Made by a program: the position numbers and the translations under genes
In this document: piece after piece, positions 1 to 64,000 of the stretch
Layout: every line of letters starts with the position of its first letter
Position numbering within the stretch: position 1 is the stretch's first letter
NCBI RefSeq assembly: GCF_003265305.2
Contig: NZ_CP033459.1
Location: forward strand, 2,294,001 to 2,358,000
Length of the DNA stretch: 64,000 nt
From: Pseudoprevotella muciniphila
Lineage (GTDB): Bacteria > Bacteroidota > Bacteroidia > Bacteroidales > Bacteroidaceae
Direction: 5' to 3'
The notes under the pieces: model-generated
Database searches by the model: none
The model's input: the letters and a program-made list of their open reading frames with translations, nothing else
What the model was told of the DNA's origin: nothing

Positions 1-170
1 CAATAACCAAAGCGATTATTAGTCTCTTCATCTTCTTCCAGCCAATCAGCATCAAGTTCCTTCTTGCGTGAGAAGAAGTCGCCTGTGTCAACACTGAAAT
101 TCATCAATGGTTCGCCCGGAAGTATAGGAATGATACGCATTGACGGACGTTGATATACACGTTTTTTCAT
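1..170 (-). CDS. Small hypothetical protein, C-terminus off the window
   Basis: Partial gene: 56 codons are visible before the window edge. It begins with an ATG at 168-170 preceded by a strong AGGAGG ribosome-binding site, which is unusual for this genome. The start codon overlaps the stop of the upstream BspA-like gene as ATGA, so the two are probably translationally coupled. The visible peptide begins MKKRVYQRPSMRIIPI and continues into an acidic stretch (about residues 42-52, rich in E and D). There is no signal peptide or recognisable domain. I do not recognise the family; small genes trailing secreted proteins in this way may be accessory partners, but that is inference. Confidence 0.6.
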   Translation of the reverse strand, partial: MKKRVYQRPSMRIIPILPGEPLMNFSVDTGDFFSRKKELDADWLEEDEETNNRFGY

Positions 171-3100
171 CGGATAACCTCCTTTCTGCCGTTATGGATA
201 TATACACCTTTTTCTGTGGGACGACCTGTCAGGCGCACGCCGTTGATGGTGTACCAACCTTCATTCTTTTTAGCAGAGGCGGCGGTGCGGATGCCTGTAG
301 TTGTGTTCTCGTCGATGTCGTTGGTGAACGAGAAGAGCAGACCCGGGCTGCTGTTGTTTACGCCAGCTTTTTCAAGTTCTTCAATTGGAATGAACGCGCG
401 GTGTGCCGGAATCACAGTACGGCTGGAGGGCCAGAAACCGATGCGTGACTGAGCGGTGTAACCCGAATCGTCTGAGCCGGCGGGGCGGCCACGTCCAAGG
501 GCAAGCACACTGTATTTTGCTAGTCCAGTAGAGTCGGTGAGCACACCCTTGAAGATGTTGTTTGCAATAAGGTCGCTGCCATCTTCTGCCACACCGAGGG
601 GCTGTACTATGCCACCATGGTTGTTGCGGTCGAAAGAGAACAGTCCTGTTTCTGTAGCACTCTTTACATATACCGGCGTATATGCAGGAACAACTACTTC
701 TGTGGCACCTGCGCCCGGTACGAGTTTAACCAACTGCAATTGGTCTGCCACAACTTTCTCCTGGCCACCACTTGCTGTACTGTAAATTTCTTCCTTATTG
801 ATATTAATCTTCTTTGCAATATAAACCTCTGTGCCTGCCGGAACAACAGCATCGTAGTCAAGATAGATGGTGCCGGAGTAGAAGGGGCTGCCCGGGTTGG
901 CTTCGTTTAAAGAGTGGTTGTCGGCACTCAGTGGGTTGATGTGCATCACGTATGGATAAATCTTTACAGAGATGTTTTCATTGCCACGTTCGGGGTTTTT
1001 GTAAACTGTTTCTCCGGCAAGGGTGTAGTTATGATCTCCTGAATAATAAACTGTCTTGCCAAGATTCTCGTCATCATTAGGATTCAAGATATCCAAGATA
1101 TAGTAGCAATAAGAGAACGTCTTGCCGTAGAGGTCTACGTCCGCCTTTGTATCGTTTGTATTGTCATTTGTGGTTGGGTCGCCGATGTTGTAGATGGATA
1201 ACCAATATTTTCCGTCGCGATAAAGCACTTCGCCATGTGCAAGATCGTAACCGCTTCCGGACCATGTGTAGAAGTAGTTGAGCGGGTCATCGTTGGGATC
1301 GCCAAAGCCTGCAGCACCATTAGGAAGTTCGATGCACACTTTGCTGTGGTCGTAAACCTTGATGTCTTGAATGTCGCGTTGGCAAGAAGCAATGACTCCG
1401 GTATGTGTCAGGTTAGAACAGTTGCTTAAGTCGAGCGAGAGAAGTGCATTGTTGTCGCACTTGAGTGCCGTAAGGGAGTCGCTGTTGAGCTTCAACACTT
1501 TCAGCCAACGACCATCTGAATTATAACCACCTTGTGCGTCGCAGAAGAGTGTCTTCAGTTTTGTACATGGGGTCATGTCCATTTCGGTAAGTTTGTTTTG
1601 TGTCAGAAGCAGTGTCTCCAATGCCGTCAGTTTTGTGAATTCGATTTGTGTCAGGTTGTTGTTGTTCGCCTTGCAAACCTGAAGGTGCTCGAGGTCATCA
1701 AAGCCTGAGATGGTGTTCAGCCCGCAGTTGTTGCAGTAGAAGTCCTCAATCAGAGGATTGTTTGTTACATCTAACGTATCAATAGGATTGTTAGAAATAC
1801 GCAATTTCTTTAGTTTTTTATTTTTAGTAATATCTAAATCACTTAATTGATTACTGTAACAATATAACGTTTCTAAAGAATCATTATGAGTAACGTCTAT
1901 ATTCGTTAACTGATTACCACTACAATCCAAATATTTCAGAGTTACATTAGTTGCACCAGAACAATCCAAACTTGTCAGTTGGTTGTTGGCACATTCCAGT
2001 CTTACCAACGCGTTGTCTGCCACGTCGAGTGTTGTTAAGTAGTTGTTTGAACACAACAACATTTTGAGTTGAGAGTCCGCGTGGAGGTCAAGCGTTGATA
2101 TGCTGCAGTTCTGACATTTCAGGATTTGAAGGTTGGGGCACTGATCAAGATGGTCAATCTCCGTAAGCAGCGGGCAGTTCTTGAAATCCATGTATATCAA
2201 GTTGTCGTATGTGCCACTATGAACAAAAGTAGTCAATTTACTGTTGTTAGGCATATAGAGCGTTTTCAGAGCAGAAAGACCTGTAAGATCAATACTTGCC
2301 AAATCAGTACGCGATGCAAACAAAGTAGTTAAACCGGTACAACCAGATAAGTTAAGGTAATCTACATGGCTATAGTCAACATCAACGTGATACAAGCCTG
2401 GATTATTTGAAAGATCTACGTGCTCAAGATTGTCCAAGTGATCAGAATCGAAACCACCTGCGTAGAATTCATAGAGATAGCAGTCGGTGGCATCTACGTA
2501 GGTCAGGTGGGGGAAGAAACGCAGCATATAGCCCAGATAGCGGTATTCGTAGTAGCGTGTCTCCGAGGCTCCTGTAAATGGGTCTGTCCATGAGTATGAA
2601 CCTGTACGCTGATTGGGATTGATACCAGTCCAAGGGTGATAAGGGTTGGCGTAGTCGTATTCCCCATTTGATTTTTTAGGGTAGAGTACATGCAGAGGGA
2701 TTACGCCAGAACGCAAATTGTTGCCCGAAAGATAAAGTTCTTCTAGATTCTCAAAAATCTGAATACCGGTAATCTTGGTTAATCTAGTGCCACCATTAGC
2801 AGAAAGATCCAAAACTGTTATCGCCTGTGCTTGTTCTTTGGTGATGTAAAGGTCGCGACTTTTATTCCAAGTATAACCACCTACACTTGTATTTCCATAT
2901 CCTGTTGGCGTTTCATAGCCCATTGCTTTGGCTATACGGAATCTCAAAGTACCATCAGGGAAGTTGCGGGTTTGGTCGCCATCCTCACCATTGTCCTGAT
3001 AGATACGGCAGTACTGCGTTCCGGAGGGAAGGGATATATATCCTCCTCCTGCTGCATCATTTTGCCAGAATTTTTTGCCGTCGGGACCGGTAGCAGTTCC

Positions 3101-3187
3101 GTTTGCCGTGAGCCATTCTACGGCATGTAGTTGCGTTGCTTGCAGCAAGAGTGCAAGAATTGCTAACAAAAAGTAGCATTTTCTCAT
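167..3187 (-). CDS. BspA-like leucine-rich repeat surface protein
   Basis: About 1006 residues. The start is placed at MRKCYFLLA because a classic signal peptide (roughly residues 1-23, ending LHA) follows; an in-frame ATG 15 codons upstream would put charged residues ahead of it. The middle (about 110-650) is a long array of degenerate leucine-rich repeats of the form L..LDCS.NQLT.LD, as in internalin and BspA-type adhesins. The C-terminus ends in a short tail (GWYTINGVRL, then GVYIHNGRKEVIR) shared with other secreted proteins here. It is probably cell-surface or exported, with a binding role inferred from the repeats. A good TTTG-N18-TAATTTTG promoter lies about 120 bases upstream. The stop overlaps the next small gene. 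Confidence 0.88.
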   Translation of the reverse strand: MRKCYFLLAILALLLQATQLHAVEWLTANGTATGPDGKKFWQNDAAGGGYISLPSGTQYCRIYQDNGEDGDQTRNFPDGTLRFRIAKAMGYETPTGYGNTSVGGYTWNKSRDLYITKEQAQAITVLDLSANGGTRLTKITGIQIFENLEELYLSGNNLRSGVIPLHVLYPKKSNGEYDYANPYHPWTGINPNQRTGSYSWTDPFTGASETRYYEYRYLGYMLRFFPHLTYVDATDCYLYEFYAGGFDSDHLDNLEHVDLSNNPGLYHVDVDYSHVDYLNLSGCTGLTTLFASRTDLASIDLTGLSALKTLYMPNNSKLTTFVHSGTYDNLIYMDFKNCPLLTEIDHLDQCPNLQILKCQNCSISTLDLHADSQLKMLLCSNNYLTTLDVADNALVRLECANNQLTSLDCSGATNVTLKYLDCSGNQLTNIDVTHNDSLETLYCYSNQLSDLDITKNKKLKKLRISNNPIDTLDVTNNPLIEDFYCNNCGLNTISGFDDLEHLQVCKANNNNLTQIEFTKLTALETLLLTQNKLTEMDMTPCTKLKTLFCDAQGGYNSDGRWLKVLKLNSDSLTALKCDNNALLSLDLSNCSNLTHTGVIASCQRDIQDIKVYDHSKVCIELPNGAAGFGDPNDDPLNYFYTWSGSGYDLAHGEVLYRDGKYWLSIYNIGDPTTNDNTNDTKADVDLYGKTFSYCYYILDILNPNDDENLGKTVYYSGDHNYTLAGETVYKNPERGNENISVKIYPYVMHINPLSADNHSLNEANPGSPFYSGTIYLDYDAVVPAGTEVYIAKKININKEEIYSTASGGQEKVVADQLQLVKLVPGAGATEVVVPAYTPVYVKSATETGLFSFDRNNHGGIVQPLGVAEDGSDLIANNIFKGVLTDSTGLAKYSVLALGRGRPAGSDDSGYTAQSRIGFWPSSRTVIPAHRAFIPIEELEKAGVNNSSPGLLFSFTNDIDENTTTGIRTAASAKKNEGWYTINGVRLTGRPTEKGVYIHNGRKEVIR

Positions 3188-3301
3188 AAGTTCAAAATTT
3201 TTTAAGTTTCTATTCTCAATTCGTTGCGCCAATTCTTTAGTATGTTTTGTATAAACAACCTAAGCATCAGAAATGTATGGCGCTTGTAGATGTAATCTGT
3301 G

Positions 3302-3331
3302 CAAAATTATTTTAATTTTTATAAATACAAA
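3302..3331 (-). promoter_or_regulatory. Bacteroidetes-type promoter of the BspA-like gene
   Basis: On the minus strand, TTTG (3328-3331) is followed after 18 bases by TAATTTTG (3302-3309). This matches the Bacteroidetes -33/-7 pattern. The predicted transcript has a leader of roughly 110 bases before the ATG at 3187. Confidence 0.65.
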
Positions 3332-3430
3332 TTTATCCCTGTAATTATTACATAATTTTTTCATTTTCTGTTTTTATTGCCCTTATTTTGCAATGTAGAG
3401 ATTGCAAAATACCCCCCCCATCCCCCTTTT

Positions 3431-4569
3431 TTTTATGTTTTTTTCTGTTTGTATGCGAATATGACGTATGACGCTTGCGGGTACGACTTTTTGCTTCGTG
3501 ATTTTATCACGAAGGGGATGATTATTTAAGTTCTCAACTTTCGCAAGTGATTATTTATTGTTTTATCAAGAATTTGAGAATTTGAGAATTATATATTCCG
3601 TACAATCTGCATCTTCTGTTAGTGATTTTTATCGAGTTATCAAGAATTTGAGAATTATTATTCTCTGTTCAGCGTTTTCCATCCATAATTTTTCAGATAG
3701 TATGTAGTTAGTAGTGAAATAAATTCTTTAATTCTCAAATTCTTGAAAATAAAACTATCTTTTATGTTTTTTTCTGTTTGTATGCGAATATGACGTATGA
3801 CGCTTGCGGGTACGACTTTTTGCTTCGTGATGTTTTCACGAAGGGGTTGATTATTTAAGTTCTCAACTTTCGCAAGTGATTATTTATTGTTTTATCAAGA
3901 ATTTGAGACGTGTTGTTGAGCGTATGCGAAAAATTTGAGAATTATATATTCCGTACAATCTGCATCTTCTGTTAGTGATTTTTATCGAGTTATCAGGAAT
4001 TTTAGAATTATTATTCTCTGTTCAGCGTTTTCCATCCATAATTTTTCAGATAGTTAGTAGTTAGTAGTGAAATAAATTCTTTAATTCTCAAATTCTTGAA
4101 AATAAAACTATCTTTTATGTTTTTTTCTGTTTGTATGCGGATATGACGTATGACGCTTGCGGGTACGACTTTTTGCTTCGTGTCACGAAGGGGATGTTTT
4201 TTTAATATCTCAACTTTCGCAAGTGATTATTTATTGTTTTATCAAGAATTTGAGAATTTGAGAATTATATATTCCGTACAATCTGCATCTTCTGTTAGTG
4301 ATTTTTATCGAGTTATCAGGAATTTGAGAATTATATATTCCGTACAATCTGCATCTTCTGTTAGTGATTTTTATCGAGTTATCAGGAATTTTAGAATTAT
4401 ATATTCCGTACAATCTGCATCTTCTGTTAGTGATTTTTATCGAGTTATCAGGAATTTTAGAATTATTATTCTCTGTTCAGCGTTTTCCATCCATAATTTT
4501 TCAGATAGTTAGTAGTTAGTAGTGAAATAAATTCTTTAGTTCTCAAATTCTTGAAAATAAAACTATCTG
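3431..4569. repeat. Three tandem copies of a ~330-457 bp non-coding repeat
   Basis: Three head-to-tail copies run 3431-3759, 3760-4112 and 4113-4569, each starting TTTTATGTTTTTTTCTG and ending just after AAAACTATC. Differences are mainly indels. Copy 2 has an extra insertion near 3907-3930, and copy 3 carries an internal 66 bp unit three times. Each copy has a CTTCGTG...CACGAAG hairpin near its start and a 16-base inverted repeat (CAAGAATTTGAGAATT against its complement) near its middle and end. The rest of the 3233-4624 gap is AT-rich, with runs of C and T near 3412-3435. I see no credible gene in the gap. Confidence 0.9.
4261..4458. repeat. 66-bp tandem repeat, three units
   Basis: Units at 4261-4326, 4327-4392 and 4393-4458 are nearly identical, each starting AGAATTATATATTCCG. 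Because 66 is a multiple of three, the array stays open in some frames and gives a spurious 22-residue repeat peptide. The other two large repeat copies carry a single unit. Confidence 0.9.
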
Positions 4570-4624
4570 ATATAATACATGACAACTTACGCAACTTGAA
4601 TAGAGAACTGTTAACCATTGTTTT

Positions 4625-5326
4625 TTAAGGTGGGCTGTTGGCGAAGGTGTCCGTGGGCCTGTTGTCTTGCCATGGCATGTGTCTGTTGTTAAGGCTTTCT
4701 TTCTTTTTGATTAGTGAAGCGCTGATGGCTGTTTTCGTTAACGTATCCTCAGACGACTGACGTTTTGTCGTTTTAGTTGCAGCCGAATTACGCTTAGTAG
4801 TCTTATGTGCAGATATCAGCCCCTTCGGCACTTCAGGCATCGGGGACAGGCATATAGGCGCAAACCCCGGTAACGGTTTGTCAGGTCTCTTCTTTTTGCG
4901 GACCTTAGGCAGTTTTATGGTTTCCGGATCATCATATTTATCGTTCTTGTAATTGTCAAGTTGTGAACTACTGAAGTAATATGTGCCATCGCCTTTTGGT
5001 GAAAACAGCGGAACATATTCAACGTCAGGTGCCTCTGACATGGTTTTTTCCAGCGCGTAATCTTCCTCAGTCATCTTAGGTTCGAATGGCGGGAAGATGG
5101 TCTTGACATAGTTTGACGTGTCCCTTGCGAGGCGTATCTGTCCTCGTTTGAAGTAGATGCTGTTTTCGATAATGGCAATGGCTGCCGGATTGTCTGTGGA
5201 ATATGTGGCGACATCCCAGCGGCATTCCATAACGCTGCCTTTTGTGAAATGAAACCACACAGCGGCTTTTCCGCACGGTATGCGCAACATCCATTCTGTC
5301 AGATCGGGTGCATAATAGGTTTTCAT
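4625..5326 (-). CDS. Hypothetical protein, 233 aa, family not recognised
   Basis: It starts MKTYYAPDLTEWML with no signal peptide. The N-terminal ~70 residues contain a pattern (short beta-like segments, then T.NP.AIAIIEN...FKRGQI) that reminds me of small Bacteroidetes phage structural proteins, but this is a weak resemblance. The C-terminal half is low complexity and basic, with KTTKR-type Lys/Thr/Arg repeats, and looks disordered. It sits alone between the triplicated repeat block and a 586-base gap, consistent with acquired DNA. A TACCTTTG -7 box on the minus strand at 5620-5627 could give it a leader of almost 300 bases. Confidence 0.6.
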   Translation of the reverse strand: MKTYYAPDLTEWMLRIPCGKAAVWFHFTKGSVMECRWDVATYSTDNPAAIAIIENSIYFKRGQIRLARDTSNYVKTIFPPFEPKMTEEDYALEKTMSEAPDVEYVPLFSPKGDGTYYFSSSQLDNYKNDKYDDPETIKLPKVRKKKRPDKPLPGFAPICLSPMPEVPKGLISAHKTTKRNSAATKTTKRQSSEDTLTKTAISASLIKKKESLNNRHMPWQDNRPTDTFANSPP

Positions 5327-5562
5327 GGTTAACAGTTCTTTTTAATGATTAATTCAAGTGATTTAAGTTTTTCTTGAAGTTAACGAAATTAATGAAGTTA
5401 AAGCAGTTAACGACGTATGTTTTGTACGACAGATGGTCATTGACATCCCGCATGTCGGTATTGTCGATAACTTTGTTGACTCCGATAATTCCGAGCGTAG
5501 CGATAACTTCAGCATGCAGATTTAATTAACGGAAAATTGATAATTATTCAGGCCTGAAATAT

Positions 5563-5606
5563 GGGGTGTTTTATAAATTAGGAGTTATTGCTTTATAGAG
5601 CACCCC
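5563..5606 (+). other. 44-nt hairpin, 15-bp stem
   Basis: GGGGTGTTTTATAAA (5563-5577) pairs with TTTATAGAGCACCCC (5592-5606) over 15 positions if two G-U wobbles are allowed in plus-strand RNA. The minus-strand RNA would have mismatches at those positions, so the structure favours a plus-strand transcript, for which I see no gene. Confidence 0.5.
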
Positions 5607-5619
5607 TTGTTTTCCGATG

Positions 5620-5627
5620 CAAAGGTA
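5620..5627 (-). promoter_or_regulatory. Possible -7 box for the 233-aa gene
   Basis: TACCTTTG on the minus strand fits the TAnnTTTG consensus. A clear -33 TTTG was not found, and the implied leader is long. Confidence 0.35.
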
Positions 5628-5845
5628 GGGTGTGTAAACATAGTGACCAAATTTTTCCGTAAGTTGCGTGCACGCCTTTATATAGTGGTGTTCTGGCGAT
5701 TTTTGCCGGAACTTTTATCAGTCGCCAATAACACTGTTTGTGCTTTTGCGCCTACAGCGCGCTGTTTTCGTCATGTCATTCTCCCAGGGCTTTTCCCCGG
5801 GCTATGTGCTTTCCGGGCTTTCAGCCCGTTTTGTGGATGGCAATA

Positions 5846-5875
5846 ATAAAAAAACGGCGTCGTTAAGACGCCGTT
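5846..5875 (-). terminator. Rho-independent terminator after the cyclophilin gene
   Basis: A 9-bp stem AACGGCGTC/GACGCCGTT with a 5-base loop is followed on the minus strand by a T-rich run. It lies 38 bases beyond the cyclophilin stop codon. Confidence 0.85.
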
Positions 5876-5912
5876 GGTGTTTCCTATATGTAATAAGGTG
5901 TTTAAGATGGTT

Positions 5913-6581
5913 TTATTCTATTATTTCCGCTTTTATGATTCTGATGTCCTTAAGTGGTCTGTCGTTTTCGTCGGTTTTTGCGCGTTGTATCTTGTCGATG
6001 GTCTCCATGCCTTCCGTTACTTTTCCGAAGACGGTGTAATTGCTGTCGAGATGCGGTGCACCTCCGCGTGTGGCATAGTCGCTGAGCATGTCGGCTGTCC
6101 ATTTGGGTTCGTTGAAATTGTTTTTTCTCATCCAGCGCCTGATGCCTGCTATGTCCTCGCTCATGCGCTGTGTGCCCGTTACGACATAGAACTGTGCTCC
6201 GCTGCTTCTTCGTTCAGGGTTGGCTTCGTCTCCTTCGCGTGCTGCAGCCAGCGCACCGCTGTGGTGATAGTATTTCGGGAAGATGATTTCAGCCGGCAGC
6301 GTGTAGGGCACGTCGCGGTCGCCATAGAGCATGCCTTCTTCGGCGTGTCTTGACGAAGAATCGCCTGTCTGCACCATGAACTTGTCGATGACGCGGTGGA
6401 AGATGATGCCATCATAATAGCCATCCCTGACCAGGCGCAGGAAGTTGTCGCGGTGGATGGGTGTGTCGTCGTAGAGCACCACGGTGAAGTCGCCCTTTGT
6501 GGTACGGAAGCGCACGTGGTTTGTTTGTGCGCTTGCCGTGGTTGCGAGAAGGGTCAGGGCTATCAGGATTATTTTTTTCAT
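5913..6581 (-). CDS. Secreted cyclophilin-type peptidyl-prolyl cis-trans isomerase
   Basis: 222 residues with a signal peptide of about 18 (ending ASA), so periplasmic folding assistance is the likely role. The cyclophilin core is clear: NFLRLVRDGYYDG, then IIFHRVIDKFMVQTGD with the catalytic Arg, then the SSGAQFYVVTG strand, where most family members have GSQFFI. A stretch rich in charged residues around 115-135 is an insertion relative to the shortest bacterial cyclophilins. The gene lies 74 bases downstream of ftsW on the same strand and ends at a good terminator, so it may be the last gene of the division-cluster transcript. Confidence 0.9.
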   Translation of the reverse strand: MKKIILIALTLLATTASAQTNHVRFRTTKGDFTVVLYDDTPIHRDNFLRLVRDGYYDGIIFHRVIDKFMVQTGDSSSRHAEEGMLYGDRDVPYTLPAEIIFPKYYHHSGALAAAREGDEANPERRSSGAQFYVVTGTQRMSEDIAGIRRWMRKNNFNEPKWTADMLSDYATRGGAPHLDSNYTVFGKVTEGMETIDKIQRAKTDENDRPLKDIRIIKAEIIE

Positions 6582-6594
6582 TTTGTTTTTTTTG

Positions 6595-6640
6595 CGGAGG
6601 TTCCGGATTTTCCGGGTTTTCCGGAGGTTCCGGAAGTTCC
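6595..6640. repeat. Short 9-bp tandem repeats between ftsW and the cyclophilin gene
   Basis: Four to five imperfect 9-base units built around TTCCGG run through the gap. The period is a multiple of three, so the stretch reads as low-complexity peptide in any frame. No protein is proposed. Confidence 0.6.
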
Positions 6641-6655
6641 TGTTTTTTTTATGGT

Positions 6656-7876
6656 TTATTCTTCGATTTCTTCATCGTTTTCTTCTGATGCAATGGCCGC
6701 TTTGTTCTTTTTCTTTGTCTTTTGTGCATAGCGGCTTACGCTCAGCATCATGCCAATGTAGATCGATGTACATACGATGGATGTTCCTCCGCGGCTGATG
6801 AGCGGCAGGTTCTGTCCTGTTACAGGCAACAGTCCGACAGCCACTCCCATATTGATGAAGGCCTGGAAGACTATGAGTAGCGCCAGTCCCAGTATGAGGA
6901 ATGCGGGGAAGTTTCGTTCGCATCGTCGCGCTATGATGGCTGAGCGGAAGAGCAGTATGATATATAGCAAGAGCACTATGCCTCCTCCGAGTAGTCCGAA
7001 TTCTTCGATGATGATGGCATAGATGAAGTCGCTGTATGCCTGGCTGAGGAAGTCGCGCTCCACCGACTTTCCCGGTCCTTTTCCTAAAAATCCTGATGTG
7101 GCGATAGCGATTTTTGCATGTCCCACCTGTGCATGCTCCTGTAGTTGGAATTTTGCGGGGTCTTCCGGCTTACTGTCTTTTCCGAAATTCTGTACGCGTG
7201 TAGCCCATGTTTTCATACGTGGCAGCGTGTCGAAGAATTTGCTGTCTTTCGGTATGCTGACGAGTAGTATGAAAGCCACGGCTATCGTTCCAAAAATAAC
7301 GCCGAGCAAAGCCAGCAGCCTCTTCATCGGGATACGTCCTACGAACATCATCATCATGACCACAGCAAAGAGTATGGCAGCGGTAGAAAAGTTCTCGCTG
7401 AAGATCAACAGGCACACAAAGCCGGTTATGACAAGTATGATCTTGAACGCGCGCGGGTCGGCACCTTCTTCTTTCTGGTTGAACGACAGGCACAGCGCCA
7501 CGGAAACGACCACTATCCCCTTTGCCAGTTCGGACGGCTGGAACTGAAATCCAAAGACGTTTATCCATCTTGCTCCTTCGTTCACTTTTTCAGAAAAGAA
7601 GAGCACAAAGATTAGCATCAGGCAGATGGCAGGCAGCCCCGGTAGCGGTATGGTCTTGAAAAATCTGCACGGGATGTTGTGTATAAGGATGACCAAAAAT
7701 GTTCCCAGCCCCAGATACATGGCCTGTTGCACCAATGGCATCCAGAACTTGGTCTTATATGTGAGTGTGCTTGCTGCGCTGTACACCTCAATGAGCGAGA
7801 TGATGCACAGGAAAAAAAAGACAGTCCAGATGACGGGATCCCCTTTGAATATGCCTCTTGATGTTATTTTAGTCAT
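6656..7876 (-). CDS. ftsW: FtsW, SEDS-family septal peptidoglycan polymerase
   Basis: 406 residues of polytopic membrane protein (about ten hydrophobic segments). SEDS landmarks are present: GARWINVFGFQFQPSELAK in the middle and PVTGQNLPLISRGGTS near the C-terminus. The protein polymerises lipid II at the septum together with FtsI, encoded five genes upstream. RodA is the main alternative, but the position after murD favours FtsW. The last ~25 residues are a charged cytoplasmic tail rich in Lys and Glu. The gene starts 30 bases after murD. murG, which normally follows in Bacteroidetes clusters, is absent. Confidence 0.93.
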   Translation of the reverse strand: MTKITSRGIFKGDPVIWTVFFFLCIISLIEVYSAASTLTYKTKFWMPLVQQAMYLGLGTFLVILIHNIPCRFFKTIPLPGLPAICLMLIFVLFFSEKVNEGARWINVFGFQFQPSELAKGIVVVSVALCLSFNQKEEGADPRAFKIILVITGFVCLLIFSENFSTAAILFAVVMMMMFVGRIPMKRLLALLGVIFGTIAVAFILLVSIPKDSKFFDTLPRMKTWATRVQNFGKDSKPEDPAKFQLQEHAQVGHAKIAIATSGFLGKGPGKSVERDFLSQAYSDFIYAIIIEEFGLLGGGIVLLLYIILLFRSAIIARRCERNFPAFLILGLALLIVFQAFINMGVAVGLLPVTGQNLPLISRGGTSIVCTSIYIGMMLSVSRYAQKTKKKNKAAIASEENDEEIEE

Positions 7877-7906
7877 CGTTGTATAACTCCTTTCTGATAG
7901 ATATTC

Positions 7907-9244
7907 TTATTTTGCTCGGTTGAGCACCATTTCCTTAAACATGTTGCCGCGTTCTGCCATGTTGTTGAAGAGGTCGAAACTTGCGCAGCACGGGCTGAGT
8001 AGCACTGTGTCGCCCTGATGCGCCAGTGCCTTGCATGCCTCTACGCAGTCCTTCATGCTGTGCGTGTCGGCAATGGTGATGCCGGTGGACCTGAAGAAGT
8101 CCTTGAGTTTCGTATTGTCTGCCCCGAGGAACACGAGTGCGCGGCATTTTTCCTTTACGAGCGGCAGTATCTCATTATAGTCGTTTCCTTTGTCCTTACC
8201 GCCTATAATCAGCACGACGGGTGTGGTCATGGCATCGAGCGCATAGTAGCATGCATCTACGTTAGTGGCTTTCGAGTCGTTTATGTAGTGCACGCCGTCC
8301 ACTGTGCCCACTTTCTCCAGTCTGTGCGGCACTCCCCGGAAGTCCTGCAAGCCCTCTCTGATCGTCTGCTCCGGCACTTCTGCCGCGAGTGCTGCTGCTG
8401 CCGCCGCGAGCGAGTTTCGCACGTTGTGCCTGCCTTGCAGGGCGAGTTCTGCTACGGTCATTGTGAAATCTGCGGGCGCAGTCAGTACAAAACTGCCGTT
8501 TTCCGCATATCCTGTTACGCCCTCCTTCCTTTCGTCGGCAAATGTGCATAAATGTGCCTTTTCATCATATTTTTTCAGTTCTTTCTCGATGTATTCATCG
8601 TCTTTCCAATAGATGAAATAATCGGTTGGCTGCTGGTTTCGTATGATGCGCATCTTGGCATCCACATAGCCTTGCATCTTATAGTCGTACCGGTCGAGGT
8701 GGTCGGGTGTGATATTGAGCAGCACGGCAATGTTTGCTCGGAAATCGTACATATTCTCGAGTTGGAACGACGAAATTTCGAGCACGAACCATTCCGGCGA
8801 GGTGGTGGCCACCTGCAGCGCCATGCTCCTGCCTATGTTTCCAGCCAGTCCGACGCTGAATCCTGCTTTCTGCAGGATGTGAAAGATGAGCGACGTGGTA
8901 GTGGTCTTTCCGTTGCTTCCTGTGATGCAAATCATCCTGGCATCGGTGTATCTGCCTGCAAACTCTATTTCGCTGAGAATTGGAATGCCCTTTTCAACAG
9001 CCTTCTTCACCATTGGTGCGTCGCCCGGTATGCCCGGGCTTTTCACTATTTCGTCGGCATTGAGGATGAGTTCCTCCGTGTGGTGTTTTTCTTCCCATGC
9101 CAGACTGTGCGCCGTGAGTTGCTCTTTATAGTTGTCCTTGATGCACCCCATGTCGGACACGAACACGTCGTATCCCTCTTTCTGTGCGAGGATGGCTGTT
9201 CCCACGCCGCTTTCGCCGGCTCCCAAAACTACCAGTCGTTTCAT
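7907..9244 (-). CDS. murD: UDP-N-acetylmuramoyl-L-alanine:D-glutamate ligase
   Basis: 445 residues, normal for MurD. The cytoplasmic Mur ligase adds D-Glu to UDP-MurNAc-L-Ala with ATP. An N-terminal Rossmann-like nucleotide-sugar domain begins LVVLGAGESGVG. The ATP-binding loop TGSNGKTTTT is at about 109-117. The central domain carries NITPDHLDRY, and the C-terminal domain has DSKATN and the LIIGGKDKG strand. It lies between mraY (12-base gap) and ftsW on the same strand, as expected for one operon. Confidence 0.96.
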   Translation of the reverse strand: MKRLVVLGAGESGVGTAILAQKEGYDVFVSDMGCIKDNYKEQLTAHSLAWEEKHHTEELILNADEIVKSPGIPGDAPMVKKAVEKGIPILSEIEFAGRYTDARMICITGSNGKTTTTSLIFHILQKAGFSVGLAGNIGRSMALQVATTSPEWFVLEISSFQLENMYDFRANIAVLLNITPDHLDRYDYKMQGYVDAKMRIIRNQQPTDYFIYWKDDEYIEKELKKYDEKAHLCTFADERKEGVTGYAENGSFVLTAPADFTMTVAELALQGRHNVRNSLAAAAAALAAEVPEQTIREGLQDFRGVPHRLEKVGTVDGVHYINDSKATNVDACYYALDAMTTPVVLIIGGKDKGNDYNEILPLVKEKCRALVFLGADNTKLKDFFRSTGITIADTHSMKDCVEACKALAHQGDTVLLSPCCASFDLFNNMAERGNMFKEMVLNRAK

Positions 9245-9256
9245 ATCGTTGATTTG

Positions 9257-10525
9257 TTATCTGATTTTAAGCGTGATGATTGTTGCAGCAGCCATAATGA
9301 TTGTTGCGAGCCAGAAACGTATCGTTACTTTCGATTCGTGCCATGCTCCGCGGGGCCATTTCAGGAGGTACTTGCAGTCGGGCTCTAACTGACTGTCGAG
9401 TACGCGGAAATTGTCGTGTATAGGTGTGCGTTTGAAGATTCTCTGCTTGATGCCTTTTCGCTTGCCAATCTTGAAGTATCCCACCTGCAGGATGACGCTG
9501 AGGCTCTCCATGAAGAAGATGAAGCAAAGGATGGGCAGCAGCAACTCCTTATGTATAATGATTGAAAGCACAGCAATGACACCTCCTATGGCGAGTGACC
9601 CTGTATCGCCCATGAAAATCTGCGCGGGGTAGGCATTGTACCATAGGAATCCGAGCAGTGCCCCCACCATGGCGCTGATGAAGATGACGAGTTCCTCCGT
9701 TCCCGGTATGAACATGATGTTCAGGTATTGCGCATACTGTATGTGGCTCGACACGTATGCGAGCACGCCGAGCGCTATACATATTATTGCAGAGTTTCCT
9801 GCCGCCATGCCGTCCATGCCATCATTGAGATTAGCCCCGTTCGATACTGCCATGATTACGAAAATCGTCATCAGGACAAATACTATCCATCCGCCAAGCG
9901 ATTGATATTCACCAAGAAAGGATGTGATGGAAGAATAGTCGAAGTCGTTGTTCTTGACAAACGGAATGGTGGTCTTCGTAGATTTTACAGGCGTGTTTTT
10001 ATGCACTACTTCTACTTTGTCGCCCACTTTTTCAGTCTCAATATTTTCCCTGATGGTAGCATCAGGACTGAGGTATAGCGTAATACCCACAAACAGACCA
10101 AGCAGCATCTGCGCCACCAGTTTCCATCTGCCCGCCAGTCCTTCCTTATTTTTCTTGAAAATCTTTATGTAGTCGTCCAGGAAACCCACAAGCCCGAGCC
10201 AGACCGTAGTAACAACAATCAGTATGAGATATATGTTTCTAAGGCGTCCCAGCAAAAGCGTGGGCACAAGTATCGCCACGATGATGATGATACCGCCCAT
10301 TGAGGGCACGTTGATTTTCTTTTCTCCGAAAGGGTCGATTTTAGGGTCACGTTGTGTCTCACTGAAGTTTTTTCGCTTCATGTATTTGATGAAACGCTCT
10401 CCAAACCATGCGGAAATGACGAGTGCAATTATGAGCGCCAAAAGTGCACGGAAGGAAATATATGTCCACATACCCGATCCGGGTATGCCGTAGTCGCCTA
10501 AAAAACGGAAAATGTAGTATAGCAT
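9257..10525 (-). CDS. mraY: Phospho-N-acetylmuramoyl-pentapeptide-transferase
   Basis: 422 residues with about ten membrane helices. MraY makes lipid I from UDP-MurNAc-pentapeptide and undecaprenyl phosphate. Family motifs are visible: GFLDDYIKIFKKNKEGL, the catalytic Asp region NLNDGMDGMA and the GDTGSLAIGG loop. It is longer than the ~360-residue E. coli enzyme because of a Bacteroidetes-typical insertion around 150-210 between membrane segments, containing Lys/Thr/Val-rich extramembrane sequence. It lies 54 bases after murE and 12 bases before murD. Confidence 0.96.
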   Translation of the reverse strand: MLYYIFRFLGDYGIPGSGMWTYISFRALLALIIALVISAWFGERFIKYMKRKNFSETQRDPKIDPFGEKKINVPSMGGIIIIVAILVPTLLLGRLRNIYLILIVVTTVWLGLVGFLDDYIKIFKKNKEGLAGRWKLVAQMLLGLFVGITLYLSPDATIRENIETEKVGDKVEVVHKNTPVKSTKTTIPFVKNNDFDYSSITSFLGEYQSLGGWIVFVLMTIFVIMAVSNGANLNDGMDGMAAGNSAIICIALGVLAYVSSHIQYAQYLNIMFIPGTEELVIFISAMVGALLGFLWYNAYPAQIFMGDTGSLAIGGVIAVLSIIIHKELLLPILCFIFFMESLSVILQVGYFKIGKRKGIKQRIFKRTPIHDNFRVLDSQLEPDCKYLLKWPRGAWHESKVTIRFWLATIIMAAATIITLKIR

Positions 10526-10579
10526 ATTTTATTCTTCTGTAATAGTTTTTGAATATTCATTACACGTGCTCCCTTCTTC

Positions 10580-12028
10580 TCAATCAATACCGAAAGCCTT
10601 TTTGATTTCTTCGTGGTCGTCGAAGTGGTGTTTCACTCCTTCTATCTCCTGATATGGCTCGTGTCCTTTTCCTGCAACGAGAATGATGTCGCCTGGCTGT
10701 GCCATCATCACTGCGGCTCGTATGGCTTCCCTGCGGTCGGTGATGCTGATGGTTTTCTGCATCATTTCTTCATCAAGTCCTGCGAGCATGTCATTGATGA
10801 TGTCTTGCGGATTTTCGAAACGTGGGTTGTCGCTGGTAATAATGACGCGGTCGCTGTTCTTTGCTGCTTCCTGTGCCATGATGGGGCGCTTCCCCTTGTC
10901 GCGGTTGCCGCCTGCCCCGCATACTGTGATGACACGTCCCTGTTTCTTGATGTCGTTTATCGCCTGAAGGACGTTGACTAACGCATCGGGCGTGTGTGCA
11001 TAGTCCACCACTGCGCTGAAACCTTTCGGTGAGCGTATCGCCTCAAATCGTCCGTTCACGGGATGCAGGGATGAGAGCACGCGCAGCACTTCCTCCTTTT
11101 CCTTGCCCAGCATAACGGCTGCGCCATACACTGCGAGCAAGTTATACACATTGAACCTGCCTACGAAGCGCACACTCACTTCTTGCCCGTCGATGTCGAG
11201 CAGCATGCCTTCGATGCTCTCTTCCACGATTTTTCCCTTGAGGTCGGCAGCAGTGCGGGTGGAGTAGGTGAGGACTTTTGCTGCGCAGTTCTGTACCATG
11301 ATCATACCATTCTTGTCGTCGGCATTGGTGATGGCGAACGCGGACTTGTCGAGACCATCGAAGAATGCCTTTTTAGCATCCCGATAGTTTTCGAACGTCT
11401 TGTGATAGTCGAGGTGGTCGCGTGTAAGATTCGTGAAGATACCACCAACGAATTTGAGTCCTCCTATGCGTTTTTGCTGTATGGCATGCGACGAACATTC
11501 CATGAATGCATATTCGCAGCCTTCCTTCACCATTTCTGCGAGCAGCCGGTTGAGTGTGACGGGGTCGGGCGTGGTGTGGCTTGCCGGCACTTCGCGGTCC
11601 TCTATGTAGTTGCATACCGTGCTGATGAGTCCGCATTTGTGCCCCATTGCCCGGAACATGTTGTATAGCACTGTGGCGATGGTGGTCTTTCCGTTTGTGC
11701 CTGTAACTCCTATCAACCTGATGTGTTCTGTCGGGTTGCCATAGAATGCTGTAGCCACCTTTCCTGTGGCATCTTCTGTGTCGTCCACGCGCACGACCGT
11801 AATGCCTTGCGGTACTTCGACATCTTCGCAGACGAGTACTGCCGCAGCACCCAGTTCCACCGCCTTTGCGATGTATTGGTGTCCGTTGCTTACGGTGCCC
11901 TTCACTGCGATGAACAAATTGCCCGGTTTTACCTGTCGGGAGTCGATGTTCACTCCTGTGATATCAATTTCGGCATCGCCAGTTATGACTTTTGGCTGCA
12001 GGTTGCCGATGATGGTTGATAGTTTCAT
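10580..12028 (-). CDS. murE: UDP-MurNAc-tripeptide synthetase, meso-DAP specific
   Basis: 482 residues. This ATP-dependent Mur ligase adds the third stem-peptide residue. The P-loop TGTNGKTT is at 109-116. The DNPR signature at about 400-403, which recognises meso-diaminopimelate in DAP-type MurE, is present, so this cell wall is DAP-type, agreeing with the ddh gene at 52.7 kb. The three Mur-ligase domains are full length. It starts 24 bases after ftsI ends, within the division cluster. Confidence 0.96.
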
Positions 12029-12052
12029 ATTTTGTTATGCTTTTTTTCGGTT

Positions 12053-14317
12053 TTAGCCCTTTCTCTCGCCATTCTTTTGTGGCGTTGCCGGGTTTACGGC
12101 TTTGGTTTTAGGCTGGTCGTTGCCATTTCCCTTCCGGGGATTGTCTTTATTGTTTTGGGCAGTCATTGTACTGTCGTTCTCGTTTCCTTTTCTGTTTCCG
12201 AGCCAGATGATGACCTCCTGATTGCGTGCTATCTTTGTGCCGGGCGCTATACTCTGCATAGTAACTTTTCCTACACCCTTAGCCTTTACCTTGAGTCCGA
12301 GGTTTTCAAGTCGGAAAACGGCATCCCTCAGTCCATATCCGATGACTTTCGGCATGACGTTGCCGGACGTGTTCTCCGTAGCCAGGATGGCTTTATCGTT
12401 GTTGTAGTTGCAACTGCCCCAGTTATAATAATTGTCGTTCATGCCAATCAGATCGTTCTCGATGTTGAGTTCCGTCAAGATGCGCTCCATGGCATTCATG
12501 TCGCCTGCAGAGAGGGTAGGCATGTGTGCATTTATGCTGTCTGTAGCCAAGGCATAGTTGGTGCTTAGGTTGAGCGCCATGACGTTTTCTGCCACTTTCC
12601 TGAAGACTGGTCCGCAATGTCCTCCTCCTGATGCACCGGGTCCTTCTTTGATGCAGACAATCATCGAGTATTTTGGTTTGTCAGCCGGGAAATAACCTGC
12701 AAAAGAGACGATGTATTGCGACTGGAATCCTTTGTCGGACCATATCTGTGCCGTTCCCGTCTTTCCTGCTATTTCGAATTTTTCGGAGCGTGCCTTTTTC
12801 CCCGTTGCGTGTTTGCCTTTGACCACTCTTGAGAGGCACTCCTGTATGTTTGCTATGGCTTCCGGTTTTGCCATTTGTGGGCGAATGACGGATACCGGAT
12901 ATTCCTTTACGATTTCATCATCCCGGGTGAGATGTGTCACAAATCTTGGGCGAACCATTTTTCCGCCATTGGCTATGCCATTATAGAAAGTGAGGGTGCT
13001 GATGGGTGGTATTTCCGTTTCGTATCCTATGCTCATCCAAGGTAATGTTGTTCCGCTCCACATTCTGGGTCGGATTTTTGGTATCGCATAACCGGGTATG
13101 GGGAGTTTCAGGTCTTCTCCGACTCCTAATTTATATATACCATTGATAAACGCTGTGGTATCTTTTCGATAGATGCGGTCTATTGTGGTGCTTACGGCAA
13201 CGTTTGAAGAGCGTTCTATGGCTTCAGCCACTGTTATCATTCCTGCTCCTCCGTTTCTCCAACTGGCATCGCGCATTGTCCTGTCGTAGAACTTATGTGT
13301 GCCGTTTCCTGCGTTGGCGGGAGTGTTGAGTTCTATTTTGTCATCGTTGAATGCCACGAGGAAGGACATGGGTTTGAATACGGATCCCGGTGCAAGACGT
13401 TGTGAGAGTGCCCAGTTCTGTATGGGGTAGTATTTCCCATCTTTAGCCCTGCCTATCGTTGTGATAGCCTTAACGTCTCCTGTTTCCACCTCCATAAGTA
13501 TGCACAATCCATACTCGGCACTGAGTTCTTCCAGTTTCTCTCTGAGTGCTTCTTCCACGATGTTTTGCATCACGACGTTGAGAGTGGTGTGCACATCGCA
13601 ACCGTTAACAACAGGTGTGATGGGTATGTTGACCGTGGAGTTGTATTTCTTTTCTTTGATTTCCTTACCTGGCGTGCCTCTGAGTATTGTATCGAGCCCT
13701 ACTTCCAGTCCATACATTGCAGTATCTTTTCCTGCATAGAATCGTCCTATTGTACGTTTTGCCAAGTTTCCGTACGGGTAGCATCGCCTGATGTGTTTCT
13801 CAGCATTGAAGTTGAACCACCTAATCTTTGCGAGCGATCGGATTTGGCTGTACTGTGTGTAGTTGATGTATCTTTTGCCGTTGAGTTTGAGGTGTCTGGC
13901 ATTATTCTCTCTTCCTTTGAGAATGTGTGCTTTGTATTCTTCTGCCGTTTTGTCCTTTAACACTTCTGCCAGTAGTTCGCTGACAGAATCCACTTTTGCA
14001 TAGAGTACAGAGTCGCGCTTGTGCTGGTCTTTTTTTCTTCTGTTGAGTGTGTCTTTCTCGTATGACATAAAGTCGAGGTAGATGTCGTATGCCGGCACTG
14101 TTGCAGCGAGTACTTCTCCTCCATCGGCATAGATATTGCCGCGTGAAGGCGGTATGGTGATAATTCTGTTGTTGGAAGAGTCTTTCACTGTAGTCCAGTA
14201 TTTGCGCTCCACTGTCATGGTGTAGCCTGCCTTAGCCAGAATGGCAACGGCTGTCGCTATGAAAACAATAGCGATGACGATATATCTTGGTATAACTTTG
14301 CTTGATGGAAATCTCAT
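12053..14317 (-). CDS. ftsI: FtsI/PBP3-type transpeptidase with C-terminal PASTA domain
   Basis: 754 residues. One N-terminal membrane helix (about 10-32) anchors a periplasmic enzyme that cross-links septal peptidoglycan as partner of FtsW. After the dimerisation domain, the active-site motifs are SVFK (Ser at 312), SSN (370-372) and KTGT (519-522). Residues near 640-705 form a single PASTA domain (VMPKVIGYGLRDAVFRL), and the end is a low-complexity Asn/Lys/Pro tail. It lies 3 bases after the ftsL-like gene. A PASTA-bearing class B PBP in the dcw cluster is normal for Bacteroidetes but absent from E. coli FtsI. Confidence 0.95.
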   Translation of the reverse strand: MRFPSSKVIPRYIVIAIVFIATAVAILAKAGYTMTVERKYWTTVKDSSNNRIITIPPSRGNIYADGGEVLAATVPAYDIYLDFMSYEKDTLNRRKKDQHKRDSVLYAKVDSVSELLAEVLKDKTAEEYKAHILKGRENNARHLKLNGKRYINYTQYSQIRSLAKIRWFNFNAEKHIRRCYPYGNLAKRTIGRFYAGKDTAMYGLEVGLDTILRGTPGKEIKEKKYNSTVNIPITPVVNGCDVHTTLNVVMQNIVEEALREKLEELSAEYGLCILMEVETGDVKAITTIGRAKDGKYYPIQNWALSQRLAPGSVFKPMSFLVAFNDDKIELNTPANAGNGTHKFYDRTMRDASWRNGGAGMITVAEAIERSSNVAVSTTIDRIYRKDTTAFINGIYKLGVGEDLKLPIPGYAIPKIRPRMWSGTTLPWMSIGYETEIPPISTLTFYNGIANGGKMVRPRFVTHLTRDDEIVKEYPVSVIRPQMAKPEAIANIQECLSRVVKGKHATGKKARSEKFEIAGKTGTAQIWSDKGFQSQYIVSFAGYFPADKPKYSMIVCIKEGPGASGGGHCGPVFRKVAENVMALNLSTNYALATDSINAHMPTLSAGDMNAMERILTELNIENDLIGMNDNYYNWGSCNYNNDKAILATENTSGNVMPKVIGYGLRDAVFRLENLGLKVKAKGVGKVTMQSIAPGTKIARNQEVIIWLGNRKGNENDSTMTAQNNKDNPRKGNGNDQPKTKAVNPATPQKNGERKG

Positions 14318-14320
14318 TTT

Positions 14321-14770
14321 TTAATCCTCCTTTTCTTCTTTTTTATCCCCTTCGCCTGTTTCGAGACTGTACATGGGTTTGTTGGTGTGTTTTACATTTG
14401 GCGCTGAATCTTCCTTGACAGTGCCTTTTGTTGATGTGATTAGATTTTGAGCAGTGAGCAATTTGTAATTTCTGTCTTCAAGTGTGTCGCAGAGGTGTTT
14501 CCGCTCAATTTCTGCGTTGTCGTATGCGTATCTGTTGCTGACGAAGATGAGTGTCAGCACTACGCAAAATACGATAAAAAAGATGTACTTTCTGAACCAC
14601 TGTCCGCTGAGCATATCTCCCCCTAACACCGATTTGAGCGTGAGTTTTGTACGCTGCTCGTTGTTGATGTCGATTGTGTCGTGCAAGGCCTTCCTTGCTT
14701 TTTCATTTGCTTTCTCTCTTGAGAGAATTCTTTCCTTTTCCTTTTTCCTGATTTCTAAGTCGTCCGTCAT
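14321..14770 (-). CDS. FtsL-like small bitopic division protein
   Basis: 149 residues: a charged cytoplasmic N-terminus (Lys/Glu-rich to about 65), one membrane helix (about 65-85, FFIVFCVVLTLIFVSNRY), then a short periplasmic coiled-coil-like segment and a Lys/Glu-rich tail. The topology and its place between rsmH and ftsI match FtsL, which scaffolds FtsI and FtsW. Primary sequence of this family is poorly conserved, so the call rests on position and topology. The 123-base gap to rsmH is strongly purine-rich on the coding strand, with GGA/AAG repeats, and has a repeated TCTGAGGACAAAC at the rsmH stop. Confidence 0.8.
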   Translation of the reverse strand: MTDDLEIRKKEKERILSREKANEKARKALHDTIDINNEQRTKLTLKSVLGGDMLSGQWFRKYIFFIVFCVVLTLIFVSNRYAYDNAEIERKHLCDTLEDRNYKLLTAQNLITSTKGTVKEDSAPNVKHTNKPMYSLETGEGDKKEEKED

Positions 14771-14893
14771 TTTCCTTTTTCTCCCTAAGCAGGAAGAACT
14801 TTTTTGATTTGTCTCCCTGCTTTGTTTTACCTTTTTCCTTTTCCTTGTTTTTCCTTTTTTCCTTTTATTAGTTTGTCCTCAGAATGTTTGTCC

Positions 14894-15796
14894 TCAGACT
14901 TTCTGCGCGATGCGCAGTTTTGCACTGCGGCTTCGCGGGTTCCTTTCCTGCTCTTCTGTGTCAGGAACAATCACTTTGTTGTTTACCGGTTTGAGCGGTA
15001 CAATCCTGTTTCCGAAGAAATCCTGTTCAACTGCCCCTTCAGCATTTCCACTCTTCATGAAGTTTTTTACCATGCGGTCTTCGAGCGAGTGGTATGTCAG
15101 CACCACGAGTCGTCCTCCTGTGCATAATGCATCGATAGTGCTTTTGAGCATCTCTTGCAGTGCAACCATTTCGCCGTTTACCTCTATGCGCAGTGCTTGG
15201 AACACCTTTGCCAACTCCTTTTTTTCGCGTTCTCTCCCGATGACGGGTCTTACGGTTTCGATGAGTTGTCCGGCTGTTTCAATGTGTTCCGAAACTCTTG
15301 CCTTTGTGATGGCTGCAGCCAATCTTCTGCCGTTTTTCAGTTCTCCGTAGAGTCGGAAAATCTGGCAGAGTTGTTCCTCCTTGTAGGTGTTGAGCACATC
15401 AGCGGCGTTTATTCCTCCTGCTTGATTCATTCTCATGTCGAGTGGCGCATCGAAGCGGAACGAAAAACCTCTCGTCTCATCATCGAAATGGTGGCTTGAT
15501 ACTCCGAGGTCTGCCAGTATGCCATCGACGTGTTCGATTTCGTAATATCTGAGCCAATTTCTGAGAAAGCGGAAATTGCTTCTGACGAAGGTAAATTTCT
15601 CGTCTTCCGGTATGTTGGCTTCGGCGTCAGCATCTTGATCGAACGCCAGGAGTTTGCCCTCCTTTCCCAAATGCTTCAGAATTTCTCTGCTGTGTCCTCC
15701 TCCTCCGAATGTCAGGTCAACGTAAATGCCATCGCGTCTGATATTGAGTGCTTCAACACTTTCTTTTAGTAGTACCGGTACGTGGTAAGTCATCAT
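14894..15796 (-). CDS. rsmH: 16S rRNA m4C1402 N4-methyltransferase
   Basis: 300 residues, standard for RsmH (MraW). It methylates N4 of C1402 in the 16S rRNA decoding centre. It starts MTYHVPVLLKESVE and has the SAM-binding motif YVDLTFGGGGHSREIL, a following ADLGVSSHHFD and the C-terminal LTYHSLEDRMVKNF, all diagnostic. It is second in the cluster, 27 bases after mraZ. Two adjacent ATG codons are possible starts. Confidence 0.97.
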   Translation of the reverse strand: MMTYHVPVLLKESVEALNIRRDGIYVDLTFGGGGHSREILKHLGKEGKLLAFDQDADAEANIPEDEKFTFVRSNFRFLRNWLRYYEIEHVDGILADLGVSSHHFDDETRGFSFRFDAPLDMRMNQAGGINAADVLNTYKEEQLCQIFRLYGELKNGRRLAAAITKARVSEHIETAGQLIETVRPVIGREREKKELAKVFQALRIEVNGEMVALQEMLKSTIDALCTGGRLVVLTYHSLEDRMVKNFMKSGNAEGAVEQDFFGNRIVPLKPVNNKVIVPDTEEQERNPRSRSAKLRIAQKV

Positions 15797-15823
15797 TGAG
15801 AAAGTTTTTCAGTTTGCGACCGA

Positions 15824-16267
15824 TTATTCCGTTTTTCCTCCTAAAAGTGCTTCGACAGCCTTGGCATAGTCTTCCGGTGCAATGAAGTCGTTTTCGCGCT
15901 TTGCCCAGATTTCGATGCGGTCGTCCATTCCTACGAAAGTGACAGCGTGGTCAATGCCTGCAAAGGCGAGCAGGCGCTTAGGTAAGATGAAGCGTCCGTT
16001 TGAATCGAGTTGGAACTGCTCAGCGTCGCTAAGATACTGCCGGAAAATCATAGCCTCCTGCGGATTCCATCTGTTCAACTTAGTGCGCAGTACTTCTACC
16101 TCCGATTGCCATGCGGACATGGGGAACACAACGAGGCAAGGTTGATAGATGTCCCTTTTCAGGACAAACTCTCGCTCGCTCTCGGGCAGGAGTTTGCGAA
16201 AAGAGGAAGGGAAAAACACGCGGCCTTTCTCATCCAGTTTTGCTTCTATCGAACCAGTAAACATCAT
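15824..16267 (-). CDS. mraZ: MraZ transcriptional regulator
   Basis: 147 residues with two SpoVT/AbrB-type DNA-binding repeats: the first around residues 5-55 (GSIEAKLDEKGRVFFPSSFR) and the second around 85-125 (LDSNGRFILPKRLLAFAGI). MraZ is the first gene and usual autoregulator of the division/cell-wall cluster, and here it heads the minus-strand operon. Matching operator repeats lie immediately upstream. ATG codons at 16267 and 16264 are both possible; the second gives MFTGS, the commoner family start. Confidence 0.96.
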   Translation of the reverse strand: MMFTGSIEAKLDEKGRVFFPSSFRKLLPESEREFVLKRDIYQPCLVVFPMSAWQSEVEVLRTKLNRWNPQEAMIFRQYLSDAEQFQLDSNGRFILPKRLLAFAGIDHAVTFVGMDDRIEIWAKRENDFIAPEDYAKAVEALLGGKTE

Positions 16268-16286
16268 CCTTTTTTAGTTTTGTGTA

Positions 16287-16320
16287 CAAAATTAAACACT
16301 TTTCCCCACATTTCCCCACC
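16287..16320 (-). promoter_or_regulatory. dcw promoter with MraZ boxes
   Basis: On the minus strand, two 10-base direct repeats GTGGGGAAAT and GTGGGGAAAA, then a partial GTG, are followed at once by TAATTTTG (16287-16294). The repeats match known MraZ operators (TGGG-type boxes at ~10-base spacing) and occupy the -33 region, so bound MraZ should block polymerase. No good TTTG -33 element is present, suggesting a weak core promoter or dependence on the operator arrangement. Confidence 0.8.
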
Positions 16321-16441
16321 TTTTTTTAAATAATTTTTTTAAAAATATCACAAAATCTTGTAACTCAAAGAAAATCAGCATAATACAGAATGAAAAAATA
16401 TTAATATTTCTATTCGCTCAAATAAAGTGTCAGATATTTTT

Positions 16442-16449
16442 TATCTTTG
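16442..16449 (+). promoter_or_regulatory. -7 box of the CotH gene promoter
   Basis: TATCTTTG lies 17 bases before the MRKIILF start codon. The -33 element is not clear. The leader would be very short. Confidence 0.5.
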
Positions 16450-16465
16450 CAAAAAAATCAGGAAA

Positions 16466-18721
16466 ATGCGGAAAATAATTCTTTTTTTGATGATAGCGCT
16501 TGCTCTTCCAGTGTCCGCGCAAAACTTCGACAGCAATACAAGCTATAGAATTTCTGTTGAAGAAAGCCTGAACGATGGAGCGCTTTATATGTATTCTTGG
16601 GATGGCGAATACGAATTCTATTATTTCAAGACGAACAATTACGACATCTACAGCATCGTATGGTGGAAGTTTGAAAAGTCGGGAAACTATTGGACCATAA
16701 AGAATGAGGGAGAAAACAAATACCTCACATACACGAGGAAGACGTACACTATCGGTTATGGTTCGAATACAAGCACAGGCTACGATGACGCGCTTACCGC
16801 TCAAAGCACGGTAAAGAATGACAGTTCAAGATGGATAATAGAGGCTGCAAATGGTTGTTATACAATCAGGAATGCCGCTGCACCAGAAAAGTATCTTCAT
16901 GTGAAAGTTGAAAGATATGGCGAAGGCAGCAATGTCTATATAGACGGATATGTTTACATGGGCGATTTGGAAGAGAACCAGACCGATGTTTATTTTCGCT
17001 TCTTCGACAGGAGCGGTGAAGAACTTCCCACAGGTCCTGTTGCTAAAACGGCAGTCAACTATTTACGCGTAAATGGCAAGCGGTTGATTTATGACAGAAC
17101 GAGCCAGTCCTATCTTTTGCCTATTTCGCAAACCTATATGGGAAAGAGTACTTTTGTCGGTAATATTACTTTCGAAGGCATAGAAGACGAAGTTTCCTAT
17201 CAAATGGTAGTGGACGACGCTATAAATCAAAATACACGCTTTGCGGTGAAGGATTTCTCCTGTGAGAATCCGCTCACTTTTACCCTGAAAGGTAGCGATG
17301 GAAGTGAGGCAGGACCCTACAAGTTGTTGCTGACATTCATGCCGGTTGTGGAAATAAATGTGAGTAGTGTTAATTCCAGTACATACTCTCAAGGCTCTTT
17401 CCGTGTGAACGACGGAAATACAACTGAAGAAGATACCACGTTTACAGCCGGTTATAAATACCGCGGTGCATCTGCTCAGCGTTATGGCAAGAAGTCGTAC
17501 AACGTGAAACTCTTTGAAGAAGATTTTGCCACGGATTATGATGCCAACATCATGGGGCTCAGGGAAGACCACACCTGGATACTCGACGCGATGGCTATCG
17601 ACCGTGTACGAATGCGTAACCGCATCTGTTTCGACGTCTGGAACGAAATAGACAAACTGCCGTATTCATCGAACTATAACCAGCGCAACGGTACGGTGGG
17701 CAAGTTCGTGGAAGTGGTTCTCAACGGCAAGTATCACGGCATTTACTGCTTTACCGACAAAATTAACCGTAAGTTGCTGAATCTGACAAAAGTGCTTGAA
17801 GATACGACGGGCGGTACTGCAACCTACACTCAGCGCGGTCTGCTCTACAAGGGCAAACAGTGGGGCGACGCGGTATATCTGAAGAGTAGCAGCGGAACGC
17901 CACCTCTTTCGAGTGTAACGTGGCAGAACTGGGAACTTATGTATCCCGATGAGCACCCCACTCAGGCGGCATGGATTCCGTTGCGCAACCTGATCAATTA
18001 CAACAACCGTTCTGATTCGGTATTCTGTGCCACATTTGCTGACCACTATTATTTCGACAATGTGTTGCATTATGTGATGCTCCAGTTGGCTTACAACCTT
18101 CAGGACAACGGCATGAAGAATATGTATCTCAGTACGAAGAATATCCAGAAGTTCGGACAATGTATGCTCTTCACCGTATGGGACATGGACAGTTCTCTCG
18201 GTGGTTACTGGGATGGCAGTTATCATGATGTTGTGGCTGATACCACTTACGTTACCCGTGTGTTGCCATTGTCAAAACTGTTTTCGAGAAATCTTCTCGG
18301 ATTCCGCGACAGTCTTCGTGCATACTGGCATGAGCACAAAGATGTGGAATTCTCTTACGATTCGCTCATGAGTAAGATGAACGCATATAAGGACCTGTTC
18401 GTTGAGTCGGGTGCCTGGCAGCGCGAAATGAATCTGTGGAGTGAAAATACTACAACCTACAAAATGCCTAAGTTGCAAGAATTGGAAGCCGAAGTGAACT
18501 ATGTGGGCGAATGGTATAAGCGTAACATCGCCTACCTTAATCAGTTGCTTCCTGAGCCGGAGCCTAAAGAAGATCCGGACATCACGGCTATTCAGACGCT
18601 GCAGACGGGCAAGACGGTCGATGCGATATACACCATCGATGGAAGAAAACTTGAGAATGTGAGTCTTCGCCAGTTGCCACATGGCATTTACATCGTCAAC
18701 GGAAAGAAAATTGTCAGGTAG
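16466..18721 (+). CDS. Secreted CotH-kinase-fold protein with ricin-like N-terminus
   Basis: 751 residues. The start is placed at MRKIILFLMIALALPVSA because it opens directly with a signal peptide and lies just after a -7 box; an earlier in-frame ATG overlaps that box. Residues about 20-190 look like a beta-trefoil or ricin-type module (repeated W and YLH-type strands). Residues about 330-620 are a CotH domain: KYRGASAQRYGKKSYNVKL and the metal-binding WDMDSSLGG near 571. CotH proteins are atypical secreted kinases or related enzymes; the substrate here is unknown. The C-terminus is the DGRKL...GIYIVNGKKIVR tail shared in this genome. Confidence 0.85.
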   Translation: MRKIILFLMIALALPVSAQNFDSNTSYRISVEESLNDGALYMYSWDGEYEFYYFKTNNYDIYSIVWWKFEKSGNYWTIKNEGENKYLTYTRKTYTIGYGSNTSTGYDDALTAQSTVKNDSSRWIIEAANGCYTIRNAAAPEKYLHVKVERYGEGSNVYIDGYVYMGDLEENQTDVYFRFFDRSGEELPTGPVAKTAVNYLRVNGKRLIYDRTSQSYLLPISQTYMGKSTFVGNITFEGIEDEVSYQMVVDDAINQNTRFAVKDFSCENPLTFTLKGSDGSEAGPYKLLLTFMPVVEINVSSVNSSTYSQGSFRVNDGNTTEEDTTFTAGYKYRGASAQRYGKKSYNVKLFEEDFATDYDANIMGLREDHTWILDAMAIDRVRMRNRICFDVWNEIDKLPYSSNYNQRNGTVGKFVEVVLNGKYHGIYCFTDKINRKLLNLTKVLEDTTGGTATYTQRGLLYKGKQWGDAVYLKSSSGTPPLSSVTWQNWELMYPDEHPTQAAWIPLRNLINYNNRSDSVFCATFADHYYFDNVLHYVMLQLAYNLQDNGMKNMYLSTKNIQKFGQCMLFTVWDMDSSLGGYWDGSYHDVVADTTYVTRVLPLSKLFSRNLLGFRDSLRAYWHEHKDVEFSYDSLMSKMNAYKDLFVESGAWQREMNLWSENTTTYKMPKLQELEAEVNYVGEWYKRNIAYLNQLLPEPEPKEDPDITAIQTLQTGKTVDAIYTIDGRKLENVSLRQLPHGIYIVNGKKIVR

Positions 18722-18741
18722 CAACTTGGTAAACATGAAAA

Positions 18742-18766
18742 AGGCATCAGTTTGGTGCCTTTTTTT
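18742..18766 (+). terminator. Terminator after the CotH gene
   Basis: AGGCATCA pairs with TGGTGCCT (one G-U pair) around a 3-base loop, followed by seven T. It lies 20 bases after the CotH stop. Confidence 0.8.
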
Positions 18767-18784
18767 CTTTATCTTAATCTGTGG

Positions 18785-19684
18785 CTATGAATCGTGTTTT
18801 TCGCGCGGGTGCGCCTTTTCGTATTCCTTGCGCATATCGGCGAAGGAGAGGTGGGTATATACTTCCGTTGCTTCGAGACTTTCGTGCCCGAGCAATTCCT
18901 GCACGGCACGTATGTCGGCTCCGTTGTTCAGCATGACGGTGGCGAAAGTGTGGCGCAGGGTATGGGGTGTGCGTTTCTTTTGGTTGGTGACCAGCGTGAG
19001 GCGTTTTTTTACTATGTTCCTGATTTTCGGTACGGTCAGTCTGAACCCCCTTTTGTCGATGAACAATGCTTCTTCATTTCCTATGCGGCTTAGTTTGCTT
19101 CGTTCTGTGATGTATGCTTTCAGTGCGTTGTGCATTTCTTCTCCGAAAGGCACTATGCGCTCTTTGTTGCGTTTGCCCAGTACTTTCATTTCGTTGCCGG
19201 AAAGGCTGAGCGATGACGTGTTGAGCCCTGCCAATTCGGAAACACGTATGCCGGTGGAATAGAACGTAAGTAGTATGAGGTGGTCGCGGTGTCCTTCGAA
19301 GTTGTCGTCGAACTCTGTGTCGTCGAACAGTCTGTCCATTTCGCTTTGCTTCAGGAATGTGGGCAAGCGTTTGGCTACCTTCGGATTGGTTACGAGGCGT
19401 GCCGGATTTTTGTCAGTAATGCCCATAATCATAAGGTATCGATACATGGTACGGAGTGCGCTGAGTTGCTTTTTCACCGTTCTTGCATCTGTGCCGTTTT
19501 CCCGGCGCTGTGCTATCCATCGACGTATGATGTCCACGTCTATGCTGTTCCAGTCGAGGTCTTCGTCCAATGCAGCAACGAAGTTTACAAAATCGCTTAT
19601 TGCGGTTCTGTATGTTATTACCGTTTGCTGAGAATAGCCCTTCTCTGCTATGAGGTATTCGAGAAATTCGTTGATGTGGTCCAT
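18785..19684 (-). CDS. xerC: Tyrosine recombinase, XerC/XerD type
   Basis: 299 residues, typical of Xer recombinases that resolve chromosome dimers at dif. It has an N-terminal SAM-like core-binding domain (1-90) and a catalytic domain with the full set: Arg147 (TGIRVSEL), Lys171, His241 and Arg244 (HTLRHTF), His267 (LLGHESL) and nucleophile Tyr276 (VYTHLS). The XerC rather than XerD name rests on its place next to rpsU, a neighbourhood I associate with Bacteroidetes xerC; sequence alone does not settle it. It has its own TTTG-N20-TATCTTTG promoter and lies downstream of the rpsU terminator. Confidence 0.88.
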   Translation of the reverse strand: MDHINEFLEYLIAEKGYSQQTVITYRTAISDFVNFVAALDEDLDWNSIDVDIIRRWIAQRRENGTDARTVKKQLSALRTMYRYLMIMGITDKNPARLVTNPKVAKRLPTFLKQSEMDRLFDDTEFDDNFEGHRDHLILLTFYSTGIRVSELAGLNTSSLSLSGNEMKVLGKRNKERIVPFGEEMHNALKAYITERSKLSRIGNEEALFIDKRGFRLTVPKIRNIVKKRLTLVTNQKKRTPHTLRHTFATVMLNNGADIRAVQELLGHESLEATEVYTHLSFADMRKEYEKAHPREKHDS

Positions 19685-19710
19685 AATGCCGTTGGTTGTG
19701 CCTTGTACTG

Positions 19711-19742
19711 CAAAGATATGTTACATTTTTGGATTTTGCAAA
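19711..19742 (-). promoter_or_regulatory. Promoter of the Xer recombinase gene
   Basis: Minus strand TTTG (19739-19742), 20-base spacer, TATCTTTG (19711-19718), 27 bases upstream of the ATG. Confidence 0.65.
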
Positions 19743-19766
19743 ATAGGTTTTGCTACAATCAGTTAC

Positions 19767-19795
19767 AAAAAAATGCCGTACACATTTGCACGGCA
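19767..19795 (-). terminator. Terminator after rpsU
   Basis: A 9-bp stem TGCCGTGCA/TGTACGGCA (one G-U) with loop AATG is followed by seven T on the minus strand. It separates rpsU from the recombinase. Confidence 0.85.
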
Positions 19796-19826
19796 CCCTT
19801 TTCTGTTTCAAGAGAACTAAATTCGC

Positions 19827-20018
19827 TTAGTCCTGATTCTGATGCAACTGCTGAACATATACAGCATGCTCCATGGCGAGGCGCTTCTTTACAGAAGGCT
19901 TCGTAAACTGCTGACGACGGCGAAGTTCTTTCGTTACACCTGTTCTTTCGAATTTTCTCTTGAATTTCTTGAGGGCGCGTTCGATGTTTTCGCCTTCCTT
20001 AACGGGTACAATGATCAT
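19827..20018 (-). CDS. rpsU: 30S ribosomal protein S21
   Basis: 63 residues, highly basic, beginning MIIVPVKEGENIERALKKFK with the S21 core KRKFERTGVTKELRRR. It binds the small subunit near the 3' end of 16S rRNA. It is a short monocistronic unit: a Bacteroidetes promoter about 55 bases upstream (TTGG-N20-TATTTTTG) and a strong terminator 31 bases downstream. Confidence 0.97.
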   Translation of the reverse strand: MIIVPVKEGENIERALKKFKRKFERTGVTKELRRRQQFTKPSVKKRLAMEHAVYVQQLHQNQD

Positions 20019-20073
20019 TTTTTGGTTTTGGTATTTTTATTGTTATTTTTATATTTCAGTCCACTTTGGGGTG

Positions 20074-20105
20074 CAAAAATACATAATATTTTTCTTATAC
20101 ACCAA
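20074..20105 (-). promoter_or_regulatory. rpsU promoter
   Basis: Minus strand TTGG (20102-20105), 20 bases, TATTTTTG (20074-20081). Confidence 0.65.
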
Positions 20106-20140
20106 CAAAACCGATACTTTTTTGATTTAAAAATTTCAGA

Positions 20141-20998
20141 TTATTCCTTCACGATGTGCACGGTGCGTTGCGGGAATGGTATTTCTATGCCTTTTTGTTG
20201 GAACTGTCTGTAGATTTCAGCATAGATGACTGATTTGGCGATGATGACGTCTTCGCTCTTTACCCAGGCGTAGATACTCAGGCTGACGCTGCTGTCTGCC
20301 ATTTCATTCACCATGACGCTCCATGCTGGTTCTTTCAGAATGTATTCGTTTTTATCAAGAACATCGTTGACGGCTGTCTCCACTTCTTTCAGGTCTGTGC
20401 CATACGCCACACCAATAGTCCACTCAATGCGTCGTGTGCCTTCCCGTGTCTTGTTGATGATGGTGGCAGTGCTCATGGTGCTGTTGGGTATGTAGATAAT
20501 CTGGTTGTCGATTTGTCGCAGTATGGTATGGAAAATCTGTATTTCCTCCACCTTTCCTGTCTTGCCATCCACTTCGATGAAGTCGCCAACGCGGTATGGC
20601 TTGAAAATCAGAATAATGATTCCTCCAGAAAAGTTTTGCAGATTGCCCGACAGCGCCATACCGACGGCAACGGCTCCCGAAGCCAGTAGTGCGGCGAAGG
20701 ATGTGGTTTCTATGCCGAGTGCGCCGATAGCGCTGATGACCAGGAGTGTCATCAGCACCATGTTTGCCAGACTTCGGATGAAACTCTGCACCGCCGCGTC
20801 AATCTTGGTCTTCTCGAGCATTCTTCGGATAAGCCTATTGATAAACTTTATAATAAGCCTTCCTACGACTATAATGATAATCGCTACAATGATGTTCTTC
20901 CCGGCGCTGACGCCAATGTCCATCAACTTGTCGAGCAAACTTGTCATTTGGTCTGTAGAGGGCAACTCTTTTGGTATAGTTTCTATTTCTAATGGCAT
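20141..20998 (-). CDS. MscS-family small-conductance mechanosensitive channel
   Basis: 285 residues from MPLEIETIPKELPS. Longer in-frame starts (to 21127) would overlap the divergent rlmH promoter and gene, so they are rejected. Three membrane helices lie around 30-60, 70-95 and 100-125. The last is the pore-lining MscS helix with GAVAVGMALSGNLQNFSGG. The beta domain (IFKPYRVGDFIEVDG.TGKVEEI) and alpha/beta C-terminus (GVAYGTDLKEVE) follow. MscS channels release solutes on hypo-osmotic shock. This is the short MscS type, not a large MscK/MscM protein. Confidence 0.94.
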   Translation of the reverse strand: MPLEIETIPKELPSTDQMTSLLDKLMDIGVSAGKNIIVAIIIIVVGRLIIKFINRLIRRMLEKTKIDAAVQSFIRSLANMVLMTLLVISAIGALGIETTSFAALLASGAVAVGMALSGNLQNFSGGIIILIFKPYRVGDFIEVDGKTGKVEEIQIFHTILRQIDNQIIYIPNSTMSTATIINKTREGTRRIEWTIGVAYGTDLKEVETAVNDVLDKNEYILKEPAWSVMVNEMADSSVSLSIYAWVKSEDVIIAKSVIYAEIYRQFQQKGIEIPFPQRTVHIVKE

Positions 20999-21052
20999 AA
21001 TTCTGTTGTTGTTTTGGGCGGCGAAAATACGAATTTTATTCTGATTAAGCAT

Positions 21053-21060
21053 TATCTTTG
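21053..21060 (+). promoter_or_regulatory. -7 box of the rlmH operon
   Basis: TATCTTTG lies 20 bases before the rlmH ATG. The divergent MscS gene has a similar TATTTTCG on the minus strand at 21022-21029. Confidence 0.55.
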
Positions 21061-21080
21061 CCTTACAAAGTAGTTCAGTT

Positions 21081-21554
21081 ATGAAAGTATTGCTCATCGT
21101 AACAGGAAAGACCACCGATAAACGCATCGAGGCATTGACGGCAGAATACCTCAGGCGTTCGTCGCATTATGTGCCGCTTCAGATGGAGGTGGTTCCCGAT
21201 GTGAAAGCTGTCAAGGGGCAGTCCTCACGGAATGTGAAGGACAGGGAAGGTGAGGCTATTATGCGCCTGCTGCAAGAAGGCGATTGTGTTGTGCTGCTCG
21301 ATGAAAAGGGCAAGGAGATGCGTAGTGTGGAATTTGCCGGATACCTTGAGAAGAAGATGCACAGTGGTGCGCGGCGGCTGGTATTTGTCGTTGGTGGAGC
21401 CTTTGGCTTTTCAGAACAACTATATGCACGGGCGAACGAGATGATTTCGCTGTCGAAGATGACCTTTACTCATCAGATGGTACGCCTTTTCTTTGCGGAG
21501 CAATACTATCGTGCCATGACCATACTGAAAGGAGAACCCTACCACAATGAATAG
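21081..21554 (+). CDS. rlmH: 23S rRNA (pseudouridine1915-N3)-methyltransferase
   Basis: 157 residues, the normal RlmH length. It is a SPOUT-class SAM-dependent methyltransferase acting on helix 69 of 23S rRNA in assembled ribosomes. Signatures are DCVVLLDEKGKEMRS, the knot region VFVVGGAFGFS and the C-terminal HQMVRLFFAEQYYRA...YHNE. It overlaps the next gene by 8 bases, indicating coupled translation. Confidence 0.97.
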   Translation: MKVLLIVTGKTTDKRIEALTAEYLRRSSHYVPLQMEVVPDVKAVKGQSSRNVKDREGEAIMRLLQEGDCVVLLDEKGKEMRSVEFAGYLEKKMHSGARRLVFVVGGAFGFSEQLYARANEMISLSKMTFTHQMVRLFFAEQYYRAMTILKGEPYHNE

Positions 21555-22581
21555 CCGCTACACCATTATCATCTTCATTTTGCTCTCGCTCCTGTCGCAG
21601 ACAGTTTCCGGGCAGCGTTGGTTTCGTGTGGCGCATTACAACATGGAGAATGTGTTCGATACTATCCATGATGCAGGCAAAACAGATGAAGGTTTCCTTC
21701 CTGCCAGCGAACGTGAATGGGATTCCCGGAAGTACCGGACAAAACTTGCTAACCTTGCCCGCGCCATAGCGGGCATGGGACAGACGCAGCCAGTGGATGT
21801 CATCGGGGTGTGCGAGGTGGAGAACGATTCTGTGCTACGCGACCTCACGGAACGGACGATGCTGCGGCGATTAGGTTACAAGTATATTGCCACATCGAGC
21901 AACGACGTGCGCGGCATAGACGTTGGGCTATTGTATCAACCGGAGCGTTTTCTGCCCCTGTCGGTTGACACCATTTCTGTTCCTTATGACTCTATTGAGC
22001 GCCCTACGCGCGACATTCTCCATGTGTGCGGTATGGCGGCGAGTGGCGATACGCTGCACATCTTCGTCAATCACTGGCCCAGTCGGCGTGGCGGCAAACT
22101 GGTAACACAGGATTACCGCATGAGGGCAGCGCGGACTATCATGCAATTCTTAGATTCGCTCTTTGTTTCGGAGCCTGATGCCAAAATCATACTTGTGGGC
22201 GATTTTAACGACGAATACAGAGACAACAGCATCCGACACGGCCTGCGGGCGCGTGCAGGTTTCGACTATAAAGGCGAGGCAGACCCGCGAGGGCTTTATG
22301 TGCTGACGGCACGGAAGAAAGGGCGCAACGGCATAAAGGGCACGTACAAGTATCGCGGCAGGTGGAATCAACTCGACCAGATAATAGTCAGCGGCAATCT
22401 TTTGCAGGGTAGGGGACTGCGGACTTCGTATGACGACTGTCGAATCGTTGACGACATCCCTTTCCTGCTTGAAAAGGACAAGAACGGCAAATCGGTAAAA
22501 CCCCGACACACCTACTACGGTACATACTATCGCGGCGGGACGAGTGACCACCTGCCTGTAATTGCTGTCTTTCATTATTGA
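21547..22581 (+). CDS. Secreted endonuclease/exonuclease/phosphatase-fold protein
   Basis: 344 residues with a signal peptide of about 22 (ending VSG). The EEP hydrolase fold shows its metal and catalytic motifs: NMENVFDT, GVCEVEND, VNHWPSRRGG, LVGDFNDEY and the terminal GTSDHLP with the catalytic Asp-His. Substrates of this fold range from nucleic acids to phospholipids; a secreted enzyme in a gut- or mouth-type Bacteroidales could scavenge phosphate or nucleotides, but the substrate is not shown by sequence. It starts inside the rlmH 3' end. Confidence 0.9.
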   Translation: MNSRYTIIIFILLSLLSQTVSGQRWFRVAHYNMENVFDTIHDAGKTDEGFLPASEREWDSRKYRTKLANLARAIAGMGQTQPVDVIGVCEVENDSVLRDLTERTMLRRLGYKYIATSSNDVRGIDVGLLYQPERFLPLSVDTISVPYDSIERPTRDILHVCGMAASGDTLHIFVNHWPSRRGGKLVTQDYRMRAARTIMQFLDSLFVSEPDAKIILVGDFNDEYRDNSIRHGLRARAGFDYKGEADPRGLYVLTARKKGRNGIKGTYKYRGRWNQLDQIIVSGNLLQGRGLRTSYDDCRIVDDIPFLLEKDKNGKSVKPRHTYYGTYYRGGTSDHLPVIAVFHY

Positions 22582-22661
22582 TTCTGAAATGTCGTTTCAC
22601 GCTAATGGTTGCGGAATCGTTTTTTTTTTACAAAGGGACTGTCTTTTAAAAAATATATATA

Positions 22662-22669
22662 TAAATTTG
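22662..22669 (+). promoter_or_regulatory. -7 box upstream of the alpha/beta hydrolase
   Basis: TAAATTTG, 27 bases before the ATG at 22697. Confidence 0.5.
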
Positions 22670-22696
22670 TATTTTAATATTCTAAAACAACTTGAT

Positions 22697-24349
22697 ATGG
22701 AGATAAAATCATTACTAATGGGTCTCGCACTCTGTTTGTGCCCCCAACTTTTGTCTGCACAAATAACAATAGGAGAAATCAGAATTATCCATGAGACCGA
22801 TACTATCTGGAAATTTGGCTATGAGGGCATCAATCTCTACAGTCGTCCGGTACATCGTATAGACATTGCCTATCCATCGAAGGATCCTAAAGGCAATCCG
22901 ACGGAACTGAGTGGTTATGTAGCAATTCCCGCAGACGTCTATTCGGGTGAACAACCTGTTGACGGTATCATACTATACAACCACTACACCCAGTTGAATT
23001 TCAACGATGCACCGACAAAGGGTTATGCTACGGGTGAAGACTATGTACTTGCAAATCCTTTACGTCCCAATTACATCATTGTATGCAGCGACTTTTATGG
23101 TTTTGGCATCACTGAAGGCAAGGGACAGAGTTTTTGCTATGGAGAAGCAAATGGTCAAGCCAGTATTGATTGTCTGTTAGCCGCTCGTGCATTGCTCGAT
23201 GATCGCGGTATCAGTCAAGGCAAGTTTCTTGTCAATGCCGGTTACTCATCAGGCGGATACGATGCTATTGCCGCACAGAAGGTGCGTGATATGAAATATC
23301 GGGATGAAATATCCTTTGATAAGACTATAGTTGGCGGTCTGCCATTCGATGTGGAAGAAGCATTTAACGACGTTATTTCAGACAAGGATGATAATGAAAA
23401 GGAACTCTTTGGAATTCTGATGATTCTTGACAGTTACAATATAAATGCAGGTCTGGGACTTGATTTACCCAGTATGTTGAAAGAACCCGCAGCGTCAAAG
23501 TTCGATGAATGGATGCATTCCGGTAAATATACCACACAGGACATCAAAGATGCGTTGAAAGGACTTGCCCTCACTGATGTCGTGCAGGATACACTGTTGA
23601 AGTCTTCTTCTCCGGTGGTTTCTCTTATAAAAAAGTCCATGCGTGATGTCGCATTAAAGAATGATTGGCAGCCCGACACAACGCAGAACTACTTTGTGTT
23701 CAATCTTTTCAAAGATGAGACGGTTCCTGTGAACAGTTGCAGGGCTTTGATAAATTTCCTGTCCAATTATGACGGCTGTTTCAAGAAAAGCATTGTGCCC
23801 GAGCAGACGCACCTGCAAACCAACTTTGTGATTCCATCCAAAGGTCATACTGTAGTGGGAGGTATTGTTTATTTTATGAACCTAATTGCTACTGTTTCAG
23901 CCTTACCGGTTCTTTACTATGACGGAGAGCTCAATACGCATTATGCAGATTTAGTGAAAGACGTCACACCAATGGGTATTATCCACAAACTTGAGGACGC
24001 AGGCATTGATGTTAAGAAGATTGTAAAAGAGCGTATGGGCGAAGGTGGCGGACTTGGCGATATTTTCTCTCTTATTGCATCGCTCGACGAGAAGCTCAAG
24101 CCATTGGGAATCACTACAATCGAGTTGTTGACGATGGCTGATGACAGCGGACTTTCGCTTTTGGAAATTATGGAGATATACTCATATCTTACTTCTGATG
24201 ATGCCAGTGAAAGTGCCAAACTCAGGAGTCAGAAGTCGTTGCCGCGCCAAACAAAACTAATGGTCGGTACAACCGATTATTATAGATTTTTCCTGATGGA
24301 TTGGTTGAAAGAGAATAATGTAAACATTTACGAATCCCAAAAGCACTAA
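22697..24349 (+). CDS. Secreted alpha/beta hydrolase (esterase/lipase-like)
   Basis: 550 residues. The start is chosen at MEIKSLLMGLALCLCPQLLSA, which opens with a signal peptide and follows a -7 box; the longer frame has no such character and overlaps the previous gene. The nucleophile elbow GYSSGG (Ser) lies in the first half, after an ICSDFYGFG strand. A large helical lid region follows, and the C-terminal part contains HTVVGG, which may supply the catalytic His. It resembles large secreted lipases or esterases; substrate unknown. The next gene starts 3 bases after its stop, so they form an operon. Confidence 0.82.
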   Translation: MEIKSLLMGLALCLCPQLLSAQITIGEIRIIHETDTIWKFGYEGINLYSRPVHRIDIAYPSKDPKGNPTELSGYVAIPADVYSGEQPVDGIILYNHYTQLNFNDAPTKGYATGEDYVLANPLRPNYIIVCSDFYGFGITEGKGQSFCYGEANGQASIDCLLAARALLDDRGISQGKFLVNAGYSSGGYDAIAAQKVRDMKYRDEISFDKTIVGGLPFDVEEAFNDVISDKDDNEKELFGILMILDSYNINAGLGLDLPSMLKEPAASKFDEWMHSGKYTTQDIKDALKGLALTDVVQDTLLKSSSPVVSLIKKSMRDVALKNDWQPDTTQNYFVFNLFKDETVPVNSCRALINFLSNYDGCFKKSIVPEQTHLQTNFVIPSKGHTVVGGIVYFMNLIATVSALPVLYYDGELNTHYADLVKDVTPMGIIHKLEDAGIDVKKIVKERMGEGGGLGDIFSLIASLDEKLKPLGITTIELLTMADDSGLSLLEIMEIYSYLTSDDASESAKLRSQKSLPRQTKLMVGTTDYYRFFLMDWLKENNVNIYESQKH

Positions 24350-24352
24350 AAT

Positions 24353-25474
24353 ATGAAAAAGATTATATTAACGATAGTAGCCTACGTTGTTGCAATGGCA
24401 ACAAGTGTCAGCATGGCGCAAACCGAAGACGGAACATTCAGCATTATGACGCTCAATGTGGACGGACTGCCCGGAAAATTCCTGATGTTCGACGTCAACA
24501 AGGATGGTCCAAAGTCTGATGGCAGTTTAGCAATAAGTAAATACATCTTGAGCAAGGATTGCGACATTATTGCTATGCAGGAAGATTTTAATTATCGTTG
24601 GGAGATTTGGTCGCATCTCTTTGCCAATTATGACCACGACGAGTGGACCGGAGGTGTCATTTTCGAAGAAATGCAAGACTGCGACTTTATACACCCGCAA
24701 AATATCAAACTGCCATGCGACGGACTGAATATGTCGTGGAAGAAGAATAGTCAGTCAACTGCCTACGAGCGTGTGGCATGGGAGAAAAGTTTCGGTAAGT
24801 TCAGCCACGAATTCGATGATATCGTGACTAAAGGCTTCCGCCGCCATGAAATGACTTTAGAAAATGGCAAGCAACTGGTGGTATATAATATGCACATGGA
24901 TGCAAGCAGCCTCAGGGACGAGCGTTTAGGTAACGACGTAAAAGACCGTGAAGCGCGGCAATCACAGTGGGAACAGTTGCGCGACCATATCCTCGTGCAT
25001 CTCGACAGTCGTCCCATTGTTGTTGTTGGCGACATGAACAGTCTTTATCACAAGGATTCTGTAGAGTCTGTCTTTATCAATGCCATAAATGCTACAGGAC
25101 GCGCAACTTCCGGCGACGCATGGGTAACCTTGCAGAGAAATGGTATTTATCCGAAACTTGGCGATGAGCCGCAAAAAGATGAACTTCTCGACAAGGTTAT
25201 CTATATCAATCCAACGGATGCTGACTACACCATCATTCCTGTGAGTTATGAAATGGACAAGGCGGGCTATACTGTCGATGGTGAACCTCTTGGCGACCAT
25301 TACCCCGTCATTGTGCATTTTAATACGCTACGGAGCAAGAATGTCAGTGGTGTAAATACAGTAAATTCCACAATAACCGATGAGAAATGGTATTCACCTC
25401 AAGGTGTTCGTCAACATGGCATAACCAAGGGAATAAACATTAGCGGTAGCGGTAAGAAGGTGCTGGTGCGATAA
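24353..25474 (+). CDS. Secreted EEP-fold hydrolase with shared C-terminal tail
   Basis: 373 residues, signal peptide about 1-22 (ending SMA). It is an EEP/sphingomyelinase-like fold: MTLNVDGLPG, IIAMQEDFNYRW, YNMHMDASS, VVVGDMNSLY and LGDHYPVIV. It is distinct from the EEP protein at 21.5 kb, with little resemblance beyond motifs. The C-terminus WYSPQGVRQHG...GKKVLVR is a variant of the tail seen on other secreted proteins here, suggesting a common export or anchoring route. It is co-transcribed with the preceding hydrolase, so a lipid or phosphodiester substrate is plausible but unproven. Confidence 0.87.
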   Translation: MKKIILTIVAYVVAMATSVSMAQTEDGTFSIMTLNVDGLPGKFLMFDVNKDGPKSDGSLAISKYILSKDCDIIAMQEDFNYRWEIWSHLFANYDHDEWTGGVIFEEMQDCDFIHPQNIKLPCDGLNMSWKKNSQSTAYERVAWEKSFGKFSHEFDDIVTKGFRRHEMTLENGKQLVVYNMHMDASSLRDERLGNDVKDREARQSQWEQLRDHILVHLDSRPIVVVGDMNSLYHKDSVESVFINAINATGRATSGDAWVTLQRNGIYPKLGDEPQKDELLDKVIYINPTDADYTIIPVSYEMDKAGYTVDGEPLGDHYPVIVHFNTLRSKNVSGVNTVNSTITDEKWYSPQGVRQHGITKGINISGSGKKVLVR

Positions 25475-25572
25475 TCTGCACAATAAGCCTATATTTTTGG
25501 GTATCTTCTTATAAGAAACTATTTCAATTGTGGAAAAAAAGATGGCATCTAAGCAAAAACAGCCTTAGAATG

Positions 25573-25610
25573 AAAAATCCGCTACTTTTGTTGGAAGTAA
25601 CGGATTTTTT
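25573..25610 (+). terminator. Terminator of the hydrolase/EEP operon
   Basis: AAATCCG plus TACTT pair with AAGTA plus CGGATTT around a short loop, followed by T-rich sequence, about 100 bases after the stop of the EEP gene. Confidence 0.8.
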
Positions 25611-25663
25611 GTACCTTTACAGCGTGAGAGGTGGATTAACCTTTAGAGACCGCGTCTCATTCC

Positions 25664-25689
25664 AGCCAAGTTAAACGCTTGGCTTTTTT
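25664..25689 (+). terminator. Second terminator, AGCCAAG/CTTGGCT
   Basis: A 7-bp stem with a 7-base loop is followed by six T. The preceding ~50 bases contain two further short palindromes, so this could end a small RNA rather than back up the first terminator. Confidence 0.65.
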
Positions 25690-25690
25690 A

Positions 25691-25968
25691 TTTGAACGCG
25701 AATTACGCTAATTTCGCGAATCCATGCGGCATGAAAATGACGCAAATTTTGCCAACGCTTCGCGCGGCGATTACGCGAAGGCTTGCAGAATGTTTGTGCA
25801 GCGGAAATAAATAGCTTCTATGCCGAATGGCTTCGCGTAATCCATCGAGCGAAGCAATGATAAAATTAGCGTAATTTCACAACACGCGATAAAATATCCC
25901 GAAAGGCTTCGCGAAATTCTTGCGGTAGCAAGCGAGCAGAGCTCGATTACGCGTAATTCGCGTTCAAA
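25691..25968. repeat. 278-bp element with 18-bp perfect terminal inverted repeats
   Basis: TTTGAACGCGAATTACGC (25691-25708) recurs exactly inverted at 25951-25968. A second pair (AATTTCGCGAA near 25710-25720 and TTCGCGAAATT near 25909-25919) is nested inside. The interior has many CGCGAA, TTCGCG and GATTACGCG words. No ORF. It resembles a MITE or a large REP-like palindromic unit. Confidence 0.8.
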
Positions 25969-26065
25969 AAAGTCTGCCACGCAAGCGGCACTTCTTTTTA
26001 ACGTGAGTTCGATATAAGAAATTAGTTTTTTGTTGCATAGTAGTCCTGTAAGGACGTTACAACCA

Positions 26066-26294
26066 TAGGCAGGGGTGGAAGGAGCAAAGCGACTGAAACC
26101 CCTGTTTTTCAGCGTATAAGAAACATAAACCCCATAGGGGTGCTACAGAAAAAAACAAATAACGATACATTTGCACACGATGAATATAATATGATGTTTA
26201 ATCTCTTAATTCCTGTGTCGCCCATACTGGGCTCACTGTGTTGTTCTGTACATAACAGGGGTTTCAGTCGCTTCGCTCCTTCCACCCCTGCCTA
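26066..26294. repeat. 229-bp element with 41-bp inverted arms
   Basis: Arms at 26066-26106 and 26254-26294 are inverse complements with a single mismatch. The interior holds two small palindromes (ACCCC-ATA-GGGGT and GCCCA-TAC-TGGGC) and a promoter-like TACATTTG at 26166-26173. No ORF. Confidence 0.8.
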
Positions 26295-26455
26295 CGCTGT
26301 ATCGCCGCTCCGCGGCTAACGGACACCAATCTTTCAAAATTTATTTATTTGTGAGATTTGTATGATTTGTATTATTTCTGCCTCGACAGAGGCACTAGAT
26401 TTACTTTAGTCGCTTCGCGAGTCTTTTATTCCTAACCTCTATCTTTTCTTTTGCT

Positions 26456-27580
26456 TTACTTCGCACCCTTCCTGCGATTACATTCGCGGCAGAGCATCTG
26501 GCAGTTTTCGATGACGGTTAGCCCGCCATCCCGCCAGGGGGTGATGTGGTCGCCCTCCATGAATTCAAAGTCGTATTCCTTTCCGCAGTGTGGGCAGATG
26601 TGGTTTTGTTTCTCCCATACGGCGAGTTTGATATTTTGAGGGAATGCTCGTAGGTCGAGAAAGCGCTCGTCGCCTGTCAGGACGTAGGGTATGATGCCTT
26701 TCTGTCGCTGTATTTCGCCATCTGTCATGAGTTCTGAGATACGCTTGCCGAGATCGGCAGCGTCGAGGGTTTCTGAACGGTATTTATCGTAGTAGAGCGC
26801 CCAGTCGAGCCCTTTCATGATGCGCCGGAACTTCTTCATGTCGAAGTTGGTCTGTGCCCAGTTGAGCACGTTCTGGAAGTATGTCCAGAGGTTGTTGGCG
26901 TTAGGGTCGTGCTGATGTGCTGCCATGTATCCCACGGGCGTCTGTCGCTTTCCTTCGCGCGTTTCATGGTCTGCCATCCATTCGAGTGCTCTTTTCAGGA
27001 AGTCCTGACGTATGGGCGTGCCGTCCACAAGGTCTTTCCCCAAGCGGTATGCGCCGCAGTTCGACTTTGAGAAATGGCGCTTGGCATCACTCACGAATGG
27101 TCCGGCATACACGGCATTGTTTATTTCCTGTTCGTTGAGTGGTTTGCCGGCGATGTTGATGGTCTTGAACCACTCAAGTTTCTCCGACGCCTCGCCCTCG
27201 CAGACGTAAACCGTGAGTTTGTAGTCGAGTATTTTGTTCTTGATGTCGTCGGTGAGGTTGAAGAAGTTCTTGAAGTCGTAGGAGAACTTCCCTGCCACAT
27301 ATTCGCAGAGCGACAGCGTGCGCTGCTGCCCGTCCATCACCTCGTAGGGGCACTCCGCATCGTCGCTCCGCTTCACCCAATACATCACGTTGAGCGGGTA
27401 GCCGTGCAGCACGGTCGTTATCACTGCCTGCTGCTCCTTGTCGCTGTAGATGAACTCACGTTGATAAGGCGGACGAATATCTAACTGGCCGTTATAACCA
27501 CGCACACCTTGCTCATCGTTATTGATATAACCAGTAGTTATATCTCTTACTGTTACTTCTATTTGTTTTATCGTCATCAT
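26456..27580 (-). CDS. DUF262-HNH nuclease-like protein
   Basis: 374 residues, no signal peptide. The N-terminal DUF262 (ParB/GmrS-like) domain has RPPYQREFIY near 36-45 and the hallmark DGQQR at 83-87. A middle helical region follows. Residues about 329-374 form a zinc-stabilised HNH module: CPHC, GDHITPWRDGG, NCQMLCRECN. In GmrSD-type enzymes DUF262 supplies nucleotide-dependent recognition and HNH supplies DNA cleavage; the same division is inferred here in one chain. Its ATG overlaps the stop of the upstream EcoRI-family methyltransferase, strongly suggesting a functional pair, perhaps restriction-modification or phage defence. Confidence 0.88.
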   Translation of the reverse strand: MMTIKQIEVTVRDITTGYINNDEQGVRGYNGQLDIRPPYQREFIYSDKEQQAVITTVLHGYPLNVMYWVKRSDDAECPYEVMDGQQRTLSLCEYVAGKFSYDFKNFFNLTDDIKNKILDYKLTVYVCEGEASEKLEWFKTINIAGKPLNEQEINNAVYAGPFVSDAKRHFSKSNCGAYRLGKDLVDGTPIRQDFLKRALEWMADHETREGKRQTPVGYMAAHQHDPNANNLWTYFQNVLNWAQTNFDMKKFRRIMKGLDWALYYDKYRSETLDAADLGKRISELMTDGEIQRQKGIIPYVLTGDERFLDLRAFPQNIKLAVWEKQNHICPHCGKEYDFEFMEGDHITPWRDGGLTVIENCQMLCRECNRRKGAK

Positions 27581-28671
27581 GGCATTTGGGGGTGTTTGTT
27601 GCGGATGAAAATTCGTGCATATTTCTTTTTACCATTTATATGCCAACCATCAGCACCTGGCGAGAGCAGTTCTACTTCTTTTGAAACTACATCTTTAATA
27701 TTTATATTGGCATATTTCTTGGAATAATCATTGGCATTTACTATTTCAAATTGTTCTGGGCAATACTTGTCAAGGAAAGTTATAGGAACTCCCATTATTC
27801 CATCATAGTTACAAGGGATGTCAGACGTTCTATCTACATTGATTGCGTCGTAATTGTCATATTGAGGGTATTCTTCAGGGGAGTAGCGGCAAACTAAATC
27901 GAGTTCTTCGTGACGCTTGTTATGATCCATATTTGTGAACCATCTTACTCCTTTTACTCTTATATACTTCCTTCCATCATCATCAATGCCACAAGTTGCT
28001 GCATTTAATGGATAATCATCTGGAACATTAAATTTCCTATCACCACTTGTTATACTCGGACCTATCCACATCTTATTTTCTTTAATGAGTGGGAAAATGT
28101 CCCTATATGTTAATGCGTTAACGTTGCCTATTATCAAAAACTTCTTCCCATACTCCATAAGTTGTGCCACATACTCCCGAAATAGTGAGAAGGGCGGGTT
28201 GGTAACGACGATGTCTGCCTGTTTGAGGAGTTCTATACATTCCTTTGAGCGGAAATCGCCGTTGCCCTTGAGTTCCGAAAGCACATTCTTGTCGTTTTGA
28301 ATCAGGTACTCCACGTCAGCGAGATCCACTGCCCCGTCTCCGTTCACGTCCTTTACTTCGGATATCTCTACTTTGTAGGCAATCTTCTTTTCGTTGCCTT
28401 CGGTATCAAGTCCGAAGAGGGATAGTTGTGTACCTGCTACGGGTGAACCGTTGTAGCAGGTGCAGATGAGTTTTTTCAGCCCGAGTTGGTTGAAACGCAG
28501 GGCAAAATATTTGAAGAAGTTGCTTTCGTAGGGGTCGTCGCAGTTGCAGAGCACCACCTTGCCGCGGAAATGCTGCCAATAGTGCTGCAACTCGCGCTCT
28601 ATGTCCGCCATCTGCGTATAGAATTCATCCTTTTTTGCAGACTTTGCGGCATTCAGTGTCTTGTTTGCCAT
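27577..28671 (-). CDS. Adenine-specific DNA methyltransferase, EcoRI family
   Basis: 364 residues from MANKTLNAAKSAKKDEFYTQ; a longer in-frame start (28743) lies inside the structured leader and is rejected. It belongs to the EcoRI-type N6-adenine methyltransferase family, with CDDPYESNFFKYF near 44-56 and the catalytic NPPF at 158-161. Unusually for a cytoplasmic enzyme, residues 108-119 form a perfect EF-hand/dockerin-like calcium loop (D.N.DG..D..D). The gene is translationally coupled to the DUF262-HNH gene. Specificity may be EcoRI-like but cannot be read from sequence. Confidence 0.92.
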   Translation of the reverse strand: MANKTLNAAKSAKKDEFYTQMADIERELQHYWQHFRGKVVLCNCDDPYESNFFKYFALRFNQLGLKKLICTCYNGSPVAGTQLSLFGLDTEGNEKKIAYKVEISEVKDVNGDGAVDLADVEYLIQNDKNVLSELKGNGDFRSKECIELLKQADIVVTNPPFSLFREYVAQLMEYGKKFLIIGNVNALTYRDIFPLIKENKMWIGPSITSGDRKFNVPDDYPLNAATCGIDDDGRKYIRVKGVRWFTNMDHNKRHEELDLVCRYSPEEYPQYDNYDAINVDRTSDIPCNYDGIMGVPITFLDKYCPEQFEIVNANDYSKKYANINIKDVVSKEVELLSPGADGWHINGKKKYARIFIRNKHPQMP

Positions 28672-28731
28672 AATATGGATTGATAGTTGGTTCATTGCAC
28701 GCTTCACTATCAATCCGCTGCACACAACAAG

Positions 28732-28812
28732 GGCGTGATGCACCTTATTGCGTTCAGCTTTGAGGCAGCCTCGGACGGAAACCTCAGGTAACTAACAAGA
28801 ATGCACCACGCC
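28732..28812 (-). other. Structured leader of the methyltransferase operon
   Basis: GGCGTGATGCA (28732-28742) pairs with TGCACCACGCC (28802-28812) as an 11-bp stem; on the minus-strand RNA the one non-identical position is a G-U wobble. A shorter inner hairpin TGAGG/CCTCA lies between. The structure sits 60-140 bases upstream of the methyltransferase ATG. The rest of the gap up to 29094 shows no gene, and no clear promoter. Confidence 0.5.
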
Positions 28813-29093
28813 TGAGCGCAGTTGCATTGCTATATTGCTACCTAAGGCGTTCCATACGAACACCTTATCACATATTACTTCTGTGCGTTATGTTATTTCC
28901 AAAGAGTTTCCGAGGCTTTTGGCTGAACGCGAAATAATAGCGAATGCTGTTGTTGTTTGTCGGGGTTTTTCTCCCGATTCGGTTGTAAAATTACTAAAAA
29001 GTTTGGGAAGGAAGTAGTCTGGGGGATTTTTTTACCACGAACGATCACGATTTTATAGCTTAGCGAGTGTTTTTCTCCACGTGTTTTAGGAAT

Positions 29094-29128
29094 GGAAAAA
29101 AAGGAGACAAGCGGTTGCCTGTCTCCTT
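29094..29128 (-). terminator. Terminator after the fasciclin gene
   Basis: A long AAGGAGACA/TGTCTCCTT stem with a short loop is followed by T residues on the minus strand, 21 bases after the stop. Confidence 0.85.
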
Positions 29129-29148
29129 GTTGTTTCTTGTAAAGCTGA

Positions 29149-31296
29149 TTACCAGATGTCTTCCGGTTCTGTGCCGTTGAAGACGTTAGCCGGTACGAGT
29201 TCAAAGTAGTCAAGGAAGAACTGTGAGTCAAGTTTCTTCAATGATGATTTGAAGCGCAGGTAATATGTCTTGTTTGCTTTCATGTCTGCCACAGTAATGA
29301 TACGACGCAGTGCCGGCAAAGAGCCATAGCCTTGGTCGCGGGCAGAGCTTTGGAACATGGTATCCCAGAAATAAGCGGGTGCTTTCATGTAGCCGTGCGT
29401 GCGGAGTTCTTTGTCGTTCTCAATGATGAGGTCTTCATCGAAATTGAGGTCTTCATCTTTGATGTATGGCACTTCGTAGTTTTCGAATGTTCCTGTGTCC
29501 TTGTTGTAGTTTGTGCCTTGACGCAAGTCGAACGGCAGACCCACAGGCAGTGTGTTGTCTGGCGATTCACCGAAGTATATGGTACACATGCCTCTTGAGG
29601 GGTTAAGAGCGGAACCCATACGGATTTCGTAGGTACCATCAATAGGTACCGGCGGGAGGCGTAATATGAAGTCGTACAGTCCGGAGAACAGGTATTCGTC
29701 GCCTTGGTAGTCGTGCCAGTAGCCGTAGCCATTCCATCCGCATACCAAATAATAGATCTCAGTTCCGTCTGTTTCGTTAGAGATGTCTTCGAAATAACCA
29801 TGCTGGAAGGCTTGGTATTTAATGGCGCGGAAGTTGTTTGAGATGAGTTCCGGAGTTATAGTAGTAAGGTCGAACCTTATTCTTTCGCTACCGAGTGCGC
29901 GACGTGTTTCTATATCATAGAGCAGAATGCCGTCGATGGGGTAGTAGTAGCCGTTAGAAGCATTGTTGTCATTTGCTCCGTTGTTGGCATTTATCTTGAT
30001 GTTGATGCCCGAACCTGTTGTGTATGGGCGTGTGGAGATTTCTTTATATGTTCCCTTGATACCATTATCGTATTTTGAAATGCGATTGAGGTAGATTTCA
30101 TGTTCACCAGTAGGAACCTGAAGGACCTTTATCAAGCCTCTTCTGCCGTCTGAACCCATGTTGATTGTATAGAAGTAATCCCAGATGTCAACGGTGTAGT
30201 TTACTTCTTGCGGCTCAAGTATGTTTGAACCAAAGCGGTAGTTGTGTTCGCAGCAATGGTGTACAAACCTGTTGTATGCCATCTTTCCTTTTATGAAGTG
30301 GTAAGCAACGAAGCGATAGAAGGCGCTGTTGGGGTTCTTTGGGTCGTCGCTTGTGGCATCTGGATAGGCAGCCTGCACCTTAGCCTTGATTTGTGGTTCG
30401 ATGGCTTCCCAGTTGGTAATGTCACCAAAATCGTTAGTCTGTGGCATCGTGATGCCCCATTCTTTTTGGAATACACTGTCGGTCTCTACGAAAGCGGTGA
30501 AGCCCAGATACCGGTGGCGAGGGATGTCCCAGTTTTGGTTGGAACCTTGGTATGCCACACTTGACCAATAGCGAGTTTCAGGCAAATTCTCATCGTTCTC
30601 ATAGTCCATATCCTTCTCTATGGCAAGACTATCTTGAAGACCTGTTATTTCAAGCAACTTACCGAAAATCTTGAGGTTGTCTGCACTCTTAATGAGTTCT
30701 GCCACATTGTTTCCGGAAGGTGCGATTACAGTTGAAACGAGGTGGAGGTAGCCATTGGTCGCTTCATAGTCTGCCGTTTGAACAGGTGAAGTGCCATTGA
30801 TGATATACACGTCATTTTCGTTAACAACACATGACAATAGACGGTCGTTGAGGTTAGTATTGAGGAATGACCCATTTACAGGGAATTCTGCCGATTCGTA
30901 GGCGTTTGCTCTTCCGCAGTCGATGATACAACTATATGCGATGAGTTGCTTCTGTTCGTATGTCAACTGACTGACGTCCTTGCTGCCCGTAATCTTTTCG
31001 CAATATGCTTCCACAGCTTCATTCGTTGGTGCGAATACGGTGTAGTTTCCTCGTGCTGAGAGTACGCTTGAGAGCGACGATGCGCGGTCGGAGGAGCTCA
31101 GACGCACCTCTTCCAGGATTGCTTTGATATACGACAGACTGTCGTTTCCGGTTATTAGTTCTGTCAGTGTGGGCTTGTCTTTAATGGCATAGTTAGAATC
31201 ATCAATTTCCTCGGAGCATCCTGCAAAAAAAGATACAATACCAACGAGGAACAGCATCTGTATGCCTCTAATCAGATTAAGTCGGTTAAGCTTCAT
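29149..31296 (-). CDS. Fasciclin-domain surface lipoprotein
   Basis: About 715 residues from MKLNRLNLIRG (an ATG three codons earlier is also possible). The lipoprotein signal ends VSFFAGC, with the acylated Cys followed by SEEID, an acidic start of the kind that directs Bacteroidetes lipoproteins to the surface. The first ~190 residues form a FAS1 domain (GNYTVFAPTNEAVEAY). The rest (200-715) is unassigned, rich in aromatic residues and beta-like, with DYFELVPANVF near the C-terminus. Such proteins are often adhesins or parts of glycan-uptake loci; no SusC/D partner is adjacent. It stands alone between terminators. Confidence 0.82.
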   Translation of the reverse strand: MKLNRLNLIRGIQMLFLVGIVSFFAGCSEEIDDSNYAIKDKPTLTELITGNDSLSYIKAILEEVRLSSSDRASSLSSVLSARGNYTVFAPTNEAVEAYCEKITGSKDVSQLTYEQKQLIAYSCIIDCGRANAYESAEFPVNGSFLNTNLNDRLLSCVVNENDVYIINGTSPVQTADYEATNGYLHLVSTVIAPSGNNVAELIKSADNLKIFGKLLEITGLQDSLAIEKDMDYENDENLPETRYWSSVAYQGSNQNWDIPRHRYLGFTAFVETDSVFQKEWGITMPQTNDFGDITNWEAIEPQIKAKVQAAYPDATSDDPKNPNSAFYRFVAYHFIKGKMAYNRFVHHCCEHNYRFGSNILEPQEVNYTVDIWDYFYTINMGSDGRRGLIKVLQVPTGEHEIYLNRISKYDNGIKGTYKEISTRPYTTGSGINIKINANNGANDNNASNGYYYPIDGILLYDIETRRALGSERIRFDLTTITPELISNNFRAIKYQAFQHGYFEDISNETDGTEIYYLVCGWNGYGYWHDYQGDEYLFSGLYDFILRLPPVPIDGTYEIRMGSALNPSRGMCTIYFGESPDNTLPVGLPFDLRQGTNYNKDTGTFENYEVPYIKDEDLNFDEDLIIENDKELRTHGYMKAPAYFWDTMFQSSARDQGYGSLPALRRIITVADMKANKTYYLRFKSSLKKLDSQFFLDYFELVPANVFNGTEPEDIW

Positions 31297-31305
31297 AGGT
31301 TGCAA

Positions 31306-31669
31306 TATCTTTAAAAAACATTGTTAAATATCTAATAGTCTGTTTGCATCTGACTGCTGAGTATAAAACTCATTCTTCCAATTGCAAAGTTCGGCTTGCA
31401 AAATAACGAATAAATTTTCTATCGTCCAATCTTTTTTGCAAAAAAGTTACTCTCTCTTTATTTTAGTTTTCTGCCTTGTCTTTGTTGTTCAAATTCAGAA
31501 AGTAGAGTAAACAAAAAAAGATTTTGGTTCATTTTTTTTTCGTTTTATGGTGTTGATACAAAAATTTTGCTTAAATTCGCCATTGAAAACAATGATAAAT
31601 GACTTTGCGTTTAGCAGAGTCAGTGCAAAACATTTTAACCTGTTCGCAAGAACACAAAATGAGTGTATT
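31306..31669. other. Divergent intergenic region between the fasciclin gene and hpf
   Basis: AT-rich, no gene seen. The minus strand has TTATTTTG near 31399-31406 (imperfect -7 for the fasciclin gene). The plus strand has TGACTTTG at 31600-31607, an imperfect -7 box 62 bases before hpf. ORFs opened upstream of hpf are continuations of its frame and lack character. Confidence 0.5.
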
Positions 31670-31963
31670 ATGGAAATCAAGATTAAATCTATCCATTTCG
31701 ATGCAACTGAGCAGTTGCATGCTTTCATCGAGAAGAAATTGTCGAAACTCGAAAAGAACAACGACCGTATTGTGAAGGCAGAGGTTTCCCTCAAGGTTGT
31801 TAAGCCTGAAACGGTAAAGAATAAGGAAACGAGTGTTCGCGTGCTGATACCGGGAAATGAGCTCCATGCTGAAAAGGTTTGCGACACTTTTGAAGAGGGT
31901 GTTGATCTTTGTCTGGAAGCCCTCAAGAAACAGCTTGAAAAAATCAAAGACAAGAGAAAATAA
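31670..31963 (+). CDS. hpf: Ribosome hibernation-promoting factor, short form
   Basis: 97 residues from MEIKIKSIHFDATEQLHAF; the 41-codon in-frame extension upstream is not protein-like. It is an HPF/RaiA family protein with the beta-alpha-beta fold and basic C-terminal helix (ALKKQLEKIKDKRK). It binds 30S subunits and inactivates ribosomes in slow growth. It is the short form, without the dimerisation tail of long HPF. It ends at a terminator hairpin (32015-32047). Confidence 0.93.
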   Translation: MEIKIKSIHFDATEQLHAFIEKKLSKLEKNNDRIVKAEVSLKVVKPETVKNKETSVRVLIPGNELHAEKVCDTFEEGVDLCLEALKKQLEKIKDKRK

Positions 31964-31966
31964 AGG

Positions 31967-32010
31967 CCTATAATATAATAAGGAGTGAATCAACTCCTAT
32001 AATATAATAA
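31967..32010. repeat. 15-bp direct repeat flanking a small hairpin
   Basis: CCTATAATATAATAA at 31967-31981 recurs at 31996-32010. Between and overlapping them, AGGAGT/ACTCCT can fold. It lies in the hpf 3' untranslated region. Confidence 0.7.
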
Positions 32011-32014
32011 AATC

Positions 32015-32047
32015 GAGGCGGTTGCATCAGGCTTCCGCCTCTGTTTT
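32015..32047 (+). terminator. hpf terminator
   Basis: GAGGCGG/CCGCCTC stem with a 13-base loop, then TGTTTTT. Confidence 0.8.
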
Positions 32048-32193
32048 TGGTGTAGGAGTGTTTTGTTGTCATATTATACCCCGATCGCGTCAAAATTGCA
32101 GAACACTCTTGCTGTGTTTTTGAAAAAAATGTATTTTTGCACCACTTTTTCCCAAAGCGTGAATATATTTTTTGGAAAAAAACGAAAAAAAGT

Positions 32194-32223
32194 TTTGTAA
32201 GTCGAAAAATATATCTAACTTTG
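32194..32223 (+). promoter_or_regulatory. Promoter of the tRNA-tuf operon
   Basis: TTTG (32194-32197), 18 bases, TAACTTTG (32216-32223): a near-ideal Bacteroidetes promoter about 65 bases before tRNA-Tyr. Confidence 0.8.
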
Positions 32224-32287
32224 CAGCCGTTTCGCAGTGTACTTATGTGCTTGCGAACGAGACAGACCGTTTGAAATAAAGCGGCAC

Positions 32288-32370
32288 GGGCAAATACCAG
32301 AGTGGACAAATGGGGCAGACTGTAAATCTGCTGGCTTTCGCCTTCGGTGGTTCGAATCCATCTTTGCCCA
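32288..32370 (+). tRNA. tRNA-Tyr (GTA)
   Basis: Acceptor GGGCAAA pairs with TTTGCCC. The anticodon loop CTGTAAA gives GTA, and a long variable arm marks a class II tRNA. The T-loop is GGTTCGAATCC. No CCA is encoded. Confidence 0.96.
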
Positions 32371-32394
32371 CACTCCTTTACAAGGGGTGCTAAT

Positions 32395-32467
32395 GCGGAA
32401 GTAGCTCAGTTGATAGAGCACTAGCCTTCCAAGCTGGGGGTCGCGGGTTTGAGCCCCGTCTTCCGCT
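32395..32467 (+). tRNA. tRNA-Gly (TCC)
   Basis: Acceptor GCGGAAG/CTTCCGC. Anticodon loop CTTCCAA gives TCC. D-arm AGCTCAGTTGATAGAGC and T-loop GGTTTGAGCCC are normal. Confidence 0.96.
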
Positions 32468-32482
32468 CTAAGACAGAGAGAC

Positions 32483-32554
<72 letters not shown>

Positions 32555-32639
32555 CTCTAAAAGTATGGTGAAAAACCAACAAAAAAAGAGAGTTAAAATT
32601 ATCAACGAATAATCATTCATATTAAATAATTTTCAAGCT

Positions 32640-33821
32640 ATGGCTAAAGAACATTTTGAAAGAACCAAACCGCATGTAAACATCGGTACTATTGGTCACG
32701 TTGACCACGGTAAGACTACTTTGACCGCTGCCATCACTACTGTATTGGCAAAGAAAGGTCTCTCTGAAGTGAAGTCTTTCGACCAAATCGACAACGCTCC
32801 TGAAGAAAAGGAACGTGGTATCACTATTAACACTGCACACGTTGAGTACGAGACTGCAAATCGTCACTACGCTCACGTTGACTGCCCGGGCCACGCCGAC
32901 TATGTAAAGAACATGGTAACCGGTGCTGCTCAGATGGACGGTGCTATCATCGTTGTTGCTGCAACTGACGGTCCTATGCCTCAGACTCGCGAGCACATCC
33001 TTCTCGCTCGTCAGGTAAACGTTCCTCGTCTCGTTGTATTCCTCAACAAGTGCGACATGGTTGACGATGCAGAAATGCTCGACCTCGTTGAAATGGAAAT
33101 GCAAGACCTCCTCAGCCAATACGAATTCGAAGAGGATACTCCTATCATCCGTGGTTCTGCTCTCGGTGCACTCAACGGTGTTCCTGAATGGGAAGAAAAA
33201 GTAATGGAGCTTATGGATGCTTGCGACAACTGGATTCAAGAACCAGTTCGCGACAAGGATAAGGCATTCTTGATGCCTGTTGAGGACATCTTCTCTATCA
33301 CTGGTCGTGGTACTGTTGCTACAGGTCGTATCGAAACCGGTGTAGTTAAGGTAGGCGACGAAGTTCAGATTCTCGGTCTCGGTGAAGACAAGAAGTCAGT
33401 TGTAACCGGCGTTGAAATGTTCCGTAAGATTCTTGACGAAGGTGAAGCAGGTGATAACGTTGGTCTTCTCCTCCGCGGTATCGACAAGAACGAAATCAAG
33501 CGTGGTATGGTAATTACTCACCCGGGTGCCATTACTCCTCACTCAAAGTTCAAGGCTTCAATCTACGTATTGAAGAAGGAAGAAGGTGGACGTCACACAC
33601 CGTTCGGCAACAAGTATCGTCCTCAGTTCTATCTCCGCACCATGGACTGTACAGGTGAAATTCACCTTCCCGAAGGTGTTGACATGGTAATGCCTGGTGA
33701 TAACGTTGAAATCACAGTTGAACTGATCTACAACGTAGCCCTCAACGTAGGTCTCCGCTTCGCTATCCGCGAAGGTGGTCGTACGGTAGGTTCAGGTCAG
33801 ATTACTGAGATCCTCGACTAA
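32640..33821 (+). CDS. tuf: Elongation factor Tu
   Basis: 393 residues, full length. This GTPase delivers aminoacyl-tRNA to the ribosome. The P-loop GHVDHGKT is near 19-26. The switch [10 protein letters not shown] and guanine-specificity NKCDM motifs are present, and the two beta-barrel domains follow. Codon use is strongly biased (GGT, CGT, AAG), as expected of a highly expressed gene. It lies downstream of three tRNAs and upstream of tRNA-Trp and secE, probably in one transcript from the promoter at 32.2 kb. Confidence 0.99.
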
Positions 33822-33838
33822 TCAAAAATGACATTGGG

Positions 33839-33867
33839 TTAGAGGTTTGGTTTGTCCAGGCCTCTAA
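33839..33867 (+). other. Hairpin between tuf and tRNA-Trp
   Basis: TTAGAGG pairs with CCTCTAA over a 15-base loop without a T run. It is more likely an RNA-processing or stability element than a terminator. Confidence 0.5.
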
Positions 33868-33876
33868 TTCCAACTT

Positions 33877-33949
33877 ACGGGAATAGCTCAGTTGGTAGAG
33901 CACTGGTCTCCAAAACCAGGTGTCGGGAGTTCGAGCCTCTCTTCCCGTG
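33877..33949 (+). tRNA. tRNA-Trp (CCA)
   Basis: Acceptor ACGGGAA/TTCCCGT. Anticodon loop CTCCAAA gives CCA. It lies between tuf and secE, a common bacterial arrangement. Confidence 0.97.
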
Positions 33950-33969
33950 CGAATTAAAAGAATGCATAT

Positions 33970-34158
33970 ATGTTTAAGAGTATTGCAACATATTGTAAAG
34001 GTTGCTACGAAGAACTGGCCCTAAGGACTACTTGGCCTACTCGCAAAGAACTTACACACACCGCAATTGTCGTTTTAACTGCTTCCATTGTGATTGCGCT
34101 TGTTGTGTTTGCGCTCGACTTTGTGTTTGAGCATCTTATGCAGTTGATTTATCATTAA
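33970..34158 (+). CDS. secE: Protein translocase subunit SecE
   Basis: 62 residues: the single-membrane-helix SecE type, with an amphipathic YEELALRTTWPTRKELTHTA segment and one transmembrane helix (about 30-52). It stabilises SecY in the SecYEG channel. It lies between tRNA-Trp and nusG (21-base gap), the canonical order. Confidence 0.96.
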   Translation: MFKSIATYCKGCYEELALRTTWPTRKELTHTAIVVLTASIVIALVVFALDFVFEHLMQLIYH

Positions 34159-34179
34159 TCCTTTATCAAAGACTACACT

Positions 34180-34719
34180 ATGGCAACGGAAATGCAGTGG
34201 TATGTGCTGCGTGCAGTTAGTGGTAAGGAAGCAAAAGTGAAAGAGTACATCGATGCCGAAATTAAGAACAATCGGTTTGATGGACTCGTTTCGCAGGTGC
34301 TTATCCCTACCGAGAAGGTGGTTCAGCAGCGCGGCTCGAAAAGAGTCGTGAAGGACCGCACTCTCATGTCTGGTTATGTTTTTGTTGAAGCGAAGTTAGT
34401 TGGTGAAATTGCTCATGAACTTCGTCAGACGCCCAACGTGTTGGGATTTCTGGGAGGTATGGACAACCCCACGCCGCTTCCATTGCGTGAGGTAAACCAA
34501 CTTCTTGGTAAGATGGATGAGATGCAAGCGGAAAATCCCGAAATGGAGATCCCGTTCACTATCGGCGAGAACGTTAAGGTTATAGATGGTCCTCTCAGTG
34601 GTTTCTCAGGGGTTATTGAGAAAATCGACAGAGAAAAGAGAAAACTCATCGTGGTTGTTACCGTCTTCGGACGTAGCACCCCGCTTGAACTTGGGCCTAT
34701 GCAGGTGGAGAGAAAATAG
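34180..34719 (+). CDS. nusG: Transcription termination/antitermination protein NusG
   Basis: 179 residues. The N-terminal NGN domain (WYVLRAVSGKEAKVKEYI) binds RNA polymerase. The C-terminal KOW domain (GENVKVIDGPLSGFSGVIE) contacts Rho or ribosomal S10. No extra inserted domain. It is followed by rplK after 79 bases. Confidence 0.98.
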   Translation: MATEMQWYVLRAVSGKEAKVKEYIDAEIKNNRFDGLVSQVLIPTEKVVQQRGSKRVVKDRTLMSGYVFVEAKLVGEIAHELRQTPNVLGFLGGMDNPTPLPLREVNQLLGKMDEMQAENPEMEIPFTIGENVKVIDGPLSGFSGVIEKIDREKRKLIVVVTVFGRSTPLELGPMQVERK

Positions 34720-34798
34720 GTAATGTTACGTGCCTGAGATTCTCTCAATTTTTTGTTGCAGGTATTCTGCGGCAATGACTTAAAAATTAAAAACAAAA

Positions 34799-35236
34799 AT
34801 GGCAAAAGAAGTTGCTGGATTAATCAAATTACAGATTAAAGGTGGCGCTGCAAATCCATCTCCACCCGTAGGCCCCGCTCTCGGTGCCAAGGGTATCAAC
34901 ATCATGGATTTCTGCAAGCAGTTCAATGCCAGAACTCAGGAGAAGGCTGGTAAGGTGTTGCCAGTGGTAATCACTTACTACACCGACAAGTCCTTCACAT
35001 TCATTGTGAAGACTCCTCCTGTTGCAATTCAACTGCTTGAGGCAGCAAAGAAAAAGAGTGGCTCTGCTCAGCCGAACCGCCAGAAGATCGCTTCGGTCAC
35101 TTGGGATCAGGTTCGTGCCATCGCAGAGGAGAAGATGCCAGACTTGAACTGCTTCACCGTTGAGTCCGCCATGAAACTGGTGGCTGGTACGGCACGCAGT
35201 ATGGGTATAACAGTAACGGGCGACTTCCCCGGTTAA
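34799..35236 (+). CDS. rplK: 50S ribosomal protein L11
   Basis: 145 residues, starting [20 protein letters not shown], with the conserved [19 protein letters not shown] loop and the C-terminal RNA-binding domain ending [10 protein letters not shown]. It forms the GTPase-associated centre with 23S rRNA and the L10-L7/L12 stalk encoded just downstream. Confidence 0.99.
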
Positions 35237-35261
35237 TCATTAAACTTCAATTTTTAGAACA

Positions 35262-35956
35262 ATGGCTAAACTGACAAAAAATCAGAAATCAGTCGCTGAC
35301 AAAGTTGAAACAGGGAAGGCTTATACATTGGCAGAGGCTGCCGAATTGGTCAAGGAGATTACTACGACCAAATTCGACGCTTCGTTCGATATCGACATCC
35401 GTCTCGGAGTTGACCCCCGCAAGGCGAATCAGATGGTTCGCGGCACGGTTTCTCTCCCTCACGGTACAGGTAAGGTAACGCGTGTGCTCTGTCTCTGTCC
35501 CCCGAAGCTGAAACTGCTGCAAAAGAAGCTGGCGCTGATTACGTAGGTCTCGATGAATATATCGAGAAGATAAAAGGTGGCTGGACCGACATCGATGTTA
35601 TCATCACGATGCCTGCCATCATGGGCAAGATTGGTGCACTCGGACGTGTACTCGGACCGCGTGGCCTCATGCCTAACCCTAAGAGTGGTACCGTTACCCC
35701 AGACGTTGCTAAGGCAATTCGCGAGGTAAAGCAGGGTAAGATAGACTTCAAGGTTGATAAGACTGGTATTGTTCATGCATCTATCGGCAAGGTGTCGTTC
35801 ACCCCTGAGCAGATGGTAGGCAATGCCAAGGAATTCATCAACACTATCCTCAAGTTGAAACCCGCTGCAGCAAAAGGTACGTATATCAAGAGTATTTATC
35901 TTTCATCAACTATGAGCAAGGGTGTCAAAGTTGATCCCAAATCAGTAGAATCATAA
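35262..35956 (+). CDS. rplA: 50S ribosomal protein L1, apparent frameshift
   Basis: The L1 coding region is split between two frames. The first runs from 35262 to a stop at 35544-35546, giving the N-terminal part through [10 protein letters not shown]. After the C-run at 35499-35503 the correct L1 sequence ([15 protein letters not shown], then [19 protein letters not shown]) continues in another frame to 35956. Adding one C to the run restores a single frame of 231 residues, normal for L1. Neighbouring ribosomal genes are intact and codon use is normal, so this is either a sequencing or assembly deletion or a very recent mutation. L1 forms the L1 stalk and can repress its own operon. Confidence 0.93.
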
Positions 35957-35969
35957 TTTTTGCACGAAA

Positions 35970-36491
35970 ATGAAGAAGGAAGATAAACAAATAATCATCA
36001 AGCAACTTGGTGAGAAACTCAACGAATACGCACACTTTTATTTGGTAGATGTAACCGGTTTGAATGCACAGCAAACGAGCGATTTACGTCGCAAGTGCTT
36101 CAAGCAGGAAATTAAGATGGTTGTAGTTAAGAATACGCTCCTTCAGAAGGCTCTTGATGCTGAAGAAGTTGACTATTCTCCTCTTTATGGTTGTCTTAAA
36201 GGTACTACTGCCGTGTTCTTCTGCAACACAGCAAATGTTCCTGCAAAACTTCTTAAAGAGGAAAGCAAGGCTACAGGCATTCCTGCCCTGAAGGCTGCAT
36301 ACGCCGAGGAAGGCATCTACGTAGGTGCAGACCAGATTGACACACTGTGCTCCATCAAGAGCAAGGCAGAAGTACTTGCAGAAGTTGTGGCATTGCTGCA
36401 ATCTCCGGCAAAGAACGTCGTCTCTGCTCTTCAAGGTGCCGGACAGACGCTCCACGGTGTGCTTAAGACATTGGGTGAACGCCCTGAATAA
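35970..36491 (+). CDS. rplJ: 50S ribosomal protein L10
   Basis: 173 residues. The N-terminal rRNA-binding domain (MKKEDKQIIIKQLGEKL, then FYLVDVTGLNAQQTSDLRR) and C-terminal helix for L7/L12 dimers are present. It starts 13 bases after rplA, with little room for the long autoregulatory leader seen before E. coli rplJ. Confidence 0.98.
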   Translation: MKKEDKQIIIKQLGEKLNEYAHFYLVDVTGLNAQQTSDLRRKCFKQEIKMVVVKNTLLQKALDAEEVDYSPLYGCLKGTTAVFFCNTANVPAKLLKEESKATGIPALKAAYAEEGIYVGADQIDTLCSIKSKAEVLAEVVALLQSPAKNVVSALQGAGQTLHGVLKTLGERPE

Positions 36492-36592
36492 TCAGCCGAA
36501 TAACGGTTGGCGGGCTTAAAAATATTTGAGTGGCGTCAGGCGTTACGGAAAACCAAACAAATTGAATTAATAACAAAAAAATATTTACAAAA

Positions 36593-36970
36593 ATGGCAGA
36601 TATTAAAGCTCTTGCTGAACAATTGGTAAATTTGACAGTAAAAGAAGTTAATGAATTGGCAACAGTCCTCAAGGAGGATTATGGTATCGAACCCGCAGCC
36701 GCTGCAGTTGCAGTAGCAGCAGCTCCCGTAGCAGGTGGTGAAGGCGCAGCAGCTGAAAAGACTGAGTTTGATGTAGTTCTTAAGAGCCCGGGTGGTGCTA
36801 AACTTCAGGTAGTAAAGGCTGTTAAGGAAGCTTGCGGTCTTGGCCTCAAGGAAGCAAAGGACCTCGTTGACGGTTGCCCAAGCAAACTCAAGGAAGGTGT
36901 AGGTAAGGAAGAAGCAGAAGCACTGAAGAAGGCTCTCGAAGAGGCTGGTGCTGAAGTGGAAATCGCTTAA
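36593..36970 (+). CDS. rplL: 50S ribosomal protein L7/L12
   Basis: 125 residues. An N-terminal dimerisation domain, an Ala/Gly-rich hinge around 38-55 and a C-terminal factor-binding domain ([20 protein letters not shown], then [15 protein letters not shown]). It forms the mobile stalk that recruits translation GTPases. It is separated from rpoB by 173 bases with an attenuator-like hairpin. Confidence 0.99.
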
Positions 36971-36999
36971 CACACACATACCCCCCTTTACAGGGTGTC

Positions 37000-37037
37000 G
37001 GTTAAGAATCCTCTGGTAGGGGGTTCTTAACCTTTTT
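37000..37037 (+). terminator. Attenuator between rplL and rpoB
   Basis: GGTTAAGAATCC pairs with GGGTTCTTAACC (12 bp, one G-U) across a 9-base loop, followed by five T. Since rpoB and rpoC depend on this transcript, partial termination is likely, lowering polymerase expression relative to L7/L12. Confidence 0.75.
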
Positions 37038-37055
37038 GCGTCTAATAATTCTATG

Positions 37056-37087
37056 TTTCGGGACCTAAACGAGTACTCATCCCGAAA
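37056..37087 (+). other. Second hairpin in the rpoB leader
   Basis: TTTCGGGA pairs exactly with TCCCGAAA over a 16-base loop. There is no T run. It lies 57 bases before the rpoB ATG and may be a processing or regulatory site. Confidence 0.5.
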
Positions 37088-37143
37088 TTATGTAAAATTA
37101 AGGGTAAAAACCAGCCCTCAATCATATATTCAAAAACGAAAGA

Positions 37144-40100
37144 ATGTCTTCAAATGTAATTAACCAACGTGTCAACTTTGCATCGGTAAAGAGTCCGATG
37201 GAATATCCTGACTTTCTTGATGTTCAGTTGAAATCATTTCAGGATTTCCTGCAACTTGACACACCGTCCGAATTGCGCAAGAACGACGGATTATACAAAG
37301 TGTTTGCAGAAACGTTCCCTATTCAGGACACTCGCAACAACTTTGTGCTGGAATTCCTCGATTACTACATCGACCCGCCACGTTACAGCATCGAGGAGTG
37401 TCTTGAGCGTGGACTGTCGTACAGTGTGCCTCTAAAGGCCAAATTGAAACTCTTCTGCACCGACCCCGACCATGAGGATTTCGGCACAATGGTGCAGGAC
37501 GTGTATCTCGGTCCAATCCCCTACATGACCCCTAATGGCACATTCATCATCAATGGTGCTGAGCGTGTTGTTGTTTCTCAGTTGCACCGCTCGCCCGGTG
37601 TGTTCTTCGGCTCGAGCATACACGCCAACGGTACAAAACTCTACAGCGCCCGTATCATACCTTTCAAAGGCTCATGGATTGAGTTTGCAACAGACATAAA
37701 CAACGCGATGTACGCCTACATCGACCGTAAGAAGAAATTGCCTGTAACCACGCTGCTTCGTGCCATCGGTTATGAAAACGACAAGGACATTCTTCAAATC
37801 TTCGACCTCGCAGAAGAGGTTAAGGTAAACAAGACTCAACTCAAGAAAGTCGTAGGCAGAAAACTTGCGGCAAGAGTACTCAAGAGTTGGGTAGAGGACT
37901 TTGTTGACGAAGATACCGGCGAAGTTGTTTCTATCGAGCGTAATGAAGTGCTGTTCGATCGTGAAACTATTATCGAACAGGATATCATTCCCGAAATCAT
38001 CGAAAGTGGTGCAAGCACCATTCTCGTTCACAAAGAAGAAAATACTGCAGCCGAATTCTCCATTATCTTCAACACACTGCAGAAAGACCCGAGCAATTCT
38101 GAAAAGGAAGCCGTGCTCTACATCTATCGTCAGTTGCGTAATGCAGACCCTGCCGATGATGCCAGTGCACGTGAGGTTATCAACAATCTCTTCTTCTCAG
38201 AGAAGCGCTATGACCTCGGCGAGGTGGGACGCTACCGTATCAACAAGAAACTCAACCTCTCAACTGATATGGAAACGCGTGTGCTCACCCGCGAAGACAT
38301 CATAGAGATTATCAAGTATCTTGTACAACTTATCAACTCAAAGGCAGACGTCGATGACATCGACCACCTTTCTAATCGTCGTGTACGTACAGTAGGCGAA
38401 CAACTCTCTAATCAGTTTGCCATCGGTCTGGCCCGCATGAGTCGCACCATTCGTGAGCGCATGAACGTTCGCGACAACGAAGTATTCATGCCGACCGACC
38501 TTATCAATGCGAAGACCATCTCTTCCGTCATCAACTCTTTCTTCGGTACGAATGCGCTTTCGCAATTCATGGATCAGACGAACCCGCTTGCTGAAATTAC
38601 GCATAAGCGTCGTCTTTCTGCGCTTGGTCCTGGTGGTCTGAGTCGTGAAAGAGCCGGTTTTGAGGTTCGTGACGTACACTATACTCACTATGGCCGCCTT
38701 TGTCCAATCGAGTCGCCTGAAGGTCCTAACATTGGTCTTATTTCGTCTCTTTGCGTTTATGCAAAAATCAACAATCTCGGATTTATCGAGACACCTTATC
38801 GTCATGTTGAAAACGAGGTTGTTGACCTTAATAACGACCACATAACCTATCTCAGTGCTGAGGAGGAAGAAGGTGTTATTATCGGTCAGGGTAACGCACC
38901 ATTGCGCGATGACGGAACATTTATCCGCGACCGTGTGAAGTGTCGTCAGGATGCCGACTATCCTGTTGTTCCACCTTCAGAGGTGAAACTTATGGACGTG
39001 TCGCCTCAGCAGATTGCATCTATTGCAGCCGCGCTGATTCCCTTCCTCGAACACGACGATGCCCACCGTGCACTCATGGGTTCTAACATGATGCGCCAGG
39101 CAGTGCCTCTCATTCGTAGTGAAGCACCTATCGTAGGTACCGGTATCGAAAAGCAGGTTTGCGAGGATTCGCGTACGATGATCACTGCGGAAGGTGATGG
39201 TGTGGTGAAATATGTTGATGCTGAGAAAATTACCATTCTGTACGACAGGACAGAAGACGAAGAATTCGTCAGTTTCGACCCTGCATTGGTTGAATATAAA
39301 ATACCCAAGTTCCGTCGTACGAACCAGAATATGACCATCGACCTGCGTCCTATCTGCGAGGTAGGGCAGCGTGTAAAGGCCGGTGATATCCTTACAGAGG
39401 GCTATGCCACAGAGAATGGTGAACTTGCACTCGGCAGAAACCTCCTTGTGGCTTACATGCCTTGGAAGGGTTACAACTACGAGGACGCCATCGTGCTCAA
39501 CGAACGCATGGTTCGCGAAGATATCCTCACCAGTGTACACGTTGACGAATTCTCACTCGAGGTGCGCGAAACGAAGCGCGGTATGGAAGAACTCACGAAC
39601 GACATACCTAACGTGAGCGAAGATGCCACAAAGGATCTCGATGAGAATGGTATCATCCGCATTGGCGCCCGTGTTGAACCAGGCGACATCCTTATCGGTA
39701 AGATTACGCCTAAGGGTGAAAGTGACCCCACTCCCGAAGAAAAACTCTTGCGTGCCATCTTCGGCGACAAGGCGGGCGACGTGAAAGATGCTTCGCTCAA
39801 AGCCAATCCATCGCTCTCGGGTGTGGTCATCAACAGCCGTCTCTTCTCAAAGGCTCAGAAGTCGCGCTCGTCGAAGGCTGCTGAGAAGGCAGAACTTCAG
39901 AAATACGACGATGAATTCAACAAGACTACAGCCGACCTGAAGGCAGAAATGATCAAACGTCTGCTCAAACTGACAAAGAATCTCAAGTCGAAAGGCATCA
40001 AAGACAACCTTGGCGCCGAAGTCATGGCGAAAGATGCCAAATTCAGCAAGTCTGTTCTTGAAAATCTTGACTATGCATCGATAATGCTGAACAACTGGAC

Positions 40101-40956
40101 AGACGATGAGCATACCAACGACCTCATCCGCCGTCTCGTTATCAACTATCAGCGAAAGGTGAACATCCTCGATGCCCAACTCAAGAGAAAGAAACTGGCG
40201 CTTACTATTGGTGATGAATTGCCCAGCGGTATTATCCAGATGGCAAAGGTTTACATCGCCAAGAAACGTAAGATTGGTGTTGGCGACAAGATGGCAGGTC
40301 GTCACGGAAACAAAGGTATCGTTTCGAAAGTTGTTCGTCAGGAGGATATGCCATTCCTCGCAGACGGAACTCCGGTTGACATCGTGCTGAATCCTCTGGG
40401 TGTGCCTTCGCGTATGAACCTCGGTCAGATTTTTGAAGCCGTACTTGGTTCTGCAGGAAAGAGACTCGGTGTGAAGTTTGCAACACCTATCTTTGATGGT
40501 GCAAAACTCGAGGACCTGCTCGAATGGACTGAAAAGGCAGGGTTGCCCAGATACGGCTCTACACAACTTTATGACGGCGGCACGGGCGAACCCTTCGACC
40601 AGAAAGCAACAGTGGGTATTACCTACATGCTCAAACTGGGTCACATGGTAGAAGACAAGATGCACGCACGCTCCATCGGTCCGTACTCACTCATCACGCA
40701 GCAGCCGCTTGGCGGTAAAGCCCAGTTCGGTGGACAGCGCTTTGGTGAGATGGAAGTCTGGGCAATCGAAGCCTTTGGTGCTTCTCATGTGCTGCAGGAA
40801 ATACTTACCATCAAGTCGGATGACGTAACAGGACGTTCCAAGGCATACGAGGCAGTAGTCAAAGGCGACAAGATGCCCGAGCCCGGAATACCTGAATCGC
40901 TCAATGTACTTTTGCACGAATTGCGCGGACTTGGTCTAAGCATTAAACTCGACTAA
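37144..40956 (+). CDS. rpoB: RNA polymerase subunit beta
   Basis: 1270 residues, the usual Bacteroidetes length. It is full length and in frame. The rifampicin-binding region is readable ([34 protein letters not shown] split over two clusters, with S, Q, D and H residues at wild-type positions). The C-terminal [18 protein letters not shown] motif is near 1190. It lies in the rplKAJL-rpoBC cluster and is followed by rpoC after 79 bases. Confidence 0.99.
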
Positions 40957-41035
40957 AATAACAGACTCTTTAAAGGGGTGTTGTATAAATCCTGATTTAT
41001 TAAACATCACCAAAGACATAAAACCAAAATAGAAT

Positions 41036-45292
<4,257 letters not shown>

Positions 45293-45316
45293 AACTGGAT
45301 AACACGAAACTAAATA

Positions 45317-45357
45317 AAAATACCCCGTGACGTTTGAACGCGTTACGGGGTATTTTT
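45317..45357. terminator. Bidirectional terminator between rpoC and the DUF3467 gene
   Basis: ATACCCCGT/ACGGGGTAT stem with additional inner pairs has A-rich sequence on the left and T-rich on the right, so it can serve rpoC and the convergent minus-strand gene. Confidence 0.85.
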
Positions 45358-45371
45358 CTTGTTGTCAGAAA

Positions 45372-45692
45372 TTATGCCTTGCCTTCCGGCATTCCAAATG
45401 GTGTGGCAGTGCGGCCATTTTGACCAGGAGGCTCGTTCAGGCGGATGCCGCCGAAAACTCTCTCGTATTTGTCGATGTTTTCTCTCAGCGCATTCATCAG
45501 GCGCTTGGCATGTTCAGGAGCCATGATGATGCGGGATTTTACGTTGGCCTGCGGCAAGTTAGGCAACATTCGGATGAAATCCATGACAAATTCCGCACTT
45601 GAGTGGGTAATTACAGCCAGATTGGCATATTCGCCCTGTGCTACTTCCGGCGACAACTCTATCTTCAGTTGTCCTTCTTTTTGTTTCTCCAT
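45372..45692 (-). CDS. DUF3467 family protein
   Basis: 106 residues, no signal peptide. The pattern QLKIELSPEVAQGEYANLAVITHSSAEFVMDF followed by SRIIMAPEHAKRLMNALRENI is typical of DUF3467, a small cytoplasmic family of unknown function widespread in Bacteroidetes. It often lies next to rpoC in this phylum, as here (convergent), suggesting but not proving a link to transcription. It ends at the shared terminator. Confidence 0.88.
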   Translation of the reverse strand: MEKQKEGQLKIELSPEVAQGEYANLAVITHSSAEFVMDFIRMLPNLPQANVKSRIIMAPEHAKRLMNALRENIDKYERVFGGIRLNEPPGQNGRTATPFGMPEGKA

Positions 45693-45831
45693 ATCGAATT
45701 TTATTTGTGAATTAATGTGTTATTTTACTCTGCAAAACCCGTGCCAACCCAAAATTCGCTAAATTTACATGGCGAAAAGCAGTTTTTTGGCTGATTTATG
45801 TCATTTTTGTGAAAAAATATTGCACAAAAGA

Positions 45832-45861
45832 TTTGCCATATACAATAAAGTTGTATTTTTG
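45832..45861 (+). promoter_or_regulatory. Promoter of the first OmpA-family gene
   Basis: TTTG (45832-45835), 18 bases, TATTTTTG (45854-45861), 48 bases before the ATG. Confidence 0.75.
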
Positions 45862-45909
45862 CACCGATAAAAAAGGAAACAAAACATTTTTTTATTCAAT
45901 TTAAATAAT

Positions 45910-47259
45910 ATGAGAAAATTATTTACTGTTCTCGCAGTAGCTCTTGCTATGACTGCTACTGCACAGAAGAATGCCTTCGACAGCAATGGCTTCTTCGACA
46001 ATTGGTCTGTTGGTATCAATGCTGGTGCACAGTCTGATATCCATGGTCTTCGTTCAGATCTCGGCTATAGAGGCCAGGTTAATCCTGATGTTCAAAGCTT
46101 CGAAAGCAACCCTGGTAGCTTCTGGCAAAGAGTTCGCCCAACTATGGGTCTTGAAGTAACAAAGGCATGGAGCCCTATCTATGCTACTGGTATTATGGCT
46201 AACACAGCTATCAACTCAAACCCAAGCCACACTGTATTTGATGAGTGGAACGTAGTTTTGACCAACAAGATTAACTTTTCCAACCTCTTCTGTGGCTACA
46301 ATGGTAAACCTCGTTTCTTTGAAGTAGAAGGTGTTGCAGCTATCGGTCTTGGTTCTCACATTCTCAACGATTATTCAGACTATGAGATTGATAACGGACT
46401 TGTTCCTGTTCTTAACCAATCCCCAGTTGCAGGTACTGCACAATTGGCTCAGTATGGCGACAACGACCACTACTTTATGTCTCGTCTTGGTTTGAATTTC
46501 AACTTCAACCTTGGTAACTCAAAGGCTTGGACAATTTCTCTGAAGCCTGCCATCGTTTACAACCTTGACAAGGAGACTTATCATGGCAAGAAGAACGGCG
46601 GTGGTATCTCTTACAAGTATGAAGGTGCCGGTTTCGACATCAACTATGCTAAGGCTGAACTCATGGCTGGTGTAACCTACCACTTCAAGAACCGCAATGG
46701 TGAGCACTACTTCACCAACGTTAAGGCCGGTTACAGTCAGGCTGAAATCGATGCTATGAACGCACGCATCAACGCTCTCAAGGCTCAGCTCGACGCTAAG
46801 GACGCTGACATCGCTCGTCTGAACCGCGAAATCGCTGACCTCCAGAAGAAGCTCAACGACTGCCTCAACCGCAAGCCTGAAACTAAGATCGTAGAAAAGA
46901 TCGTAGAAAAGCAAGGTCCGGACCGCAGCCGCCTGACAACTCTCGTACACTTCCCAATCAACAAGACTGTCATCCAGCCTTCTCAGGTGCCCAACGTAGA
47001 ACGCGTTGCTGCTTACCTCAAGAACCACAAGGATGCTACAGTAGTAGTAGAAGGTTGGGCTTCAATCGATGGTCCTGCTGACAATAACAAGCGTCTCTCT
47101 GAAGGTCGTGCTAAGGCCGTTAAGGATATGCTCATCAGCAAGTATGGCATCGCTGCCAACAGAATCGATGCTCGCAGCATTGGTAACGGTATCCTTACCG
47201 AGTACTCAGAACCCGAATGGAACCGCGTAAGTGAATGTACAATCGTAGTTAAGGACTAA
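45910..47259 (+). CDS. OmpA-family outer-membrane protein, paralogue 1
   Basis: 449 residues. Signal peptide 1-19 (MRKLFTVLAVALAMTATAQ). An N-terminal beta-barrel-like domain (about 30-270) is rich in aromatic strands. A short heptad coiled coil (about 280-325, ALKAQLDAKDADIARLNREI) and a tandem KIVEKIVEK linker follow. The C-terminal OmpA peptidoglycan-binding domain (about 340-449) has VVVEGWASIDG, NKRLSEGRAKAVKDML and NRIDARSIGNG. It anchors the outer membrane to the wall. Strong promoter, own terminator and biased codons suggest high expression. Confidence 0.93.
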   Translation: MRKLFTVLAVALAMTATAQKNAFDSNGFFDNWSVGINAGAQSDIHGLRSDLGYRGQVNPDVQSFESNPGSFWQRVRPTMGLEVTKAWSPIYATGIMANTAINSNPSHTVFDEWNVVLTNKINFSNLFCGYNGKPRFFEVEGVAAIGLGSHILNDYSDYEIDNGLVPVLNQSPVAGTAQLAQYGDNDHYFMSRLGLNFNFNLGNSKAWTISLKPAIVYNLDKETYHGKKNGGGISYKYEGAGFDINYAKAELMAGVTYHFKNRNGEHYFTNVKAGYSQAEIDAMNARINALKAQLDAKDADIARLNREIADLQKKLNDCLNRKPETKIVEKIVEKQGPDRSRLTTLVHFPINKTVIQPSQVPNVERVAAYLKNHKDATVVVEGWASIDGPADNNKRLSEGRAKAVKDMLISKYGIAANRIDARSIGNGILTEYSEPEWNRVSECTIVVKD

Positions 47260-47282
47260 TCAGATAATAGTTCATACATAAA

Positions 47283-47317
47283 AAAATCCGGACAGCGTAA
47301 GTTGTCCGGATTTTTGT
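47283..47317 (+). terminator. Terminator of OmpA paralogue 1
   Basis: AAATCCGGACA/TGTCCGGATTT 11-bp stem, loop GCGTAAGT, then T-rich. The stem-loop core (CCGGACAGCG.AAGTTGTCCGG) recurs after paralogue 2. Confidence 0.92.
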
Positions 47318-47439
47318 TTTTTTTGGGATTTAAACCACATAATTGGTGGATTTTTGGGTTGAAAGGCGTAAAAAATGTCAGAAAGTCAACATTTTTTAAT
47401 TTTTTTTTGCGAAAAATGATTGTATTTGTCAATTATTGC

Positions 47440-47447
47440 TAAATTTG
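47440..47447 (+). promoter_or_regulatory. -7 box of OmpA paralogue 2
   Basis: TAAATTTG, 56 bases before the ATG, with a possible ATTG about 17 bases upstream. Confidence 0.55.
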
Positions 47448-47503
47448 CAGACGAAATATAAGAAACTAACATTTACAAATAGTTCAATAACCATTATTTA
47501 ATT

Positions 47504-48820
47504 ATGAGAAAATTATTCACAGTTCTCGCAGTTGCAGCAATCGCACTTTCTGCTTCTGCACAAAGGGGTTCATTTGAAGGTAACAAGTTTACTGACAATT
47601 GGTCCGTAGGTATCATTGGTGGTGCTCAAAGCGACATTCACGGTTTACGTAGTTCTTTGGGACACAATACAGTTGATTTAAGAGATCCGGTAAGCCATCC
47701 CGGTAGTTTCTGGCAAAGAACACGTCCTGTTGTAGGTCTTGAATTGTCAAAGCAGTGGACTCCTATTTTGGCTACCAGCATTATGGGAACAGCTACAGTT
47801 AACACTACTCCCAGCCACACCGTATTTGATGAATGGGGTGTAATGGTTGCCGGTAAAATTAATCTTGTAAACCTCTTCTTAGGTTATACAGGTGCTCCTC
47901 GTTTCTTTGATGTAGAAGGTGTTGCAGGTATCGGTCTCAGTAGCATGCGTCTGAATGACGAACTCGTTCGTTATACTGATGCAAACGGCAGAGTCTATGG
48001 TAGAAAGATTACTAAGAGTGAGAACGTTTTCGAACCTGTTACTCGTCTTGGTTTGAACTTTAATTTCAACCTTGGTGAATCTAAGGCTTGGACAATTTCT
48101 TTGAGACCTGCTATCGTTTATAACCTTGGCAAGGAAACTTATTATGGATTTGGCAATGGTGTAGGTCGTGCAGGCGACTACAACTCTGCAAGTTTCGACA
48201 TCAACTATGCAAAGGCTGAACTCATGGCAGGTGTAACCTACCACTTCAAGAACAGCAACGGTCTTCACTACATGAGCAATGTTCAGGTAAGAGACTGCCA
48301 GGCAGAAATCGACGCTCTCAACGCACGTATCAACGCTCTTCGCGCTCAGCTTGAGGCTAAGGATGCTGACATCGCTCGCCTCAACCGCGAAATTGCTGAC
48401 CTCCAGAAGAAGCTCAACGACTGCCTCAACCGCAAGCCCGAAACAAAGATCGTAGAAAAGATCGTAGAAAAGAAGGGTGTTGACCGTAGCCGTCTGACAA
48501 CTCTCGTTCACTTCCCCATCAACCAGACTACTATTCAGGCTTCTCAGGTGCCCAACGTAGAACGCGTTGCTGCTTACCTTAAGAAGAACCCCGAATCAAG
48601 TGTTGTAGTTGAAGGTTGGGCTTCTATCGACGGACCTGCTGCTAACAACAAGCGTCTCTCTGAAGGTCGTGCTAAGGCTGTTAAGGATATGCTCATCAAC
48701 AAGTATGGCATTGCTGCCAACAGAATCGATGCTCGCAGCGTAGGTAACGGTATCCTTACTGAATACTCAGTTCCCGAATGGAACCGCGTAAGCGAATGCA
48801 CAATCGTTGTTAAGGACTAA
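47504..48820 (+). CDS. OmpA-family outer-membrane protein, paralogue 2
   Basis: 438 residues, same architecture as paralogue 1: signal peptide ending ASAQ, barrel with DNWSVGI.GGAQSDIHGLRS, coiled coil, KIVEKIVEK linker and C-terminal OmpA domain. The C-terminal half is almost identical in protein and DNA to paralogue 1, while the barrel is clearly diverged, especially in loops (about 50-75 and 150-170). It arose by tandem duplication, with loop diversification, gene conversion of the 3' half, or both. It has its own promoter and terminator. Confidence 0.93.
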   Translation: MRKLFTVLAVAAIALSASAQRGSFEGNKFTDNWSVGIIGGAQSDIHGLRSSLGHNTVDLRDPVSHPGSFWQRTRPVVGLELSKQWTPILATSIMGTATVNTTPSHTVFDEWGVMVAGKINLVNLFLGYTGAPRFFDVEGVAGIGLSSMRLNDELVRYTDANGRVYGRKITKSENVFEPVTRLGLNFNFNLGESKAWTISLRPAIVYNLGKETYYGFGNGVGRAGDYNSASFDINYAKAELMAGVTYHFKNSNGLHYMSNVQVRDCQAEIDALNARINALRAQLEAKDADIARLNREIADLQKKLNDCLNRKPETKIVEKIVEKKGVDRSRLTTLVHFPINQTTIQASQVPNVERVAAYLKKNPESSVVVEGWASIDGPAANNKRLSEGRAKAVKDMLINKYGIAANRIDARSVGNGILTEYSVPEWNRVSECTIVVKD

Positions 48821-48843
48821 TCTTTTAACAACAAGTTACATAG

Positions 48844-48872
48844 CCGGACAGCGCAAGTTGTCCGGTTTTTTT
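48844..48872 (+). terminator. Terminator of OmpA paralogue 2
   Basis: CCGGACA/TGTCCGG stem with loop GCGCAAGT, then eight T. It is the duplicated relative of the terminator at 47.3 kb. Confidence 0.9.
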
Positions 48873-48938
48873 GTTGCTTTGCAAATGCTAAAAAATATTA
48901 AATTTTTGCTTTGATTGTTGTATAATTCAAATTTTGTG

Positions 48939-48946
48939 TAAGTTTG
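48939..48946 (+). promoter_or_regulatory. -7 box of the LEA-like lipoprotein gene
   Basis: TAAGTTTG, 51 bases before the ATG, with GTTG about 18 bases upstream. Confidence 0.55.
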
Positions 48947-48997
48947 CAGCGTTTTGAAAATCTTTAATTCACATAATTCACTAACAAAACAAACATT

Positions 48998-49558
48998 ATG
49001 AAGAAATTAACTTTTGCATTGGCAGTCCTTTTCGTAGGTGCCATCAGTTTTACAAGTTGTGGTAACAAGGCCGAAGCTCCCGCAGCAGGCGAGGGTGCTG
49101 ACAGTGGTGAAGTAGTAATCGATCCTGCAGCAGCCGTTGACTCAGCCGCTGCATCTGCAACAGAAGGTGCTGCAGGTGTTGTAGGTGATGCTGTTGAGTC
49201 AGCAAGCAACGCAGCCAGTGATGCAGCAGCAACAGCAGCCGACAAAGGTGTTGAAGCTGCAAAGAGCGGTGTTGACGCAGTTGGCAAGGCAGCAGAAGGC
49301 GCTGTTGACAAAGTAGCTGAAAAAGTAGGCGTAGGCAAAGAACAAGTTGAAGCTGCCAAGGCAGCTGTAAAGGAAGGCGTTACCAAAGGCAAGGAAGCCG
49401 TACAAAATGCTGCAAGCGATGTAAAGGAATCTGCAAAGAATGCCGCAAAGGAAGCAACAACTGACGCAGCAAACAAAGTGGCTGATAAGGCAAATGCTGC
49501 TATAGAAGCAGGCAAGGCAAAAGCTGCAGAAGGTCTGAACAAAGCATTGGGTAAATAA
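48998..49558 (+). CDS. Ala/Lys-rich helical lipoprotein, LEA-like
   Basis: 186 residues. The lipoprotein signal peptide ends ISFTSC, so a lipid anchor is likely. The mature chain is almost wholly Ala, Lys, Glu, Val, Asp and Gly with no aromatic residues and a loose 11-residue periodicity (patterns like AAKEATTDAANKVADKANAA), as in group 3 LEA or apolipoprotein-like amphipathic helices. It is expected to be disordered when free and helical on membranes or under desiccation. It may act as an envelope spacer or stress protectant; no function is established from sequence. It is monocistronic with a strong terminator. Confidence 0.8.
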   Translation: MKKLTFALAVLFVGAISFTSCGNKAEAPAAGEGADSGEVVIDPAAAVDSAAASATEGAAGVVGDAVESASNAASDAAATAADKGVEAAKSGVDAVGKAAEGAVDKVAEKVGVGKEQVEAAKAAVKEGVTKGKEAVQNAASDVKESAKNAAKEATTDAANKVADKANAAIEAGKAKAAEGLNKALGK

Positions 49559-49580
49559 TTCTTTTATAACATTCTAAATA

Positions 49581-49616
49581 GTCCGCTCGTTCATGTGTTC
49601 GAGCGGGCTGTTTTTT
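49581..49616 (+). terminator. Terminator of the LEA-like gene
   Basis: GTCCGCTCG pairs with CGAGCGGGC (one G-U) over a 10-base loop, then TG and six T. Confidence 0.88.
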
Positions 49617-49662
49617 GCTAATTATTTTGGAGCAATAAAACGATGATTTAGGCAAAAGGTGT

Positions 49663-49670
49663 TAACTTTG
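49663..49670 (+). promoter_or_regulatory. -7 box of the PHP-helicase operon
   Basis: TAACTTTG, about 47 bases before the ATG at 49717 and 20 before an alternative GTG start at 49690. Confidence 0.6.
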
Positions 49671-49716
49671 CCTATAAGAAAAGTTTTTTGTGTCCAATAA
49701 GTATCTTGGTGCTTTA

Positions 49717-50451
49717 ATGGCAAAATATGACAATGTGAAATTTGAGTTGGATGTCCATACGCACACCATAGCGAGTGGACACGCTTATTCCACCATCAAC
49801 GAAATGGTGGCGGCTGCCGAGGAAAAAGGCTTGCGGCTGCTTGGCATCACAGAACATGCTCCTGCCATGCCAGGGTCGTGCCATGAGATGTATTTCCACA
49901 ATCTCTATGTTGTGCCAAGACTGCAAGGGGGTGTGGAAGTGCTTTTGGGTGCGGAAGTCAATCTGCTTGATACGGAGGGGCGTCTTGACTTGAGACCAAG
50001 CACAATCAGCCGTCTTGATCTTTGTATAGTTGGCATTCACGTTCCGACTTTTGTCTCTGGAACAAAAACGGAGAATACAGACGCCTTGGTAAAAGTGATG
50101 TCTCGTCCAGACGTACATATTATTTCTCATCCCGGCGACGGTACAGCCGAACTGGATTTTGAACCTATTGTCCGGGCTGCTGCGGAGCACCATACACTGC
50201 TTGAAATCAACAACAGTTCTGCACGTCCCGAAAGAAACAAACCACAAGCGATAAGCAATATGCTCGAACTCCTGCGTCTGCATAAGGAATATGATTTGCC
50301 TGTCATACTTGGCAGTGATGCGCATGTTCATTTTGATGTGGCGAGGTTTAATGAGGTTATACCATTGCTCGAAGAAGCAGATTTTCCACCCGAACTCGTC
50401 ATTAACACCAGTGTTGAAGCCTTCAAGTCATATCTCAATCTCAAATCATAG
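49717..50451 (+). CDS. PHP-domain phosphoesterase, YcdX-like
   Basis: 244 residues from MAKYDNVKFELDVHTHT; a GTG start nine codons earlier is possible. The metal-binding set of a PHP hydrolase is present: HTHT near 14-17, ITEHAP, GAEVN, GIHVP, HPGDG and GSDAH near the C-terminus. YcdX-type proteins are trinuclear-metal phosphatases; the substrate is unknown. The helicase starts 11 bases after its stop, so they are likely co-transcribed. Confidence 0.9.
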   Translation: MAKYDNVKFELDVHTHTIASGHAYSTINEMVAAAEEKGLRLLGITEHAPAMPGSCHEMYFHNLYVVPRLQGGVEVLLGAEVNLLDTEGRLDLRPSTISRLDLCIVGIHVPTFVSGTKTENTDALVKVMSRPDVHIISHPGDGTAELDFEPIVRAAAEHHTLLEINNSSARPERNKPQAISNMLELLRLHKEYDLPVILGSDAHVHFDVARFNEVIPLLEEADFPPELVINTSVEAFKSYLNLKS

Positions 50452-50462
50452 AAAAGCGCGTT

Positions 50463-52571
50463 ATGGAATTGTCTTCGTTGAATAAACAGCAGCTTGAGGC
50501 GGTGTGTGCCACTGAGGGGCGCATTCGTGTGGTGGCAGGTGCGGGCTCGGGTAAGACCCGTGCGCTGGCATACCGCTATGCTTATCTGGTCAATGAACTC
50601 GGCATATCTCCGGCAAATATCCTTTGTCTGACGTTCACTAACAAGGCTGCACAGGAGATGCGGCAGCGCATAGCCAAACTTGTGCCCGAAGGCAACTTCA
50701 ACGACTTTATCTGTACGATACATGCCTTCTGTGTGAAAGTGCTCAGAAAGGAAATCTACCGCGTGGGCTATCCTAAGTCGTTCGTCGTTCTGGATGAAGA
50801 AGATGCCAAGGCACTGGCTAAGGAAGTGCTGGAAGACGTCAACGAAGACCGCACAGAAACCACTGTGCAGAATTTCCTCAACGAAATAGCGCAGAGAAAG
50901 GCTGACCAGACGTATGTGGGACAATATATGCTACCTGACTCTCCGTTGGTGAGCAGTGTCTCTGATAACTTTGTGCGTTATCTTGAAAAACAGAAGCGAG
51001 GTTTTGCGCTCGATTTCAACGATATTATCGCTTTCGCCATCTACATTCTCGACCGCTTCGCGTCGGCTCGTGAATATTGGCAAAAGGAACTCAACTACAT
51101 CATGGTTGACGAGGCTCAGGACTGCAGTGGTTCCGATTGGTACATCGCCGACTTGCTGAGCAAGCGGCACAACAACCTCTTCATTGTGGGCGACCCCGAC
51201 CAAGCCATCTATGAATGGCGTGGCGCCAAGCCCGATTTGTTTGTCTCTTTCAAGTCGGACCGCGACATCATTCTCAACCAGAATTACCGCTCTACTCCTG
51301 AAATTCTCGATGCGGCGAACAGCATCATAGCCAACAATAAGAACAGGATACCCAAGGACCTCTTCACGCGCAGGCCTCTAAGCACTAAGGTGGTTCATTT
51401 CCATGCGAAAAATGAGAAAGAAGAGGCGGAGTATGTGGCACGCAAGATAGTGGAGATGGCAGGGCAGGGCAGTTCGCTCTCTGATTTCGCCATTCTCTTC
51501 AGGGCAGCCTATCTGAGCAGGGGCTTGGAGCAGGAATTGATGAAATGCAAGCTCGACTATACCATGTGGGGTGGGGTGCGCTTTTTCGACAGGAAGGAGA
51601 TAAAGGATGTCCTATCTTATCTCCAACTCATAGAGTTTGGCAATGACCTTGCTTTCGAGCGGGTGGTGAATGTGCCTTCAAGGAAACTGGGCAAGGCATT
51701 CCTTTCCGAACTGAGGAAGCGTGCTTCGGTGGATGGCAGCAGCCTGTATGATACGCTCAAACGACATATCAACGACAAACCGCTTAACCGACCCGGCGCA
51801 CATGAATTCGTGGCGTTGATAGAGAATTGCAGGTCGTACAAGATGGCTGTCGGGATAACCGGTCTTATGACATATCTTCTCGATGAGAGCGGACTGATGC
51901 GGCTCGTGCGCGAGGACGAAGATGAGGACAGGCTCGAGAACGTGGAAGAGCTGCTGCAAAGCATAATGGCATACGAGGAAGAGAACAAGGAGGACGATGT
52001 TACGCTGCAGAACTACTTGCAGGATGTGGCGCTATACACGAATCTTGACCGCAAGTCCGTCGGTCCGCGAATAAGGCTGATGACCATTCATCAGTCGAAA
52101 GGTCTTGAATTTCCTCATGTCTTCATAACAGGATTGAACGAGGGAATCTTTCCCAGTGCCAGAACTGTTCGTGAGCGTCGCGTTTCTGGTCTTGAGGAAG
52201 AGCGCCGTCTTATGTATGTGGCTGCAACGCGCGCAGAAAAGACACTCATTCTGACCGAGAGCGAAGGTTTCAATATGGCAACGAAGACCAATAAATATCC
52301 CTCGCGATTTATCGCCGAGATTAAGAAGGGGTGTCTCGTTACGGAGGGTACGATGGACGAAACACTTTGGGAAGGCACTCGCGAACTCATGCGCTCGCTG
52401 ATGCCGGAAGAGTGGACAGAGCAAGCATTGAAAAAGGGCGATAAAGTGGTGCACAAAGTGTTTGGGGGAGGCACTGTTGCAGCCGTAAACTTGCAGCAGG
52501 ACGCATACGAGGTGCATTTTGAAAACGGAGATATCAGAAACATTCGCGGCAAATTCCTTTCTCTCTGCTGA
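50463..52571 (+). CDS. UvrD/PcrA-type superfamily 1 DNA helicase
   Basis: 702 residues. It carries all SF1A motifs: Walker A GAGSGKT (26-32), motif Ia LTFTNKAAQEM, motif II VDEAQD (215-220), motif III GDPDQAIYEWRGA, QNYRST, motif V TIHQSKGLEFPHVF and motif VI YVAATRAEK. It is a 3'-5' translocase of the UvrD, Rep or PcrA group, for repair or replication restart; which member cannot be settled by eye. The C-terminal ~60 residues form a Tudor-like tail (KGDKVVHKVFGGGTVAAV) as in PcrA/UvrD. Confidence 0.95.
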   Translation: MELSSLNKQQLEAVCATEGRIRVVAGAGSGKTRALAYRYAYLVNELGISPANILCLTFTNKAAQEMRQRIAKLVPEGNFNDFICTIHAFCVKVLRKEIYRVGYPKSFVVLDEEDAKALAKEVLEDVNEDRTETTVQNFLNEIAQRKADQTYVGQYMLPDSPLVSSVSDNFVRYLEKQKRGFALDFNDIIAFAIYILDRFASAREYWQKELNYIMVDEAQDCSGSDWYIADLLSKRHNNLFIVGDPDQAIYEWRGAKPDLFVSFKSDRDIILNQNYRSTPEILDAANSIIANNKNRIPKDLFTRRPLSTKVVHFHAKNEKEEAEYVARKIVEMAGQGSSLSDFAILFRAAYLSRGLEQELMKCKLDYTMWGGVRFFDRKEIKDVLSYLQLIEFGNDLAFERVVNVPSRKLGKAFLSELRKRASVDGSSLYDTLKRHINDKPLNRPGAHEFVALIENCRSYKMAVGITGLMTYLLDESGLMRLVREDEDEDRLENVEELLQSIMAYEEENKEDDVTLQNYLQDVALYTNLDRKSVGPRIRLMTIHQSKGLEFPHVFITGLNEGIFPSARTVRERRVSGLEEERRLMYVAATRAEKTLILTESEGFNMATKTNKYPSRFIAEIKKGCLVTEGTMDETLWEGTRELMRSLMPEEWTEQALKKGDKVVHKVFGGGTVAAVNLQQDAYEVHFENGDIRNIRGKFLSLC

Positions 52572-52671
52572 TTTTGACATTTTTGTTTTACAAAAGACAG
52601 CTTTTTGCGCAAAATATTTGATATTTTCAATATAAATAGATGGAATCCTTTCAAATGTAACTGATTTTGGT

Positions 52672-52679
52672 TATTTTTG
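52672..52679 (+). promoter_or_regulatory. -7 box of ddh
   Basis: TATTTTTG, 38 bases before the ATG. Confidence 0.6.
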
Positions 52680-52716
52680 TGGCAGATAATTATATAAATC
52701 AAATATATTACAGAAA

Positions 52717-53616
52717 ATGAAAAAGATCAGAGCCGCCGTTGTAGGTTACGGCAACATCGGACATTACGCACTTCAGGCACTGGAAGCAGCCCCCGATTTC
52801 GAGGTGGCAGGCATCGTTCGCAGGAAAGGTGCAGAGAGCAAACCCGCCGAACTGGCAGATTATCCCGTCGTGAAGGATATTAAAGAGCTCAAGGACGTTG
52901 ACGTTGCTATCCTTGCCACGCCGACACGCAAGGTAGAGGAATACGCCAAGGAAATACTTGCACTCGGTATCAACACCGTTGACAGTTTCGACATTCACAC
53001 ACAGATTGTTGACCTGCGTCGTTCGCTCGGAGAAGTAGCAAAGAAGCATGGCACAGTGAGCATCATTTCAGCCGGTTGGGATCCGGGTAGCGACAGCGTG
53101 GTACGCACCATGCTTCAGGCTATTGCTCCTAAAGGCATTTCCTACACCAATTTCGGTCCCGGCATGTCGATGGGACACACTGTGGCAGTGAAGGCTGTGC
53201 CGGGTGTCAAGGCTGCACTCAGTATGACTATTCCCACTGGCGAGGGCATTCATCGCCGCATGGTATATATTGAAGTGGAGGAAGGGCATAAGTTTGAAGA
53301 CGTGGCTGCTGCTATCAAGGCTGATGCCTATTTCGTGAATGATGAAACCCATGTTATCGAAGTACCTTGTGTGGATGATGTTATCGATATGGGTCACGGT
53401 GTGAACCTTACGCGTAAGGGTGTATCCGGAAAGACACAGAACCAACTCTTCGAGTTCAATATGAAGATTAACAACCCGGCGCTCACGGGTCAGGTTCTTG
53501 TGTGCGTGGCACGTGCATCAATGCTCCAGCAACCCGGGTGCTACACCATGCCTGAAGTTCCTGTGCTTGATCTTTTGCCAGGTGACCGCGAAGAGAATAT
53601 CCGCCACCTTGTATAA
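52717..53616 (+). CDS. ddh: meso-Diaminopimelate D-dehydrogenase
   Basis: 299 residues, beginning KIRAAVVGYGNIGHYALQAL with the NADPH Rossmann motif GYGNIG. It matches meso-DAP dehydrogenase (TVDSFDIHTQI, SAGWDPGSDS, TNFGPGMSMGH), which converts tetrahydrodipicolinate to meso-DAP in one NADPH-dependent step. The product feeds lysine and MurE (10.6 kb), whose DNPR motif requires meso-DAP. It is a single gene with its own promoter and a bidirectional terminator shared with cstA. Confidence 0.95.
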   Translation: MKKIRAAVVGYGNIGHYALQALEAAPDFEVAGIVRRKGAESKPAELADYPVVKDIKELKDVDVAILATPTRKVEEYAKEILALGINTVDSFDIHTQIVDLRRSLGEVAKKHGTVSIISAGWDPGSDSVVRTMLQAIAPKGISYTNFGPGMSMGHTVAVKAVPGVKAALSMTIPTGEGIHRRMVYIEVEEGHKFEDVAAAIKADAYFVNDETHVIEVPCVDDVIDMGHGVNLTRKGVSGKTQNQLFEFNMKINNPALTGQVLVCVARASMLQQPGCYTMPEVPVLDLLPGDREENIRHLV

Positions 53617-53639
53617 AGGTGAACCTGCATTTGTACTAT

Positions 53640-53672
53640 AAAGAAGCCCCGCAATCCCGCGGGACTTCTTTG
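53640..53672. terminator. Bidirectional terminator between ddh and cstA
   Basis: AAGAAG and CCCGC pair with GCGGG and CTTCTT around a short loop, with A-rich left and T-rich right flanks, in a 78-base convergent gap. Confidence 0.8.
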
Positions 53673-53694
53673 ATTTTAAGAGGCTTGATTTGGC

Positions 53695-55149
53695 TTATGA
53701 GCCTATATCAGAGCGGTGCTTTCTAAGCCAGATGATAAACCATGTTGTACTGAAAACTGCAGCGCATAGTGCTACGACATATCCTATGTTCTCGTCAAAT
53801 CCGAACCCATTCTTCGCTACTATGAGGTAGGAGGAGCACACGGCAGTCATGAATATAGCGGGGATAAGTGTGATGATGTAAGGCTTTCGCTTATGTGCCA
53901 GATAAACCGTTACCGTCCAAAGTGTGAAGATGGAAAGCGTTTGATTAGACCAGCCGAAATATCCCCATATCACGTTGAATCCATCCGGGTCGGCAATATT
54001 GTACCAAAGCAATACGGCAGTAAAGGCGAAAAGCGGTATGCAGATGTAGAAACGTTTGCGCACTGTTTTCTGCTCCAGTTTCAGGAAATCGGCTATGATG
54101 AGTCGTGCACTGCGGAGTGCAGTGTCGCCACTGGTGATGGGTGCAGCGACAACGCCGAGGATAGCCAGAATACCGCCGAACGTGCCCAGCCAGCCTGTGG
54201 ATACTTTCTGTACCACTTGCGGTGCACTTGCTGCAATATCGCTGCCTACTTCGTTGTAACCGCCGTCATACAGGAAATAAGAGGAAATGGTCGCCCAGAT
54301 GAGAGCAACGATGCCTTCCGTAATCATGGCACCATAGAAGATGGGGCGTCCTTGCCGTTCATGCTTGAGACAACGCGCCATGAGAGGGCTTTGTGTGGCA
54401 TGGAAACCACTGATGGCACCGCAGGCTATGGTGATGAAGAGGCAAGGGAAGAGTGGTCCTGTCTTATCGTCAGCAAAACTCAGCCCTTCCCATATCTCGG
54501 GAAGCGATGGCCACTTGATGAACAATACGACGGACAACGCAAGCGCCATGAAAAGCAGCGAGAAGGCAAACACGGGATAGATGCGTCCGATAATCTTGTC
54601 GATAGGCAGCATCGTTGCAATAAGGTAATAGACAAAAATGATACCCACCCATATCATTGTCGCAGTGAAAGTATGTTCTGAAGCGGAGTTGGTTATGCTG
54701 CCGAGAATAACAGCCGGACTGTAAATAAACACTGCAGCAACCATTATGAGAAGAAGCACGCTGAATATCAGCATGACCGTCTTTGTGCTCTTGCCAAGAT
54801 ACTTTCCGACCAGTTCGGGAAGTCCCGCACCGCCATTTCGCATTGACAACATACCAGACAGATAGTCGTGGGTGGCACCTGCGAAGATGCATCCGAAGAC
54901 AATCCAGAAATAAGCCGCCGGACCGAACTTCATACCCATGATGGCGCCGAAGATGGGACCGGTGCCGGCGATGTTGAGAAACTGAATCATGAATATTTTC
55001 CAACTCGGCAACACGATGAAATCTACACCGTCAGCCTTCGCCACTGCAGGTGTCTGTCTGTTGTCCGGTCCGAATATGCGTTCAACTATTCTTCCATAAA
55101 TAAAGTAGCCCAAAACAAGTGCTACAAGGCTTATAATAAAGGATATCAT
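53695..55149 (-). CDS. cstA: CstA-family carbon starvation transporter
   Basis: 484 residues, polytopic (about 12 hydrophobic segments). CstA-family signatures are GPIFGAIMGMKFGPAAYFWI, FAGATHDYLSGMLSMRNGG, SGFHATQSPLMARCL and SGDTALRSARLI. The E. coli protein of about 700 residues imports pyruvate or peptides on starvation; this is the shorter form common in anaerobes. Substrate unproven here. It is a monocistronic minus-strand gene with a TACCTTTG box upstream. Confidence 0.93.
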   Translation of the reverse strand: MISFIISLVALVLGYFIYGRIVERIFGPDNRQTPAVAKADGVDFIVLPSWKIFMIQFLNIAGTGPIFGAIMGMKFGPAAYFWIVFGCIFAGATHDYLSGMLSMRNGGAGLPELVGKYLGKSTKTVMLIFSVLLLIMVAAVFIYSPAVILGSITNSASEHTFTATMIWVGIIFVYYLIATMLPIDKIIGRIYPVFAFSLLFMALALSVVLFIKWPSLPEIWEGLSFADDKTGPLFPCLFITIACGAISGFHATQSPLMARCLKHERQGRPIFYGAMITEGIVALIWATISSYFLYDGGYNEVGSDIAASAPQVVQKVSTGWLGTFGGILAILGVVAAPITSGDTALRSARLIIADFLKLEQKTVRKRFYICIPLFAFTAVLLWYNIADPDGFNVIWGYFGWSNQTLSIFTLWTVTVYLAHKRKPYIITLIPAIFMTAVCSSYLIVAKNGFGFDENIGYVVALCAAVFSTTWFIIWLRKHRSDIGS

Positions 55150-55217
55150 AATAAATCTGTCTTTTCTTCTGAATTATCTTTTCTCGAAAGCCGAAAAAAA
55201 TCCTTCGGAAAACACTG

Positions 55218-55225
55218 CAAAGGTA
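55218..55225 (-). promoter_or_regulatory. -7 box of cstA
   Basis: TACCTTTG on the minus strand, 69 bases upstream of the ATG. Confidence 0.5.
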
Positions 55226-55307
55226 TAACTTATTTGGCAAATAACAGGAAATGAAAGAAGTGTTGTTTTTTTGCTTTTGTATATTGTTCTTTTTGACGAA
55301 TATAAAT

Positions 55308-55315
55308 TAACTTTG
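55308..55315 (+). promoter_or_regulatory. -7 box of the GH89 gene
   Basis: TAACTTTG, 56 bases before the ATG, with ATTG about 21 bases upstream. Confidence 0.55.
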
Positions 55316-55370
55316 TAAAATCATTCTAACCTAATTTATAGGACACACCTCATAACATGATTATCAGGAA

Positions 55371-57632
55371 ATGAAAAGATTTGTTTTTATGCTTGCTCTT
55401 ACCCTCTCATGCTCAATGAGTTCTGCCCGCAGTCCAAAACCTGTGAGAGATATGCTTTCGCGTATTCTCCCCAACAATGGCGACGCAGCCAAGTTTAAGT
55501 GTAGGGTCGTGGCGGGCGCGGCGGATTATTTCACCCTGTCGTGCGACGGCACATCGGTGAAAGTGGAAGGCAACAACAATGTAAGCATATCTACCGGTAT
55601 CAACTGGTATCTCAATCATTACGCCGGAATAAACATCTCGTGGAACAATTTTACAGCGACCTTGCCAAAGAAATTGCCCGTGTGCCCCGAAGAGACCCAT
55701 GCGGCAAAGGCAGACTATCGCTATTATCTGAACTTCTGTACGCACAGTTACTCCATGGCATTCTGGGATTGGGAGCGTTGGGAGAAGGAAATCGATTGGA
55801 TGGCACTGCATGGCATTAACCTGCCACTGCAGATTGTGGGCTTCGAGACGGTGTGGAAAGAAGTGCTGATGACGGACTATGGCTATTCTCTCGAGGATGT
55901 GAACAAATTCGTTACGGGAGCAGCCTATTATGGTTGGTTCTTTATGAACAATATGACGGAGTGGGGTGGGCCGCAGCCGCAAGAGTGGTATGACAGCCGG
56001 AAGGAAGTGGCAAAGAAGATATTCCGTCGGTTCAACGATTTCGGCATGACACCTGTCATACCCGGTTATGTTGGCATGATACCTAAAGACTTTCTCAGCG
56101 AGGCTACGAAGGGCGTGCAGGCGTGGACAGCACCGGACTGTATTGTGAATGGCGGTTCGTGGAACTCCTTTACACGTCCATACTTCGTGAACGATACCAC
56201 CTGCCTGAAAGAATTTGCAGCCAACTACTATAAAGCCATCAAAACCGTGTTCGGTGATGTGCTCCAAACCAATTATTATGCCATCGACCCTTTCCACGAG
56301 GGTGGGGTACCTAATGGTGTAACCAGTGCAGTGAACAGCATCAGGGCTATGTATCATGCGCTGACTGAATACGACGGCAACGCCTTCTGGGTAGCGCAAC
56401 ACTGGCAGAACAATCCCACGACGAACCTGACGCACAGTATCCCCAAGGACCGCCTCATTATTCTCGACCTTCATGCTGATTCGCGCGCACACACAGACAA
56501 CGACGGCGCGCATACCACTGCTTCGGGCGAGAACCACCAATGGATATGGTGCATGCTGAATAATTATGGTGGCAATGTGGGTCTGTTCGGGCGAATGCAG
56601 ACGATGATAAATGCCTATTATCAGGCACAGAAGAATGCCACAAACACAAATCTTAAAGGTATAGGAACGATACCGGAAGGCATAGAAAACAACAGCATCC
56701 TCTTCGACCTCGTGTATGAGATGCCTTGGACAAATGCAGACTATACGCTCGACACGTGGATACGCGCCTACGTGGCGATGCGATATGGTGTTACGGAGCA
56801 ATCTGATACCTATAGCTATCGTACACTTGTCAGCGCATGGAAACGCCTTGCTGTGAGTATCTACAACTGCAACAGTTCTAACCAACAGGGAACTACGGAG
56901 TCCGTGTTTATGCAGCGGCCATCGGATAAGCCAAGCGTAGTCAGCACATGGGCTTTCTCTTCGTGGTATTGGGATTTTGACCAGGTCCGGACGGCAGCAT
57001 ACGAGTTCCTGAAGGTGAAAGATGTTATGGCTGGTAACAATAACTATCAGTATGACCTTGTTGACCTTATGCGGCAGGTGCTTGCAGACCACGGCAAGGA
57101 AGTGCTCGAAAGTATTGGTAAGGCAGACGGATCGGAGAAAGTAGCATTGCAGAATAAGTTCCTGGACATGATACTGACTCAAGACACCTTGCTTGGTACG
57201 CGAGAGGAATTCCGGCTCGGCAACTGGATCAGCCGCGCACGAAGCCTTGCAGGAACAAACACAGCGTTTGCCGACTTGTTGGAAAAGAATGCGCGTATGC
57301 TCCTGACCACATGGGGCGACCAACCGCAGTGTATAAACGGCCAACTTCATGACTATGCCAACCGCGAGTGGAACGGGCTGCTCTCGTCCTATTATTACGA
57401 ACGCTGGAACTGCTATTTCAAGACCGGCAGTTACGAAAAGCCCTTCTATGACCACGAATGGCCCTTCGTCGTGGCAAGTACATCAACACCCAACTGCCAA
57501 TACCTTCCGCCAAATGCCCCATACGCATACGGCACATTCAGCCCCACAACCATGGACGACCCTGTGGAGACGGCATCAAAGGTGTTCAATAAATATCTCC
57601 CCAATTTTATACCTGAGAACCTTTCAAACTAA
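55371..57632 (+). CDS. Alpha-N-acetylglucosaminidase, GH89 (NAGLU-like)
   Basis: 753 residues with a signal peptide of about 20 (ending SSA). The three-part NAGLU fold is visible: a small N-terminal domain with VSISTGINWYLNHYAGINISW; a central (beta/alpha)8 barrel with NFCTHSYSMAFWDWERWEKE, WMALHGINLPL, NMTEWGGPQP and NYYAIDPFHEGG; and a C-terminal helical domain. It removes terminal alpha-GlcNAc, as in mucin O-glycans and heparan sulfate. It stands alone, without a SusCD pair, and lacks the C-terminal tail of other secreted proteins here. Confidence 0.95.
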   Translation: MKRFVFMLALTLSCSMSSARSPKPVRDMLSRILPNNGDAAKFKCRVVAGAADYFTLSCDGTSVKVEGNNNVSISTGINWYLNHYAGINISWNNFTATLPKKLPVCPEETHAAKADYRYYLNFCTHSYSMAFWDWERWEKEIDWMALHGINLPLQIVGFETVWKEVLMTDYGYSLEDVNKFVTGAAYYGWFFMNNMTEWGGPQPQEWYDSRKEVAKKIFRRFNDFGMTPVIPGYVGMIPKDFLSEATKGVQAWTAPDCIVNGGSWNSFTRPYFVNDTTCLKEFAANYYKAIKTVFGDVLQTNYYAIDPFHEGGVPNGVTSAVNSIRAMYHALTEYDGNAFWVAQHWQNNPTTNLTHSIPKDRLIILDLHADSRAHTDNDGAHTTASGENHQWIWCMLNNYGGNVGLFGRMQTMINAYYQAQKNATNTNLKGIGTIPEGIENNSILFDLVYEMPWTNADYTLDTWIRAYVAMRYGVTEQSDTYSYRTLVSAWKRLAVSIYNCNSSNQQGTTESVFMQRPSDKPSVVSTWAFSSWYWDFDQVRTAAYEFLKVKDVMAGNNNYQYDLVDLMRQVLADHGKEVLESIGKADGSEKVALQNKFLDMILTQDTLLGTREEFRLGNWISRARSLAGTNTAFADLLEKNARMLLTTWGDQPQCINGQLHDYANREWNGLLSSYYYERWNCYFKTGSYEKPFYDHEWPFVVASTSTPNCQYLPPNAPYAYGTFSPTTMDDPVETASKVFNKYLPNFIPENLSN

Positions 57633-57741
57633 TCTGTAAGGTTGTTAGAATTGTTGCATATAAATGTACAAATAATTATTGGTGTCCGGTAAAATAATTT
57701 GAGAGTTTCAAAGTGCGGAAAAATATTATTATATTTTTTTC

Positions 57742-57770
57742 TTTGTGTTGTGAAAAAAATCTTATATTTG
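57742..57770 (+). promoter_or_regulatory. Promoter ahead of the (CT)16 leader
   Basis: TTTG (57742-57745), 17 bases, TATATTTG (57763-57770). The transcript would begin near 57776 and run through the microsatellite into the 330-aa gene. Confidence 0.65.
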
Positions 57771-57843
57771 TGGCATGAAAGTGAGAAATATGAAAAATAT
57801 GGTTCAAAAAGTAGGGCAGAAATTTGGCTGTTCCGCAATTTTG

Positions 57844-57882
<39 letters not shown>

Positions 57883-58011
57883 TACTTAATATATTTACTT
57901 ACATAAACTGTAACTCTCTCTACGCAGTACGTGCGCTGTGTGGAGAGTGTGTTGTTGTCTATTGATGTAACTTAATCTTACTCAAAGTGAACAATATAAA
58001 GAAATACAATT

Positions 58012-59004
58012 ATGAAACAGGGAATTATCAACTTATCCATAAACCAATTAAGTAAATCGTCTTTGACAAAGGCACAATTGGCCGTGGTGAGTAGTGTAGT
58101 GAAAGCCTATATAACAAGGAGTAAACAGTCGAAAGCCGTTCCCATTTCATCTTTTATTGTGTCGAAATGGACAGAGTATCAAATAACCAAAGACCCACAA
58201 TTGTTGCGCTTTTTGCTTGCTTTCTGCATAAGAATTCATCATGGACAAAGGATGCCTTGGCTCAATACTTACCAGGCTGTGCTTGCAATCGAAAAGAGTG
58301 GAATCCTTAGCTCAAATTATTCTTCTTTTGAAGATCTTTACGATGCCGTGAAGTGTGCATTCAAGGGTATTCCGTTTGCACAAGGAAACCTTACTGTTTA
58401 TGATACAGCACGTAACCTTGCTTTGTTCTTTGGCAACCAAGTATCTCCAAAGGATTATGTTTATCTCGCCGCAGGTGCCAAAGAGGGCGCAGAAGCTTTG
58501 CTCGGACCGAAGATTAAAGATTTCCGCATAAAAGTTGAAGATTTTGAAAGCGTTGGGTTATATCCTGCACTCAATGCAGAAGAAATTGAAGATCTTTTAT
58601 GCGTCTATAAGTCTGTCTTCGTAAAGATGCGTCAGACAAATGTCACGAATAAAGATATTGACGATATAGATTGTTGCTGTGGAATACCACAATCTTTAAA
58701 AGATAATGAAGACGAATACATAGCTACATATCTCAAGAAGATGCATGCGGAAGCATTTAATCAGCTGACAGTGAGCGTAAAACAAACTAATGAAACAGAT
58801 GTGACTTTCTGCATACAGGTGGATGACGTGGTTTTGCGTGATTATTTGCTCTTTACTATACTAAAAGGAAAGAAAATCACGGTTACGCCAAAAAACGAAA
58901 TAATTTTAAGTAATGAAAAATTAGCTTTATTGATATCGGTGTTGATTACATATAAGCAAAAGGAGGAAATCAAGAAAAAAAGCAGGGAAAAAGGTGGAAA
59001 ATAG
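58012..59004 (+). CDS. Hypothetical protein, 330 aa, family uncertain
   Basis: No signal peptide or membrane helix. Residues about 120-165 (NLTVYDTARNLALFFG, then SPKDYVYLAAGAKEGAEALLG) match a YDTA-type segment I associate with uncharacterised helix-hairpin-helix-like proteins in mobile and phage contexts; function unknown. Residues about 220-232 contain a Cys cluster (CCCGIP). The C-terminus is Lys-rich. An in-frame stop 12 bases upstream fixes the start. It lies between a microsatellite leader and a repeat-built surface protein, with AT-rich codon use compared with neighbours, consistent with acquired DNA. Confidence 0.75.
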   Translation: MKQGIINLSINQLSKSSLTKAQLAVVSSVVKAYITRSKQSKAVPISSFIVSKWTEYQITKDPQLLRFLLAFCIRIHHGQRMPWLNTYQAVLAIEKSGILSSNYSSFEDLYDAVKCAFKGIPFAQGNLTVYDTARNLALFFGNQVSPKDYVYLAAGAKEGAEALLGPKIKDFRIKVEDFESVGLYPALNAEEIEDLLCVYKSVFVKMRQTNVTNKDIDDIDCCCGIPQSLKDNEDEYIATYLKKMHAEAFNQLTVSVKQTNETDVTFCIQVDDVVLRDYLLFTILKGKKITVTPKNEIILSNEKLALLISVLITYKQKEEIKKKSREKGGK

Positions 59005-59151
59005 TAAATATAATAAAGATAATATCTAAGATTATAGCATTAATAAAAGATTCTTGTCAAATATGGGAAATCATAAAAATAATTATAAATTAATTATAGT
59101 TCCTTTTATAAACGCTTATAAACGATTCTATTAAATAAAACGGTTTTTATT

Positions 59152-62100
59152 ATGAAACGATTTTTTCTTTCAATTTTGTTCCCTCTTTTAACTCTTTCGT
59201 CTTGGGGACAAGAAGAAGCGATGGGCTATAGAGAAATAAATGGGGTGAGATACTCTTTCTATAGAGAAAGAGTCGGCTCGTACTATGGTTACATCGCCAA
59301 GGTGAGTAGTGCTAGCACAGATATAAAAGGCAGTATTACCATTCTCCGTACAGTTTATCGATTAGAAGATGGATTATTTTACCCCGTTACAAGCATTGAA
59401 GATCTTGCATTCGATGGTTGTTCAGGTCTAACGAGTATCACTATCCCCTCGTCCGTTACAAGCATTGGAGATGATGCATTTTATGGTTGTTCAGGCCTAA
59501 CGAGCATCACTATCCCTTCGTCTGTTACAATTTTAGGTACGTTAGGTGAATGCTCAAATCTTAAAAATATTTATGTGAATTGGACTTCCTTTAAAGGCGT
59601 TTCTTTTGCGAATCAGTACTTTTCCTATAACGAAGCAACAGTATATTGTCCCGAAAAGTACTTAACTTTGTATCAATCAACAGTTCCATGGAAAAATTTT
59701 AAAAATATAAAACCAATCGCAACAAGCATTTCCCTAAGTCAATCGTTGTTATCTTTAGAAAAAGGTCAGTCAGCAACCTTGTCTGCCATAGTTTTGCCAA
59801 CAACTGCCTCAAATAATCCGATATCTTGGACAAGCAATAATCCAAGAGTAGCCACCATATCCAATGGTATTGTTACAGCTGTATCTGAAGGTACTGCAAC
59901 CATAACAGCAACAACAGCAGATGGTCCAAATATGACTGCAACTTGCTACGTAACGGTAACTAATAATTCATCAAATGATCAGACAATTGGTAAAATCACT
60001 CATATAGGTTCTCCAATAACAAGTGTCAGTGAAATAAATGCTAACTCATATTATCTTTTAACAAGTGTTGGTCGTCATCGTTTTGATGGACAATATCTAT
60101 ATGAAAGAAATGGTAGAGATTTAGGCTTTGAAGAAGTAACTGCTGGTCATGATATAACTGCTGCATTTAGGTTCGAGCCTGTCGGTAATAATCAATTTCG
60201 CATAAAAACAACTTCTGGTAATTATATTCCAGTAGCCCAAACAGCCGGTTGGTTCACAGTAAGTGCAGATAATCCTGGTACTTTCCTTATAGAACCAATT
60301 GAGGGTGTAGATGATCAGTTTACTTTAAGTTGTGTAGGAACAGCATACTATCTTGATGCCAATGTATCGACTGCCTCAATGTGGAATACAAAAAGTTCTG
60401 CAAATGGCAATGGTGCATATCGTATCCTACCTGTTACTCTTTCAGATAATAATTTCGTTAAAAACGTGAGCCTATCTCCTACTACACTCACATTGACTGC
60501 TGCAGGACAGATGGCAGCGCTTACAGCGATAATCTCACCTGCCAGCGCCTTGAACAAGAATCTAATATGGACAAGCAGTAATCCAAGTGTAGCCACCGTA
60601 TCCAATGGCATTGTTACAGCCGTGGCTAATGGTATAGCAACAATTACAGCAACAGCAGCCGATGGTTCAAATATGACAGCAACTTGCAACGTAAAGGTAA
60701 CTATAAATTCATCAGATGATCAGATAACTGGTACAATTACTTATATAGGTTCTTCAATAACAAGTGTCAGTGAAATAAATGCTAACTCATATTATCTTTT
60801 AACAAGTGTTGGCTGTCATCGTTCTGATGGACAATATTTATATGAAAGAAATGGTAGAGAGTTATGTTTTGAAAAAGTAGATGTAGGTCATGATCAAACT
60901 GCAGTTTTCAAGTTTGAGCCTGTAGGTAATGATCAATTTCGCATAAAAACTGCTTCTGGTAATTATATTCCAATTGCCCATCCAATTGCCCAAGGTATTC
61001 CAATTGCCCAAACAACCGATTGGTTTACAGTAAGTACAGATAATCCTGCGACTTTCCTCATAGAACCAATTGAAGGTGTAGGTAATCAGTTTACTTTAAC
61101 TACTTTAGGTCGTGATGGAATAGAATACTATCTTGATGCCACTAAATCGAATGCTTCAATGTGGGATTTTAAAAGTTCTGCAAATGGCAGTGGTGCATAT
61201 CGTATCGTACCTGTAACTGTAACTCTTTCAGATGATAATTTCGTTAAAAACGTGAGCCTATATCCTACTACACTCACATTGACTTCTGCAGGACAGTTGG
61301 CAACGCTTATAGCGATATTCTCACCTGCCAACGCTACGAACAAGAATGTGACTTGGACAAGCAGCAATCCCAGTGTGGCTACCGTAAGTAATGGCGTGGT
61401 TACAGCCGTAGCAAATGGTACAACTACTATTACAGTTAGGACCGCTGATGGTTCAAATAAGACTGCGACTTGTGCCGTAACCGTGAATATAAGTTCTGGA
61501 GATAATCCAACAAAAAAAGTAATTGGAACGATTGGAGAGCCTATCACAAGCGTGAGTGATTTGGTTAATGGTGGCACATATCTGATGACAAGTGTGGGCC
61601 GTCACGCTAATGATGGTATATATTTATATGAAAACGATAACCACTACCTCTTATTTGAGAGTGTTGCTGAAGGGCATGATGCAAATGCAGCTCTGATAGT
61701 AGAGATAGTAGATGGCTCTCATATATACATCAAAACACAGTCTGGTTACTATATTCCTCCTTATGCTGATCCACGCGGTAGATTCAAATTGAGCGAAACA
61801 GAGAAAGAACCTTTGCTCATAGAGGCCATTGATGGTGTAGAGGGACAGTTTACCTTGGCTTATACGACCTACGCAGGAGGATCGACTGCTTACCCCAATG
61901 CTTCCACCATCTATTTAGATGCGGATGCTGCCAACCTTTCCAATTGGGGCAGCAGAAGTGGTGCAAACGGCAATGGCGCGTTCCGCTTCGTGCCTGTAAC
62001 GTTAGTTGGTCCAGATGATCAGACAACTGGTACAATTACTTATATAGGTTCTCCAATAACAAGTGTCAGTGAAATAAATGCTAACTCATATTATCTTTTA

Positions 62101-62634
62101 ACAAGTGTTGGTCGTCATGGTTCTGATGGACAATATCTATATGAAAGAAACGGTAGAGATTTATGCTTTGAAGAAGTAGCTGTAGGTCATGATCAAAATG
62201 CAGCTTTCAGGTTCGAGCCTGTCGTTAATAATCATTTTCGCATAAAAACAACTTCTGGTAATTATATTCCAATTGCTGAGACATTCGGCCCGTTCTCATT
62301 AAGTGCAGATAATCCTGCGACTTTCCTCATAGAACCAATTGAGGGTGTAGATGATCAGTTTACTTTAAGTTGTGTTGGAACAGCATATTATCTTGATGCC
62401 AATGTATCGACTGCCTCAATGTGGAATTATAAATCTACAGCAAACCACAATGGTGCATATCGTATCGTTTATTGTGAAATTGAGAGAACGACAGCAATAG
62501 ATAATATTATTGACAATCCTGAACGCAATACAGACCAATCTGTTTACACCCTTCAGGGCCAACGCGTTACAAATACGCGCAATTTGCGTCCGGGAGTTTA
62601 CATTATTGGTGGCAAGAAAGTTTTGATAAAATGA
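59152..62634 (+). CDS. Large secreted Big2/BspA-like repeat protein
   Basis: 1160 residues. Signal peptide about 1-19. A short BspA-type leucine-rich segment (about 75-125) repeats [18 protein letters not shown]. Three Big2 immunoglobulin-like domains lie at about 193-271, 439-518 and 700-779 ([19 protein letters not shown]). Four ~145-160-residue modules lie at about 280-430, 527-689, 792-949 and 960-1107 ([30 protein letters not shown]). Modules 1, 2 and 4 are near identical in DNA, so duplication is recent; module 3 is diverged. It ends with the YTLQGQRV...[13 protein letters not shown] tail. A surface adhesin is likely. Confidence 0.85.
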
Positions 62635-62684
62635 TTTGGTTAAAGGTGTCGTTCTCGACCTAATTATCCTTTTATTGGAATGTT

Positions 62685-62724
62685 CCTCCCATGCTGTTCT
62701 CAATAGCGTGGGAGGAGTTTTTTT
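62685..62724 (+). terminator. Terminator of the Big2 protein gene
   Basis: An 11-bp stem CCTCCCATGCT/AGCGTGGGAGG (one G-U), 9-base loop, then AG and seven T. Confidence 0.9.
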
Positions 62725-62759
62725 GTTTGGTGGTTAACTAAACCAGCAAATAAAAGGCT

Positions 62760-62783
62760 TATGGGTCATTTTGCAGGCTGAAA
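62760..62783 (+). repeat. Extra copy of the IS left terminal repeat
   Basis: The 24-base IS end (TATGGGTCATTTTGCAGG and six more bases) occurs here and again 41 bases downstream at 62801-62824, in the same orientation; the match continues four bases further (GTTG). Confidence 0.9.
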
Positions 62784-62800
62784 GTTGATCAACGACGCTC

Positions 62801-63997
62801 TATGGGTCATTTTGCAGGCTGAAAGTTGCGTAAAAGTCCGATGATAACTATATTTGTGTTCATTTGAAATGCTTCAAACCGACTGAAATATGAACAAAAA
62901 AATGCCCGTCTTGTCATTCGCCTATATTAAAGAAGAACGGGCTGCGCCAAGGCGTACAATTGTACAAATGCATGGCATGTGGTAGGCAGTTCAGAGGAGG
63001 TCATAAAGTCTGTTCTAGTGATGTTTGGCACTTATACTTACATAACAAGCAGACAGTGGCCGAAAATTTCAAATTTGTTTCACAAAAGTGCTTCAACAAT
63101 AAAGCGCAGGCTACGTGAAGTCAAGATAGATTGGATTCAGCCATCATTGCAAGGTGAAGGTGTGGTACATATAGATGCAACTTACTTTGGTCGCAACACA
63201 GGTGTACTACTGGCATTGGAAGCAGGCAGCGGCAGGCTCCTTTACATGCGTCATATCTCTCATGAACACATAGCAGACTACGAAGAAGCCGTGGCCTATA
63301 TCCAATCGCAAGGCTATAGGATAAAAGGCATAGTGATAGATGGTCTGCAAAAGTTGTTCAGTGTATTGAGTGATTACCCTCTTCAGATGTGCCAGTTCCA
63401 CCTCGTAGCCATAATCAGACGCAAACTGACTAAAAAACCACATTTGCCCGCCTCTCGTGAGTTATTGGACTTAGCTTATAGGTTAAAGGATATGGATAAA
63501 GACACTTTCCAATCTGAATTTGAGCAATGGAAAGCAAAATGGAAAGATTTCTTAGCCGAGAAAACTACGAATCAAGTTACAGGAAAGATCGTATTCACAC
63601 ACCGAAGGCTACGTTCAGCTATGGTGACTATAAGCTTCTACATAAAATGGTTGTTTACCTATGAGGAAGTTGATGGTATGCCCAATACCAATAACTTAAT
63701 AGAGGGAACATTTACCGACCTAAAGAAGAAACTGCGCAATCATCCTGGTATGTCGGAAGAAAATCGCAAACGTTTCATGAATGGGTTTTTCTTGGCATAC
63801 GCGAAATTGCATAATGAAAATGGAGGCGGTATCTAACCACCTCCATACAGATGCATTATGCATATTCGGCGATACTATTCCTGGCGGAGTTGCTCCCCAG
63901 CAGAGCTCCGTTACGCTTCGTGTCGCAAGGCAAAGATAAATAACTATTTTATCTGGTCAAAACGATGCTAAATTTTCAGCCTGCAAAATGACCCATA
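62801..63997 (+). mobile_element. IS256-group insertion sequence, zinc-binding variant
   Basis: A 1197-bp element. The left end at 62801-62824 and the right end at 63974-63997 are perfect 24-bp inverted repeats. The single transposase coding region between them is broken. The target duplication cannot be tested because the window ends three bases past the right end. The ends and DDE-type transposase resemble the IS256 relatives that have an N-terminal zinc ribbon. Confidence 0.9.
62890..63836 (+). pseudogene. Transposase, broken in two A-runs
   Basis: The intact protein is spread over three frames. ATG at 62890 opens MNKK. After the seven-A run (62896-62902) a second frame gives the zinc ribbon CPSC...CMACGRQFRGG and WHLYLHNKQTVAE. 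After the four-A run (63063-63066) the third frame gives ISNLFHKSASTIKRRL and the catalytic core, with HIDATYFGR, VIDGLQ and the EGTFTDLKKKLRNHPGM motif, ending at 63836. Removing one A from each run restores about 314 residues. Both shifts are +1, unlike the usual -1 programmed shift of IS elements, so this is decay or base-calling error. The 285-residue ORF from 62979 is only the downstream part. Confidence 0.85.
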
Positions 63998-64000
63998 GCG

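What the first reader, a model, noticed from the sequence alone, without database searches (positions are those of the whole stretch)
26456..28671. Coupled EcoRI-family methyltransferase and DUF262-HNH protein: candidate restriction/defence pair
The sequence shows two genes with ATGA overlap: an N6-adenine methyltransferase (NPPF) and a single-chain DUF262 (DGQQR) plus C-terminal zinc HNH protein. Classical EcoRI systems pair this methyltransferase with a PD-(D/E)XK endonuclease, and GmrSD pairs DUF262 with DUF1524 HNH and needs no methyltransferase. Here elements of both are combined, in an accessory pocket flanked by inverted-repeat elements. Inference: methylation marks self DNA and DUF262-HNH cuts unmarked DNA, or the reverse. 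Whether this pairing is already catalogued I cannot tell.
Basis: partly seen in the sequence, partly recalled or inferred. Interest (0 to 1): 0.8.

Follow-up and report, generated by a model that had tools for sequence, protein, structure and literature searches.

The report
R-M pair with swappable methyltransferase specificity
This is a real and very common bacterial gene pair, already listed in databases as a type II restriction-modification system, but comparing 127 relatives shows that the DNA-marking enzyme swaps its reading parts freely while the cutting enzyme stays the same, so the cutter is probably told what to cut by its partner or by the mark and does not read DNA for itself.

Summary
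At 27577-28671(-) lies a full-length EcoRI-family N6-adenine methyltransferase (PF13651). ATGA-coupled to it at 26456-27580(-) is a single-chain DUF262 + HNH protein with intact DGQQR and HNH/zinc residues. The pairing is not new: PADLOC-DB matches both proteins end to end as 'Type II' enzymes, and NCBI names the two genes side by side on plasmids. It is near-obligate: 180 of 182 judgeable homologues have the methyltransferase directly upstream. The host carries a second pair.

What seems unreported is where specificity lies. Two methyltransferase blocks (residues 204-243 and ~311-352) are conserved when the partner is R.EcoRI (13 of 13), so they probably read the site. With DUF262-HNH partners they are shuffled: 28 x 65 types, 101 combinations in 127 systems. 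The nuclease does not follow: it can be 98-99% identical (dN/dS 0.01-0.04) while both blocks differ. GAATTC is not avoided in the host genome (145 seen, 139 expected).

Best reading: methylation marks self, and a generic NTP-driven HNH nuclease takes its specificity from the methyltransferase, as in type III systems, or reads the mark, as SspE does. It is a new variant of a known kind. Activity, site and NTP use remain untested.

The parts
27577..28671 (-). EcoRI-family N6-adenine DNA methyltransferase (364 aa)
   Evidence: PF13651 E=1.3e-158; PADLOC MTase_II E=4e-133; AlphaFold2 model pLDDT 80, residues 17-256 align to M.TaqI 21-233, Z 9.6
28189..28200 (-). catalytic NPPF motif (MTase residues 158-161), invariant
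   Evidence: sequence; alignments A1 and A4
27943..28062 (-). TRD-like block 1 (MTase residues 204-243), type T1 'GPSITSGDRKF...': hypervariable with DUF262-HNH partners, conserved with R.EcoRI partners
27616..27741 (-). TRD-like block 2 (MTase residues 311-352), a type seen only in this system (C26)
27577..27580 (-). ATGA overlap: last codon of the MTase and first codon of the nuclease
   Evidence: sequence; the -4 overlap recurs in 26 of 180 homologous loci
26456..27580 (-). DUF262-HNH nuclease (374 aa)
   Evidence: Pfam; PADLOC REase_II full length E=1.5e-125; AlphaFold2 pLDDT 88
27110..27571 (-). DUF262 / ParB-Srx NTPase-type domain (residues 4-157)
   Evidence: Pfam GmrSD_N at 34-157; structural match to BrxU (Z 8.8), SspE (7.6) and ParB CTPases (7.5) over 4-147
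27320..27334 (-). DGQQR motif (residues 83-87), invariant
26462..26596 (-). zinc HNH (beta-beta-alpha-Me) domain with catalytic residues intact
   Evidence: Pfam HNH E=1e-13; structural match to Cas9/IscB HNH and 4h9d
25677..25982 (.). inverted-repeat element downstream of the nuclease gene; repeat family of the host genome, not part of the pair
26066..26294 (.). inverted-repeat element (41-nt arms, 98% complementary); many related copies in the host genome, not part of the pair

Best explanation
A two-gene restriction-modification (anti-phage, anti-plasmid) system. SHOWN: a methyltransferase of the M.EcoRI family and a DUF262-HNH nuclease are arranged as an overlapping operon, co-inherited and almost never apart. 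The methyltransferase carries two cassette-like blocks that are exchanged between lineages, while the nuclease is under strong purifying selection and shows almost no co-variation with those blocks. INFERRED: the two blocks are the target-recognition parts, so methylation specificity changes freely. The nuclease therefore cannot read a site of its own. It is generic, and learns self from non-self either by acting in complex with its methyltransferase (as Res with Mod in type III systems) or by sensing the m6A mark itself (as SspE senses phosphorothioate). The DUF262 domain (DGQQR) binds and hydrolyses an NTP as the licensing switch, and the HNH domain nicks or cuts DNA that lacks the host mark. 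Of the two, methyltransferase-directed action is put first because the nuclease was never found without its partner. The site recognised by the window's own enzyme is unknown and probably not GAATTC.
For: Linkage 180 upstream + 2 downstream of 191 nuclease-first loci, the other 9 truncated. Blocks = specificity: in 13 MTases paired with R.EcoRI they stay 70-100% identical to M.EcoRI (block 2 not readable in the truncated L273) although the catalytic part falls to 50%. With DUF262-HNH partners, at catalytic identity 0.8-0.9, 62% of pairs have block 1 below 40% identity and 93% have block 2 below 40%. 28 block-1 types x 65 block-2 types, 101 combinations in 127 systems. The nuclease does not follow: distance correlation with block 1 is 0.13 (0.58 with the catalytic part), partial correlation about 0 in every 41-residue segment; 2 of 374 columns associate with block-1 type against 101 for a control trait; block-1 changes on the nuclease tree are near random, 72 observed vs 81.7+-2.6 shuffled, control 11 vs 42. 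Swap seen in DNA: L088/L089 nuclease and spacer 95-100% identical, MTase 5' part 90-97%, block 1 36%, block 2 under 30%. L116/L125 nuclease dN 0.008, dS 0.709 with different blocks. Structure: DUF262 = BrxU/SspE/ParB fold plus HNH. Literature: DGQQR is essential for GTP hydrolysis in SspE, a PT-stimulated NTPase (PMC9646914); TRD movement is described for type I S and type III M (PMC3983042).
Against: No biochemistry, methylome or phage data exist for this pair or were available here. That the blocks set specificity is inferred from their conservation in EcoRI pairs, not shown by mutants or motifs. Block-1 type is not wholly random on the nuclease tree (0 of 300 shuffles reach 72 changes), and residues 162-163 of the nuclease show weak association. 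No M-R complex could be modelled with the tools at hand. Many sequences are metagenome bins. The helical middle (148-312) of the nuclease has no tested fold and could hold a DNA-reading site.
Confidence: 0.6

Rival explanations
1. Orthodox type II R-M: the nuclease itself recognises and cuts the same sequence that the methyltransferase modifies, possibly GAATTC as for EcoRI.
For: PADLOC places both proteins in Type II models. Johnston et al. 2017 list a P. intermedia EcoRI-like MTase with a 1104-bp REase gene immediately downstream as a GAATTC type II system (PMC5608340). L020 has EcoRI-type blocks (80% and 89%) with a DUF262-HNH partner.
Against: The nuclease is almost unchanged while the methyltransferase's blocks are replaced. 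The window's blocks are only 28% and ~20% identical to M.EcoRI. GAATTC is not avoided in the host genome (145 vs 139 expected) although CATATG and GTMKAC are ~10-fold depleted. The P. intermedia system showed no GAATTC methylation (PMC5608340).
Confidence: 0.2
2. Modification-sensing, SspE-like (one of the two branches of the best explanation, taken alone): the DUF262 domain reads the m6A mark in any context as self, hydrolyses NTP and releases, and the HNH domain nicks DNA without marks. No M-R complex is formed.
For: Same DUF262 fold and DGQQR motif as SspE. A generic mark-reader would also leave the methyltransferase free to change its site.
Against: The C-terminal nuclease is a short PF01844 HNH, not DUF1524. 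No nuclease without its methyltransferase was found among loci with enough flank, whereas a general m6A reader could work with any methylase.
Confidence: 0.3
3. Type IV (GmrSD-like) modification-dependent restriction with an incidentally linked methyltransferase.
For: N-terminal DUF262 as in GmrSD and BrxU.
Against: No DUF1524. Near-obligate methyltransferase partner in 182 of 182 judgeable loci. Attack on its own m6A would be suicidal.
Confidence: 0.05

Closest known systems
EcoRI R-M system (M.EcoRI, PF13651)
   Same: The methyltransferase is a full-length homologue (about 48% in the catalytic part), with NPPF.
   Different: The nuclease is DUF262-HNH, not the PD-(D/E)XK R.EcoRI. Gene order is M then R (R then M in EcoRI). 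The specificity blocks differ and are swapped between relatives.
PADLOC-DB REase_II PDLC03418 + MTase_II PDLC03297 (catalogued type II pair)
   Same: Both proteins match end to end (1-371 of 372 and 7-331 of 332). It is the same family.
   Different: The catalogue gives no mechanism. The 'type II' label assumes a nuclease that reads its own site, which the comparison here makes unlikely.
P. intermedia M.Pin25611FORF1345P / Pin25611FORF1345P (PMC5608340)
   Same: EcoRI-like MTase gene (972 bp) with a 1104-bp REase gene directly downstream; 2.6-kb locus absent from another strain. Size and order fit this family (membership inferred, its sequence was not compared).
   Different: Typed as GAATTC and 'inactive' because no GAATTC methylation was seen. 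The present analysis suggests the predicted motif may simply be wrong.
GmrSD / BrxU (type IV)
   Same: DUF262 N-terminal domain with DGQQR; closest solved structure of the N-terminal domain (BrxU, Z 8.8).
   Different: Those carry DUF1524, act on modified cytosine and need no methyltransferase.
SspE (SspABCD-SspE)
   Same: DUF262 NTPase plus HNH-superfamily nuclease that spares self DNA by a mark.
   Different: The mark is phosphorothioate. The nuclease domain is DUF1524 in a 771-residue protein.
Type III R-M (Mod/Res)
   Same: Specificity blocks in the modification gene move between systems while the restriction subunit stays conserved (TRD movement: PMC3983042).
   Different: Res is an SF2 helicase-nuclease, and Mod belongs to another methyltransferase class. 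Here the partner is a small DUF262-HNH protein.

Membership tests
PF13651 EcoRI-family MTase | full-length profile match and NPPF motif | tested here: met
   E=1.3e-158, 6-359
PADLOC REase_II / MTase_II (catalogued type II pair) | full-length match of both proteins | tested here: met
EcoRI R-M system | R is a homologue of R.EcoRI (PD-(D/E)XK) | tested here: not met
   nuclease is DUF262 + HNH; no R.EcoRI homologue in the host genome
EcoRI R-M system | EcoRI-type specificity blocks in M | tested here: not met
   28% (block 1) and about 20% (block 2) identity to M.EcoRI, against 70-100% in 13 R.EcoRI-paired MTases
EcoRI R-M system | GAATTC is the site | tested here: inconclusive
   GAATTC not avoided, 145 vs 139 expected in 464 kb; lack of avoidance does not exclude it
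Orthodox type II R-M | R recognises the same site as M on its own | tested here: inconclusive
   no co-variation of R with M's specificity blocks speaks against it; no biochemistry
GmrSD type IV | DUF262 N-terminal domain with DGQQR | tested here: met
GmrSD type IV | DUF1524 (PF07510) nuclease domain | tested here: not met
   PF01844 HNH instead
GmrSD type IV | stands alone, no methyltransferase | tested here: not met
   180 upstream + 2 downstream of 191 loci, rest truncated
GmrSD type IV | cleaves modified-cytosine DNA | not testable with these tools
   needs enzyme assay
SspABCD-SspE | partner genes making phosphorothioate | tested here: not met
   the partner is an m6A methyltransferase; no such genes among the neighbouring ORFs
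SspABCD-SspE | mark-stimulated NTPase | not testable with these tools
   DGQQR intact; needs assay
Type III R-M | specificity carried by M, moved between systems, with a conserved R | tested here: met
   (that the blocks set specificity is inferred)
Type III R-M | R subunit is an SF2 helicase-nuclease | tested here: not met
   374-aa DUF262-HNH

The most novel reading that the evidence does not exclude
A separate mechanistic class of restriction-modification hidden under the 'type II' label: a compact generic DUF262 (NTPase)-HNH nuclease programmed by an EcoRI-family methyltransferase whose two recognition cassettes are shuffled independently. It would give type III-like freedom of specificity without a helicase, possibly with non-palindromic sites.
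Probability: 0.45. Interest if true: 0.8.

Novelty: new variant of a known kind. Interest (0 to 1): 0.57.

Why it matters
The pair is among the commoner R-M arrangements in gut and rumen Bacteroidota, and occurs on plasmids, in viral contigs and in many other phyla, yet no study of its mechanism was found in the searches made. If the nuclease takes its specificity from the methyltransferase, then (1) predicting its site by overall similarity to M.EcoRI (GAATTC) is wrong for most members, which matters for transforming these bacteria; (2) it is a small programmable module whose site could be changed by swapping methyltransferase cassettes; and (3) it would show how the DUF262 NTPase fold, known from type IV and phosphorothioate systems, serves ordinary m6A self-marking.

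Tried and rejected
Novelty of the pairing: rejected, it is catalogued. GAATTC isoschizomer: not supported for this member. A co-varying specificity segment in the nuclease: sought in 41-residue windows and per column, essentially none. Chance or artefact adjacency: rejected. Inverted repeats as cassette boundaries: rejected, they are genome-wide repeats and on one side only. Rfam: nothing in 25400-29300. Empty-site test: the left flanking gene occurs in 2 of 41 genomes and the right one is multi-copy, so no clean empty site was seen. Solved homologues by sequence: only HNH matches for the nuclease, none for the methyltransferase. Foldseek on the methyltransferase gave no hit below E=1e-3; VIA-align gave M.TaqI and rRNA m6A enzymes. 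No known fold was listed for nuclease residues 148-312, which is untested, not evidence of a new fold. Stretches meant as non-carrier controls were mostly unusable (G032 contigs tiny); G037 gave 160 kb.

Full report
WHAT IS THERE. The window holds two overlapping genes on the minus strand: 27577-28671 (364 aa) and 26456-27580 (374 aa), joined by ATGA at 27577-27580. The first is a full-length EcoRI-family N6-adenine methyltransferase (PF13651, E=1.3e-158, NPPF at 158-161). The second has DUF262/GmrSD_N at 34-157 and an HNH domain at 329-373. The DGQQR motif, HNH residues D344-H345/N359/N368 and zinc cysteines are conserved in 25-46 diverse homologues. AlphaFold2 models (pLDDT 88 and 80) place the N-terminal nuclease domain with BrxU, SspE and ParB CTPases, the C-terminal domain with Cas9/IscB HNH domains, and methyltransferase residues 17-256 on M.TaqI 21-233.

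IS THE PAIRING REAL AND IS IT NEW? It is real and common. Of 150 related genomes, 61 have a match to the nuclease (short HNH-only matches included) and 47 a PF13651 methyltransferase, almost always next to each other. Of 191 loci found with the nuclease alone (relatives, GTDB genomes, IMG/VR contigs), 180 have the methyltransferase directly upstream on the same strand, 2 have it directly downstream, and 9 are truncated by a contig end or, in L005, by the stretch taken, where the genome shows the methyltransferase 2.2 kb away. The exact -4 overlap recurs 26 times. The host has a second pair (42% identical nuclease) about 112 kb away at G000:C1:2206476-2208703. Members occur in Bacteroidota, Fibrobacterota, Clostridia, Actinomycetes, candidate phyla (Saccharibacteria, Gracilibacteria), on conjugative and mobilizable plasmids, and in viral contigs.

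The pairing is not new. PADLOC-DB matches both proteins end to end as REase_II and MTase_II, and NCBI annotates 'adenine-specific methyltransferase EcoRI family protein' next to 'DUF262 domain-containing protein'. Johnston et al. 2017 list a P. intermedia EcoRI-like methyltransferase gene with a 1104-bp REase gene directly downstream as a GAATTC type II system, inactive by methylome and in a 2.6-kb locus missing from a second strain (PMC5608340). The size and order fit this family, but I did not compare that sequence. Papers searched on DUF262 (PMC4619093, PMC10952713, PMC12707154) discuss GmrSD, BrxU, SspE, Menshen, Dazbog and PD-T4-2; none of the passages I read describes this pair.

THE INFORMATIVE FEATURE. 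Two methyltransferase blocks, residues 204-243 and about 311-352, vary far more than the rest. To learn what they do I compared methyltransferases of the same family whose partner is the sequence-specific R.EcoRI. In 13 of 13 such cases (plasmids of Escherichia, Klebsiella, Leuconostoc, Staphylococcus and Rhodococcus, and Bacteroidia genomes; 62-78% R.EcoRI identity in the more distant ones) block 1 stays 70-100% identical to M.EcoRI, and block 2 likewise wherever it is intact, although the catalytic part drops to 50%. Conservation of exactly these blocks where the site is fixed by the partner marks them as the specificity parts (inference).

With DUF262-HNH partners the same blocks are exchanged. 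In 127 systems there are 28 block-1 types, 65 block-2 types and 101 combinations. At catalytic identity 0.8-0.9, 62% of pairs have block 1 below 40% identity and 93% have block 2 below 40%; no R.EcoRI-paired comparison does. The two blocks move independently (L024/L027: block 1 97%, block 2 23%). DNA comparison of L088 and L089 shows cassette exchange directly: 95-100% identity through spacer and nuclease, 90-97% in the 5' half of the methyltransferase, 36% at block 1, under 30% at block 2, unrelated flanks.

The nuclease does not follow. Its distances correlate 0.58 with the methyltransferase's catalytic part but 0.13 with block 1, and no 41-residue segment has a partial correlation beyond +-0.05. 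Two of 374 columns pass the null for block-1 type, one for block-2 type, against 101 for a control trait in the same gene. Block-1 type changes 72 times on the nuclease tree (shuffled 81.7+-2.6; for the three main types 33 vs 37.4+-2.4), against 11 vs 42 for the control trait. Nucleases with different blocks beside them are under strong purifying selection: dN/dS 0.011 for L116/L125 (98% identical protein, dS 0.71) and 0.042 for L088/L089. So the nuclease works unchanged beside methyltransferases that most likely read different sites.

MECHANISM. An orthodox type II nuclease could not survive this: after a cassette swap its own site would be unprotected. Two models remain. (a) The nuclease acts through its methyltransferase, as Res acts through Mod in type III systems, where the same TRD movement is described (PMC3983042). 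(b) The DUF262 domain reads the m6A mark itself, as SspE reads phosphorothioate through its DGQQR GTPase domain (PMC9646914). I favour (a) slightly, because the nuclease was never found without this methyltransferase. In both, the DUF262 NTPase is the switch and the HNH domain the cutter. Shown: anatomy, linkage, block exchange, absence of co-variation, selection on the nuclease. Inferred: specificity role of the blocks, NTP use, complex or mark-sensing, defence.

THE WINDOW'S OWN SITE. Its blocks are type T1 (24 members) and a block-2 type seen once; they are 28% and about 20% identical to M.EcoRI. GAATTC is not depleted in 464 kb of the host genome (145 vs 139), while CATATG (9 vs 103) and all members of GTMKAC are strongly depleted. 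Which system causes those depletions is unknown; a link to this pair is possible but untested.

LIMITS. No activity data. Many relatives are metagenome bins, though isolates and complete plasmids show the same pair. Weak residual phylogenetic signal of block type remains. The catalogued class (type II) is a database label, not a tested mechanism.

Noticed in passing
host genome G000 (464 kb sample, L236-L255 and window): Very strong avoidance of CATATG (9 vs 103 expected) and of the AccI set GTMKAC (GTCGAC 7/99, GTATAC 6/66, GTAGAC 19/90), also GGCC, AGCT, GATC and GTCAC; points to several active R-M systems in this genome.
   Followed up: partly
G000:C1:2206476-2208703 (L002, L274): Second EcoRI-family methyltransferase + DUF262-HNH pair in the same genome, 42% identical nuclease, different specificity blocks.
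   Followed up: partly
window 28297-28353 (MTase residues about 107-125): Calcium-loop-like insert DVNGDGAVDLADVEYL (weak dockerin/EF-hand hits) in the methyltransferase; an insert here is carried by 67 of 127 relatives and tracks the nuclease phylogeny.
   Followed up: partly
L088:4021-4950; L030:634-1491: Extra genes between methyltransferase and nuclease in some loci: a Fic-domain protein (HPFIDGNGRTGR) and a DinD-like protein, named from sequence only.
   Followed up: no
L276 (G068:C27:142000-152000): Two different EcoRI-family methyltransferases in tandem next to one divergent DUF262-HNH nuclease (M-M-R), as might be needed for a non-palindromic site.
   Followed up: no
window 25677-25982 and 26066-26294: Inverted-repeat elements with many related copies in the host genome (68 matches to the stretch), some in tandem clusters at 930-934 kb.
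   Followed up: partly
L269, L271, L273, L224-L228: R.EcoRI homologues (63-78% identical) with EcoRI-type methyltransferases in Bacteroidia; rare (4 of 395 genomes) compared with the DUF262-HNH partner.
   Followed up: partly
L233 (Rhodococcus pyridinivorans plasmid): R.EcoRI and M.EcoRI homologues followed about 840 bp downstream by a larger DUF262 protein.
   Followed up: no
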